NCBI GenBank assembly: GCA_963281155.1
Contig: CAUJLY010000004.1
Coordinates: 2,356,001-2,420,000 of the forward strand
Length of the DNA stretch: 64,000 nt
Source of the DNA: Rhabditophanes sp. KR3021
Lineage: Eukaryota > Nematoda > Chromadorea > Rhabditida > Alloionematidae
Direction: 5' to 3'
The notes under the pieces are model-generated. The model did no database searches, was not told where the DNA came from, and saw only the letters and a program-made list of their open reading frames with translations. A program made the translations under genes and the position numbers. Positions 1 through 64,000 of the stretch are shown in pieces. The number at the start of each line of letters is the position of its first letter. Position 1 is the stretch's first letter.

Positions 1-3000
1 GGAATAACCAATACTTTATTGAATGGCCAATCACAATGGGAAAATGGAACTTTTGAAGGCGAGATATTTCAAAAAGCTATTTATTATTACGTTTGGATGT
101 ACGTTTATATTGCTGTAATTATCATGCTTTGTGCTTTTATTGCGGTAAGTAATTAAAAGTTATTTATTGTATAATTGTTTTGTTCAAGATGATTAGTTTT
201 TACACACTATGTGAGCGTCAAATTACTCATATTAGAACAAACTACCTAAAATCAATCTTAAAACAGGATATGGCTTGGTTTAATACAAACGAAACAGGAA
301 AATTGACAACAACAATGTCTTCTGGTATTGAAAAAATTCGAGCTGGTATGAGTGATAAATTAGGCGTCTTAATTCAATCTGTTACTCATCTTTGTGTTGG
401 TATATGTGTGGGATTCTTTTTAAATTATAGAATTGCTTCTTTTATGATTTTTGTTGCCCCAATTTTGATGATATCATTTTGGTGGTCTGGAAAACTAGTT
501 AAAAAAGCAGCTTCAAAGGAATCTGACGCATATGGGGCGGCAGGAGCTGTTGCGGATGAAGTCTTAAATGGAATTAAAATAGTAATGGCCTTTAATGCTC
601 AACAATTCGAACTCGAAAGGTATGAAAAATTATTGCAACGAGGAGTTAAAATGGGGATCAAGAAGGCATATTTAACAGCTATTTTTGGAGGTTGTCGTCT
701 TAATTCGCATTCGTATTAATTTAATTTTAATTTTAGGTAAGTAAAGAATAGTCGCAATAATGTACAAGATGACAGCTAATCATTATCGAAACGTTTATTA
801 AAAGAGGCAAAAATGAGCATAATATTATTAAGAAGTATCTTCAAGAGAGAAACAGGTTATATTCATATAAATACTCTCCTAACTTTCTTAGTGTCTCAGG
901 ATGAGTAGGGCGCCAAAGAGCATGGTCTGATTGGTGCAGCAGTTGCACAAAGTTGAAAGAAAATAGTTGATTGCATGCTCAATAACAAAAGCGACATCCT
1001 TCGTAAACTTTTCTGTTGAGTAGATCATTTTTATAAAGCCATTATTTTTAAGCAATAGAGCGAAAACGGTTTCTTTTTTGTCATTGGGTCGATATTACCA
1101 TAGCCAGACAAAAATCTTTAGAATGGTCTTTGAATCTTGGGATCGGTTCTTCATTTTCTTGGCCTCACTGTATCTCTTGCAAGATATATATGACTACGTT
1201 TAGCAGTCCCATCCAAAAAGAACAACTACTTATTTAACTTGATTAGTTAAGCTTACTGCTTCTTCCCAGAATCTTTTTCCAATGAAGTTCCTGTCTTTCC
1301 AAATAGATCATCATTCAACTTAACAGCAGTCGTTCTTGTTTTTCTGCATGTTCTATTAAGCCAATGAGAAGATGCATAACAACCACGTTCACAATATAGA
1401 CATGTGAGAGGGTAAGCAATATCAGCCGTTCCTTCATCTTCTTTTTGTCTGATTACATTTATAACAAACACCCCAAATTCCTCGTCTTGTCCGGTATCTG
1501 CTATTAACTTTGATTTGAGCCTGGAACTGCACTCTGTTTCACAATAAGGGACGTTGGCACTTGTATCTTTTTGTTGTGAAGCAAAATAAGATAAAACAGC
1601 AGATGTGACAACACTTTAGGATAACCTAAACCTTTGGCTTTATCATAGTCATCAACAAAGTTGCCTCTAACGGGTGTTCGTGTACTTCTATCCACTTGAG
1701 AAAGAATTTCGTATCTTGCCATTTCATCCTTGTAATTTTCTTGTCCTTTTAAAGGTTTGACAGCATCTTTGATTAGAAATAGATTTACCCGTTCCTCTGA
1801 CTTTTCATGAACTATATTTCTGAACTGCTCATTATCAATCAGTGTCTTTCTAAAACATGATTAAATAAAAAATTATATCATTAATTGTGGTTTGTTAATA
1901 TCAATCAACTATTTTTGAGGTATTTTTTTTGGAATCCTTTTCATCTCAATGGCTGTGGTTTTTTGGTTTGGAATCAAATTAATTCAAAGTGAAGGTGAAA
2001 CCTTGGGCACGTTATTTGCTGTTTTCTGGTCCGTAATGGTGGGCTCAATTCGGTTAGGTCAAAACATAACTCAAATTAGTGCAATTGTGTCTGCCAAATT
2101 AGCTGGGGGTGAAATCTTCGATGTAATTGAAAGAGAACCTGAAATAGATTGTTGTTCTAGTGTTGGAGAACAACCAAGACATTTTCAGGGAAATATCGCT
2201 TTCTCTAATGTTACATTTAGATATCCATCAAGACCTACACAGCAGATATTAAACGAAATTAGCTTCGAAGTTAAAGCTAATACGCAGGTTGCTTTGGTTG
2301 GCAGTTCAGGTAATTGGCCATTCCATTCCTAATTTTAACTTTTTTGTATTACAGGTTCCGGCAAATCTACGGGTAAGGATTATTACTTATGCAAATAGCA
2401 ATTATATTTTGTAGTTATGACTTTACTGATGAAGTATTACAATGTCGAAAGTGGAAGTATTACCTTGGATGGTAAGCCTATTCAGGACCTTAACATAAAA
2501 TGGTTGCGCCAAATGATAGCAATTGTACCACAAGGATCTGTATTGTTTACAGCTTCAATCAGAGATAATATTAAAATTGGCAAAATAGATGCTACAGATG
2601 AGGAAGTTATAGAAGCTTGCAAGACGGCTCACGCTCATGATTTCATAATGAAACTTCCTTACCAATATGACACAATGGTCGGAGAAGGTGGGATTTCACT
2701 ATCCGGTATATTTTAATTGATTAATTATTATTATTATTTGATTTGTTTTAGGAGGCCAGGCTCAAAGAGTTCAAATTGCTAAGGCTGTTATCCGTTCTAG
2801 TAGAATATTGCTCCTCGATGAAGCTACCTCAGGTTCATTTACAATATTTATCCAATTTTTTAATAATATATTTAGCCCTTGATTCTGAAAGTGAATCTAT
2901 TGTTCAAAAAGCTTTGGACGCTGCTTCAAAGGGACGTACAACTATCGCTATTGCCCATCGTCTAAGTACAATCAGAAATTACGATAATATTGTTGTATTC

Positions 3001-6000
3001 AAAGAAGGAGATATAATCGAAATAGGAAATCATGATGAATTAATGAAGAACAAGGGTTATTACCACAGCTTAATTTTAGCTCAACAAACGCAAGAAAGAA
3101 ATGTTGATAATGGTTGTGATGAGAAAAGTCTGGCCTCAACCAAAACCGAATATAACGAGAGATCCATTGATGGGGCAATTGAAGAAAGTGAGGAAGACGA
3201 TGCTCAAATCAGCAGGGAAAGGCTTAGCAAACGTTTAGGGCGTTCTATGGTTAGTGTTAAATCAATTGATGACGAGGAAGATGAAAATGTCAGAGATTCT
3301 ATGCACGATATTGGAGCTTCAGAAGCAACTATTATGGATATTATTAAATTTGGGAAACGTGATTTTAAAATTGCAGCTTTTGGACTTATTTTTGTAATTG
3401 GAAGAGGTTTGACTTGGCCTGTATTCTCTATTATTTATGGTAATTTATTCAAAACATTATCTAATCCAGATAATAGTGAAGATGCAAATAAACTTTCAAT
3501 TATCTTTATTTGCTCAGCATTCGCTGTGCTAGGAATCTGCTCGATGATATTCACGATTGCAGCAGGAACAATGTTTGGCATTTCTGGAGAAAGAATGACA
3601 AAACGTTTAAGAGTTGCTGTATATAAAAATATTCTCTCCCAAGATGCTTCGTATTTTGATTCTGGAAAGCATTCTGTATCAACTTTGTCAAATAGATTGG
3701 CTAGTGACGCGCCAAATGTCCAGGCAGCGATTGATATGAGATTAGCTGAAGTTTTGCAAGGTACGTCAATCATCTCATCTAATTATATCTTCATTTTAGG
3801 TAAACTAATGGACCATTAAAAAAGTTAGCGAATACCATAATATTCATTTAAAGAGGGGGAAAATAGTGTAATTAGGCAAGATAGTATTAAGCAATATACT
3901 TTGAAGATTGATGGATTTTGATAAGAGTAATATCTGAAATTCGGCTTATAATATCTGGACCTTTCTTCCACATAACGTCATCAGGTTGTCTTGATACATC
4001 GATCTTTTTCAAACTATTTTAAAGGTCCAGTATAAACGGTTACTCCAAAGCAATAGCTTCATTACTAGTCAACTCATCAAGGTATAAATCTGCTATTTTG
4101 GATATATTAATGATTCAGGTCCCTTTGGTATTGAGAGGAATGAATCTTCCGTAATAAAGTTTGACATCTAATGAATGTTCACAAAGTCTCTTTGCCATAT
4201 TGTTGGAAACCCCCCAATAAAAACTGAATTATTAAAATAACAAGGATTTAGCATCTTTATCAGCAGGCAAGACATCCAAGACGTATGTAGATTGTTGTCC
4301 AGTTGCTGTATTTTGAGACTTAGCCTTCTTCAGATTATCCATTAACTTCTTCCAAAACTCAACATCAAACAAGTTCTTGTCTATTCCAAAAACCTCGATA
4401 ACTACACTTCTAAACTAACTTACAATAATAGAGACTTCTTTAGCATTGACTCTTCTTTAATATCCTTAATTACCAACAGATATTCTTCGTGGAAAGCCAG
4501 CTCAGGAGGTTCCATAGTAGAACTCTTAACAGGGCTTGACTCAGTACTTCCACGTCTAGCAACATTGATGATTATATTTGATATTTGTCAACTTGCCATC
4601 TGTATCAACTTCTTGCCTTATTGTTTCGCTTTATCTTAACGGAGTGCTTCCAATAGAATTGCTTATCTTTGAGGGGCTCCATCGCGATTGGTATCTTTAT
4701 TTGGACAAGATATTTTAATTATTAAATCGAGGAAGGTATAAAAGAATTAGCTAATTTAAAGATCGAGTCGAAAGGCTCTGATAATGACTTTAAAAAAAGA
4801 TTTAATTGAAACTTATTTTCTAAAAACATACAAATTATTTCGTTATACTAATGCATAATTGTAAATAGGAGTTGTTTCCCTTATCGCTGGATTAATAATA
4901 TCGTTTGTTTACGGATGGAGAATGGCTTTTGTAGGAATAGGCACAGCTTTAACTCTTCTCGTTGTCAATGTATCTACCTCTAATTTATTAAAACGACGCG
5001 CCATGGAAGATAGCCATACAGCGGAACGTGCTTCACAAATTGCCTTGGAATCAATTGAAAATGTTAAAACGATTCAGGACATGACTTTCCATGATGATGT
5101 CATGCATATGTTTCACAAAGCATCGGAAGAGCCAATGCGAAGAGCCATCATCAGAGGCTACTTACAAGCTTTTTCATATTCTTTTTCCCTAGCCTTCGTT
5201 TCCTTCAATTTCGCAGTGTCTTATTCGATCGGAACTATTTTAATTGTTAATAATTATGTTACTCCATACGTTGTTTTTCAAGTTATTGAAGCCTTAAATA
5301 TGGCATCAATGTCATTAATGAATGCGGCATCTTATTTCCCGGAATATGTGCGTGCTCGTTGTTCTGCTGGACTACTTTTCAAAATGATTAGTGAAAAATC
5401 AAGTATTGATAACTTTGGAAAAGGAGGGAATACCAAGAAGATACACGGAAATATTCAGATTGAGTCTGCTCATTTTGCTTATCCACATATGCCACGACAA
5501 AAAGTACTTAAAAATTTATCCATTAATGTAGATTTTGGACAAACATTGGCTCTTTGTGGTCCATCTGGAAGCGGGAAATCAACTACAATTCAGTTACTAG
5601 AAAGGTATTATGATTTATCAGTTGGGGAAGTACTAATTGACAATATCAATATCAAACATTATAATGTAAATCACTTAAGAAAAGCAATTTCAATTGTCTC
5701 CCAGCAGCCTATTTTATTCAATCTTACAGTCAAGCAAAATATTTGCTACGGATCTTGTGGAATGTCAGATGATGAAGTTGTTGAAGCTGCAAGAAACGCC
5801 AACATTGCCGATTTTATTGAGACTCTCCCTCAAAAATACAATACTTATATTGGTCCCAGAGGACGTAATCTTAGTCTAGGACAAGCTCAGCGTTTATCCA
5901 TTGCCAGAGCTATTATCAGACAACCTCGAATCTTATTACTTGATGAACCATCGGCAAGTTTGGATGCTGCCTCAGAAAAAGTAGTACAGGAAGCATTAGA

Positions 6001-6175
6001 TAAAGCAAGTAGGGGCCGTACATGTGTAGTTATTGCACATCGTCTAAAAACAATAGAAAAGGCCGATTGTATTGGGGTAATTGCAGATGGACGAGTTCAA
6101 GAAATGGGTGAACATCATCAACTATTAGATCACAAAGGAATTTATTATAATTTAGCAAAGCAACAAACACTTTGA
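1..6175 (+). CDS. ABCB-type (P-glycoprotein) ABC transporter, 5' end outside window
   Basis: Partial full-length ABC exporter (TMD1-NBD1-TMD2-NBD2); such proteins pump lipophilic compounds across the plasma membrane using ATP. Exons by splice signals and frame: 1-144, 189-690, 1920-2309, 2355-2372, 2415-2705, 2752-2832, 2876-3760, 4869-6175. The first exons hold TMD1 helices. NBD1 has Walker A split over the 18-nt exon, signature LSGGQAQR, Walker B ILLLDEATS and H-loop IAHRL. An acidic linker follows, then TMD2, then NBD2 with Walker A GPSGSGKST, a deviant signature LSLGQ, Walker B LLLDEPSASLD and IAHRL. The stop is TGA at 6173-6175. Two introns (691-1919 and 3761-4868) are far longer than the others and hold element relics. 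It could be any of the many nematode pgp paralogues; no orthologue is assigned. Confidence 0.93.
737..1919 (-). mobile_element. Decayed antisense coding relic in long intron (insert 1)
   Basis: This 1183-nt stretch follows a complete 46-nt intron (691-736, ending ttttag) and itself begins GTAAGT and ends AG, just before the next exon of the ABC gene. On the minus strand it holds two open stretches (about 1504-1722 and 1253-1471) plus coding-like pieces near 850-1020 in shifted frames, so the frame is broken several times. The piece at 1253-1471 contains a Cys-rich segment (LTCLYCERGCYASSHW). I recognise no protein family. Insertion of a mobile or viral-derived element is inferred from size, orientation and the shared pattern with the other long introns. 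Confidence 0.5.
3800..4868 (-). mobile_element. Decayed antisense coding relic in long intron (insert 2)
   Basis: A 1069-nt stretch beginning GTAAAC directly after a complete 39-nt intron (3761-3799, ending ttttag), and ending AG before the exon at 4869. Minus-strand translation gives coding-like pieces of 30-55 residues interrupted by stops and frameshifts. No intact ORF remains. Near its left end, around 3888-3912, it resembles the corresponding part of insert 1 around 826-850: both have TATTAAG, then TAT, then CTT-AAGA. This weakly supports a common origin. Confidence 0.42.
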
Positions 6176-6210
6176 CCACTTTAAAGCAATCATTTAAATG
6201 GCTCTGAAAA

Positions 6211-6318
6211 ACGACTTATTCATAAATAAAATTTGAAACGCCTTATTCATAAATAAAATCTGAAACTTTTTGTTCATAAATAAAATCTAAAACGTTTTAT
6301 TCATAAATAAAATCTAAA
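6211..6318. repeat. 27-bp tandem repeat, four copies, each with AATAAA
   Basis: Four near-identical 27-bp units start at 6211, 6238, 6265 and 6292. Each contains TTCATAAATAAAAT. They fill the 178-nt gap between the stop of the ABC gene (+) and the stop of the convergent BTB gene (-). Each unit carries an AATAAA polyadenylation hexamer on the + strand. Confidence 0.9.
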
Positions 6319-6353
6319 ACGACGTAATATTTTATCTTCTATTAATTATTAGT

Positions 6354-8048
6354 TCACTCTGAATCGTGGCTATCTTGGTTAATTTGTTTTTGCTTTGTAG
6401 TCGCTTTTGCCTTCTCTATATCAGATGCACATTTACTCGGTTTTTTGATAAAGTTTTCTTTGTACAAATAGCTCTGGCAAAAGCAGTCCTGGGTTTTCTC
6501 ATTAAACGGAACTAGGGCGTGTTCACATTTATAATAAGCTTGGAAGTCGCCGTTACTTTTCTTCTCTAATTCGCATTCATTTTCTTTGAAACAGATGTTA
6601 CATCCGACTGTTTTTGTGCAAGGACTTGCTTTGATTTTAATCATTCCACCTTCTTTTGTCCGGCCGCATCGAGGGCATTGCCTTACATCTGTTGAAAAAT
6701 GATCCAATTCATGAATTTTTTTGAATATATCTACCACTTGACTATACATTGTTCTTAATTTAGCTGCCAACAAGTCAGAATAAATTCTTTCCGACAACAT
6801 TTGTCTATGTTTTTCTAAATTCTCCAAAGACAATCTCCCAACTACTGGCAAGCATGCATCATAAGAACATTGATCAAACCTGTGTTTTACAATCCAATTC
6901 AACCAGCATAATGCAACCATCGGAGGCTTTAAGTCCGCATTCTCCACAATATATTTTATACATCTATTTTCTAGCCCCTTAGCTCCAAATCTTTTGCTCA
7001 GACGCATACAAGTTTCCAATGTTTCTTCACTTAACTCACGTAGTACAGGTAGTTCTATTATTGACTCAATAAACCACTGGAATTGAATACTTTGCGAGGG
7101 ATGGGATAAGCCTGAAACTACTATACTACATTCATTGATACTATGTTGCTTGACACCATCCATTGGCAAAGCTTTGTTATCCACGAATAAATTTCGAAAA
7201 AAGTCTGAAGCATGTGATAGTTGCTGCTTGCAAACACTGAATTTAGTGTTCTCTACAAAAATCGTTGCACTACATCCATCACGCTTACATTGGGGCGACA
7301 AGTAGTCAAATGTTTTAGAGATTTTTTTGCCGTGGCTATTACTTCCTCCTTCAGTGCTTTTTTCATGACTTTTTTCTTTACTTCTCTCATTACTCTTTTC
7401 ATTGCTCTTTTTACTAGGACTTTTTGAACCTCTCTTTGATGTCTTACTCAAGGTATCCTCGAAAAATGGCGTAAATGGAGTCAACTTAGTAGGAGAAGGG
7501 CTAAGTGTTTCATATAAATCATTATTAATATTCATTTTTGATTGAGAACTATATCTTAACGCTGCTGGATCACCAAATAAATTTGATTGATGATAACATC
7601 CATCATTGTCATTATAAATTTGAGATGGTGATAAATAATGATTGGATCTTGGATTTAAATGTGGAGAATAGGGTTGATCTAGCTTGTAACGGCTAGATTG
7701 AGGAGACGCTGGAGTAGAAAAGTGTTGCGGTGGTGATCTAGAATAAAATCTATCCATTTGAGGCGTCGAAAAGTTATGATCGTAACAATTATTTGGATGG
7801 CTCATGACTTGTGGATAATTATTCTTTTCTTTGTTGTTTCTAATTCTAGCTCGAGATTGATGCTGGATTTGATTTAGATAATATGGGTCGGTGGTAGGAA
7901 CATCGAAAAATGTATTCATCAGCATAGGTTCCTTTGAATAATGGCCCTGATGCATCACATACTTATCCTTGCTTTGGTTTCTAGTTTGAGGACTCTTAGA
8001 CCTTGACTTAGATTTCCTAATAATCTTTTTAATAAAATTGGTAGCCAT
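6354..8048 (-). CDS. BTB/POZ domain protein with C-terminal cysteine pairs
   Basis: Single-exon gene of 564 residues. The first 225 or so residues are low-complexity (Ser, Tyr, Gln, Asn, Lys), beginning with a Ser/Lys/Arg-rich tail and ending in a Lys/Ser/Glu repeat tract. A BTB fold follows (about 250-345), recognisable from CSATIFVENTKFSVCKQQL, then a BACK-like helical region. The last 120 residues hold Cys pairs (CPRCGRT, CNICFKENEC, CEHALV, CFCQ) that may bind zinc. BTB proteins commonly dimerise and serve as CUL3 substrate adaptors, but that role is inference here. The start is the ATG at 8048; the stop is TGA at 6354-6356. Confidence 0.8.
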   Translation of the reverse strand: MATNFIKKIIRKSKSRSKSPQTRNQSKDKYVMHQGHYSKEPMLMNTFFDVPTTDPYYLNQIQHQSRARIRNNKEKNNYPQVMSHPNNCYDHNFSTPQMDRFYSRSPPQHFSTPASPQSSRYKLDQPYSPHLNPRSNHYLSPSQIYNDNDGCYHQSNLFGDPAALRYSSQSKMNINNDLYETLSPSPTKLTPFTPFFEDTLSKTSKRGSKSPSKKSNEKSNERSKEKSHEKSTEGGSNSHGKKISKTFDYLSPQCKRDGCSATIFVENTKFSVCKQQLSHASDFFRNLFVDNKALPMDGVKQHSINECSIVVSGLSHPSQSIQFQWFIESIIELPVLRELSEETLETCMRLSKRFGAKGLENRCIKYIVENADLKPPMVALCWLNWIVKHRFDQCSYDACLPVVGRLSLENLEKHRQMLSERIYSDLLAAKLRTMYSQVVDIFKKIHELDHFSTDVRQCPRCGRTKEGGMIKIKASPCTKTVGCNICFKENECELEKKSNGDFQAYYKCEHALVPFNEKTQDCFCQSYLYKENFIKKPSKCASDIEKAKATTKQKQINQDSHDSE

Positions 8049-8432
8049 TGTTAGTTATAGTTAGAATGAATAGAAAGATGTTAAGAGCAATTGTTTCCAA
8101 CGATTTTATTAGCATCTACTAACAGGAGATAATTTAATCTCAATAATGAATGATTTAGGCTATTGCCACTATCATTTGTTCACATTGGAAGTGATCAATA
8201 ATAAAGATATGTAATGCTCAAAATTTGTAAGACACATTATCAATCGAAAACAAGAAAAGATTAATGAGCAAAGGATATTAAACATTATTATATTAAGCAA
8301 TGACGTACATCCAATATTATTTCAAATAGATACATACAATATTTAACTGAAAATATTTTAAACACAATTTAAGGTATCCAAATTTATTTGGGAAAAGTAA
8401 AATTACATTACATTAGTTATATACTAACTTAG

Positions 8433-11400
8433 TTAAGTGTTAGCTTTATCAGCCCATTTTTTTCTCTCACCAGGTGGAAGTTGCTTGAATTTGTGCCCGG
8501 TATATCTTTCAAAGGCACTCTCTGTTTTGTCCCCGTTGTATTGTTCCACCAATCCATCGTGAACTGCCTTTTTCCATAAATCATATCCCGAAGGTTTCCC
8601 TCCAAAAGATAATTTTGCTTGTTTTTGAGAAGGTATTCCTTGGGTTGCGTCAATGAGTGGTCTTTTACGACTATTGTCATTTCCAAATGTTGTTGAAGCC
8701 GATTCCGTAGGAGTACCTAATTCATCAAAATAATTCACATTTGACAAATCTTCACTAATTTTCAAAGAACTCAAATTGTTTTGGCTCGTTTTTTTGAACG
8801 GATTGAAACTACTTGACACACCACTTTCACTTTGGCAGGTATCAATTGAAAGCACATCCATAGAGGCTGACTGCTTAATTTCCCCTTTTGGAGGTTCAGA
8901 ATAGTTGGTTGTGAAGGAACTGCTGTCACCATAGTCATTACTTGATAAATCTTGCATTGCAGCTACGACAGGTTGGATTGGAACATGAGGAGATTTAGGG
9001 AAAACTCTCTTAGGAACTTTAACAATAATAGGCGTCTTGTCTTGGAATGAGATTCTTGGTTTGGATGGAGCAATTTCACTTAAATTAAGGTCATCACCGA
9101 ATACACTTTTACAATTGGTCACTTTTTGGTCCATATTTCTCCCAATTTCACTAACCTTTTCAACAAGAAGGTTAATTTTTTCCTTAGCAGCATAATTGCA
9201 TAGTGTGGATATGTGTTTCCCAGTTTCACACATCTTCGTTGCATCCGTCGCTCTTACCAATCTGTTAGAAGTACAAGCTACGGCAAACAATTTTAGTATG
9301 TTGGTTATTTTGCCAGTGGCAGTGAGGTGCTTGAACATCTGATTGAACATTAATTCACTTTCAAACTGAGACTTTTCAGTATCTCCATCAAGGATTGGAA
9401 GTTTCCACTTTGCAGATAATGGATTATTGGTATTACTTGAGACGGATGGATACTTATAATTACGAACATAAATGTATCGAATTAAGTGCGTATCCCCTGC
9501 AATGGTTGTTGGCCAGATAGAATCTCCACAACCAACAATGAGCTCCTTTCCATTCAAAATTGGGAGCCAATTAAGCGTGGCGTTCTGAAGTACTCGGAAA
9601 ACAAAATTTGAATCCATGGAAATTAGTTGATTATCTTCGGTGAAAGAAAGGTAGCGAAGAGTGGACCATGCTGATAGTTCTAAAGGAATGGAAAGTGTTT
9701 TGTTCTTCTTATTTCCGATAAAGTACCAATTGATCTTATGAGCAAATTCATAATTATCTTCATCTTGAATAGGCCCTCCAACAATTGTTACCACCAGCAA
9801 ATTGTTCCCGCTGCAGATCATCGTCAAGAAAGGTCCAGAATACCCAAACATATCCAATTGAGTACCAGCTAAAGAGAAAATTCTAATTATCCTTGAAGAT
9901 GTTGCGACTGCAATAAAATCATCTCCAATACAAAGTCCTACAATGTTCTCATCCTCAAGCATGTGACATTCCCAATTCCTTGATGAATAATCCCAAGAAG
10001 CAAAATAATTGACAATTAGCTTCGAAGAACTTTTGGGAGATCCGGAAGATGCATAAGCAATTGCGCTGTTTGAGATATCAGCCATTGACCACTTGTTTCC
10101 GTTTTCTTGAACTGTAATTTCAGCATGTATCGAGATATCGTGGAAATTGAATTCCAAATAATCTTCTCCATCATCTGTACAAAATTTCTTTACTGTCCCA
10201 ACTTTGTTCCATTTCAAAAAACAGCCATCGTGTGCTCTTGGAGTTGAGCAAATGCCAAATGGTTTAGGAAGTGCCGGAGGTCTATACTTTTCATACTTTA
10301 CAATTGTTTCTTCCACTTTGTTAGAACTTTTGCTTACAAATTCCCCACTAGACTTATCGAATCCGTATTTTTCTTTGATTTTACCAAGGTCAGCTGACAT
10401 ATTAGTATTTTCATCATCAAATCCAAAGTCTTCTGATACGGCACTTTTAGAATCTATTGTATCCATCTGCTCTGTGTCTGAATCTTCTTCGATCATTATT
10501 CTCTTTGTTTTTTTAGGTTCAGATTGCCTTGGGAAAGCATTTGTCGTTTCTATTGAGAAAGAATACACTTTGTTCTCTTTATCAGCAACGACCAATTGCT
10601 TTTCACCAAACGGATTCCAGATTATTGAAGTCAATTGAACAGTAGGATTTTCGAAAAATCTTAAACATTCTCTCTTTTCAATCCCAAACACAAAAATCAT
10701 CCCGGTAATTGTTGACGCAACTAGTTGTTCCCCACAAGGAGATAAACAAGATAAATTGAAGAAGTCAGATGTAGCATTCCCAGCCAAAAGTAAACCAGCT
10801 TGACACCATCCCCCGCTTGAGATGATCTTGACACACCCTTGAGTAGGAACGAATAAAGTATCACCGTTATTTGACCAAGTCATTGCATAACTCACATCTC
10901 CCTTTCCCAAAAAACTTTTTTTAGTAATATCAATGGTGGCAACTGTGCTTGAATCTTCCATTCCTAAATCATCCACGTCTGATTTTAGGTTGTAAATTGA
11001 AATGGTGGAGTTGTGAAAAGCGAGAGCGAAGTATTTGTTTGTAGGATCAATTCTTATACATTCCGGAACTTCGTCAATATCGTGACGATTATGCCCTACT
11101 TGTTTTCCATTTTCCAATTCAATTGAAAAGACTGTAAAGTCAGTCGACCCAGCAACAACAAATTTGCCATCATTTGAGCAGTCTAAGCATGCCACTTCAT
11201 AGATAAAGTTCCGTAGTCCACTTAGCTTCAATGCATTAGGAAAGGATAAGCAATTTAAATGGAACTTATTCTCCAGCTCTCCCAGATTGTCATGCGTTTG
11301 TCCAGCGTACAAAAGATCATCGTACCACCCAATGCTGCCGTCTAATTTTGCATCAACTGATTTTTCGTCGAACTTCAGTTGGTTGCTTTCATCCATCCAA

Positions 11401-11582
11401 TAATACACCATTTTCTTGTCTTGACCAGCAGATACGGCAAACTAAAAAATGATAACAAATACGTTTAGTTATTAGCTTACATATTTGGATTTACTGCCAA
11501 TCTTCTTATTCGTTGCGAACCTGATAGGTCCGTTTTGGTGTGGCTCCAAAGCCTTTATCTGCGGCAAAATACTGGCTTCCAT
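8433..11582 (-). CDS. AND-1/WDHD1/Ctf4 replisome adaptor
   Basis: Two exons, 11481-11582 and 8433-11441, give about 1036 residues. The order matches animal WDHD1: N-terminal WD40 repeats (about 1-300), an acidic/Ser linker, a central SepB-type beta-propeller/helical domain (about 430-760), a disordered Ser/Pro-rich region, and a C-terminal HMG box (YDLWKKAVHDGLVEQY to KKWADKAN). Ctf4/AND-1 links the CMG helicase to DNA polymerase alpha and other replisome clients in the nucleus. The start codon in the short first exon is supported by a 39-nt intron with good GTAAGC..TTTTAG signals and an intact frame. Confidence 0.92.
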
Positions 11583-11969
11583 GGCTAATTAAAGAATCAC
11601 TAGATTAAGTAGTAAGTAATCGCAATTTAAATTGATCTAAAAACGAGCAACTATCTCGTATTCATTAAAGTCATCCAAATAGCCCTCCACCACACGGACA
11701 ATCTGTATAAGAAATAGACCAGTACTGTAATGATACGCTCTTTACCAATGCAAGTCAATGTTGTAGCCCAATTTGATATCAAATTTGAATATTTTTGCCT
11801 GAATGTGCGATAAATAGTAAATAAAAATAATAATTTTTAGCTGTTCTAACTTTCTAAAAATATTAATGACCCCTATCACTTTTAATTTGCCTAATTTGGA
11901 TTTCTAGTTTTGTTTTAAACGTAATTTCGTACTTGAATCTGTCTCGTCACCAATTTCAATATGTAACGA

Positions 11970-11983
11970 TTTTTTACTTATAG
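11970..11983 (+). promoter_or_regulatory. Likely spliced-leader or 5'UTR acceptor for eEF1G
   Basis: A T-rich tract ending TTACTTATAG lies 23 nt before the eEF1G ATG, with no convincing upstream donor nearby. In nematodes this is the usual look of a trans-splice acceptor. Similar acceptors precede the ATGs of the small basic protein (24458) and the V-ATPase gene (25670). Confidence 0.45.
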
Positions 11984-12006
11984 GTTGACTTTTTCTACTA
12001 CTGAAA

Positions 12007-13345
12007 ATGACTACAGGAGTAAGTTTAAAATAATAGAAACAGCATTTATATTGATATTTAGAAGCTTTACGGACAAAAGGATTCTTTCCGCACCAAGAAA
12101 GTCTTGGTTGTCGCTAAATACGCTGGAGTTGAATTGGAACTTATTAATGAAATTCCACAAGAAAAATTCCCACTCGGAATCGTAAGTTAACTAAATTTTA
12201 TAATATTTAATAATGACCTCAATTAGTCACCAGCTTATGAATCAGGTGAAACAACTTTGTTCGGATCAGATGCTATCGCCCTCCACATCGCCGCTCAAAC
12301 TTTCCCAGGAGTTGCATGCTCTGCCGTCTGCCAATGGCTCCAATATTCTGAAGGAAAACTTGTTCAAACCATGTTGAACTACGTTCTTCCATCTGTCTCT
12401 GCCGCCAAACTTGACGCCGGAATCGTTGCTGCTGCCAAGACCGAATTCCATTCTTTGCTATCAGCTTTGGACAAAGTCCTTCTCACCAAAACCTTTTTGG
12501 CCGGAGAACGCATCTCTCTTGCTGATATCTCTGTCGCTTTAACTTTATTGCCAGCTTTTGAGCATGTCCTCGACGCTGGGGCCCAAGCAAAGTTCCAAAA
12601 CGTCACTAGATTCTTCAAGACAATCGTCAATCAAGACAACGTTAAGGCTGTCTTAGGTGAAGTAAAGTATGCCGCTAAGGAATCTACCTTCTGTGCCGAT
12701 GAATTCGCTAAACTCTCAGTCAAATCCCAAAAGACTGCTGCCAAGGCTGAAGCTAAGGTTGAAAAGACCGAAGCTAAAGTAGAAAAGAAGAAGGAAGTAA
12801 AGAAGGAAGCCAAGAAGGAATCCGAAGTACCTCAACCAATGGAAGAACCAGTAGCTGAGAAGTTCGTTGATCCATTCAGTCTTATGCCACCAGGTACCCT
12901 CGTCATGGACAACTTCAAGAGAGTCTATTCAAATGAAGATACCGCCACAAAAGCTATTCCATGGCTCTGGGAGAACTTTGATGCCGAAAACTATTCAGTT
13001 TGGTACGGAGAATACAAATATCCCGAAGATTTGACTTTGACTTTCATGTCTTGCAACTTGATCAACGGAATGTTCCAGCGCTTGGACAAGATGCGCAAGC
13101 ATGCCTTCGGGTCAGTCTGTCTCTTCGGAACTGACAACGCTTCAACTATCTCAGGAATTTGGATCTGGCGCGGACACGAGCTTGCCTTCCCACTTAGTCG
13201 CGATTGGACTGTCGATTATGAAAGTTATGAGTGGAAGAAACTTGATGTCACCAATGAGGCTGACAAGAAGACTATCAATGAATACCTTCTCTGGGAAGGA
13301 GACTTCGGAGGCAAGAAATTCTCCCAAGGGAAAATCTTTAAGTAA
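12007..13345 (+). CDS. Translation elongation factor 1 gamma (eEF1B-gamma)
   Basis: Exons 12007-12018, 12062-12181 and 12227-13345 give 416 residues, the usual eEF1G length. The N-terminal GST-like fold (about 1-205) is followed by a Lys/Glu/Ala linker and the conserved C-terminal EF1G domain (about 255-416, ending LLWEGDFGGKKFSQGKIFK). It scaffolds the eEF1B guanine-exchange complex that recharges eEF1A. Codons are markedly more C-rich at third positions than in neighbouring genes, as expected for a highly expressed gene. The first coding exon is only four codons; its frame joins cleanly through a 43-nt intron. Confidence 0.96.
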
Positions 13346-13415
13346 ATATACTTGTTATGTTACCGATGATGGTTTTTGTTAGTGATAACAGTGTCTTTTA
13401 ATATATATGATTATG

Positions 13416-13421
13416 AATAAA
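13416..13421 (+). terminator. AATAAA polyadenylation signal of eEF1G
   Basis: AATAAA lies 71 nt after the eEF1G stop in AT-rich 3'UTR-like sequence; no competing hexamer lies closer to the stop. Confidence 0.6.
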
Positions 13422-13662
13422 TATTTATAATTGACTCTTTTGTTTAAAACCAAATAAAATTGAATAAAATTTATTTTTGTTGTCTTTCCTTGTTTGATAA
13501 TAACTAATAAAACTATTTTAATACACTTACACATATTTAAATTCAAAAATATTATAATAAAATTATCTTGTAACTGAAAAGTGTTAAATAAATACAACAA
13601 CACATTAAATGCGAAAAATTATTTTGTTAAGTTAAAGATAAATTCACATATTAAATAAGTAA

Positions 13663-15239
13663 TTAAGGAGTAGTAGGTTCACTATTTACACGTTCAAGGC
13701 CATTAAAAATAGGATAATATTTTGATTTTATTACCGGTTCTTCATCATGGCCATCATTAGGTTTTCTTTTAATTCCCTTTTTAGCCCTACTTGGAGTGCT
13801 TATTTTCTTTCCAGTAGCTAAAGGATATCCTAATTTGGCTGACTTCACATCAAATTCTATATTATAACTTCTGTGTGTTTTTTCGATTGTACTAATATGC
13901 TGAGTAATCTCAATTGGTTTTTGAATATTTACAATGTTTAAATCACAATCTAATAAACAATTGTCCCATCCATATTCCCAAACTCTTAGCATATGATCCG
14001 AAATTGAAATGAGATGTTTGCCATCGTTTGAAAATTGTGCGTTACAAATAGGCTCTGAATGACCACTAATTTCATACTTAGCAATTGGCAAATACATGTT
14101 CTCTTTGTATTTGTTAAGATCGAAAACTTGAGGGTTGCCTTTTGACGATCCGATAAAAACAGAATTTGAATGTGGCGATACGGACATTTTCCTAAAGAAT
14201 GGGTCCGAAATATCGACACTACTATTTGTATCTTGAAGTACAAATAGTGGGTTATTATTTGTTGTTTTTGAGTCAAATGCATAAGTTCTGCTATTAGTAC
14301 AACAAACATAAAATTTGCTATTCTTTTCATCCAATTTAATGTCGGAAACTCCAAAATGTCTTCCAAAATGTTCACGGGGAAAATTATAATTTACAACACA
14401 ACTTCTTTCCGGCTTTGACGACAGATACCTAAGATCCCAGCATTTGATTCCATTCGCACCATTATCACTTCCTGTCACAAAATAGTTTGAGTTAATGAAA
14501 GCCATGTTAGTCACAGTATTGTGAGATTTTTTTGTAATTGAATATACTCGTTCAGGAACACTAACCAACTGATTGCTATTCTTTACATCAAATGGATATA
14601 GTTGATTCGTATACTGAGTCACAACGTCTCCTACATTGGGGCGAGTTCTGGTATCCACAAACACAACTGATCCATCTCGCATGCTAACTCCTAATATATT
14701 TGGGTCATTTGTGTGTGTTACAAGACATCTATAATTTCGGTTACCGAGCACATACGTTGTTGAAAGTGCATCCCTTTCCAAATCAAAAACGTTGAATTCC
14801 AAGGATGAAATAGCCGCTATTTTTGAACAACTTTCAGGCATAAAGGTTATGTCTTGGATAAAAGAATTGTACCGTCCTTCTGCTTCTATGACTAAAAACA
14901 AATAACTTTATGATTACCCAAATTGTTTTGAATTTACCGTCAACAAAAACATCATCCCTATCACGAATTTTGTTGGCAAGTGTTGTGGACCCTATCTTGA
15001 TATTTCCAGCATTTGTTCCAATCACAAATATTTCTGGACTATTTCTATTTCTTGAGGTAGAACAAACCACATATTCATCCTACGATCAAATTAATTAAGT
15101 GGTTCAAATATAAAATACTTACAGTGGTAAAATAAGACTTAATTGAACTATAATCACCCATCATGTTGCGTCGTAGATAACTGTGCCGCTCAACCGGATT
15201 TTTATAATATTTGTTAGTTAATTGATGCATAATATCCAT
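13663..15239 (-). CDS. WD40 protein, probable CDT2/DTL (CRL4 substrate receptor)
   Basis: Exons 15123-15239, 14938-15079 and 13663-14891 join in frame to 495 residues. WD repeats include a GSDNGxxxIKCWDLR strand pair and a GHSEPICNAQFS repeat. The order and spacing of these resemble DTL/CDT2, which recruits PCNA-bound CDT1 and p21-type substrates to CUL4-DDB1 for ubiquitination. A basic Ser/Thr/Lys-rich tail follows the propeller. Identity at the family level (WD40) is sure. The CDT2 call rests on recognition of repeat spacing and is less sure; a generic WD protein is the alternative. Confidence 0.6.
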
Positions 15240-15547
15240 AGCTTTAACAAAAGTAAATTAATCAACGTTTCAATTATCAGAAACATGCAATGACAGTGTT
15301 CCTAAAACCGTGGAAAAGTGTTTTATTGCCATTGTCTTAAAACGATGGCGCTAACCTGAATTACACAACTCATCGGTATCTTAAAAACGATCAATTTCGA
15401 TACAAAGAAGCAACATTAAGAGAAAGCATTTTATTTAAGTCGTCATCAAATGACACACGAGGAATTAATTGTGCACATCATTTAGCAATTAAAGTTTGCA
15501 AGTAACCACGTAATTTTCAAGTTAAAGTATGTATTTTACCACGTAAG

Positions 15548-15982
15548 TTAATTGTTAAAGTCGGCAAGGGGTTTCATATTCTTTTCCTTGTCTTGGACCT
15601 TCTTTAAATCAGCGGAAGTATGGGACCTCAAATAAATATACATCTTGGACAAGATCCATTTCTTATCCAATGTCCGGTACTTGTTTGTTCTAGGGCAATA
15701 CATCAAAACGCAAGTATTTTGAAGTTTGCCAATGTACGCCATCAATTCAGTGATGGGTATTTCGACAAAGGGTCTTACTTTGCTTGTGATTTTTATTTCT
15801 GCAAACCCAATAAAATCATCGATAAGTTTTTCAAAAATTTGGGTGATATCTTGGAATTCTTCGTACCGTCCTTGAGTGTGTTTGGCGATGTCTCCTTTCA
15901 TCAAAATAGCATGAGATTCTACCCTCTCTGAGATGGGGCTAGAGCTTTCGCTGATGAGGCTGTTGTTTGGACTGTTTTCCAT
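15548..15982 (-). CDS. Small hypothetical protein, 144 residues
   Basis: An intact single-exon ORF with ATG start, lying between the CDT2-like gene and PEX14. It has an N-terminal Ser-rich 20 residues and then a mixed helical-looking region rich in Ile and Lys. I recognise no domain, signal peptide or membrane segment. It may be a real lineage-specific gene or a fragment of a decayed element like those in nearby introns. Confidence 0.4.
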   Translation of the reverse strand: MENSPNNSLISESSSPISERVESHAILMKGDIAKHTQGRYEEFQDITQIFEKLIDDFIGFAEIKITSKVRPFVEIPITELMAYIGKLQNTCVLMYCPRTNKYRTLDKKWILSKMYIYLRSHTSADLKKVQDKEKNMKPLADFNN

Positions 15983-16407
15983 TTTGTTAATGATTACTAT
16001 AAATAGGCTTTACAATTAAAAGGTACAAAATATGATATGCGATATAGTGATTAAAATGAGGAGAACGGACCTTCTTGACAAAGAAAGGGTTTATATATTG
16101 TATTATATAGACGACACCTACTTCAACTACGGCCTTGCCACACAATTTTTTAGACGACTTCTTTCTGAAGAAATCGTATTAAATGATTTTTGAAAATAGT
16201 TGATGCATGTTTAAGTTTTAGTGTAATCAATTTGCCGCCTTTACTTGCCCACTTGTTTTCTTTTCAAGACTCTAATTATGACACGCCTCGACAATCATGT
16301 GAATTGATAGTGAAAGGTTAGATGAATAATGAGATAATTAAGACACATCATTTAGTCATCATTCACCGGTTTACCACAATAACCCAAAATTGATTTACCT
16401 GCATACA

Positions 16408-17088
16408 ATGGAACCATCTATTCGTGATGATTTAGTTGATGCTGCTATAAAATTTCTAACAAATCCTAAGGTCAAATCTACAACTCCACAAGATCAACGT
16501 AATTTTCTTATCGAAAAAGGTTTAACTGAACCAGAAATCGATTTTGCTTTTAATGAAGTAGGTAAACATGTTTTACCACAACCCATAGTCGTTGAACAAC
16601 AATCTTTTGCTTCTAAAATTCAAAGCCTGTTTATTTGGTGTGGAGCTATTTATGGAACATACAACTTCATAAGATATCTCATATTACCTCGCTTCTTCCA
16701 AATATTTTCGGAGGATAAAATCAAATCGGATGAATTGGAAAAAAGTATTATTGAACTCCAAAATTCAATCAAATTTTTAATTGACTCAACCAGCCAAACT
16801 TTAAAGATGACAGAAGAACAGAGCAAAAATATTAGTACCATGCTGCAGCATTTGTCGCAAGCTCGTGAAAATGATCACAATTCAAATCAAATTCAAAATG
16901 ACATATCTGTAGTTAAACAGTTGCTTTTAGGAAAAGACCAGTTTCCTTCTATTAACTTAAGTGGAAGTCAAACAGCTTTTACTCCCTTTGTTAGTCCAGC
17001 ACTAGTTCCTGATTGGCAATTGCCTACTAAGAAGTTAGAAAAAGAGGAATTGGAAGATTCAGAAAGTGACACATTTATATCTGCTTAA
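16408..17088 (+). CDS. Peroxin-14 (peroxisomal import docking protein)
   Basis: A single-exon gene of 226 residues. The N-terminal 50 or so residues match the PEX14 PEX5-binding domain: RDDLVDAAIKFLTNPKVK, then FLIEKGLTEPEIDFAF. A hydrophobic segment (SLFIWCGAIYGTYNFIRYLI) follows, then a coiled coil. PEX14 forms the docking and translocation complex at the peroxisomal membrane. I chose the ATG at 16408 because an in-frame extension upstream begins with TTG, not ATG. The protein is shorter than human PEX14, which has a longer C-terminus. Confidence 0.88.
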   Translation: MEPSIRDDLVDAAIKFLTNPKVKSTTPQDQRNFLIEKGLTEPEIDFAFNEVGKHVLPQPIVVEQQSFASKIQSLFIWCGAIYGTYNFIRYLILPRFFQIFSEDKIKSDELEKSIIELQNSIKFLIDSTSQTLKMTEEQSKNISTMLQHLSQARENDHNSNQIQNDISVVKQLLLGKDQFPSINLSGSQTAFTPFVSPALVPDWQLPTKKLEKEELEDSESDTFISA

Positions 17089-17112
17089 GTTTTATTTTTA
17101 TAACGGATATGT

Positions 17113-20100
17113 TTAATGTTTTTCGAGTGTATCTTCGGCTGGAATACTCTTACGTCGGAGGTATGATAATGCATGTACTAATTCTTTATTTGTTCCAATT
17201 TGTTCTAATTTTGCTGATTGCTGTGAAGTTCTAAAAATTATTCCGATAATAAATTAAACTAATAAAAATACCTTGCTGAACTTGTTCTTAAAAAGTCTGA
17301 GCTTTCTTCGTCTATCGTCCCCAAAGGTACTTTTAGGATTGAATCAGGAAGGCATTGCGGATGCACGATCTCTAACGGAGGTGTTAATATATCATGTAAG
17401 CTTACGGAACTAGCTGAAGGTTCGATGCTACGTTGCTCATTAACTTTTCTAGAGAATTCACATTCATGTAAAGTGTGTTCATTTAAAGTTGGCATGGCAT
17501 TTTCTTCATTTGTATCAAAATGTTGTTCATTTGATTCTTTCTTTAAAGACATTCGTCTATGTAAATCTCTAATATGTTTGGTACTTGATGAATTTTGAGC
17601 ATTTTGAATGGCAATTCGCAAGTCTTTTAAAGCTACTACTCCAATTAAACGACCACAATCTGTGACATAAGCTCGACTTAATTCGAGCAAAGAAAACAGT
17701 GAATGAACCTTAAACAATGACGTTTTTCGGACAAGTTGAAAAGGAGCGGGGTCTATTATGTCATCTCCTAAAAATGTTTTTTCTAACAAGATCTTCTCTT
17801 CCCATTCTATTTTTTCTTCCTCGTCAAGTTCAATATTTATATCTTTTAGATCATCTTTATAATGTTTTAATACACTTGATTGTAATGAATGAAATTTCCT
17901 TTTAGCTTCTCGGAAGTATCCTAAAAGTTGATCTCAAATATAATTGTGTGTTTAACTTACTAGCTACCGACAACTGACTTTCATGGTGTCTATTTCCTGC
18001 AATTTGGCAATTTTTTTGAAATGTAATAAAGTCTATATCCGAATTTGCATGAGGCAAGCTTTGTGAGTGTTCTGATTTAGAATCGTTTTTGATAATAACA
18101 CTCTTTGTATCTAAAAAGCTGTCATCATCATCTGTTATATTTTCAATGAAAGCGTTTCTTCGGCTTCGTTTTCTACCATCTATTAATACAGGCTCAATTG
18201 TAAAGCGTCCTTCTTCTTTAGATGTAATGCTGTCGCTTCTTAGCGATATTGTAACATTGTCCAAATATTCTTCATCGATGTTATTTTTTAACTTATCTGA
18301 TTGTATAGAAGTTGTAGAAAGGGTGTTATCGGAAACATCACAAGAAATGCCTGAAAAGCTATTGCTTTTATGTCTTACTGCCAATGGAATTTTGAAGGAA
18401 TCTAATATTGCAGCTTCTTTAAAATGCTTATCTATGGTGAAAATAGCCGATTTTATCCTTTTTGTTGCTTCTTTTTTCTGGGCTTCATCACCAACGGCAT
18501 TATTTAAGGCTATTAATAAAGATCTCCTTGATACTGAGCCCAATAAAATCATATTTTGCTTATTATCAACAACCGGATATGCTCTAACCCTTGACAAATT
18601 GATTAAAATATCACGTATCTCGGCAAAAGTTACTTCTCTAGACAAAAACTCAACTAGAATGGGTGAGATATATTAGTTTTTACATTATATTAAATTAATG
18701 TTTTAGTATATTTTAGAATGAACGGTATATCAATTTTATCTTTTCGAAAGTATAGTATTTAAATTCATCTTCTCCGGCGGCCATATTTTTTGTCATCACA
18801 CGCAATGAGTCACTATTAGTCTCATATATCTTAATGTTATCTCCTTTCTTTATTTACTAGTTATCTCTTTATTTAGATTCCTTACACTGGGTTTAAACTA
18901 AATCTAATGAAAGGTGTTACAAGATCAGTTTGGTCAAGATGAAACAAAGGACCAGTTTCGGAAAGATGAAGAAGGACATAGGATCAATTTGGCCGTAGTC
19001 ATACTCAATTGTCAAAGGTGTTCGGAAATTTTTGTTAATGTCGATTTGGTTAAAAAAAGACGTGTCTTGATGGACTTCATCTACGTCAATTTGGCTACGA
19101 GTTTTGACATAGATAAAGAAACATCGAAGGGGTAGTTTAAAGCCTGTCTTGGATTTGATAATACTGATGCTAGTATTATGTTCTCTGGCTATTCCGACTA
19201 CAATAACTTCTACAAATACAAAAGGGAATACCAAATAATTGATGAGAATTCTTTTTCTCAATTATTCCTTCATCTGTCTTGTTATGTGGCCACTAACCAA
19301 TCATTCAAAGGAGGATTTAGTGAAAAGTTGAATGATCTCAGAAATGGGGTGGACTATTATCTAATTCCTTCAGTACTTCCTCAGGGAATGAACGACAATT
19401 ATGTTGCGATTTGGGAAGTCAAGGCCAGATAGAATTCAATCAGGAACTTGCCTGAGATTATTCAAGCTATTAAAATGACCCCCTCTTTCAAAGATTACAT
19501 TTATCTAAATAATCTTGAGGTTACCATAATCTCAATAATGTTATTTAAGAATAATTTCAATGCGAAACAGAAAATAAAGAGGATGATTGACAATGATCCC
19601 AATTATAGTCTGTATGGAAGAGTGCAATAATTTTGGTGAAGTTGTCCAAATTGCATGAGGATGATCTGGAATTATAGTTTATTTGTTGAAAAGAGCAACT
19701 GGAACTCTACATATTCTTGTCTAAAAATCTCTTTGACCTTAAACTTATTATCTGATATTTTTAAATTGTTCGTTCATCTATTTTTAAATTTTTACTTCTT
19801 ATAAAAATGTTTACCTGGACTGACCATTATTTGTTCAGCACAAATCATATGCAAAGTAGAATTGGATGAAGGAATTTCGGGCAAGTATGGTAAGTGTTTG
19901 ATTTTTATTATGACATCATAAATGGATGGTGTGAAGTAAGTTGATACACCGTTTGCAACCAAAACTGCTATCATCAATGGAATTAAATAAATAACTTGTC
20001 CTGTTAATTCACAGCAAATTACGGCTACCGAGACGGAGTGAGTTACTGGAAATATTAACAATTTAATTTATGCTTATAACTTACTGGCTCCCGTTAAAGC

Positions 20101-21801
20101 TGCTGCACCGATGACTGCATAAATTCCAGGAAATATTGGTTGATCTGTTCCGTTCATCCCATCGGGGAAAAATGAAGAAACGCACTCGCCATACAATCTT
20201 CCGAAACTTGCTCCCACTACAAAAAGTGGCATAAACATTCCACAAGGAGTTGGCATTGTGTTGGATAGAGCAGATAAAATCATAAATGAAATTGCGAACA
20301 GAAAAATTACCATAAAAACATTATATGGCCCAAATCCTTCATGATTTGTCCAATTTGATAACAATTCAGCATCACATCTAAATGGTTTTATAATTATTAA
20401 ATTAAATTGTCGTTACCCATGTGGAGAATTAATAGATTTTAAATCTTTATGCCACGAGCAATTTGAAAATAAATCTATTAATGTTTTTGTGAACTTGAAT
20501 CTCCCATTTAGAAATCGTCCAGTTCCTCTGGGAAAAGTAGTTGAGGCAACAATGAAAGCTACAACAGAAGGATATACGATCCAATGCTTTTGGAATATTC
20601 TTTTTGCCAGCTGATTTGTTCTCAGGAACATTACCAAATTTTTATAAAATGAAATAAAGATTACTCCTATAATTCCCAGAATAAACCCGAGTAAGGCAAA
20701 TAGTGGCAATTCGAGTACAACAAAGGCGTCTTTGGGAAAGTTAGTTTGATAGAATGCAAGTAAAGTCACATCAGATTCGAAGTAAGACATCTTTAGGATT
20801 CTAAAAACTGTAGCCCCGCATGTTGCTGCGAAGAATCCTCTCCAATAATTTCTAACACTAAAATACATTGTAGTAACTTCGATTGAAAACAGAACTCCTC
20901 CAATAGGTGCTGAAAATGTGCAAGCCTTAAATTTACAATTATTAATCCTCAAATGTTAAATTTACCACTCCGATTGCACAACCTGCTGCTAGCATATCAG
21001 TTTTTCTTGCTTCATTTGAAAACGCGGAGTCAAATTTTGATGCTGCACAGCTTATTAGGTTAGCAATAATGGCAGAAATGTGGACAAATGGACCCATCTT
21101 TCCTACAGGAATTCCACTAGCCAGAACAAGTGTCAAACCAACTACTTTAGATATTAATGTTCGAAGGGTTAGGAAATCTTTTAAAACTACTCCTCTTAGA
21201 ATTGTTTTCATCTCAGGTATGCCACTCCCTATGGCTTGAGGGGCAACAAAGTGAACAAATGCAGCTGATGCCAAAACTAATGCTAAGACCGAAAATAACC
21301 ATCCTAGATATCCAACAACAGTGTAGAAGAAAAAGTCTGTTTTCAAATCCGTTAGAGTCATTAAAATCATTTGAAATAATTGTATTTGATCAACTACTTT
21401 ATCAATGAGGATGGAACACAAAGCACATAAAACACCTAAAGCAGCCAAAGACAGCCAATCAGTGATCAAATCTTTCATTTGAAACATATTTTCTCCTAAT
21501 TGACAGTTTTCTCGAACTCTTTTGAAGTAGGCTCCCCAAGTATTTGCTCTTTTCTCATGCTTCCATTCTTCACGAGGATCAAACTCATCGAATCTAACAA
21601 CTTTGCTAGCTACACTTCCTGGTCTTTGAAGACTACCATCGATACATTCTTTAGCCAGATTATTATCATCCTCACACCGGAATCTACCTAATTGCTAAAC
21701 AAGACTTAATTACCTGTTATTAATATAATGCTTACCATAGTATTTTCATAGCTATAACTATGATCCAATTTAGCTAGTTCTCTTTTCAAAATACCACTCA
21801 T
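17113..21801 (-). CDS. CLC-family chloride channel with two CBS domains
   Basis: Eight exons (21736-21801, 20966-21694, 20417-20925, 20085-20377, 19815-20045, 17961-18653, 17272-17920, 17113-17230) join in frame to about 1095 residues. Landmarks are GSGIPEM (about residue 178), GKMGPFVH (about 220, where most CLCs have GKEGPFVH), the GMFMP selectivity motif and ELTG. Two cytosolic CBS domains are separated by a long Ser-rich linker. The architecture is that of plasma-membrane CLC channels (CLC-1/2/K; nematode CLH). The gating glutamate is replaced by Met, as ClC-K channels replace theirs by Val. One intron (18654-19814) is about 1.16 kb against about 40 nt for the rest. Confidence 0.92.
18654..19814 (+). 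mobile_element. Decayed antisense coding relic in CLC intron (insert 3)
   Basis: This 1161-nt intron contains + strand (antisense to CLC) open pieces at about 18914-19135, 19178-19432 and 19448-19630, broken by stops and a frameshift. The encoded pieces align with those in the V-ATPase intron (insert 4). Shared patterns in order are an L(I/M)(E/D)(Y/F)I segment, NTD followed by F(Y/S)G(F/Y), and LF.H.S...A.....FK.G.....L...RN..D. The product is unknown. Two relics of one protein family in introns of unrelated genes indicate a dispersed element. Confidence 0.6.
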
Positions 21802-22115
21802 TCAGTTGACAACACTTGGTTCTTCAAATATATTAGAAACTAAATAATAAAATGAAACCAAGCAGTTCGATCAAAACTAACAAAAGTGTTGATACAACTA
21901 TCATGGAATGCGTTTAAACACGCTTAAACACTTTAATCTACTTTCGACAAAAATTCATTCCAGTTAGCACGTTACAATTTAACACCTTTTATTATCTATA
22001 CAATACTAAATAACATTTAATAATGCCTAATTCATATGCTAATTTAAATCACAGTTTTTTATTTATTATAACACACCACGAATGGCCAAAAAATACATAT
22101 ACAAATATTTTTATG

Positions 22116-23494
22116 TTATGAAGACTCCTTTTTCGGGAATGGTTTCACCAAAAACAATTTTTCTATTCCGTTGTCTGAGCTGAAAATTGGATGGACTTTG
22201 TAAAATTCAATTAATTCTTCGATGTTTGGGAAGGTTCTGGATCCGATTTTGTATGATCCTGTGTTTTTGTCTACTTGAACTCGGAAATGTTTGTTTCGTG
22301 TTTCGCCTTTTAGACTAATTGAATAATCACCAACGTTAGTTTCAGAATCACGCACTAAAAAGTCGCCATTGACACCACGACTATTGAGGTGTTGTTCTGT
22401 TGCATCTCTAGCAATATTCCCAAAATAAAATGGCATATCACTTAATTCATTTTTAGGCGTCTTTGCAACAACCTTCTCCGATCCACTAGATTTCCGACTT
22501 TCCCAATCCAATAATATGAAATATTCCCTTACTAGGATTCTTTTCTACAACCTTGATGTAATTAATTGGAACCAACCCAATTTCAAAACGGCTATTCCGT
22601 GCCAACCACCATTCGGGATCATGATTGGGATGTTCTAAAATCTCTAACTGTTCATTCTTATTAAAAGAAAGTTCTTCGCTATTCTGGGCAATAAAGGAAT
22701 ACATAGCCACTACTATTTCTATAATAACTCTTCCAGGAGAAATAGCATCCTCCGTCACTTCGTTAACATAATTAGAGGGAAACCATCCTACTTTTCCTCC
22801 GCTAACTTTTCCTTTCCACCAGCCATCTTCCATTTTTTCTATTATTGTTACAAGCTCATTTTTTGTTAACGCTAACTCATCGTCTCGAGCAGGTTCATAA
22901 TTATACAGAGCAATTCCCTTGTTTCCGTCTGATCTATTATCGATCATTTGTGATGGTTTGTTTATTTTCTGTAAAAAATATCATATTAATAAATGTAAAT
23001 ACAAAATAATACAAAAATACGATAAAAAGTAAGGGTGTGTGAGTTTAAATAGTTAAGCAATGAATCACATCGTAACATCGTCATCAGACATAAATGATCC
23101 CTACACCAAAAAGAACCTCTCAACAATGATTCACAAATGTATTAGAATAAGGAGAAAGTGAGAGAGTGTGTTTACCTTTTCTAAAGACACAGTACAGTTA
23201 TTGTGGGTGCTTTTCGATTCATTTGAGCCATTCATCATCACCGCACTACTCACATTTTCATCGTTACAATTTTCGCCGTTCTCACGACACACAAAATTTG
23301 AAGGCACAAAACCGGTTTCATTCTTTTCATTAGCAACCTAATTATTTATTTAATTATTACGAAGCACTTCAACTTACTTTCCACCATTGCAATTTATCGT
23401 CAATTAACCTGAGCCTTTCATTTTTTTTAATACTTAATTCATCCGGTCCAACTGCTACATAGTCGAATCTGACAATCACAAATTGTTCAGACAT
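22116..23494 (-). CDS. NCK-type SH3-SH3-SH3-SH2 adaptor (frame break before SH2)
   Basis: Exons 23378-23494 and 23176-23337 encode the first SH3 (FDYVAVGPDEL to WWKVANEK, GFVPSNFV). The exon starting 22968 encodes SH3-2 (ALYNYEPARDDELALTK, WWKGK, GWFPSNYV) and SH3-3 (AMYSFIAQNSEELSF, WWLARN, GLVPINYI). An SH2 domain follows at about 22116-22440 (FYFGNIARDATEQHL, FLVRDSE). The order is that of NCK, which links phosphotyrosine receptors to actin regulators. Near 22486-22530 the frame changes by one. The strongest donor there (GTAAGG) with the nearest AGs gives 35- or 47-nt introns of the wrong phase. Either an odd splice or a one-base error or mutation is present. Confidence 0.85.
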
Positions 23495-24457
23495 TTTTAA
23501 TAACTTTTTACAAAACAATATTTGACATCAAAAGAGTGCACTGAAAGTGTATTCAGATTATTTGTAAAATATATTCAAAGCATATTTAAGAAAATGTTAG
23601 GATGAATTAAATTAAAAGATCGGCAATCAATCATAATGGCTTGTTCCAACAGATAACACAATTTAAATAAATAATATATAATAGTGCGTTTGTTTATAAT
23701 CAAATTAAACGGACCCATGATAATGATGAAATCAAATTGTCAAGTGGTGTATCATCATTCAAAACATACTTAACACATTCATAATCTATCTTTATTTCGT
23801 TTAATAAAAGGTAGGCGATATTTACAATAAATTACTCAGACAAAATTCAGTAAATTGTTCCTCATAAAATGAATCACAATTTAAAAATTACGAAGTTAGT
23901 AGATTAAGCATGACAACTTTTGTTATACACTCTTCCATTCAATATTATATACATTCAAATAAATTTAAATAAATTGACCATCTATTTGGTCAGCATTTTA
24001 GCGTCCAAAAGAGCTGTCGGTGCATTGTCGCGCAGTGGGCATAAATGCCAACGCCGATACGTATCTCTCTTCTCTCTTAATCTAATGTTTACCTGACATC
24101 GGCATCGTTTTTCCAAGCAGAATCTTATAGCAATCTTTTATTTCAATTTTTGATATTCAATTTCAATGAGCCATCCTCAAACAAACAAACTTAATAAAAA
24201 AGCATTCTAACGTAATTATTTTAATAAGCTAATTTGCAACAACATCTCCAAAAATGAATCCAAACAAAAATGCAAATAATAGCCAACGTATTAATTTTAC
24301 ATATTAAAAAGATGTTAAAAGATGATGATATGTTTGAGAAATGATTGATATTTAAATTATCTGCAAAGATAAACATAATTTGAAGACATATAGTTGCGCG
24401 CAACGCTATTGCTTTCTGTCGGTGGTTAGGTTAATTTTTTAGGGGTGCTGTTACGAT
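23495..24457. other. Divergent intergenic region
   Basis: This lies between the start of the NCK-like gene (-) and the start of the small basic protein gene (+), so both promoters should lie here. It is AT-rich, with one GC-richer patch around 24000-24060 that can fold locally (GGCATAAATGCC within a longer imperfect stem). No coding sequence is supported. Confidence 0.6.
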
Positions 24458-24892
24458 ATGGTAAAGAAGAAGAGCAGTAGCAAAACTGGTTTCAAGGTTT
24501 TAAAGCGTCATAATCAGTTTAAGAATCCTCATGTGGTGTTGGTAGGAAATGGTACACTCGTTAATCAAGCTTACAATCCAATTAAAGGTGTTAAACAAGT
24601 TGGTGAAGGTATTGTTGGTAAAGCACCTTTGGTCAAGTCAAAACGATTTAACAATTTGCAAGGAAAATTTGTAAATGTTTCTCCCGATCAACTAAACAAA
24701 ATCATCATCTCGTCAGGTCTTCATTTTAAAGTAAAAGGGAATGTTTTGGGCATGAATGAGGTCGGAGAATGTAAGAAACGGTTAAAGGAATTAAATAAAA
24801 TTCATTCCGAAAAATTATCTAATTGTGTTAAAGGAACCTGGTTTCGCCAGTCTCGATATGGAGCAACATTTTTGGCTCCCGGACAAATTTAA
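24458..24892 (+). CDS. Small basic protein of unknown function, 144 residues
   Basis: An intact single-exon ORF preceded by a T-rich AG acceptor (ending at 24440) and followed by a short AT-rich 3'UTR. The protein is basic: it starts with a Lys/Ser-rich tail, has a Gly/Val-rich middle (VGEGIVGKAPLVKSKRF) and ends GATFLAPGQI. It has no signal peptide or TM segment. The coding look (regular codon use, good start context, acceptor before ATG) suggests a real expressed gene. I do not recognise the family. Confidence 0.65.
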   Translation: MVKKKSSSKTGFKVLKRHNQFKNPHVVLVGNGTLVNQAYNPIKGVKQVGEGIVGKAPLVKSKRFNNLQGKFVNVSPDQLNKIIISSGLHFKVKGNVLGMNEVGECKKRLKELNKIHSEKLSNCVKGTWFRQSRYGATFLAPGQI

Positions 24893-25669
24893 AATGACAT
24901 CTTTAGAAGACATTATTTATAAGAAATTATATTTTCACTATACATATCTTTAATTTAATAAGACATTTTTATTTAAAAGTATTTCATGGAAAGTGGTCAC
25001 TTTTGTGTGTATAAAATAAAAACTTTCCTTCCATATGTGAGTTGTCAAAGATAGTACGATATTAAGAGAAATTAAAGATAACAATGAATAGAGGGAATGA
25101 ACAATATATAGTTGTTGTCCTCTCAACTTGATTAATTGCCTTTGCCATTACTTTGTCCGCAAAGCTAGTGTGGTAGAAAGAAAGTGGCAACTATGGTCAA
25201 CCTTCTTAATGTACATATTTTAAGGCTTTATATCCCGCTTTTCATTCATTTTCAGCAACAACTTAAAAGAAGGAATTCATGGTAAAAACGAGGTGTTATT
25301 ATTGATGATGGAAATTTTTGTTATTCGTAGGAGTCTTTTTATTTGTAAAAGATGAAACCATATTGAATTTATTTTTATAAAAATTCATTAACTATACAAA
25401 TGATTATTCGCAATTATGCAAACAATACAAATTTAAAGATACTGGGGTTTACTACGCCCAATTTGTTATCAATTAAAGGTACTTTAACATTTTTGGATTG
25501 ATAAAGAAGAGACATATGTGTTTAATGAAAGATAAGGAAGACCGAAAATCATTAGCATGTCTTTGATTTTTGTTTGTAGGCAGAATGTATATGGCCACAT
25601 CCTTTTGATCATTATTATTATGTCATAATTGCTTGCTGGTTTACTTATTACTATTATTTTTAGAATATC
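24893..25669. other. Intergenic region upstream of V-ATPase gene
   Basis: AT-rich, with no supported coding sequence. It should hold the 3'UTR of the small basic protein gene and the promoter of the V-ATPase gene. A T-rich acceptor (TATTTTTAG) lies a few bases before the V-ATPase ATG. Confidence 0.6.
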
Positions 25670-28600
25670 ATGGGCTCGCTTTACAGAAGTGAGTTGATGT
25701 CATTGACTCAGATTTTCATGCAATCTGACGCTGCATATCAATGCATTGCTGAAGTTGGTGAACAAGGCTTATGCGAATTCAAGGACTTGAATCAAAACCA
25801 AAATTCATTCCAAAGGAAATTCGCTGATGAAGTTAAAATGTGCGATGATATGGATAGGATTATCATCTATATCAATAATTGCCTAGTTGAGGAAAAGATT
25901 GGTACGCAAGATTGCCTAGAAGATGTACCTGCTCCTAAATCAACTGAAGTCTCCGCCATGCACAACAAATTTACGTTGATCCAAAACGAACTGGTTCAAG
26001 TAGGAACTAACATGGCTACTTTGAAGAAGTCGTATTCTAAAATTAACGAAAGCAAGCATATTCTTGGGAATATTGCTAGTCTTTTGGACAGTCACACTAG
26101 AGCTGCTGCCTCTAAAAGCATCAACGAAGCTAATACTGGTCATGCTGGACCTGTCTTCACTTCTGACTCTATTGCCCCAGAAATATCTGATAAAAGGGAT
26201 CGCGAAGAATCTGAGCTGTCTTTCATTTGTGGAGGCATTAATTCCGCAAAGACTGCAACATTCGAAAGATTGCTATGGCGTATCTCCCGAGGAAAAGTCT
26301 TCGTCAGAACTCAACCAATTGATGATGATGAAAATCCATTATTCGAAGGAGAAGCAGCCAGATCTGCTTTCATTATCTTTTTCACTGGTAAGCAGTTGAA
26401 GTCTAAAATCATGAAAGTTTGTGATGCCTTCCACTCCCACACAATTGAGTGCCCTGACAGCCCTTATGATCGCAGAGTAGCTTTAGGCCAACTAGAAGTC
26501 AGACTTGCTGACCTTAGAACCGTAATTACTAAGACTTTGGAGTACAAAAATAGAATCCTCTTCGGAACTTCCCATCAAATCAAAAGATGGGAAATTGAGT
26601 TGTTGAAGATGAAGAGCATTTACAACATTCTTAACTTCTTCAATGTTGACGTCACCCACAAATGCTTTATTGGAGAAGCTTGGATTCCCACGAATGAAAT
26701 CGAGAACGTCAAGCACGCTCTCAGCATTGGGGCTCAAAAAGCTGAGTGTCATGTAAATCCCGTTATTTCAACTCTTCCAACCCATGAAATGCACCCAACC
26801 TACCATAAGCTGAACAAATTCACTAGAGGTTTCCAAAACATCGTTGACTCCTATGGAATTGCCAACTACCGTGAAGTCAATCCAGCTCCATGGACAATTA
26901 TTTCCTTCCCCTTCCTCTTCGCAGTCATGTTCGGTGATTCTGGTCACGGAATTGTCATGTTATTAGGAGCCATTACCCTCGTTGCCCTTGAAAAGAAAAT
27001 TGACGCTGCTAGAATTACCGATGAAATCTTCAATACCTTCTACGGGGGTAGATATGTTGTTCTTTTGATGGGTTGTTTTTCAATTTATACTGGGCTCGTC
27101 TATAACGACTTTTATTCAAAATCTATCAATGTATTTGGATCAGCTTGGAAAAATCCTTACGATCACGGTTTATTAGATAGGTTGTATTCAGCTGATAATG
27201 AATCTAGTTTGGTCATGGATATTGAATTGTCCTTTACGAAAGAAGACATTTATCCCTTTGGACTTGATCCAGGTAATCTATACTAAAATTTATTAAAAAA
27301 GCGCACAATTAAGGAGATAATAATAATGAACCAATTTTGAGATTCTCTTAAAAGCAGTAGAATGTTTTAAATGCGTTACATTATAGCTTACTTAACAAAA
27401 AAAGATACTTTTCGAATTAAAACATAACATCTATTTAATATTCATAATACTAACGACTAATTACAGTATGGAATTTGGCAAAGAATAAACTTAATTTTAT
27501 GAATCCAATGAAGATGAAATCTTCTATTGTTCTTGGAATTACTCAGATGGTTTTCGGAGTCTTTTTGTCTCTTGCTAATTACATCCATAGAGGCTCTGCA
27601 CTTGATTTTTTCTTTATGTTTATCCCACAAATGCTTTTCCTTGGATGTATTTTCATATATTTGTGTATTCAAGTTATTATTAAATGGGTATACTTCTCAG
27701 TTACTCCTGGATTCATCTTCGGCCAGGTTCGAGTTATCTTCGATGATCTTGACTAATTTTTTTATTTTAGGTAATACACGGGAACAATTAAAATCAAAAT
27801 ATTTGGTCCAAAAATATAAAAGGAGAACAAAAAAGTTTATTAAAAGTAGCAACAAAATATTTAGATTAATCATCAGAAGTCACCTTAAGCTCGAACACCA
27901 TTTTAGCCAAGATATCGGCAACTGCACATGCATTGACATGATTGACTTTGTCAACCAATATCATTAGTTTGACAAGCAAAGTCATTTTTCTACCACAATC
28001 TCCGTATGAATTACCGTTCAAAAACTTGTTAACGGGTGATATAGATCACTTATACTAGCGTCCATCATAAACAATTCTATGAATAAGCTTTCCAGTTTTC
28101 ATCTTTGCGCACTCCTTCTCAAAGCCTGGCATAATTCTCCTGATTTCATCTCTAATCGGCAACACAACTATCTTATTAACCTCCAATCGAACTTCGCATT
28201 TGCTAACAACTTATCATCTACATTGATTTCTTCTGGCAATTCGAAGTGATCTATTGCATTCCTTATCTTCAAGAGTATTGCTTTTACTCCAGCCTTAAAA
28301 TTATCCTCTTTGGCCAATGCATAGGAGAAGTGATAAAATAATCCTATGTAAGATTTTTTTGACGCTGCCTTGCATGTAGACGATCTGTAATATTTAGGAC
28401 AGTCCTTTTTGTTAAACCCATAAAAAAGCGTCACCATATCAGTATTATTTATTCCAAAATCTTTAGACATCCTGCGTATATCTGCAAAATATGTCAAACT
28501 AGTAGTTTCATCCAGAGTTTCTTCACAATAGATCTGATTGAAACAAATGTATTCAATTAGTTCTTGTCTTAACTCTAGCACTTAAATTCCTCAGCAATTT

Positions 28601-29606
28601 CACTCATATAGGCTTCAACTTTGGACCGGCTTCTTATTAACCACTTCTTTTGTTGGGTCAAATAAGGGTGGTAGTTTCCTTGAAACAAATCAGAAAGGCT
28701 TGGTTGTGGTGGTTGGTCTGAAAGTGAAACAATTAGTGATTATTTAAGATGCTCAATTTACCTCTAATTCCAATACCACCATCATAGTTGTTTTAAGACC
28801 TAGAAACTAGTCGTTGAGCACAACACGGTTCACACTTTAGTATATAGGTTCTTCGAAAATTTATTACATTATTTAACTAAATAATATACGTTTACATTTA
28901 AAGGAAGCTTATAATTATTTTTTAGTACTATCCATCATCTAATTGTGCTCCATCACTTTTGATCGGATTAATTAATATGTTCATGGTTAAATCGAGAGAC
29001 GTTGGATTCGTCAAAGAGAATCACGCTAATGGAACTGTGTGGGACCAATGTTACCTTCAACAGTGGTACCCTCAACAAGGAAACGTGGAGATCGGACTTC
29101 TCCTAATCGCTGTAATTGCTATTCCAGTAATGTTGTTTGTCAAACCAATTTTTCAATTAATTATGCACAAAAAAGGAATGCATGTTGATGTTGGACATTC
29201 AGACGGTGATGGAACTTTCAACTTTGGAGATATTATGGTTTATCAATCTATCCATACGATTGAATTTGCCCTTGGATGTATTTCTCACACTGCTTCGTAT
29301 CTTCGTCTTTGGGCATTATCACTTGCACATGCTCAGTTATCAGAAGTTTTGTGGACTATGGTTTTGCATATTTCCTTTGGAATGAAAGATTATATTGGTT
29401 CCATTGCCATTTACATCATTTTTATTGCCTTTGCTTTCTTGTCTGTGTCAATTCTTGTTTTCATGGAAGGTCTATCGGCATTTTTGCATGCTTTGCGTCT
29501 GCATTGGGTAGAATTTCAGTCTAAATTCTATGGAGGAACGGGAATACAATTTAACCCATTTTCCTTCCATCACATTATAAGACTAGCGCAAGGCTTAGAA
29601 AATTAA
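25670..29606 (+). CDS. V-type H+-ATPase 116-kDa subunit a (V0)
   Basis: Exons 25670-27272, 27467-27726 and 28926-29606 join in frame to 847 residues, normal for the family. The cytosolic N-terminal half starts YRSELMSLTQIFMQSDAAY. The membrane half contains PWTIISFPFLFAVMFGDSGHG and the conserved helix SYLRLWALSLAHAQLSEVLW, whose Arg is essential for proton translocation. It pairs with the c-ring to move protons in organelle or apical membranes. Nematodes have several a subunits (UNC-32, VHA-5, -6, -7); I do not assign one. The second intron (27727-28925) is a short intron plus a 1.15-kb insert. Confidence 0.96.
27771..28925 (-). mobile_element. Decayed antisense coding relic in V-ATPase intron (insert 4)
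   Basis: This 1155-nt stretch starts GTAATA directly after a complete 44-nt intron (27727-27770, ending attttag) and ends ttttag before the last exon. The minus strand has an open 137-codon stretch (28168-28581). It is flanked by coding-like pieces in other frames both upstream (28590-28680) and downstream (28058-28160, ending in a stop at 28056), so about 230-270 codons survive with at least two frameshifts. The protein resembles the relic in the CLC intron. No known family is recognised. Confidence 0.6.
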
Positions 29607-29916
29607 TTGTATCATTTACTTTTTAACCAATAAACTGTATCTTATCATTCATTATGTTTTTTATTTTGTCTTAACATTTGTGGAAGCGAATACATTTTCC
29701 AAACACATAATCCATTCCGACTGTACTTTGATAATCATGATACAATTGAAAGTAGTGCATAATATTGTTTTCGATTTTTGGTTGTAGCTGTGCTTGTCCT
29801 AAAACGAATGTTAATGCAATACGATTGGGTAGATATTGTACGACATACCTAAAATATACATATACCATTATATCTATTCTTAATAATCAAACTTTATAGC
29901 TTATTCCAAGTTTGTT

Positions 29917-32124
29917 ATGACAACCAAAAAAGAAACAGTCAATCCATTAGCTAAATGGAAGCTAGATCTCGCTGCATGCAAGTCTCAAACCAAGCTTCCA
30001 AATCCACCGGGGTTTAATCCAAAAAACATTGGAGCTAATTATGGAGAACCAATAGCCGAGGACAAGGAGCAACAGAACAAAATTTTAGAAAAAAGATCTA
30101 TGGATATGGCGATTGCTCCATTTAAGTCTATTCCAATGAATTTGTTCATGATGTACATGTCGGGTAAATTTATCGGATGGGTCAACAGATATAAAATGGA
30201 CAGTCAATGAGTTGACTCAAAATTACTAGTAGTAACATCCTTGAATGCAAACATTTTTCAACTAAAAGTTGACCTATCGATTCGGCATTCTCATGCGACA
30301 GCTCGTAGACATTCTCGATGGTACATTTGCCGTAATCGACGTTCGTAACTTCACTGCCAAAGTACTCCGTTAATATGTACTGCACATTTTTTCCGAATTC
30401 TTTGGTCGTAACCTTCATTTTGATAACAATAGTCTGCAATTAGAAATATCTAGCTTCTCGGTTTCGTTCATTTGTTTTTAGAGGAACTCGGTTGTCATTG
30501 ACACGAGATTTGTAGACGTAGTGATGTACGTGCATCCTATCGTAAATATTTGCCTTTTTGTATTTGGTGCCGACGTAATACACATTTTTGGTGAAATTAT
30601 CTAAAGTCCATTCAGTCAAGGGCCAATTAATGTTTCTTGGGTCCGAGAAGAAGTAAACGTAGGCGGGAGTTGAGACATATAGGCTGTTCACTTCTGATCA
30701 TATTTCCAGTAAGATTTGATTTACTTTGAAATTTTGATTGAACACATTGATTCCATCAAATAATTCCTTACGTCTTCTTTCTTGATAATAAGTTGCCAAA
30801 GTTGTGAAAATCATGATTAGACCATTTGCAAGATATTTCAATAACGTGGCCATTCTTTTGATGCTTATATTTAGCTTTCTGTGTGAGAAGAATATATGAA
30901 CAATCGTAATACTTGGATACTTTTTGTTGTGTAAATTTAGGTATTCCTGGTTCTTTGATGACATGCCATACTTTCGATTTGAGCAATAATTGTCTGAAGT
31001 GGTACCTAGTTCTTTGAATTTATCGAACGTCAATAAATTCAGGGATGTAAAACTTTCACTACCCATATTCTGGTCGGCGAGTCCTTGATTGTGGGCAATA
31101 ATGCACTTTTCAACAGCTGATGCAACTTCTCCATCATAAAAAACGTCCTACCTAACTCGAGTCACTTGTATTCTACGTAGCTTTTAGCCTTGAACATTTG
31201 TTTCATCTGAGTATCTTTAGAGATAGAAAGCTTCATCTGTTAACTTACCTAGACAATAATCATCTTCTTATCTTCATCCAAGTCTCTGATATTTCAAAGT
31301 AATCGACGATGCTTTTAAATTTGTTCTTAGAGAATTCACTAGTTGGCACCGAGTAAGACAGATGGTCCAGAAAAGAGTATATGTTTTTTATTGTTCTCGA
31401 TCAACTACTCATATAATTACGTAGTTAAACTCCATGATCCATTTCAAAAAAGGAAAACGCGCATAGCTGACCCTAAGGTTCTGGATAACATCTTCCAATT
31501 GGTCACATTAACCTTGGGCAGTTTTCTTCAACAAGACGCAAACAACATCATTTCACCTAGCCAGTCCATTTATCCATTTTCGTGGAGCGATAATTTGTTC
31601 CTTCCGTTCAAAAACTGTCTTGACCTTAGTAACGCTCTAGTCTGTCAGAAACTCGTCTTTCAATTTTGCCATTAACACTCCGACTTTCTTCCTCTGCACA
31701 ATCAACCCATTAGTAGACTGTTTGAGTATAGGATTGACTAAAAACAGATCACAATAAAAAAGATAACAAAATTGTTGTAAACATATTTAAAATTATACGA
31801 CAATTTCTAATACTCTACATACATTCAGGTAACACGGTTTCAATTTTCCCAATCATGATGGTTGGATCGATGTTCTGGAGACCTATTGGAGCTATTGTAA
31901 CTGTCGGATCTACTTTCAAAGGACTTGAGGAGCAATTATCAAGATCCTTAATCCTCCACAAAATTATATTTGTTTTAGGAAATTTGGGAGCTTTGTTTTT
32001 AGCTATGTACAAATGTCACAGCATGGGTCTGTTGCCAAACGGAACTTCGGACTGGCTAGATATGCTAGACCATCCAATTCCTGTTCAAGAGAGTACATGG
32101 TCCGGAAGTCTATTTTCATATTAA
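29917..32124 (+). CDS. ER membrane protein complex subunit 4 (EMC4/TMEM85)
   Basis: Exons 29917-30163 and 31829-32124 join in frame (SG|NTVSIFPIMM) to 180 residues, close to human EMC4 (183). Conserved blocks are EKRSMDMAIAPFKSIPMNLF, MYMSGNTVSIFPIMM, MFWRPIGAI, and LFLAMYKCHSMGLLP near the C-terminus with SDWLD. EMC inserts tail-anchored and multipass proteins into the ER membrane. The single intron is 1665 nt, the longest of the anomalous introns, and contains antisense coding relics. Exon 2 itself begins GTAAC directly after the acceptor AG. Confidence 0.95.
30164..31828 (-). mobile_element. Decayed antisense coding relic in EMC4 intron (insert 5)
   Basis: Within this intron the minus strand has three adjoining open stretches, about 30698-31140, 30440-30691 and 30182-30439, plus weaker pieces up to about 31370. 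In total more than 300 codons survive, interrupted by a few stops and frameshifts. The product contains one possible hydrophobic segment (LKYLANGLIMIFTTLATYY) and many aromatic residues. No family is recognised. It is antisense to the host gene, as in the other four long introns. Confidence 0.5.
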
Positions 32125-32313
32125 GTGACTTTTGTTTTATCATCTCAACGAATTAATAAAATTAATATATCATTTATTTACACCATATTTGTTTATTTAA
32201 ATTTATTAAGATATTACCCCGGAATTTTAACTTAGATAAACGATTCTTATATCAGATTAATAACAAATAATAGAAACAATTAAATGATACAAAAAATACG
32301 TATATTAAGGAGT

Positions 32314-33864
32314 CTATTTGTTTTTTTGGAGGTTTGCTTCCTTTTCTGGAACAACTTTCTTTTCAGCTGGAAAAATGAGGGGTAAGATAAAGATTGCGGC
32401 CAGTGCGGCGATGTGAACACAAAAGTAGACTTGTTTGTACAAAAACCATCCGGGATTCAAATGCATTGTAACGAATGGCATAGTAATGTAAGCAAGGCAT
32501 ACTTTGGTTGAAGCAAATGATACAACATCGTAAACTTGCTTTTGAACTTTGCTTCCCACGAATCTCCATCTGAGGCATCTGCGAGTTGTGCGGAATGCTA
32601 AAGTGAGCAGTGCACCACCAGTGAATGTAATGTAATAACCTATGAAAAAGAAACTTATTATTAAATGCATATACTTTAACGTACCTGGGAAGAAGCCATG
32701 CCACAAGGCGCTCAGAAGATAGGTTGAAACAGTTCTCATATTCTTAGGAACTCTATCATACGCAACTCTTCTAAGCCAATACATAGTTGTGCAATTCCAA
32801 TTATCAAGAGTTTCTTTGAATGATTGGGCCATTTCGACCTTAATTGGGTGGACATTTGTGATCAAATCCCACTTTTCATTTCCATTCTCTTCATACCCAT
32901 TGAATCCAAATCCTGATACATTTGCTACGGCGTCAGCTGTTACCCAAACATAATAATATTGCACTCTAAGAGATTATGACTATGTATTTAAGAAATGAAT
33001 TACTACTTACCTGCAAACAAAAATAGCAATGAACCAATAAGCAGCCCACTTCAAAAATGGCATTGCCATATATTCGGAGGATGCAATAGATTCAGGAGTT
33101 ATCTGACCCATAGTTAAAATAATTGTCATGAAGATAATCGTCATGAATAGTTTTGATAAAGCTGACTTGTGTGGGGTTGGAATTTTGCCATTATTAATTT
33201 TTAAATGGTCTCCTTCAATAAATTTCTTGTAGTCAGTGTAAAAGCACAAAGGTCCAGTCATAACAGTTTGATACATAAACATATAGGATAAATAGAGCAT
33301 AAGAGGTGGTGGAGTCTTGATAGCTTCTTTCTTTTGGATTTCATTTAATTGTTCGGGCTTTTTAACCCTCCCGTCATGCAATGAAAATGCTAGTGTAGTA
33401 CACTTTTGTACAATAACCATCATAGTTCCGGTCACATCAATTGAATAGGATGTTAAGACGTAAAACTTGTACCAATGAAGGAAAAAGAGATATCCCATAG
33501 AAAAGACAAATGTGATTTTGTGTACATGATTGTCTGGTGCAAATCTAAAAATGATGTAATTTACCATCGCCAAAGCCATGGGATGTTTAATAGCACTCCC
33601 ATAACAAAAATAACAAATACTGATGCCCACAATAAAAGGAAAGATAGTACGAGTTCGCAAAGAAACTTGACTCAAGTTCATTTTGTTGTAGAAAATTAGA
33701 GCACATATATAGATAATTATTTGACTGAAGACAAGATTTATCTGCAAAAAAATGTATGTGTGAAACCATTAATGCAAGCTTACTTTATCACATTCCATTC
33801 CAATCATATCGGCGAAAGGTTCCAATAATTTGGAACCATCGTAAAATGTATGCAAGCCAGGCAT
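32314..33864 (-). CDS. MBOAT-family lysophospholipid acyltransferase (MBOAT1/2-like)
   Basis: Exons 33784-33864, 33011-33741, 32685-32965 and 32314-32639 join in frame to 472 residues with multiple membrane helices. Family landmarks are the conserved Asn region (TNVHPIKVEMAQSFKETLDN, NWNCTTMYWLRRVAYDR) and the catalytic His in SALWHGFFPGYYITF. MBOAT1/2 enzymes reacylate lysophospholipids with acyl-CoA at the ER. A T-rich acceptor (TTTTTAG) lies just before the first coding exon, so a trans-splice site is likely there and I place the start at the ATG at 33864. Lysyl-rich C-terminus. Substrate preference cannot be read from sequence. Confidence 0.9.
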
Positions 33865-35250
33865 TGATTCCTTGTCAAACCTAAAAATTAAATTCAAATA
33901 AATAAGATTTTGGTAAAATTGGCAATAGTCATCATTAATAAATTAGCCGTTACATATACACACATCACCATCACCCATCAAATTGGTTAGTTAAATGCTA
34001 TCTGTGTTGTAGGAAAAGGTTACTAAATGTTGTGCATCTTTCTTTCGTAAGAATCACGCGATATGGTTACCATTACTCTAACTATATATTAGAATAGTGT
34101 ACCTTGACTTTTTGACAACATTTAATTTTACAAAATGGGACCACTTTTATAAGTGAAGAAAGGAATACAGCTTCAAATTTAAATAGGTACATTCGATACA
34201 AAGTGTGGTCTAGGTTTGATTAAAAAATAATAATGATAGTTTGGAAAACGGATCCTATGCAATACAGATGGAGTCAAACACAAAATAATTGTTGTTGGTG
34301 AAGATATTAATGTTTGAGGTTTGAAGGTGACGCAACAGTGTAAACAAAACGAGAAGCAATAAAGCAATTAAAAATAGATTCTTTTGACCTTTGCAAAATA
34401 TTTTTTTGTGGATTCTTTTTAATTAATTTCAATTTTCCTATGGCTTCTGTCGTAATAAGCCTATTTGCAACTTTTAAATATATTCGTTTATGAACAAAAG
34501 ACACAAACAACATCAGTGTCTATTTGTATGTGTTTGATATAAAATTTGCCCATATTGTAAACATAAATTTCCTCTCTGTCATACACAATTTTATTATTTG
34601 TATATTTTAGGGGGTCGTTTATTTGCTTCATAAACATATAAATAATTAATTTAATTTTTGGAAAGAACTTCAGTAGATAAATATTTGGATAATTCTTTTC
34701 CAATACATATCTTCCATATTTTTATTGGATACTAGCCTTCAACTAAGAGTAGTACTTCCTCTTATTAAGAATGACCTTTTTGTTCATCTGCTTTTTTATG
34801 CTGCAGACAGAGACTGTATTAGTATAATTAAACTATTTACTACACATTTTTTTATCAAAACGAGTGTATCTTTAATTTCTTGTGCGATGACTGTTCACTT
34901 TTTGCGACTGCAGCTCCATCGCCCTCTTAGTTTTTGCGTTAATAGTGGTTGGGCGCTCGTAATGTTGTCTGCTTTTAATAATCAATCTCAAAAAGTATCT
35001 AAAAAATGTAAATGCTCAAGACTATAGAGAAAAAAGCATCATGCTGCCATGGCTGCGCCATTTATCTATATAAAGAGGTAGTAAGAGAAATAAGACGTAC
35101 CGATATAGCATACATTCCGAAAGATGTATTTGGTGTGTTTCCCTTTGCCCGAATATCTTTATGTACCATTTTAATTTTATTAATTTTCACCAAAATACAT
35201 ATTTCTTTTTACTCTTTTTTAAAGCCATTCATTTAGAAATCAAGTGGGAC
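33865..35250. other. Divergent intergenic region
   Basis: About 1.4 kb between the starts of the MBOAT gene (-) and the deubiquitinase gene (+). AT-rich, with only short spurious ORFs. One TTTGCGAC octamer occurs at 34901 without the hairpin context seen in the cluster at 61-63 kb. A T-rich acceptor (tttttaaag) lies about 25 nt before the deubiquitinase start. Confidence 0.55.
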
Positions 35251-37234
35251 ATGTCTAATCTTGGCACTGACAAAATCGGCATTCAATCCAAATATAATGG
35301 ACCCCATTTTGTTCATTCCGGAACTTTTGTTTTGGAGGATGGAAAATGCAAATCAGTTGACTCGGCAGATTCCGATTCCGGCTTTGAATCTCGTGAATCT
35401 ACACCCTCTAAACTTGATAAATTAAAGAAACGTCAAACTATGGATATATGTGGTTTAGGTAAGCCTTTAATCGGGCCAGCAATGCCGCCTTCAAGGATTC
35501 TAGCTGTTAGGAAGCGTCTATTGACTGCGGATATCGAAGACAAGTTAGATCAAGTTTCTTTAATGGTCTCAAGATCAACCATTTCAGAAGGAGCGGATAA
35601 AGATAAAGTTATATCTCCCGTAAGCTCTCCCCCTTCCAAAAAGGCAAACATACAAATAAGATTATCCAGACATGAAAAATGGAATAGAAGCTTCACCAAT
35701 TCTATATCTTCAATAAACCCAGATATGTCAAAATCAATTTATCCGACCTTTTCTTCGCTTGATTATACTCCTGAAAATTATGACATATTCAAATCTCAAG
35801 CAAAGATTGGGCAGTTTTTTAAAATTAGAAACTTGAGAAAAAGAACATTGTCTGAAAGAGCAGTCAAACAAGCTCAGTTTCCTGTAGTTGAAAAGAATAT
35901 CGTTAAAACTTCTTTCGAAGGATGTAAATTTATCAATGAAAATGTGGAGCGAGGAGTTGGTTTAACTAACAGGTCTAACTTTTGTTTTATGAACAGTGTT
36001 CTTCAGTGCATAGCTCATCTACCACAGTTGGCAAGGTTGATTGTTGATTACCATCAAAAAAAGCAGTGCCTTGTTACAATGAATAATAAGAAATGTTTTT
36101 GGTGTTGCCTCAAAAATCACATCATTCGAGCGATGACATTTAAAGATGCTTTTGAACCTAATCAACTGAAATACTTCTTAGAAAACATTTTTGGTCGTTC
36201 ATTCGAAGGAGATCAAGAAGATGCTCATGAATTTTTTTCTCTATTGTTAGATACTTTGGAAAAGGTTTATCCTTCGAGCAACTTAGTAGAAGGGAATCTA
36301 ACTTTATCGCAAGAACCTTCAAATCCAATCGAGCAAGTATTATCCGGAACAATGAGAAATGAAATTCATTGCCCGAATTGCCATTCAATGAAGGTCAATT
36401 ATGAAAGATACCGTGAGCTGAATATCAACTTGCCATCAATTATTTTAAAGAAAAATCAACATCCGACAATGACAATCACCAGACTTTTTGATGAATTTTT
36501 TGAACCTGAAGAATTAGATGGGTACAAATGTGAGGAATGCAAGACAACGGTTACGGCCATTAAAAAATCTATCCTGCTTAGAGCTCCTCATGTTCTCTTA
36601 ATTCAATTGAAGCGCTTTAATTTCTATGGAGTTAAAATAAGAACTTGCCTTAGTACAGAAATGGAAATTAATCTCCAACCTCATATGTACAATTCAAATA
36701 TTCCAATGAAGTACAAACTCCAGAGCTACATTGAGCATCACGGATCAAATATCGCTTACGGACATTACACTACTGTCTGTCGTGATGTAAAAGGAAATAG
36801 GTTTAACTTTTATGACGATCATTCCGTATGTTTGGTAGTATATTTATTAATATTAATTCATTTCTTTATAGGTATACGAATTAAATGATCGTGCAATGGA
36901 AAAAATGAACCCCTACGTGCTTATTTATACATTAATTTCTCCGAATGAAAGTAGTTTAGCAACTCCTGTAATTGGAACAAAAAGACCTAATGACAAGGTA
37001 ATAAAGAATCTCAAGGTAAAAATTCCTAGAATTGAATTTTTAACTACAACTCCCCCAATTCCTCAAAGTAACAACTCAACGAACAAGTGTGAGGAATCAA
37101 GTAAAGCAAATAAAGAATTCAAAAATTCGAAAAAACGTTACCGAAACCAAAGCAAAAGTTCGGATAGTTTGAATGGCCCTCATAAAAGAAATGATTTCAA
37201 AATAAGGAAAAAGTGTTTCAATCATAAGTATTAA
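35251..37234 (+). CDS. Ubiquitin-specific protease, USP36/USP42-like
   Basis: Exons 35251-36825 and 36872-37234 join in frame to 645 residues. A disordered N-terminus precedes the USP catalytic domain (about 230-545). The Cys box is GLTNRSNFCFMNSVLQC (Cys about residue 245), there is a QQ-like box EGDQEDAHEFFSLLL, zinc-type CPNC and CEEC pairs, and the His box is YGHYTTVCRD (His about 505) followed by FYDDHSV. The catalytic Cys and His are present, so it should be active in removing ubiquitin. The C-terminal tail is basic (KKRYRNQSK, HKRNDFK), like the nucleolar tail of USP36. The in-frame ORF extends upstream, but the ATG at 35251 fits the acceptor position. Confidence 0.9.
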
Positions 37235-37318
37235 TTCTCATGTATAAATCCGGTAAAATTATTTTTATAAATCAAAGACTGAACTATTTTTATTGTTATA
37301 CACTTTTCTTAAATAAAT

Positions 37319-38680
37319 TTAATTAGATGATGTCATCATTTGTCTAAATTTGTTATCGATGGCGGATAAGAAGTCTTCAGTGTAGAGATAAGTTCCTTCT
37401 TTGGCTCCAGCTGATCCATGAATACATATGGCTAAATCTTTTGTCATTTGACCAGATTCGATTGTTTCAATGCAGGCCTCCTCCATTGCTAAGGAAAATT
37501 TGGCTAAGTCTTCGTTGTTATCGAGCTTGGCTCGATGAGCAAGACCTCTACTCCATGCGAAAATTGATGCTACTGGATTAGTGGAAGTTTTGTTTCCTTT
37601 TTGATGTTCTCTGAAATGTCTAGTAACAGTTCCATGGGCAGCTTCAGATTCGAGTGTCTTCCCATCAGGAGCCAACAAAACCGATGTCATTAGACCTAAA
37701 GATCCGTACCCTTGAGCGACAATATCAGACTGAACATCTCCGTCGTAATTCTTACATGCCCATACTAAACCTCCAGAAGACTTAAGAGTTTGAGCTACCA
37801 TGTCATCAATCAAACGATGTTCGTACCAAATACCTTCGCTTTTAAATTGCTCAACATAACTTTCCTCGTAAATTTCGGCAAAAAGATCCTTAAAACGCCC
37901 ATCATATCTCTTTAAAATTGTATTCTTAGTTGACAAGTATAAAGGCCATTTCTTTTGCAAAGCATATTGGAATGAAGAGTGAGCAAAAGCTCTGATACTT
38001 TCATCACAGTTGTACATTCCCATCACAACACCACCATCTTTCTCGAAATTGTAAACTTTATGCAATTGGACATTTCCATTTGGCAAGGTAATTTGAAGCT
38101 CAAATTTGGAGCCTTTTGGAACTACTAAATCAGTTGCTTTATACTGATCTCCGAAGGCATGTCTTCCTATGACGATTGGCTTTGTCCATCCTGGAACTAA
38201 CTTTGGAATATTTTTGCAGATAATTGGTTCACGAAAAACGGTTCCTCCCAGTATATTTCTAATGGTTCCATTTGGTGAGAGCCACATCTTCTGAAGCTTG
38301 AATTCTTTTACTCTAAAATAAATATATATTAGGTGAATCATTTATTTTTGCACTTACCTTTCTTCATCAGGAGTAATTGTGGCACACTTAATTCCGACGT
38401 TGTATTTTTTGATGGCATTTGCAGCTTCGACTGTAACTTCATCATGCGTAGCATCTCTATTAGGAAGACCCAGATCGAAATACTTGATGTCGATGTCAAG
38501 ATAAGGTAAAATTAACTTATTCTTAATCTCACTCCAAATAATTCTTGTCATTTCATCTCCATCCAAGTCAACAACTGGGTTAGTAACCTTAATTTTTTGA
38601 AAGGCAGTTGAGGATCCAGATGTAACTAGAGTTCTAGCATTACTTGTGAGCAAAGTTTTGGAAAGAATGTTAAATTTCAT
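37319..38680 (-). CDS. NADP-dependent isocitrate dehydrogenase, probably mitochondrial
   Basis: Exons 38358-38680 and 37319-38312 join in frame to 438 residues. The first 25 residues are basic and hydroxylated without acids ([20 protein letters not shown]), typical of a mitochondrial presequence. The body matches eukaryotic [19 protein letters not shown], the substrate loop region, and the family signature [19 protein letters not shown]. It oxidatively decarboxylates isocitrate to 2-oxoglutarate, yielding NADPH. The position of the 45-nt intron preserves the frame (DEER|VKEF). Confidence 0.96.
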
Positions 38681-39059
38681 GATCCTATAAGAACAAAATT
38701 ACTAATGAGCAATTATAAAACAAATGGTGTGTATTATAGTCTCGACAAATCACTTATAATCTAATCGTAATCAATATGACAATTAAGAGATAGGTTATGC
38801 AAAATTATGAAGTAATCCAAAAAAGGTTGTTTCTACGTTTGGTGACTTTTTATTGTGATGATAGATTGGTTATACAAATATACTTTAGATCTAAATGATG
38901 CCTAATCATGATTTAGTACATATAATAGACAGTAAATCATAACTTATAAGATAATTAATCTTGTTTGTGATCATGCTTCAACAAATGTAGCTGAATATAC
39001 GTTCCTCCAATAGGATATGCCATATAAAAGCTGGACAATTCAGAAACAATCTTTTAAAA

Positions 39060-40092
39060 ATGAATAAGCAATGCATAAGGCTAATTTTTCCTGTATTATT
39101 GATATTAACTATATTAACGGTGATTATATGTTACGGGAAAATCAATCAGCAAAATGTAGACAGGAATAGTCGATCTTTGCTGCATGAAATGAATGAAAAA
39201 TCAGCACCACTAATTGTGCTTTATAATAGAGTAAGTTTTGTAATAAACGTAGAACCGATGATGTTATATTTTTTTGAAGATACCAAAGACAGGTTCAACA
39301 ACATTTACAAATGCTATCGCTTACGACATCGGTAAAGTGAATAACTTTTGGACGGTTCATTTAAATATGACTAAAAATAGATTTATGATGAATAGAATAG
39401 ATCAGGGAATATTCATTAACAATATTACCAAATGGAACGAACGATTGCCTGCTTTTTATCACGGACACTTTGCTTTTATGGATTTCACCAAATTCGGACA
39501 TCAAAACCCTGTGTATGTAAATATGATTAGAGAGCCATTAGAAAGATTGTTGTCGCACTATTACTTTTTAAGATATGGGGATGATTATAGGGTTGGTTTG
39601 AAAAGAAAACGTGCTGGGAATAATGAAACATTTGATGATTGTGTGATTAAAGGAAATAGAGACTGTGATTTTTCAAATCTATGGGTCCAAATACCTTATT
39701 TTTGTGGGTCATATTCATTTTGTGCAAAACCTGGAAATAAATATGCCCTAGAAATGGCAAAAAGAAACTATTTAGCCCATTACCTAGTTGTTGGAACAAC
39801 TGAAAAGATGGATAAACTAATAAGAATCTTGGATAAATTACTTCCTGCTTTCTTCAATGGAGCGTATGCTAATTATCAAAGCTTACCAAGCAATAAAAAG
39901 CATTTGAGAAATACATTGAGGAAAAGTAAACCTTCCGATGAAACTATGGCTATTGTAAAGGCCAACATTATCTATCAAATGGAAAGAGAATTTTATGACT
40001 TTGTTGATAGTGAGTTTGACTTTCTTTGGAAGAAAGTTATTGAGAATAGTGAATTTAAATTGAATCAGTTTCATTACGAAAAAATTAAATGA
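39060..40092 (+). CDS. Heparan sulfate 2-O-sulfotransferase
   Basis: Exons 39060-39230 and 39280-40092 join in frame (NR|IPKTGS) to 327 residues. This is a type II membrane protein with a short cytosolic tail and a TM anchor at about residues 8-25. The 5'-phosphosulfate loop is IPKTGSTTFTN, the catalytic His region is FYHGHFAFMDF, the 3'-phosphate region is NMIREPLERLLSHYYFLRYG, and DDYR is conserved. It transfers sulfate from PAPS to the 2-O position of uronic acids in heparan sulfate in the Golgi. Three N-glycosylation sequons (NMT, NIT, NET) are visible. Confidence 0.95.
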
Positions 40093-40642
40093 TTATTGAG
40101 CGTATTAAAATGTATAAAATAAATTATTTTTAAGGAATTATCTTTTTACAAAATGTCAGATATATTTAAATAACTAGAGTTGCAGTTAATATTGTATCTT
40201 AATTTACATGGATATTTAAGTTTTTACAAAAAGCAAAAAATGTTTGGCAATTCTTGATCTTCAAAGTCAAATTGGTTTTCATTTAAAGAATGATTTAAAA
40301 GCCAAATTAATATCGCATACAATCAGCAATGAATGAAAATTGAATCTTCAAACATCTTCCTACGATGCGTCATCGAACCAACGCCATCTCAGTTGACAAG
40401 TTTTAACTTGCTAACTTCGACAGGAGACTGTTCAATACACTTCTCTTTTTAGTTACTATAATGTGCACAAATAAGCATTTTGATTTTTCACCTTACCTTA
40501 TTATAAAACCCAATTAAATAGGCAGTTCCTGGAACACTAATAAACAAATTAACAATTTACGAAAACAAATAATTACGCTAACTCTACAAATATTATTTGG
40601 ACTCCTATACAAGCTTTTAAGTTATTTTTTCATTCACCATTT
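40093..40642. other. Intergenic region between sulfotransferase and chemoreceptor genes
   Basis: About 550 bases of AT-rich sequence with no supported gene. It holds the 3'UTR of the sulfotransferase and presumably the promoter of the chemoreceptor. Confidence 0.55.
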
Positions 40643-41665
40643 ATGGAAGTCCACCTTCACAACGTTATTTTCAGAGCCTTGGGATGGGCATCTTTCTCAA
40701 TAAATGCTATTTCAATAGTTGTTTTAATTTACTCAACACCAAAAGATATGTCTAATATATTAAAACCGATGATTTTGGGTAGAGTATTTGATAGTACTTT
40801 AGCAATGCTTTCAGGCGTTATAGTCAATGGATATTCTTTATTTCCTGTAAAAGGCATGGCATATTCGGGTCCGGTCATATATTTTCCAGAAATTATTTCA
40901 AATATATGTTTTTATATTTACGTCTGTTCACCCATCAGCATGATTCAATGTATAATATACCAATACTACGTAATATTTCGTACTATATGTGGGAAAAATT
41001 ATTCTACAACTGCTTTAAAATTCTTCAAATTAATTTCTCTATCACCTATCGTTATTATAGTTATGTGTGCTTATCCATTTTACTTAATGATGGTTCCTGA
41101 TAAAGAGTTTAGAGAATATGCTATTCATAATTATCCGGAAATTGGAGCTTATTTGCCACAATTCGATAGAGCATTTGGCTTCATAGAGCCTAATAGAGAT
41201 TTCGTGACTACATTTATAGCTATAAATTTGCTGGCACAAGCTTCGTTATGGATTGGCTTATTGTTTTTCTATGTTCACAAATCATTTTCAACTTTAAATA
41301 CACTTAGGAAGATGATGAGTACTTCTAAATACAGAAATTATCGCTCTACTTTAACTATTTTAGTGGCTCAAGCTTTAATTCCCCTAATTGTGTGTTTTAT
41401 TCCTGGTTTTTTAATAGCCTTTTCCTTTTTCTTTGGCCGCTTCTTCAATTTTGAAGTAGAAATGATTTTACATCAATTAGCCTGTGCCTGGATTCTCATA
41501 TACACATCAGGGACGCCAATATATTACATTTTCAAGTTCTATAAATTTCCTTATCAACTTAGTTGCCACAAGGCATCAAAAATTGTTGTCAACCCAACTA
41601 TTATAACTCAAGGTGGATCTAACAAAAAATCAGCTGTATCTGTTTTGCCTTTAACAAGACATTAA
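40643..41665 (+). CDS. Seven-transmembrane chemoreceptor, Srh/Str-superfamily-like
   Basis: A single-exon ORF of 340 residues with about seven hydrophobic helices. The pattern of an N-terminal helix followed by (F/Y)STPKDM, a Pro-rich second region, and a long third helix ending in a Tyr/Arg motif resembles the nematode Srh/Sri/Str receptors, which act in chemosensory neurons. The absence of introns is uncommon for C. elegans srh genes but fits other nematodes. No signal peptide is seen. The exact subfamily is uncertain. Confidence 0.72.
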   Translation: MEVHLHNVIFRALGWASFSINAISIVVLIYSTPKDMSNILKPMILGRVFDSTLAMLSGVIVNGYSLFPVKGMAYSGPVIYFPEIISNICFYIYVCSPISMIQCIIYQYYVIFRTICGKNYSTTALKFFKLISLSPIVIIVMCAYPFYLMMVPDKEFREYAIHNYPEIGAYLPQFDRAFGFIEPNRDFVTTFIAINLLAQASLWIGLLFFYVHKSFSTLNTLRKMMSTSKYRNYRSTLTILVAQALIPLIVCFIPGFLIAFSFFFGRFFNFEVEMILHQLACAWILIYTSGTPIYYIFKFYKFPYQLSCHKASKIVVNPTIITQGGSNKKSAVSVLPLTRH

Positions 41666-41903
41666 TAACCACGCAAATTAACTATTCTCACATCACCTTA
41701 ATAAACTTTTTATTTATCGAAGATATTTTATATTGTCAATATTTACAAACACTTCAGATTCACATCAATTTATTATTATTTAATTCACAAAACAAATTAT
41801 CAACAACAAAATGATATCTATAAGTTTTCCATACCAACACCATGGTACACTACAAAATGCTAGATCAAAAAAGTTTACGAGTTTGTAAACATATTGTTAT
41901 TTT

Positions 41904-42455
41904 TCAAGCACTCTCATTTTGTACTGTCTCTCCAACATTTATTTTAAATGATATTCCCATAAAAACTATTTGAGCTATTTGAGTAATAAAGCAAGTCCAT
42001 AAAAATACCGCCATTACAATAAATCTTCCGAAAAAGGCATAATAAGTAAAGTAATATCCTGAATATGTTGCAGTATAAACTGTTTCTATACATGCTGCGA
42101 CGATGATCATTAACACTGAAATTCCGTGAGCTTGAAGTTTCTAAAGAACAAGTTAATCGGTAACTATTATTCATACTACCTTTATTTTATTTTGTGTTCT
42201 CCATTCTAATTCACGTTGTGCTAAGTCGTGACTCACCAGATAAATATTGTAAATCATAACGATGAATATCAAGATTATCACAACTGTTTGCCAAAAAAAC
42301 CCGGGATAGACGATCATAATGTAAAATGAGCTTTCCTGAATAAAAAAGGTGGCAGCTATTTCAGCTGCAATCAGACATAATGTAATAATAGTCGTACAAA
42401 TAACATCTTTTGTGAATAGTTCTTGATATTGCTTAAGATCGAAATTAATCTGCAT
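41904..42455 (-). CDS. Four-TM membrane protein, paralogue A
   Basis: Exons 42180-42455 and 41904-42140 join in phase 0 to about 170 residues with four hydrophobic segments and short loops; no catalytic motif is seen. It is clearly related to the adjacent gene at 42836-43317: both have the same size order, the same four-helix layout, the motif FYI(M/L)(I/L)V, and an intron at the same place and phase just after helix 2 and a Lys-rich end. The function is unknown; such small tetraspan proteins are common in nematodes. Confidence 0.72.
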
Positions 42456-42835
42456 TCTTGTAATAAATATTTCTTTACACTAAATTTCGTAAAATGGTCA
42501 TTTGATGTAATGCTATCTTATCATGCAAGCCAGAGTTCTTCTTAGAATCTTAAAAAAAGCGACTCACAAATGGGTATCAGTAAGTCTGGGCTTTTACCTT
42601 CTTACTACTAAAAGCCACATAAAAGTGTACATAGTTGTAGCTTGTGTACACGCAATATCTCTACCATTTCATGTCGAAGATTAAAACAATAAATTAATTG
42701 ATAAATAATATGTTTTTAGGATATCATTTTATTAAAAATTATGATCATGAAGATAAAGGTGAATGTGATGATGATTAATCAAAGAGAGGAGCATTTGTTG
42801 ATGATGAATTTGATTGATCAAAAATATTTCCTTAA

Positions 42836-43317
42836 TTATCCTTTGAAAATAATAAAAAGTCCTTGAATAACATGTACCAAAAACATAATCCAAGCGCAAA
42901 TCATTATGAACACATATCGAATTCCAAAAATAGGATCCTTCGCATACAAATCTACATATCGTGATTCAACTACAGCCACGATAAGTATAAAAACTGTGAA
43001 TATTATGTGCGCGGCTAATGACTAAAATTAATAAATTAACAGCGTATAAATTTTATTAACCTTACCTTTAGTTTCGATTCACTCAAAACACTTTCAATGT
43101 CTTGAATTTGCGTAATAGTGCAATACAAGTTGTAAATGAAATCAAAGAACAATAGCAAAATAACAAGTGATGGCCAAAATTTACCACTCCACACTAGTAA
43201 AATATAAAAGTCTGCGTTTGTTGAAAAACATGTTGAAGCAATTAAACCAAGAAAGCCAAATATTATACTAATAATTGAGCAAATTCCATGAATAGACTTC
43301 AAATATTCACGACCCAT
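42836..43317 (-). CDS. Four-TM membrane protein, paralogue B
   Basis: Exons 43066-43317 and 42836-43021 join in phase 0 to 145 residues with four hydrophobic helices. It is a tandem diverged duplicate of the gene at 41904-42455, on the same strand and with the same intron position. The second exon is too short to stand out as an ORF, but its frame, the TTTTAG acceptor and the shared pattern (AAHIIFTVFILIVAVVESR against QAHGISVLMIIVAACIET) support it. Confidence 0.7.
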
Positions 43318-44183
43318 TTTACTTCTAATTAATTAAATTGATAGCGCAGGAAGTGAAATTTTAAATAAATATAAAAAGGTAACTAACTCTGTAAATAAAT
43401 ATTTAAATTAATCTTTAAAACAACCAATCCCCACAATAACTTTAAACAACTAACCCCAAAAAATGATTAAATCACATTGTAAAATTTAAAATGACACCGC
43501 AACTGATAACTATTTATTTTTACGTTACTCATCATCTGGTGGCCGTCCCGTGAATCAGGTCCTTTTTCCTCTATTCAAATTCTATATCAATACAAATATT
43601 ATATGTGCTTTGCTATATTATTTATAACTCCGATACTATTAACCGATGATAAAGGTATGCTTAGCAAAAAATATGTTACGGCTGTTTGTTCTCCGATATA
43701 AATAAATGCACATTAAATATGAGAAAAAATGTCTCTCTCAAATCAATCTTGCAAATATTGTTTAAATACAATACTAAGTATATACAATTTATCTGAGATT
43801 ATCAATTTAATTAAAAGGGACCAATGCATACTAATTAATAAACTTTAAAAGAACCTTTTAAAATTTTGCAATATTTAGTATGAATGAATGCTTAAATATG
43901 ATGTTAGAACCAATCAACGATTCTTATCATATAAATACTTTTTTTGCATTTGCTTTTGTGACCTTAAACTGTTATTTCTTATCATTATTCATCTCCTCCA
44001 AGGTTTTTGCAGTTTAGTCGTCAGAGAAAAAGTCTTAGAAAGAAGGTTCTTATCATTCTTGGAAAGTAGTTACTTACCACAACTACAGCACATAAAAATT
44101 CTTCTTCGTTTGCGTGCAGATACGAAGAATAGTTTGTGTTGTTTTTACTATTCTTTACCTCTCGTATAACGGAAATTCTATAG
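43318..44183. other. Divergent intergenic region
   Basis: About 870 bases between the four-TM gene (-) and the carrier gene (+). AT-rich, with no supported coding sequence or recognisable RNA. Confidence 0.5.
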
Positions 44184-45169
44184 ATGGTAGTTAGGAGCAA
44201 CACTAACAATGGTTCTACAGGTGGAGATCCTTATTTTTCCTACGTAAATAAAGAATTTTTGTATGGATCTGGAGCCGGATTGATAGAAACTATTATATTG
44301 TACCCCCAGAATAAGTTAATATTTAGGCAAGCTCTTCATGGCGTTAAAGTGAAAGAAGCTATCCTTCAGGTTAGTCCCTTATAAAGTTAAGCCTAATTTG
44401 ATTGATTTTAAGCTTAAAACAGAAGGAATTTCATTGCTCTATCGAGGCTTATTACCACCATTATTAATGAGGACATCAACAAGAGCATTGATGTTTGGTA
44501 TGAATGATACTTTCCAAAAAGTGTTAGGATGTTCTACGGGTTCTGATAACAAACAATGGACTTTTTGCCATGCTTCAGCAGCTTTTTTAGGTTTATTTTC
44601 CCAGAATTTGTATATCATTTAACAAATTTATTTCAGCTGGAACCACTGAAGCTATACTATGCCCATTGGAGCGAATACAAGTTTTGTTGCAAGCATCAGC
44701 TTATCATAAGAATTTCAAAAATACTCAACATGCTTTCAATTCTTTAAAAGTATATGGCTTTAAAGAATATTACCGTGGATTGTCAGTCATCATCTTCAGA
44801 AATGGGTTTTCCAATGCATTGTTTTTCGGCCTTAGAAGTCCTTTGAAAGAATTCTTAATTAATCCGGAAACAAAGCAGAAGAGTGCCTTATTAAATACTG
44901 GTGCAGATTTCGCATCCGGTGCTTTGCTAGGAACTTCCATCAGTACAATCTTTTTCCCAATCAACGTAATCAAGCATCGAATGCAAAGTGTCATAGGTGT
45001 GCCAAATTTAAATGTACTGCAAGTAGCCAAATTAGTATGGATAGAAAGAGATAGATCTATAAAACAATGTTTCAGAGGAGTCTACCTAAATTACACAAGA
45101 AGTTTATTCGGATGGGGAATAACTAATTCAATGTATGAAGTTTTGCATCGCTTCTTTGACAATCCTTAA
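44184..45169 (+). CDS. Mitochondrial carrier, SLC25A51/52-like (NAD+ transporter family)
   Basis: Exons 44184-44369, 44413-44590 and 44637-45169 join in frame to 298 residues. Three carrier repeats are visible with degenerate PX(D/E)XX(K/R) motifs: YPQNKLIFRQ, CPLERIQVLLQ and FPINVIKHRMQ. The sequence YRGLLPPLLMRTSTRALMFG and the EYYRGL..IIFRNGFSNALFFGLR block are characteristic of SLC25A51 (MCART1), which imports NAD+ across the inner mitochondrial membrane in animals. Six TM helices are expected. Substrate assignment is by family. Confidence 0.87.
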
Positions 45170-45515
45170 TTGCCATCGAATAGTAAGTGTCTCATTTTCG
45201 GGTCTTATCACTTGATCCAAAATATCATCTTTTAATAGTAAATTTAATAGGAATTAATAAAAAAGTTAGCGAAAATATCTTTCTTGTCAATTGTATAAAA
45301 GTTTTAACTTAAAATATGATCTTTTACATTTAACAAAGCAGTTAAGTTTAAATAATTTTGTTTATTAAAAAGCAGGTTGTAAAGTAAAAAATGGAATATG
45401 AATGAAATATATTCAGATATACATACAACATTATATTAACTGTATGTTTGAAGGAAAATATTAAAAATATACATATACTTTGGCAAGAGAACTATTATTT
45501 TGGAACTACTTCGTA

Positions 45516-48500
45516 TTAATTTGGAACTGGTGGTGGTGATATTTTGGGTCTTTGATATGGACTGGAAATTGAACATAATTTGTCGAAGGATTCTTTCGAA
45601 TTCGGAACACAGAATTCTTTGAAATCATGGCTTTCACGCATCTCAACTGTTGGATATAGGGTTAAGAAATTTATCGGAACCAATCCCTTTTGGTTGGTTG
45701 CTTTGTTTTCACACAACCACCAACATTCTTCTCCAACTGATTTGCTGAGAACCGTGAGACTATCTCCTTTTTTGAAAGTTAGTTCATCTTCTTCCATCGC
45801 ATCATAATCGTGAAAGGCAAACACTCTTTTTTCATTGACTAAGCCCATACACTTTCCGACTATCTCAAAATATATCTTACAGTCATCGTATTGCTCCTCT
45901 TCTGTTTCTAGTTTGTTGAAGGGTGTCTCAAAGTCTGAAATTGTTTTGGCATAAAGACACGCTCCATTTTCTATAAGAATCTTAGAAATCGGTAAGCTAT
46001 TGCACGAAGCCGCACAATGTAACGGAGTCCAGCCATCAGAGTCTTGCGCATTCACGTCTGCTTTCATCCCAATCAAATATTTGACAACTTCTAGGTATCC
46101 AGCACAAATAGCATTATGCAATGCTGTAATTCCTTCTTCATTCGGCTGAGACACTGATTTGACTAATAAGGCGTTTTCCATTACTGTTTCCAGTTGTCCT
46201 TCTAAAGCAGCATCAAAGAATAGAACCAATGGATCGAACCTAATTCGTCCCTTTTCCTTCCTTTCACCACTTTTCTTTAAAATACCTTTAATTTCATATT
46301 CAAAGTTTTCTGTGCTTTCTTCTTCATGTTCTTCTACACTTAATGGCGAAATAGAAGGTTCCGAATCATAGATATCAACAGATTTTAGGTTGGCTAATGA
46401 ATCGTCTGAAGCACAGGATGAACTTTCGGAACTAGCAATCGTCACACCGTGGTGTAGATTCATTTTTTTTGTCACCAAATCATCATCATTACTTTCTTTG
46501 TCCATAGAATTGTATTCTTCTACGAATGCTTCATCCGAACTTTCTCCAATTTCTTTCTGTTTTGCTGTTTCTGCTATTGTGTCACTAACATGCCCGCTTT
46601 CTTGGCTAAGGGATCTACAAGGTTCGATTGTTTTCTTGATGTCTTTAGACAGCACAGACTCTGCAAACGAAATATGCGTCCGGCCCTTCCTTTGCTCTTC
46701 AACTAATAGTCGTCGAATATTGTCACTTTCCGAATCTCCCGGCCCTTGTTCTGCTTGGACTAATGATCGCCTCTTTGCAGCTTTCAGGGTATCACTTCTG
46801 ATCAAAAGTTGATCTGTCTTGTAAGTAGAAGCTGCCGTCGTTCTTGTATTATCTTCTATTCCAGAAGAGGAAGATGCGTCTGAAGCGAAGGAGTCGTAAT
46901 TTTTGCACAATATCTTCTTGTCAGTACCTTGTTGATCTTTGTTCAGTGATGCTCGTTTCAAACGATAATCTATGTGATTGATTATCCCTCCAGAATGATA
47001 GTTGTATGAAGGCGGAGGCTTTACTAGGTTCTTCGTTGGGTTTTCAACTAATCTACTATTAACATTGAATGGTTCGATAGATGCTTGTGGTCGAAATGTT
47101 GCTGAACAAGAATAACTATTCTTGTTAGGTAAGCTAGTTGTAGTATTTATATTAGGAATGACAGATGAAGATCTAAATGTAGAGTTTTCCTTGATGCCGC
47201 TCCCACCGTTAATTTTCCTCTGTTGTGCAATTGCTAGTGAGGCTGCGTTAGCACGAGACTGATACAATTGTTCTAGCTAAAATAAAAGACACAATGTTAA
47301 TATACTAAAAAGGCAAATACTAAAAGCTAGCGGCACTTCCTTTAAAAAATGAAAATAAAACTAAACATACTCTTTTCTTTAAATAGTCTGCCTTATTTAC
47401 GGCTTCTCTTAAATTCTGGCCACACATTTCGGCCTCCAATTTTAGACTACTTAGTTGTTGACGTTGATGTTCATTGAACTCATCAGTAGCAGAAAGGCTT
47501 TTCTTCATACCGACCATTTGGCGTAAGTCTTTTTCACCTCGTGCCACTTCTCCTTTTATTTTGTCCCGGTGAATGAAAATTTGAGAATTAGGATCCCTCC
47601 TAAAACCGTGCTTAGGTGGCATCCCGAGTAGAATTCTTTTTTCCTTAATATCTCCCACATCAGTATTCATTTTAAGTGATGGTAGCGCACTATTACTTGT
47701 TTGACTTCTATCTTGGTACCCAAATGTCGTTGGTGGAAACTAAAATGAGAATAAAATGGTCAACTAATAATCTATTAAAATATAATACCACATATAATAA
47801 TAAAGATATAGGTAAATAAACAAGAAAGAATTTAAACTCTTAATAATACTAAAGATAGACACAACTGTCAATCGTCTGTACATATTTATTCATCTATACA
47901 TTTATACATTTTGTTCGTTCTATTCTTTCGACAAATTATCAAAACATAATTAAAGTTATACATATACAAATAAATTATATATCACAATCACTTCTATTCC
48001 GACCGTTTCATTAAAGAAGAAGACGGAGAATGTTTTGTAATATACTAATAATTGTATACACTAAAATTGTAATGAATCAAAATAAATTCAAAGAAAGAGT
48101 AGTATGATATGAGGTGAGTAATAACCATTGCCCCACTTTTGATTTTGACAAAAGGAACGTCTTTCCACATATGTGGCTTAAAGAGATACCCTGACAATTC
48201 AAAAGTACCCATATACAAGTAAACCTTATATCATCATGCTAGATCTCATTTTTAAATCAAGTATATTTTTATGGGCAAGGAAATTGATTTGAAATTTGTG
48301 TATCTCAAATTTAAATCTCTACTAATGCTTGATCGAAAAGGTTGCACCTTCCGAAAGGTATTTTTGAAACAGTAAATTGGTCGCTCAAATTTACATAAAA
48401 TCAAGTAAAGTCACCAAAATACTTAAAATAACACTTGACAGGTACACTATTGACTGTCTTTGGTAAATCATCGTTTGGTGGCAATAAAGGCAGGTAAAAA

Positions 48501-51500
48501 ATGTGTGTGTGTAAACGGTCGATACACAGTAAAAAGGACCTGCGCAAATAAATGGCATTATATATAATAAATATACATTATATCGATAATATAAAGTAAT
48601 GAACTTTTTTACAACATTACAGTCATTTTTAATGTCAATGCACCAAATTTTTATAAATGAATTAAAATTAAAATAATAATTGTTATTATTATTTGTTTGT
48701 TCATTTTTAAACAAGAACTAGTTCATCAATTTTTAATAAACAAAATTATTGACATGTCATAAAATAGAACAATAAGAGATAATATAGAAGCTAATAAAGC
48801 ATTCAGGATGTTCTGAATTAAGTTGATTATTAATAGATTTAAGATACTTTTAATGGTCTAAAATAATAAACATATTGTAGGTAGGTCAGTGTGCAAAATT
48901 AGATAAAATAAGCCAAAGTCCACAATCGAGACTTTTGCAAATAAGAGACAAGATGTAGGAATGTATCGGTATATAAATTAGGTGGCGCAGGTATTAGATA
49001 TACAAGCTGATAATCTTTTATTAATCAAGACAAAAGAGCTTTAATGACAAAAAGTTAAACAGACACTTTTTATCTTAAAAAGGTTAACAAATTGGCGTTG
49101 ATTAATCAAAAAGATTATCACGATTGAAAAAAAGATGTATCCCTATTTAATTATCTCATTAACTAACTACATAACTGAATAAGTAACTAATTAAGTAACT
49201 AAAAAATTAAAAAATTAAGTATTTTGACAGTGAAAGTGAACACTATTTAGTTTAAAAAATAACAAAAATTTTTTGAATAAATAAAGTAGGAATTTTGGAT
49301 CATCGGTATGTAAATTGAATGAATCATGTGCAAGTGCTCAAATATAATTAAATACACCTTCTACAATCGGATTGCAATGACCGTGAGAACATTTTCACTA
49401 ATAATAAGAAGAACCTTATTTTCGTTATTGAATAATAAGAACTTCTATAAATTTGATAAAGATTTATTTTTGATGTAAACAGTTTTAAACCAATTTACGA
49501 GAAACACTGACAATAAATTGGAAACGATTAAAATGAGCGTTCAAATGGTGACAATAATAATTGTTAAAATAAAAAAAGTAATCGAGTCTCAATAATAATC
49601 TAGGTATGAGAACCTGTTTGGTAGCTAGCATTTTAAATGAATATATAGATGTGAGAAAGAGACTTACTTTCATTTAGATTCGAAAGTACCAGTTTACTTG
49701 TACAACACAATCATATATCAACTCAATATAGACCATTCCTATACATTGGACCAAAAGATATTGAAAGTGGATATATGAATTAATAATAAGAAAAATTCAC
49801 AACTCCGAAACTCAAAAAAAGATAATTTGAAAATGTATCAAATTAATGCAAATAGCAAATAAATTTCAAGACACATATTAAATAAAGGTGTCATAAGTGG
49901 ATATTATTATTACCTCAAGAGCTGAAGAATACCGATATTGCCTAGGAGGCTTTTGTGGTGGAGCAATTCGCATCTTGATTGTGTGTTCCATTGTGGAAGA
50001 TTCTGGCCTCCTCCTGAAGCTTTCCATTTTATTAATAACAAATATATTAGTTCAATAAAATTATTTTCTTCAAACTGAAATATTTGCCTAATTAACAGTA
50101 AATTAAAAACATCATTTGTCGCGGAAAATGCAATGATCTTCTATCAAAAGACTTCATTATTATATAGTACACAAAATTCACAGCATGTTGTAAATAAAGA
50201 CAGAAGATTTTATAGCTTTTCAAAATACTATAATAAAACTAAATAATAATAAACATATGCGATAATGTACATCCTAATCCGTAAATTAATCCATTGTTTA
50301 TAGTATTTGGTTGTTGTGGTTATTGCTTGATGATAATTTAGTGTACCACAGCAATTCAATAAAAAGAAGTGTGGTTAGTTTTATCTTTTAAAATGGGGAC
50401 CAAAAAAAGTAATGGTACGAGATTAACAATTAGTAAAGTCACGGTACTTGGCAAAATGAATTCAAAAAAGTTTTATTCAATTTGATACAATATAAACAAC
50501 CAACATCTAAATATTTATTAAAAAAGATTAACCTTTGAGGAGTAAGATTGAAAGAAACTACTATGTCTACTATAATTGGGAAGTACCTTTAAGCTTAAAC
50601 TTGATAGTACTCTTTTATCTTTACTTAAATCATCAAAATTCCCCTTGTTACAGTCGTCACAACAAAAGAGGTACACTTCGTCTAACAAGCATTCATCCTT
50701 GTCATCTTTCAAAATTAACTAGAAAAGAGATCTCAGACAAAGTTGGGGAGAATCAAAAGCAAGTTGTGCTACTAAATATTATGTTTAATCAGTTTCATAT
50801 ATTTATTATTATCATTATATAGGTATATAACTAAGCATAATGTTTTTTAATCACAAAAAATCAACCTTACCATGATAATATCTTTTTTTTCAATTTACAA
50901 ATGTCATTCTTAACGAATAAACATTCAACATGTCTCATCCAAAAAACTGAATAATGAATAATAAATATCCTCTGATCTTATCACTTAATATACATATGAA
51001 GATTTTGGTTGATGAAAGCAAGTTAGAATATATAATACGTGTGTCAAACAGGAACTAAGTATGAATTAGAATAAAAGTTAGGGAGTTTTAGTAACTTAAA
51101 AAAGGATTTTAGGCAAAAAAGATGAAATGCACTTTTATTAACGTACTTTTATTTTAGTCTTAATACAACAACTTCCCTTTCAAATAACTCATTATGGCAC
51201 TTTAAAAGTTTATGCGATTAGTTGTGAATGATTGCACCTTGCAATCACTGCAGACATTAATTGTAGAAGAGAGGTTAAAAAACAATTGTGCAATTATAAC
51301 CCAAAAGTGGATGAATAGAAATACTTTAACACAAGAAACATCTCAACGACAAAATACTTTTAGATGTTTATGACAAATCTACTTTTGGACCAGAAGATTA
51401 AAATGAAAATAAGAAGAATAGATCATGTAAAATGTATTAAAAATGATAAATTTAACAAATAACTGAATTGTGACTATGTAATCAAATGATTCATTCAACT

Positions 51501-52646
51501 CACCCCTCACATTCAAAATAATATATTGCCATAAAATGGATGTAATGATCATAAACATATCTCTACAAATTGAATAAACCTTATGATACCAGTTTGTTAA
51601 TAGAATATCAATATAAATACATACCTATATGCCTCTTTTGATGCAAAAAGTAACTTCAAGGGAATCAATTAACTAATATTAATTGAATTTACTTTTACAG
51701 AATATCTAAAGCAGCTCAAATCTGTCAAAACTAATTATTAGAAAGATAAGTGATTATCTGTTTGTTAATAATGTAGCTAATCATGGTTTGTTGGAAAAAT
51801 TTCTTTTAGATAAAACACTAAATAAAACAAACGACATATTGATCTGATAAAAAATAAATATACAAGAGAGTACAACTCCTTTTGCCTCAATAATAAAAAT
51901 GGCATTACTAACAAACCATCTGACAAAGGTTAACAATATATCACTGATCTGCGCAACATACTGCAACATCTTCAAAATTAATGATACACAACTGACATTA
52001 CTAAACAATACTAGGTTGAGTGTTATTTTTTAAGATCTCAAAATATAAATATTTGTGTATTTGATGATCATGAACATAGAGAGTGACAAAAAGTGTCAAT
52101 CAACTATTTATTTCATACTAATAAATGGATCATCCAAATATATTTAAACCTTTTACAATTATTCTTTATGGTTCAATTTGAAACGCATCATTTCAAGGTT
52201 TATGCATGCCAATTAATTGAGCTAGTGGGCCAATGTTATTTTCATGAAAATAAGGTATGAGGGAGTAGAAATTTGGGAGATTCTTTTAGATAATAATAAC
52301 AATGGTATATTTTTAGTTTAGTTAATTTGATAAAATATGTACTTACCTGTTTATTGTGTGGTATTTTGTTTGAAACAATATTATTCGTAGAATGTCTATA
52401 TTCAATCTTAGCTTTATCCTTCTGAATGTCGACAGATTCGCTTCTAATCCGCGGTTTTTCTTCTAGCTGTGAAGAAAAAGTAGTAGTTTTGGCAAGTGAA
52501 TTTAACTTGTCGGTTGGAAAAACAGTTTCAACATTATTTTTGTAGAATCCTAAATTCACAGAGGTACTTCGATCAATCGGCTTAGATTTAATGTCGGCTT
52601 CAAATACAGTCGTTATTCGACCCTGTGAATCAGCTGTTTGTTTCAT
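45516..52646 (-). CDS. ASPP family protein (apoptosis-stimulating of p53; APE-1-like)
   Basis: The C-terminal coding exon 45516-47276 has four ankyrin repeats (EEGITALHNAICAGYLEVVK, SDGWTPLHCAASCN) and an SH3 domain (FHDYDAMEEDELTFKKGD, CWWLCEN, GLVPINFL), the diagnostic ASPP arrangement. The upstream exon 47371-47739 is helical/coiled-coil. Further 5' are an ATG-bearing exon 49914-50027 and an exon 52347-52646, both able to splice in phase 0 to 47739, which suggests two transcript starts. ASPP proteins bind p53 and PP1; C. elegans ape-1 restrains cep-1. Introns here are 2 kb or more, unlike the rest of the window. The extreme 5' end may lie further upstream. Confidence 0.88.
47740..49913. 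other. Long ASPP intron
   Basis: A 2.17-kb AT-rich intron with only short spurious ORFs. It has a small direct repeat of AAGTAACTAA around 49180-49210. No coding relic comparable to those in the left-half introns is seen, so this looks like a native long intron. Confidence 0.5.
50028..52346. other. Long 5' ASPP intron or inter-promoter region
   Basis: 2.3 kb of AT-rich sequence between the two upstream ASPP exons. I see nothing coding. It may hold the promoter for the transcript starting at the exon with ATG at 50027. Confidence 0.45.
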
Positions 52647-55600
52647 CTTGTGATCTAAAGGAATAAATATGTCGTTATTTGATTATCACAACTCCAATTT
52701 AAACTTAATGTGAGAATAGAGCATACGAAATAAATGAAACTTATTGGTAATTGAATAAACCTTAATTCAAGGCAAAATATAAAAAAATGAACAGACTAAA
52801 TAAATTGGTCTACAATACACGAAGAATATATAATATGCATACAAATAAAAGTAGATCTATATTGTTTAGGTATGAAAATAAATGCTACCGTTCGACATCC
52901 AATTATGGAAGTATAGAGTTAAATATAATATGCCACCACTACCTATGACCTTGCTTTTGTTGGTGGTGGCGTTAGTTTGGATGGAACGTTAACAAAGTGC
53001 GTGATAAAATAGCGATAGACCATACAATATGAGCTTAATATTGACCCGTTGTTGGGCTTGGTTAATAATGAATTGTGATTTACTTCAATGCGTAGGAATA
53101 TTGTGGAAGTGTTTTTTTGAAGTTACTGGACAGTTTGTAGTTTTTGTAGTGGTTAGAAAAATGAATATTTATTTATTTTTTGACAACATTTATGTTTCTT
53201 CTTTCAACTTAAAATCTAATGCACAATAGTAAATATTGTCCGTAACATTAAATGGTCTTTTTTATGTTCCGAAATAAGGGTAATCTGATTATGTATCTGT
53301 TGTTTAATTGTTCGTTGGGAGGAAAGCTAAAAATATTAAAATGATATAAAGTGGTAATAATTGTGAGGTACTAAAATAAATATATGAATGTGTGTACTTC
53401 TTTTTCATACAATTTCCAAGTGATTTGTGGTGTTAAGGGGATTGGAGATGGTTAAATGGTAAATTAATAATTCAAAAATCACTAATAAAGGCATGCTTTT
53501 GGTAGCAAAAGGTTAATAAATTCTAGAAATAGTTCATGATCGTCAATTTGAACAATTACTTCCAAATAAGGTGACTTAATTATGTATGTTAAACATGCTG
53601 TGCACGATTAATTCAACTGTCAATTAGTAGTTGAACTAATCAAATCAAATAATAAATTGAACTAATCAAATCAACTAATAAATTCAACCTATTACTCATC
53701 TTTTGTCCCATGAAATATCATTTGTCAATAATTCATAACTTAACGTTTGTTTACACCTAAATATTTTTACATTTATTTATCATAAAATGTAGATACAAAA
53801 AAGATAATCCTATGCAACAATTATAATTCTATTATACTACTATGTGATATCTACTTTAAAGCAATAACAAATAAGTGAGAATGAGTTGGAGTAAGTAAAA
53901 GTGTCGAAAAATACGGTCGCTGTCGTTAAATTTTTAAATAACTTATCAATTTGTATCATCAAATATTCATACAAAACTAAATCGTAGCCGTAGACAAAAA
54001 TGATGTGTTTGAATAATATATCTAATTTTAAAAGAGACACCCAAAAAATGTTGTCAAGGTCTTTGGTGGTACGTAGAAAAGAAAGTGTGATAAATGTAAA
54101 ACAATTACATTTTTCCGGAAATTCGATACATATATCAGCAGGTTTTACAAATCATATCATATAAATTAATTCTTATTATGGAAATGTTATGATTCGTTTA
54201 ATGAAGCACTACCGCTGCAAATTGAGATAGGAAACGTCCGAAAAGATATAATAAATTAGAAATAATTGATCAAGGAGGGTAGTTTAAATTCTTCAAAGAC
54301 AAAACAACTATTTATTTAATATTCATTTATCTAGTTGACCTTTTATGGCGTGTGCATGAATATTATGAATGTTTTATGGCTTTCATAAAAATGTATCATA
54401 AAGGGTTCGATGATAAAGAATATAATTTATAACTAAGCCAGCATATCATATGTACATAGTAGGTAAAGAGAAAGAACTTTTTTAAATAGTCACTAAAAAT
54501 GTCAAACTTCTCACAAAATAGAGATTTGAATGGTGATGTGGTAAATATTTATTATATAATATTCAAAATTTGTTGACCACTTAAAGTGTAATTTGAACTC
54601 TGTATTTCCTCAATTGATTTAAATGACAATTATTTCATCAATTTTTTTAAAATTGACTTTATAATAATACCTAATAACGCAACAAAATAATAAGCTTAAA
54701 TCATAATCTTTTTAAAATGTATTGTGAAGAACAAGATTTAAAAGTCGAGGTCTGGTCAAAAGTATCCTAATAATTTAAATAATAATCGCTGAATCGTTTA
54801 CTTTACAAATACACCTATTACTAATTCATCTCTCTCGTCATCATCTTCCTCATTCTGTAAATAATATAATTCCGAAAGAAGCGCCTCACTCTCATACAAA
54901 TAACTTTATTTGGGTAAGATCATGTTGGAAAAGACGATATAACAAATTTAACTTGCTTTCTAATTTGAAAAAGCAATCTGCATATATAAAATAATTTTAA
55001 CTACATATTTCTAAATTAAATACTATGTGAAAAGGTAGTTTCGTTAATATTATTGCTTCTTTAATTACTATTAGAAGTGTAGCGAAATCGGCTAACAAAA
55101 ATCTTTTTATACCTTCAGAATGAATAAAAATACATTTAATTAGTAAAGAATCGACATACACACACAATTGATAACAAGTATTATGAAGTTTTTTAAGCAT
55201 CGCTGAAGAGATTAAAGCATTCTAATAGAAGAATCAATTTATTGTGTTTAAAAAAAGGATTTTATTGTTTAGGTGAATTAATGTATTAGATGACAAAATG
55301 AACGTATCCTGTGAAAAAAACATTTAGACTTTAAAAAGTTAAAGTAATTGATTTATCAAGTTAAAAGGTCCAAACTTTTCAAATGACCCACCAAAAGAAA
55401 GATCAAAGTGAAATTTAATACAATAAGTCTACAACTATTTAAGACACACGGTAAAGTGTTTGTAAAACTGTTTGCTAAATTGGAACCTCTTTAACAGATG
55501 ATTAGTTTGTTTGTGTTTTAGATTCATGTTTTGTTAGTAATTAATGACAAAGGATTGTATCAAAAAATAACAAAATACTTATACATTCTTTACTACCCAA

Positions 55601-55741
55601 TGGAAGAATGTATGATTTTGTTGAAACAAGGTATGACACCATTTATTTGAATATAAGAATAATTTTAATAAACAATTTCTAACTTCATAAAAACTTATAA
55701 ATATGTAGTTATATTTTGGATTAAATTAACGACGCCATGTA
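52647..55741. other. Gene-poor intergenic sequence
   Basis: About 3.1 kb of AT-rich sequence upstream of ASPP. No ORF has convincing coding character; the few 60-70 codon ORFs are hydrophobic and lie in random frames. A 26-bp tandem duplication lies at 53631-53682. Confidence 0.5.
53631..53682. repeat. 26-bp tandem duplication
   Basis: Two copies of a 26-bp unit starting TTGAACTAATCAAATCAA (53631 and 53657) differ at one base; a partial third copy follows. Confidence 0.8.
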
Positions 55742-56225
55742 ATGTCTAAAGCAGCCGATTTTTATTCAAAGTTCAATCTTGCTTTGGTTAGTACTCCAAC
55801 TTCGTGCATCCCCACTACTCAATGCCAAGATGAAGAAAAACAAATTTCTTGCAAACTTGTAATCAACCACAACAATCAAGCGTTTCTTGAATAACCCTGC
55901 CGTGAACGTTTTGACTAATTCAAAGCGCAACATGCAATTTCCAAATATACTTGAACAATGACGTTCGTTCTATTTCAGTCCATAAAGTAATTGTAATGTC
56001 GACTTGTCAATACTTTCAAACAATACCCAGCAGCGTCAATTCAATTTATTTGATGAAAATATCACCAAGGAAACTATTCAATTGTTGATGGAATACATGT
56101 ATACAGGAAAGATTCCAGCAGCCTAATTCAACCAAATTGACTCTCTTCATTATCTTGCTAATAAATGGAATGTTTCTGCTTTGAAAAATTTGTAATTCGC
56201 CAAAATTCATAATTTAATTATAATA
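55742..56225 (+). pseudogene. Decayed BTB/POZ-domain gene
   Basis: From an ATG at 55742 a frame runs about 50 codons to a stop. Further on, in shifted frames, comes a BTB signature region (SVHKVIVMSTCQYF) and then FNLFDENITKETIQLLMEYM with MYTGKIPAA, the typical C-terminal half of a BTB fold, followed by a stop and a continuing helix (YLANKWNVSALKNL). At least three stops and two frameshifts break it. It is unrelated in detail to the intact BTB gene at 6354-8048. A non-functional relic is the simplest reading. Confidence 0.78.
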
Positions 56226-59200
56226 AATTCTGTCATTTATATGCTTACTACTCTTTATATTTCAGTTTAGTGTGTAAAAGAAAGTACGCGCCATTTTTCC
56301 ATCTCTTTTAATATTTATCAAATTATTTAAAAATTGTCCCCTACTTTCATCTACATAACTAAAATATCTTTAAATGTTTAAATCATCTGTAAACAATTAT
56401 ATTTTTCACTGCCTTCCTTTTTTCAATCCTACATAATAAATTTTAACAAGGAAGCAAACAAAATTAAATAAAAATCATTTTCCATGAGATACGAAAAAGT
56501 TATTATAGTACCTGTTATTCATATTGAAAAAAACCTTTCAAAGTAGTTGACAGGATGCTCATTTTTCCTAATATCTCGATCCCTATTCATTACAATAAAT
56601 TGTGTTTGTTTCATCTTCACCGTTCATTTCTCAAAAAACAAATTTCGGCGGAAGACATACGATGTTCTTAAAAGCATTAACCACTGAAAAAAGAATGTTT
56701 ATACACCCAACACTGCGCAATCCCAACTTCCAGCTGCATCTGTCAACGTACAATGAAGATGCCTCGTCCAATTAAACGATCAAAAGAATTATTTATTATT
56801 CCTCTCTTTTATCAATTGCCTTTGTTTGTTTCTTTTATCACATCTTATGTTTTCACAAATTGTCATATGTATTATAATCATCTATCTTTAATGAAACACA
56901 TACCAAATGGTATTTATGCAATAGACAAATTTTTGTTGCACAAAGCAACTGTTTCATTGACAATCAAATGTACCCAATCTTCATATCTCTCTTTACCCTG
57001 GCCATTTGTCTTTACACCACTTTTTTCATTAGATAATGCATATTTTTGAGTGTACACTAACATATTAATAATTGAACTATCGTAATATCTGTATAACACT
57101 TCAGTCCCTCATTTCACTGTTTAATGGTTGTCAAAATGCTTGGTTTCTGTTTATATTATGAGGATGCAAAAAAGAGCGTCTGAGAAAAAGAAAATAAGAT
57201 AAACTAAGTTTGATACCTATGCATAGGAATAAATGTCTATGCATTTATTGTTTATAATCAGTAACGCCAACAACACAAAACATATCGTTATATGACCAAA
57301 TTATTGTTGTGTGTATAACAGTTGCAAAATGGTGAGTTATAAGACAGCAGATGTTGTACCTTGTAATGACAGAGTGCTTATGCCAGTCGGAGAAAAAAGT
57401 TTCAAAGAGAGAAAAAGAGCCTTTCAATTACATACTTAAAATGGCAAAAGGTATTATATGTGAGATATGCAGTGAATGGCAATTTATTTAAGCTTATTAT
57501 GCTACAAACCAAAAAAACATACACACCATTCTCATTTATCGCACTTAATAACTATCTTTTGTGAGGATCTTTTCAAGTATCACATAATGTGAAGCAATGT
57601 TTATAGATACGGAAAGGCATATTATTTTGTTTATAAAAAGATCGAATGTTTTGTGTGGAAATGGATGCTTCCAATAAACCATTTTTACTGATTTAATCAT
57701 AATACCATATTGTATCTAAATATTGTTTATATCGGCAAATTTTTTATAAATTCAAATCACTGCCAACCAAAAAATCAGATTAATTAATCAATTCAGCTGA
57801 TACGTATTTGTTATTCAAAACAAATTTGTTCCTCAAAATATTATCAGCCATATTTTTATTATGCGCAAAGTCAAAAACAATTCGCTATAAAAATAAATTG
57901 TTCCGCAAGTTTTTTGTTAAAGTCTTAGGTTGTATTTCATAATAATTTCGCTTGTTGTGCCCTGTCATTGGTAACGTTTAAATTGAATGAGCGGGAAGTT
58001 ACATATATACATTTTGTCAAATTAAATATATACCATAATCATTTCATTTTTTTGAGCATTCGTTCAAAAGAACCCTAACATCTAAAAATACACACTTTTA
58101 TCTTATCGCATGCCCCTTTAACTTGGGGGTCCATTACATCATCGTTACAATATTTTTTGATGAACATATCTTTAACCTTTCATTAAATTTTTTTCAATCA
58201 AATAAGTCATGCAGCTGTACATAATTTTATGATTAAAGTCTCTTTACTTCCATTCATTTGTAATTTAATGAAAAATATGTATAATTTGAGATTAATGTTG
58301 GTAAATGTTTGATATGCTGCAATATACATCAAAAAAGGTAATCAGGGAAAAAGTGAGCACAACCATTGAACATAATATATTCTTTGGCGATATATACTTT
58401 TGCATTATATATTTTATAAAAAAAGTCTGTTTCATTTAACGGTATGGATGAGATAATATATTTTGAATTATTTTGCAAAAGGAATAGACAAATGTATATA
58501 TCTATGTTTGTAAAGTGCATTTTTTGTGTGTTGTCCAAAAAATGGTATTTGAGTTAAAAAATTGGTGTCTACACTTGAGCGCTTTTCTTTCCTTTTCTTT
58601 ATATGAGACGATGGAAAAGGATGGAAAGCCTGGACATAGTCTATTTTTAATAATACGAAATAGAAAATTTGTTGTCAGCGTACATACGATTAGATAACCG
58701 ATTTTGTGTGTCTCTCTATTAGTAATGTTTTTCCTTGTCGTTTGATACATCAAATTCATCCTTTATACCATTATTTTATAAAAATATTCTTGTTACTTAG
58801 ATTCATTTTGTCTTTTAAACACAATATATACAGACATCGCTTGATGTACCATTTTTTGGCTTAGATAGTTCTGCTAGAGTGTGTTGTCGACAATTATTGC
58901 ATATATCACTTTCCTTACTAAATTACTTATATCATTTAGGTAGATGCAAGTTTCCATGACTTTCTGCACCTGCCCAGTTAGACCGTTTGTGCACATTTCA
59001 GTTGTCTTAACACATGGTATATATAGTCGCAAGTTGGTAGGAATTGGTGAAAGTTGGTGTAAATCTAGCTTTCTTTTACACCAGGATTCTAAGATTAAAT
59101 TGCCACTTTCTGTTGGTTCTGAAGACCGCCTTCGTTTTCTATTCATGTCACACCTTTAAAAGGCGGGTCTTTATGGTATAAATACTTTCAATTTAAATAT

Positions 59201-61042
59201 TCTTACCTCATTCGTTTCAACGTTTGTTGATACAAGTTTGCTGAATCACACCTTTGAACCTGACCATCACATAGGCTATGTCGCGGTGCCAGATCTAGAC
59301 ATTTGTAGCGACGAACAATAGACAAGTCTTTGAGTTTGCCTCTGCACTATTATTCCGCGCTTTGAAACCTCCCAGTCCCTCTAGTCTACATAATCATGAA
59401 TATAGATGTGTTGTATGTTGTCTCATCATCATGACGACAAACCATCTCTATCGATATCAATGCATTTTTACTAACATTTTCCATTTTTTGTAAGGCCATT
59501 CATCTGTCTTCTATAAACATAACAGCCTTTTGAAATATATTGCTTTGTTATCCTACCAGGAGCCGGCTAGTTCAAGTAAGTTTTATTTTTGTAAAAATTA
59601 TGTTGATTAGAAGCATTAGATTGAGTTGGTTTCATCATTGAAAACCGAGTATTTTGGTTAGGTTTATTTGTAGATACAATGCTTGCCAAATCATTGAAAT
59701 CGTGTTCGTTTTTTAAGTATAGGTGACGTACGTAAACGAAAGATCAAAAAGTAGAAAGTTTGTCGGTTGGTAATTTTGCGTTCCTAACTTTTCTAAATCA
59801 TTTGGTTGCAATGCGTTTTATCAGTTAGCTGGTTATTACTGCATTTAATATAAATCGAAATATTTAATTATTAATGTAAGTGCAGTTTTTAGTTATTGAT
59901 GGAGTATTAAAGGCGTGAGGTAAATTGCGTCTTTTAGTAGAATTTTGTAATATATTCATTGAACCGTGTTAACTTGTATTGTGTCTTCATTAAAAATATT
60001 CCTACATTCATAAAATTTTTATAAATATCCTTTTCATTAATGAGAAAGCTTATTGAAGCCATCACTTTAATCATCTTTTGGTGTTGTCTGGTTTCTTCAT
60101 CTAAAAGGAAGAATTAGCGACCATCGCTTATTACATACATTTGCGACAAGATGCCACGTATCGACAAAGAGAGATCTTCTCAACAAAAGTTAGAATGCTT
60201 TCTATTTTGAAATGCTAATTTGATGGGCTAGTGTGCGTATGGTCGTTCTAATGTACATGCCGTTTAAGCATTGTCACTTAAATACTCTTTAAACCATTTT
60301 CTTCATACATTCGTAATAACTTCTTTCCATTTATTTATTGACTTTCCTCCCAACAAGAGTTGCTGTTTTTTAAGAACAGTTATCTTTTCCCATAGCATTC
60401 AGTTTGAATAGTTTGTATAGGTTGTAGATGTAGGTTTTGATTAATTGATTTACCAAAAAATAGTATATTCTTTTACACATACAGACATCAATTTTACCTT
60501 CGAGTCGTTTATTCCACTAATCTGTTTAACACAAAGCGTTGGCTACTTTGATTTTGCATTAACAATCAATACCGCTGTCGATATTGCAGGCTGCTGAAGC
60601 ATTTTTGTCTAACTGAATGTGTAGTATCAAAGTTATATACATATCGAAAATGATGGTGCCTGTAAAGAGTAAATGGCGCGTATTTAAAACATATCGGTTT
60701 GTCACATTTTACTCCACACTTCCGCTAATAACAATTCCATTTTTGTGTGCGCGGCTATATCTGGACGCGTCCTATCTAACTCATGAGCGGCAATCTATCT
60801 ACAGATATAGAACGTCATTTATATGATCTTAGCCCTTTTTTGTTATTAAAAAGCTAGAAGTGTATATACTATTATTTTTACACCATTTTTATGTAGTCAC
60901 AAGGGGTGTGTGTGAGTAGGCTGATGTTATAATATATTTTGTATACATATAATAGATAGGGTTGAATCTTCTTTCTTTTCTTTTTGTTTTATTCATTTCA
61001 CTATTATCTTTAGTTTAGGTGTACATCTTTCATTCAGATGAT
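56226..61042. other. Gene-poor region upstream of hairpin cluster
   Basis: About 4.8 kb without a supportable protein gene. It contains a 12-bp perfect palindrome (57216-57227, CCTATGCATAGG), a short stem GGTGTAAA/TTTACACC near 59055-59083, and a lone TTTGCGAC at 60140 without a good hairpin. The promoter of the hairpin-bearing transcript may lie here. Confidence 0.45.
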
Positions 61043-61128
61043 TGTGCCTTGTCCATAGTGCTTCGTTTGTCGAAAACTCGAGAATACATACCGATTTGCG
61101 ACCATAGAATCACTAAGGGCAAGGTGTA
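61043..61128 (+). ncRNA. microRNA-like hairpin 1 (TTTGCGAC family)
   Basis: The 5' arm GCCTTGTCCATAGTG pairs with the 3' arm CACTAAGGGCAAGG with one mismatch and one G-U pair. The stem continues through TTTGTCGAAAA against TTTGCGAC, and the loop is about 17 nt. The predicted mature 3p strand starts TTTGCGACC at 61095. Confidence 0.8.
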
Positions 61129-61221
61129 TATCTATGAATTGAAATATCTATCACAAAACAACCAAGCTTCCTACTATTTATCTTACATTACATTCTAAAT
61201 ATTTATACGAATTGTTAATAG

Positions 61222-61309
61222 TGCTACTAGTCCATCGGGCCTGGGCAAATCCAAAACAGTTGCTTTGTACCGTTTTGCGACTGCTGCCAGGCTCAAAGGA
61301 CTAGTAGTA
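61222..61309 (+). ncRNA. microRNA-like hairpin 2 (TTTGCGAC family)
   Basis: CTACTAGTCC and GGACTAGTAG are perfectly complementary at the base. GGGCCTGG then pairs with CCAGGCTC (one G-U), and CCAAAAC with GTTTTGCG. The loop is about 12 nt. The predicted 3p mature strand starts TTTGCGACTG at 61274. Confidence 0.85.
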
Positions 61310-61344
61310 TCTTTTACATTTGAATGTATCGTATAATCCTTACA

Positions 61345-61429
61345 TAGGTGCTGGGCTTCGAAGGAATGATGGGCCCAAATAATGTTTGAGATATTTGCGA
61401 CCTATTCACTTCTTAAAAGCTCAGTGCTT
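61345..61429 (+). ncRNA. microRNA-like hairpin 3 (TTTGCGAC family)
   Basis: The arm GGTGCTGGGCTTCGAAGGAA pairs with TTCTTAAAAGCTCAGTGCTT using several G-U pairs, and the upper stem GGGCCCAAAT pairs with ATTTGCGACC. The loop is about 12 nt. The 3p mature strand starts TTTGCGACC at 61394. Confidence 0.82.
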
Positions 61430-61459
61430 AAATGGATATTATCTAGTAAGTTGAAATAA

Positions 61460-61547
61460 ATGTATTAGTCACATGAAGTAGGGGAGTTTGTCAAATGAAG
61501 ATTAGGTTAATTTGCGATCTATCCTTATTTCAAGGGGCTAATACATC
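61460..61547 (+). ncRNA. microRNA-like hairpin 4 (variant TTTGCGAT)
   Basis: TGTATTAG and CTAATACA are perfectly paired at the base; the middle stem has mismatches; the upper stem TTTGTCAAAT pairs with ATTTGCGAT. The loop is about 13 nt. The 3p strand starts TTTGCGATC at 61511, one base different from the family octamer. Confidence 0.75.
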
Positions 61548-61570
61548 GTTATATTCTATTAACTCGATAA

Positions 61571-61659
61571 TATGCTTTACTTTCCGAAACCGAATGTTCA
61601 CAAAAAAATGAAACTAATGGCTTTTTTGCGACCAATCCGATTCCGAAAAGTTCAATGTA
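61571..61659 (+). ncRNA. microRNA-like hairpin 5 (TTTGCGAC family)
   Basis: The arm ACTTTCCGAAACCGAAT pairs with ATCCGATTCCGAAAAGT over almost its whole length, with A-C mismatches and G-U pairs. The upper stem TTCACAAAAAA pairs with TTTTTTGCGA. The loop is about 13 nt. The 3p strand starts TTTGCGACC at 61625. Confidence 0.82.
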
Positions 61660-61685
61660 TTACGAACTACTTTATTCATCATAAG

Positions 61686-61770
61686 ACATGTTTGACTTCA
61701 AGACTTGGAATGGCAACAAAATATGGTCTGATTATATTTGCGACCTTTCCAAGTGTCGAAGTCAAATGTG
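61686..61770 (+). ncRNA. microRNA-like hairpin 6 (TTTGCGAC family)
   Basis: TTTGACTTCAAGACTTGGAA pairs with TTCCAAGTGTCGAAGTCAAA with only two to three mismatches, one of the most complete stems in the cluster. The upper part pairs ACAAAATAT with ATATTTGCG. The 3p strand starts TTTGCGACC at 61737. Confidence 0.87.
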
Positions 61771-61780
61771 ATCTAACATC

Positions 61781-61833
61781 ATATTTAATTTATATTTAAT
61801 TTATACTTAATTTATATTCAATTTATATTCAAC
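61781..61833. repeat. 11-bp AT-rich tandem repeat between hairpins
   Basis: About five imperfect copies of an 11-bp unit (TTTATATTTAA and variants TTTATACTTAA, TTTATATTCAA) lie between hairpins 6 and 7. Confidence 0.75.
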
Positions 61834-61858
61834 TAATACTAAACTAATATCCAACTTA

Positions 61859-61949
61859 CTCAGCCATGTCTGACATTTGCTTTTTGAAATCGTAAATATA
61901 GTATTGATACTTATTTGCGACTTTCTAAAGGCCGAATGTCAGGCATGAG
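61859..61949 (+). ncRNA. microRNA-like hairpin 7 (TTTGCGAC family)
   Basis: CTCAGCCATGTCTGACATT pairs with AATGTCAGGCATGAG with a small bulge. The upper stem TTTTTGAAATCGTAAATAT pairs with TTATTTGCGACTTTCTAAAG. The loop is about 15 nt. The 3p strand starts TTTGCGACTT at 61914. Confidence 0.82.
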
Positions 61950-61976
61950 CATTAACAATTTTTAATTTACACATAA

Positions 61977-62057
61977 TATTGTATTACTCGGTTAATGTGG
62001 AAGCAAAATATTGTTATTTATCATATTTGCGACCTTATTATGCCGAGTAATTAAATG
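61977..62057 (+). ncRNA. microRNA-like hairpin 8 (TTTGCGAC family)
   Basis: ATTACTCGG (61983-61991) and CCGAGTAAT (62043-62051) are perfectly paired. The stem continues TTAATGTGGAAGCAAAATAT against ATATTTGCGACCTTATTATG with mismatches. The 3p strand starts TTTGCGACC at 62026. Confidence 0.8.
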
Positions 62058-62193
62058 TTATACATTACTCACAACTATTTTTCCATATTTCCTTGAACGG
62101 TTAACGAAACTAATATTAATTAAAATTAAATATAGAACTTACTACAAAGATGTAGCTTTAGGCGCAACTTGGAAAAAATAAAATGGATACACC

Positions 62194-62267
62194 TCCTACT
62201 TTACTTTTAAATAGAAATCTGTTTTGCCAATCCCTTTTACCAACCCCTTAAGATATGTAAAGTAGGA
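62194..62267. ncRNA. Possible hairpin with perfect 11-bp base
   Basis: TCCTACTTTAC (62194-62204) and GTAAAGTAGGA (62257-62267) are perfectly complementary, with 52 nt between them. Inner pairing is poor, so it is weaker as a microRNA precursor than its neighbours. It could be chance in AT-rich DNA or a different structural RNA. Confidence 0.3.
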
Positions 62268-62572
62268 TTTAAGGAAAAAAATAATATTTTATTCATTATC
62301 CGCCCCTCGAAATTAGTAAATATATGAGTAGTTAGTTAATGTAAATAAGGCACAAATATTTTTACTATATGTGTGTGCTTTCACTTTTCCTTCTATCCCT
62401 TTTTTGAAAAATGATGTTAAACACAACAGTTTGGATTTAGGTAAACAAAATGAAGAGATTTTTTTGCAAAAGTCCTAGCTGTCGTGTTTGATGTTTAGAA
62501 GATGCCTATCTTGGATGTGTGTACAGTCTATCTTTCTTCACCTTTCATCAATCAACATTACAACAGTGAAAT

Positions 62573-62640
62573 ACTTGAAGAGGATGCTGCACGTACCATA
62601 CGTAATAATTGATATGGCAGTGTATGAATCCTCTCTAAGT
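62573..62640 (+). ncRNA. microRNA-like hairpin of a different family
   Basis: ACTTGAAGAGGATGC pairs with ATCCTCTCTAAGT at the base, and ACGTACCATA with TATGGCAGTG at the top. The stem is about 28 bp with a 12-nt loop. It does not carry the TTTGCGAC octamer. The 3p arm would start TATGGCAGTG near 62613. It lies between hairpins 8 and 9 of the cluster, on the same apparent transcript. Confidence 0.6.
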
Positions 62641-62732
62641 AGATTGCTTGTATCTCAAGCTATTGAATGTACTTATTTTACTTGTTTCTATACTCATTTG
62701 TTATCTCTTTGTGATAGATATTTTTAAAGTTT

Positions 62733-62819
62733 TTGTGTTTGACTAATATGATTAGGTCTGGGACAAAATGAAGTTTTAATTGCCATTTGCGACAGTATCC
62801 TAATCACATTAGTTTTGTG
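62733..62819 (+). ncRNA. microRNA-like hairpin 9 (TTTGCGAC family)
   Basis: ACTAATATGATTAGG pairs with CCTAATCACATTAGT with one mismatch. The outer TTTGTG pairs with the TTTTGTG side through A/G-U contacts, and the upper TGGGACAAAATG pairs with CATTTGCGACAG. The loop is about 15 nt. The 3p strand starts TTTGCGACA at 62786. Confidence 0.83.
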
Positions 62820-63597
62820 CTCGTAGCTTTATATCAATATTAGCTCTGTTTTGACGGAAAAGGATTTATCATATACATACCATGGCGCAGAATAATTAAA
62901 CTCAAATGCATGATGCAGTCTGAAGCAGTAAGAGAATACATGGAGAGGCAGTTGCAATTACGGCTGTGCGGCTTTATATCCATTTTTAATTACTTTTCCT
63001 CATTTTTAATTAAATATTTTAAATAAACTTCATACACCAATTTTTAAATCTCATTTCGCAAGAAGATAATTAAAAAGATTTGGGACGCAGATGTTTTAAA
63101 GGTTGCGTACCTAGTGCGGCTACGTTTCCTAGATTAAAACGGAATTAAGTAAAACGTGGCATAATTAGAAATAGAAGTATGACTCAATTTCAAACTGCGT
63201 GTATATTAATCCCATAATTGCGGAAAGGTAAGCAAGCGTGTGTCGGCAGATTACTAGAAAATTGATTAAGGTTGGCATATGATTGGAAACATAATTTGAG
63301 AATATAATTAGGATATTGGTAACAACTTAAAAGTTGTAAGAGCAGGTGTTTTCAAAAACAGCAGTTTGGATTTCGTTTAAAATCAAGGAGGTTGGATTAA
63401 TCATTTGTATTCCTAAATCATTTGTATTATGAATCGGCTGTTTTTGTTTTGCTACCTTTTGTTTTGAACTCAAATTCCCAATAGATGTATAGATATAATT
63501 CGTATCTGATACCCGAATTGGTATAATTTTAACTAGTATCTTGGTTTTGCCATATAATGCGTAGGATTGTTAAGAGAACCAAAATGGCAATATGTTT

Positions 63598-63662
63598 GAG
63601 TATGCTGTGGGTAGGAGGTTCTAGATTAGCTTAACTGATTCTAGCACCTCATTAGCATGCTC
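63598..63662 (+). ncRNA. microRNA-like hairpin, 3p begins TAGCACC
   Basis: GAGTATGCT pairs with AGCATGCTC (one G-U) at the base, and AGGTTCTAGA with TTCTAGCACCT (one mismatch) near a 13-nt loop, with an internal bulge between. The 3p arm contains TAGCACCTCATTAGCATG (from 63642). Its bases 2-7 (AGCACC) equal those of the miR-29/miR-83/miR-285 group; base 8 differs. Homology to that group is not established. Confidence 0.5.
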
Positions 63663-64000
63663 CGAGCACATATGCACTCAATATATTATAAATAAATTGG
63701 TTAGTGTTGCCGTGCTTTTTATGGAAAATAGAAGCGAACTTGATATTCTTGCTAGGGGTGGCTTCAAGAGGCGTTAATATTTTGGACAAGAAAAATATGC
63801 ACATATTTAGTCTTACTTGCCTCCTTTTTATTATTATTCTGATATCTGTTAAGACCAGTCACACACGTTAATTATTCCTTAGTAGAAGTCTTCTCTCCTA
63901 GTAGCACCAACAACCATGCGCACCACCATAAAACACCACGTACGACATAGCAAGTGTCAGAGACTTTTTGCCATGGTTAGGGCAAATGTTTGTGGCAAAA
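63663..64000. other. Right-end sequence, nothing recognised
   Basis: AT-rich to mixed sequence without supported ORFs or clear hairpins up to the window edge. Confidence 0.4.

Follow-up and report, generated by a model that had tools for sequence, protein, structure and literature searches.

An octamer array in tandem hairpins

Rhabditophanes sp. KR3021, described as a free-living close relative of Strongyloides (PMC10676819), is placed in the Strongyloidoidea, family Alloionematidae, and the assembly tabulated for R. diutinus KR3021 comprises 44.8 Mb in 6 scaffolds (PMC10676810, Table 1). The genome searched here has 44,845,725 bases in 6 contigs; the window, by which we mean the whole stretch of 64,000 nucleotides under analysis, is C4:2356001-2420000. 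The protein encoded at 12227-13345 of the window is the elongation factor 1-gamma of Rhabditophanes sp. KR3021 (372 aa, 100% identity). Nine hairpins, the first at 61032-61139, can be folded from the plus strand of an AT-rich region with few open reading frames. By our own reading of the sequence, a collagen-like coding sequence follows the hairpin stretch on the other strand. The features are listed below, with energies in kcal/mol and the number of shuffled sequences that folded as well.

60140-60147, plus strand: octamer without hairpin, outside the cluster; z 0.0, 140/300 shuffles
61032-61139, plus strand: hairpin 1, 3p candidate from 61095 (UUUGCGACCAUAGAAUCACUAA); -34.5; z -4.07, 0/300
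61213-61318, plus strand: hairpin 2, 3p candidate from 61274; about -44.9 to -46.0; z -6.70, 0/300
61336-61437, plus strand: hairpin 3, 3p candidate from 61394; -35.5; z -3.61, 2/300
61460-61546, plus strand: hairpin 4, 3p candidate from 61511, octamer ending in T (UUUGCGAU); -30.9; z -5.45, 0/300
61564-61665, plus strand: hairpin 5, 3p candidate from 61625; -15.7; z -1.16, 43/300; weak on this strand
61684-61774, plus strand: hairpin 6, 3p candidate from 61737; -36.4; z -6.16, 0/300
61770-61846: 11-bp AT-rich tandem repeat, 5 copies, between hairpins 6 and 7
61863-61950, plus strand: hairpin 7, 3p candidate from 61914; -41.9; z -9.48, 0/300
61973-62061, plus strand: hairpin 8, 3p candidate from 62026; -29.7; z -5.38, 1/300
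62726-62830, plus strand: hairpin 9, 3p candidate from 62786; -24.2; z -1.04 (102 nt), -2.6 and -2.9 when trimmed

The hairpins share the word TTTGCGA(C/T). An earlier note on this DNA had counted ten such octamers, and all ten were recovered within ~2.65 kb of the plus strand (60140-62793). Nine start exactly where the note had placed them (61095, 61274, 61394, 61511, 61625, 61737, 61914, 62026 and 62786), and folding put each of these at the loop-proximal start of a hairpin's 3' arm, as had been claimed. Over both strands the window holds 11 TTTGCGAY words against a shuffle mean of 4.40, a count of at least 11 being reached in 0 of 100 shuffles; 10 of the 11 fall within the 2.65 kb, every one on the plus strand. 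The octamers at 60140 and 34901 are without a hairpin.

When the nine copies are compared in pairs, their mean identity reaches 0.97 over the octamer; over nucleotides 9-22 of the 3' arm it is 0.34, as it is over the 24 nt upstream, and composition alone would give 0.28 between copies. The description of an octamer kept while the arms diverge was therefore accurate (97% versus 34% identity), and this concentration of conservation between paralogues in the seed is a mark of animal microRNAs. The seed UUGCGAC at nucleotides 2-8 is exact in eight of the nine octamers, with a U at nucleotide 8 in the copy at 61511. As to the tandem duplication that had been proposed, the layout fits; we infer duplication rather than demonstrate it, because the arms show, beyond the octamer, scarcely more likeness than composition would give (0.34 versus 0.28). 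When the hairpins were aligned with MAFFT, the 5' arms came out of register, and the alignments were hence not used for covariation.

Near-palindromes in tandem, within an AT-rich region of few open reading frames and with a five-copy 11-bp tandem repeat between hairpins 6 and 7, might also be decayed MITE-like inverted-repeat transposons that retain a conserved core, rather than miRNA genes. Transposon copies, however, share terminal sequence, whereas the arms here are unrelated between copies (0.34 versus 0.28 expected), and the conserved block lies at the putative miRNA 5' end rather than at the palindrome ends. Moreover, in the searches for octamer pairs (gaps 40-180), none of the further loci where exact pairs recur has the cluster form. 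Target-site duplications were not seen, nor, in a non-exhaustive search, were many dispersed copies. We consider a transposon origin hardly credible and treat the array as microRNA hairpins in what follows.

Folding, geometry and strand

Folding was compared with 300 dinucleotide shuffles for each 102-nt window of the plus strand, and with 500 shuffles for trimmed windows. For seven of the nine hairpins, no more than 2 of 300 shuffles folded as well (z -3.6 to -9.5); at 102 nt the count was 43 of 300 for the hairpin at 61625 (z -1.2) and likewise for that at 62786 (z -1.0). Trimming helped the hairpin at 62786, which was then equalled by 8 and 4 of 500 shuffles, and left that at 61625 no better than shuffles on the plus strand (149 and 172 of 500). 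Because both are strong on the minus strand (z -5.6 for 61625 and -5.4 for 62786, each 0/300), all nine beat shuffled sequence on at least one strand. The expectation that the set would fold better than shuffles thus held on the plus strand for seven hairpins, and for 62786 when trimmed, and failed there for 61625.

The usual annotation of an animal microRNA asks that at least 16 of ~22 mature nucleotides pair with the opposite arm and that the loop be 8 nt or longer. In the 102-nt folds of all nine hairpins, nucleotide 1 of the octamer is paired and the loop to its partner measures 14-20 nt. Between 14 and 20 of the 22 nucleotides are paired throughout, with at least 16 in six hairpins and 14-15 in the other three. 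We then defined a geometry test (at least 14 of 22 nucleotides paired upstream, first paired nucleotide no later than 3, loop 10-25), which was passed by 12 of 59 distinct TTTGCGAY sites, namely the nine of the window and three on contig C6, and by 0 of the 47 other sites. Of 2000 positions drawn at random from the window, 99 passed. The 59 sites are those of the loci fetched, rather than a random draw from the 845 exact octamers of the genome, so single members elsewhere may be missed.

The plus strand gives the more stable fold in six of the nine hairpins, in some by 10-16 kcal/mol, and the minus strand in three. The stretches 61564-61665 and 62726-62830, weak on plus and strong on minus, are possible antisense miRNAs. 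Several minus-strand G-U pairs, 8 in 61625 and 3 in 62786, read as A.C on the plus strand, and the pattern at these two members may represent antisense processing or relaxed pairing.

A more general reading would place the action of the hairpins on the minus strand, or on both strands, and make the plus-strand octamer partly a by-product. The minus-strand folds of 61625 and 62786 speak for it, as does the hairpin at 61274, which is about equally stable on either strand (-46.4 kcal/mol on minus versus -44.9 on plus). Against it stand the six better plus-strand folds, and the plus-strand 3p octamer is the sole conserved block and equals the 5' end of a sequenced miRNA as published for two relatives. 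For the array as a whole we judge minus-strand action very improbable; for 61625 taken by itself it is roughly an even call. The plus strand is preferred as the strand of action for the cluster.

Extent of the cluster

Several members of the hairpin cluster are without the octamer, and the cluster runs on beyond the window.

62411-62497, plus strand: hairpin without octamer, TTTGCAAA in the octamer's place at 62463; -31.4; z -6.35, 0/500
62567-62644, plus strand: hairpin without octamer, 3' arm with TGGCAGTGTATGAATCCTCTCT; -25.3; z -4.70, 0/500
63592-63664, plus strand: further pre-miRNA-like hairpin without octamer; -27.6; z -3.76, 2/500
64157-64259, plus strand: hairpin past the window end, beats shuffles
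64299-64392, plus strand: hairpin past the window end, beats shuffles
64480-64577, plus strand: hairpin past the window end, beats shuffles

The hairpin at 62411-62497 is probably a paralogue with a changed seed, and the 3' arm of that at 62567-62644 carries TGGCAGTG, which we take to be a seed of the miR-34 type. The three hairpins past the window end (64157-64577, or 4157-4577 of the fetched locus L023) have TAAGGCAC, the miR-124 seed, in common in their 5' arms. The canonical mir-124, however, is a 3p miRNA, for which C6:2712433 is a separate candidate (48 bits, one bit short of the cut-off).

A scan for strong hairpins (at least 26 bp and -24 kcal/mol) covered 90 kb, made up of the window and a further 26 kb of the contig to which it belongs. 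It gave 36 places on the plus strand, 14 of them within 61.03-64.58 kb; on the minus strand 10 of 50 fell in this same stretch. Since near-palindromes give minus-strand matches too, the scan by itself cannot fix the strand. The earlier note had the octamer stretch right and the cluster too short, as plus-strand hairpins continue to ~64.58 kb. A covariance model built from hairpin 7 alone gave 12 matches in L023 900-5000 with E up to 1; because 5 of the 12 were on the minus strand, we regarded it as too unspecific to enrol members.

The seed in other nematodes

No Rfam family scored above threshold in the window, the best weak match being mir-2566, whose 26.5 bits fall short of the gathering score of 86. 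Clusters of the mir-35 and mir-51 type in C. elegans consist of hairpins with a common seed and a diverged remainder, a layout like that of the Rhabditophanes cluster with different seeds.

The earlier note had put the seed forward as a candidate novel family. However, Strongyloides ratti is reported to have UUGCGAC as its largest miRNA seed family; the family is higher in parasitic females and was suggested to be specific to Strongyloides, in a study whose differentially expressed seed families hold 1 to 21 sequences (Suleiman et al. 2022, PMC9203780). The S. ratti family has the same seed at nucleotides 2-8 and belongs to a sister lineage of nematodes; that study links it to the parasitic female, whereas Rhabditophanes is free-living. 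The seed is also found in Bursaphelenchus xylophilus, where the mature bxy-novel-09 is given as UUUGCGACUGUUUUCAGGCCUUU, with UUUGCGAC as its first eight nucleotides (PMC2953492, Table 4). This miRNA is recorded in five of five libraries at 56.0-704.8 counts per million, has one listed member and was termed species-specific by its authors (PMC2953492). It shares all eight octamer nucleotides with the Rhabditophanes 3p candidates; beyond them at most 8 of 14 positions agree (hairpins 2 and 7; permutation P 0.14). Convergence could thus account for the likeness, since on the published mature sequence the octamer is the whole basis for homology.

A match in M. incognita was set aside, as the precursor has GATTGCGACC at its 5' end and so not at the UUGCGAC seed position, and UUGCGAC is absent from the main text of a paper on S. 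stercoralis (PMC9200769). No earlier report of the Rhabditophanes cluster was found in the literature searched, outside which Holz and Streit 2017 may bear on it. The claim of lineage specificity therefore stands for a group wider than one species and falls for a single species; that of a nematode microRNA family which is clustered and shares UUGCGAC as its 3p seed is well supported. Because the seed occurs in Rhabditophanes and, as tabulated, in B. xylophilus, the family is not confined to the Strongyloides parasites.

Octamers elsewhere in the genome

The three sites on C6 that pass the geometry test form a second, smaller cluster on the minus strand, at 6709678, 6709431 and 6709306. The first two fold better than all 300 shuffles (z -5.5 and -5.1), and the third does not rise above them (130/300). 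One search for octamer pairs returned 14, with 5 in the window, 2 on contig C3, 1 in this cluster (C6:6709299) and 6 elsewhere, and each of these last loci (L009, L010, L011, L014, L021 and L022) failed the geometry test. A search for the loop-type pattern gave 10 places, three of them belonging to the window and one to the C6 cluster; none of the other 6 is a hairpin of the cluster kind.

Exact octamer pairs genome-wide numbered 4, 2, 3 and 6 at gaps of 40-70, 70-100, 120-150 and 150-180, against 1, 0, 0 and 0 for the backward controls. All 15 were located: 12 in an array on C3, 2 in the window and 1 at C6:5229620, which fails the geometry test. Pairs of control 8-mers at gaps 40-70, taken from the target words of let-7 and miR-124, were 0 for let-7 and 0 for miR-124, with 3 in the let-7 backward control.

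An array of candidate target words on C3

At C3:2311940-2312810 (plus strand, 4940-5810 of the fetched 10-kb locus L026), ten exact copies of GTCGCAAA, the perfect 8-mer target of a UUGCGAC seed, lie within 871 nt. Two more at 6258 and 7716 of L026 make 12 in 10 kb, with 0 on the other strand and none in the flanking 10 kb on each side. The shorter word TCGCAAA occurs 15 times in L026, three of them beyond the GTCGCAAA words, and always on the plus strand, against 1.9 expected in 10 kb of both strands. None of the words has pre-miRNA geometry. The locus thus has the sequence features that a natural sponge would show: many seed matches, on one strand, outside miRNA hairpins. One 28-bp plus-strand fold spans the word at L026 4995, TATATAAA is found at 4696, and the open frame at 4773-5117 matches no Pfam family.

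The nucleotide preceding GTCGCAAA is never G (0/10), so pairing with a miRNA that has C at position 9 would end at nucleotide 8. Among 12 family members tested, none showed 3' supplementary pairing at these sites beyond that of shuffles. An array recognised through the seed only would bind every member; therefore a decoy for the family fits better than a decay trigger for one member.

The lack of significant supplementary pairing to the 12 members would suit an array of DNA-binding sites or a decayed minisatellite with no tie to miRNAs. Such an origin sits less easily with the composition of the locus: within its 950 nt no 8-mer recurs as often as the exact target word (ten times; any other word with more than three occurrences overlaps it), all 15 TCGCAAA of the 10 kb are on one strand, and the spacing of the words is irregular. 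In addition, a stem of -3 kcal/mol or better directly follows 6 of the 10 words, compared with 7.9% of local and 11.8% of all plus-strand positions of L026 (binomial 4e-5 and 4e-4). We hold an origin of this kind to be somewhat short of an even chance. A miRNA-binding role for the locus, suggested by the words and their stems, we would place just under even. As a working reading, the locus most likely yields an RNA that would bind many copies of the family at the same time, either acting as their decoy or being strongly repressed by them.

Natural sponges are exemplified by CDR1as/ciRS-7 for miR-7 and by Sry for miR-138. Like them, the C3 locus offers many seed matches for one miRNA family in a short locus; it differs in being a candidate transcript, in its exact 8-mers with small 3' stems, and in belonging to a nematode.

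Discussion

In summary, the array in the window is very probably a genuine miRNA cluster of polycistronic type, which adds Rhabditophanes sp. KR3021 to the hosts of the known UUGCGAC seed family. The hairpin geometry, together with the miRNAs of relatives, suggests that the octamer is the mature 5' end. Transcription, processing and targeting in Rhabditophanes are predictions from these features: a plus-strand primary transcript would be cut into hairpins, the 22-nt 3p strand starting UUUGCGAC would be loaded into Argonaute, and the loaded strand would repress RNAs that carry the 8-mer GUCGCAAA. Since the copies can stand in for one another at the seed and vary freely outside it, having many of them is likely to affect dosage, to provide redundancy or to allow different timing. 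A C3 transcript with ten perfect 8-mers, several of them flanked by stems, could then buffer or time the whole family through the seed alone.

We tentatively suggest, as a rather doubtful scenario, that the free-living ancestor of the Strongyloides clade had both an expanded UUGCGAC family and a dedicated C3 decoy, and that the parasites inherited and redeployed the circuit rather than devising it themselves. Should the C3 array prove to be transcribed and to act as a decoy, a nematode would have a natural sponge directed at an entire seed family.

Looking ahead, Rhabditophanes offers a laboratory-tractable, free-living species for testing the role of the UUGCGAC family. A nine-hairpin cluster in a free-living outgroup indicates that neither the seed family nor its expansion was invented by the parasites, and the free-living host changes the published account of UUGCGAC as a parasite-specific family.
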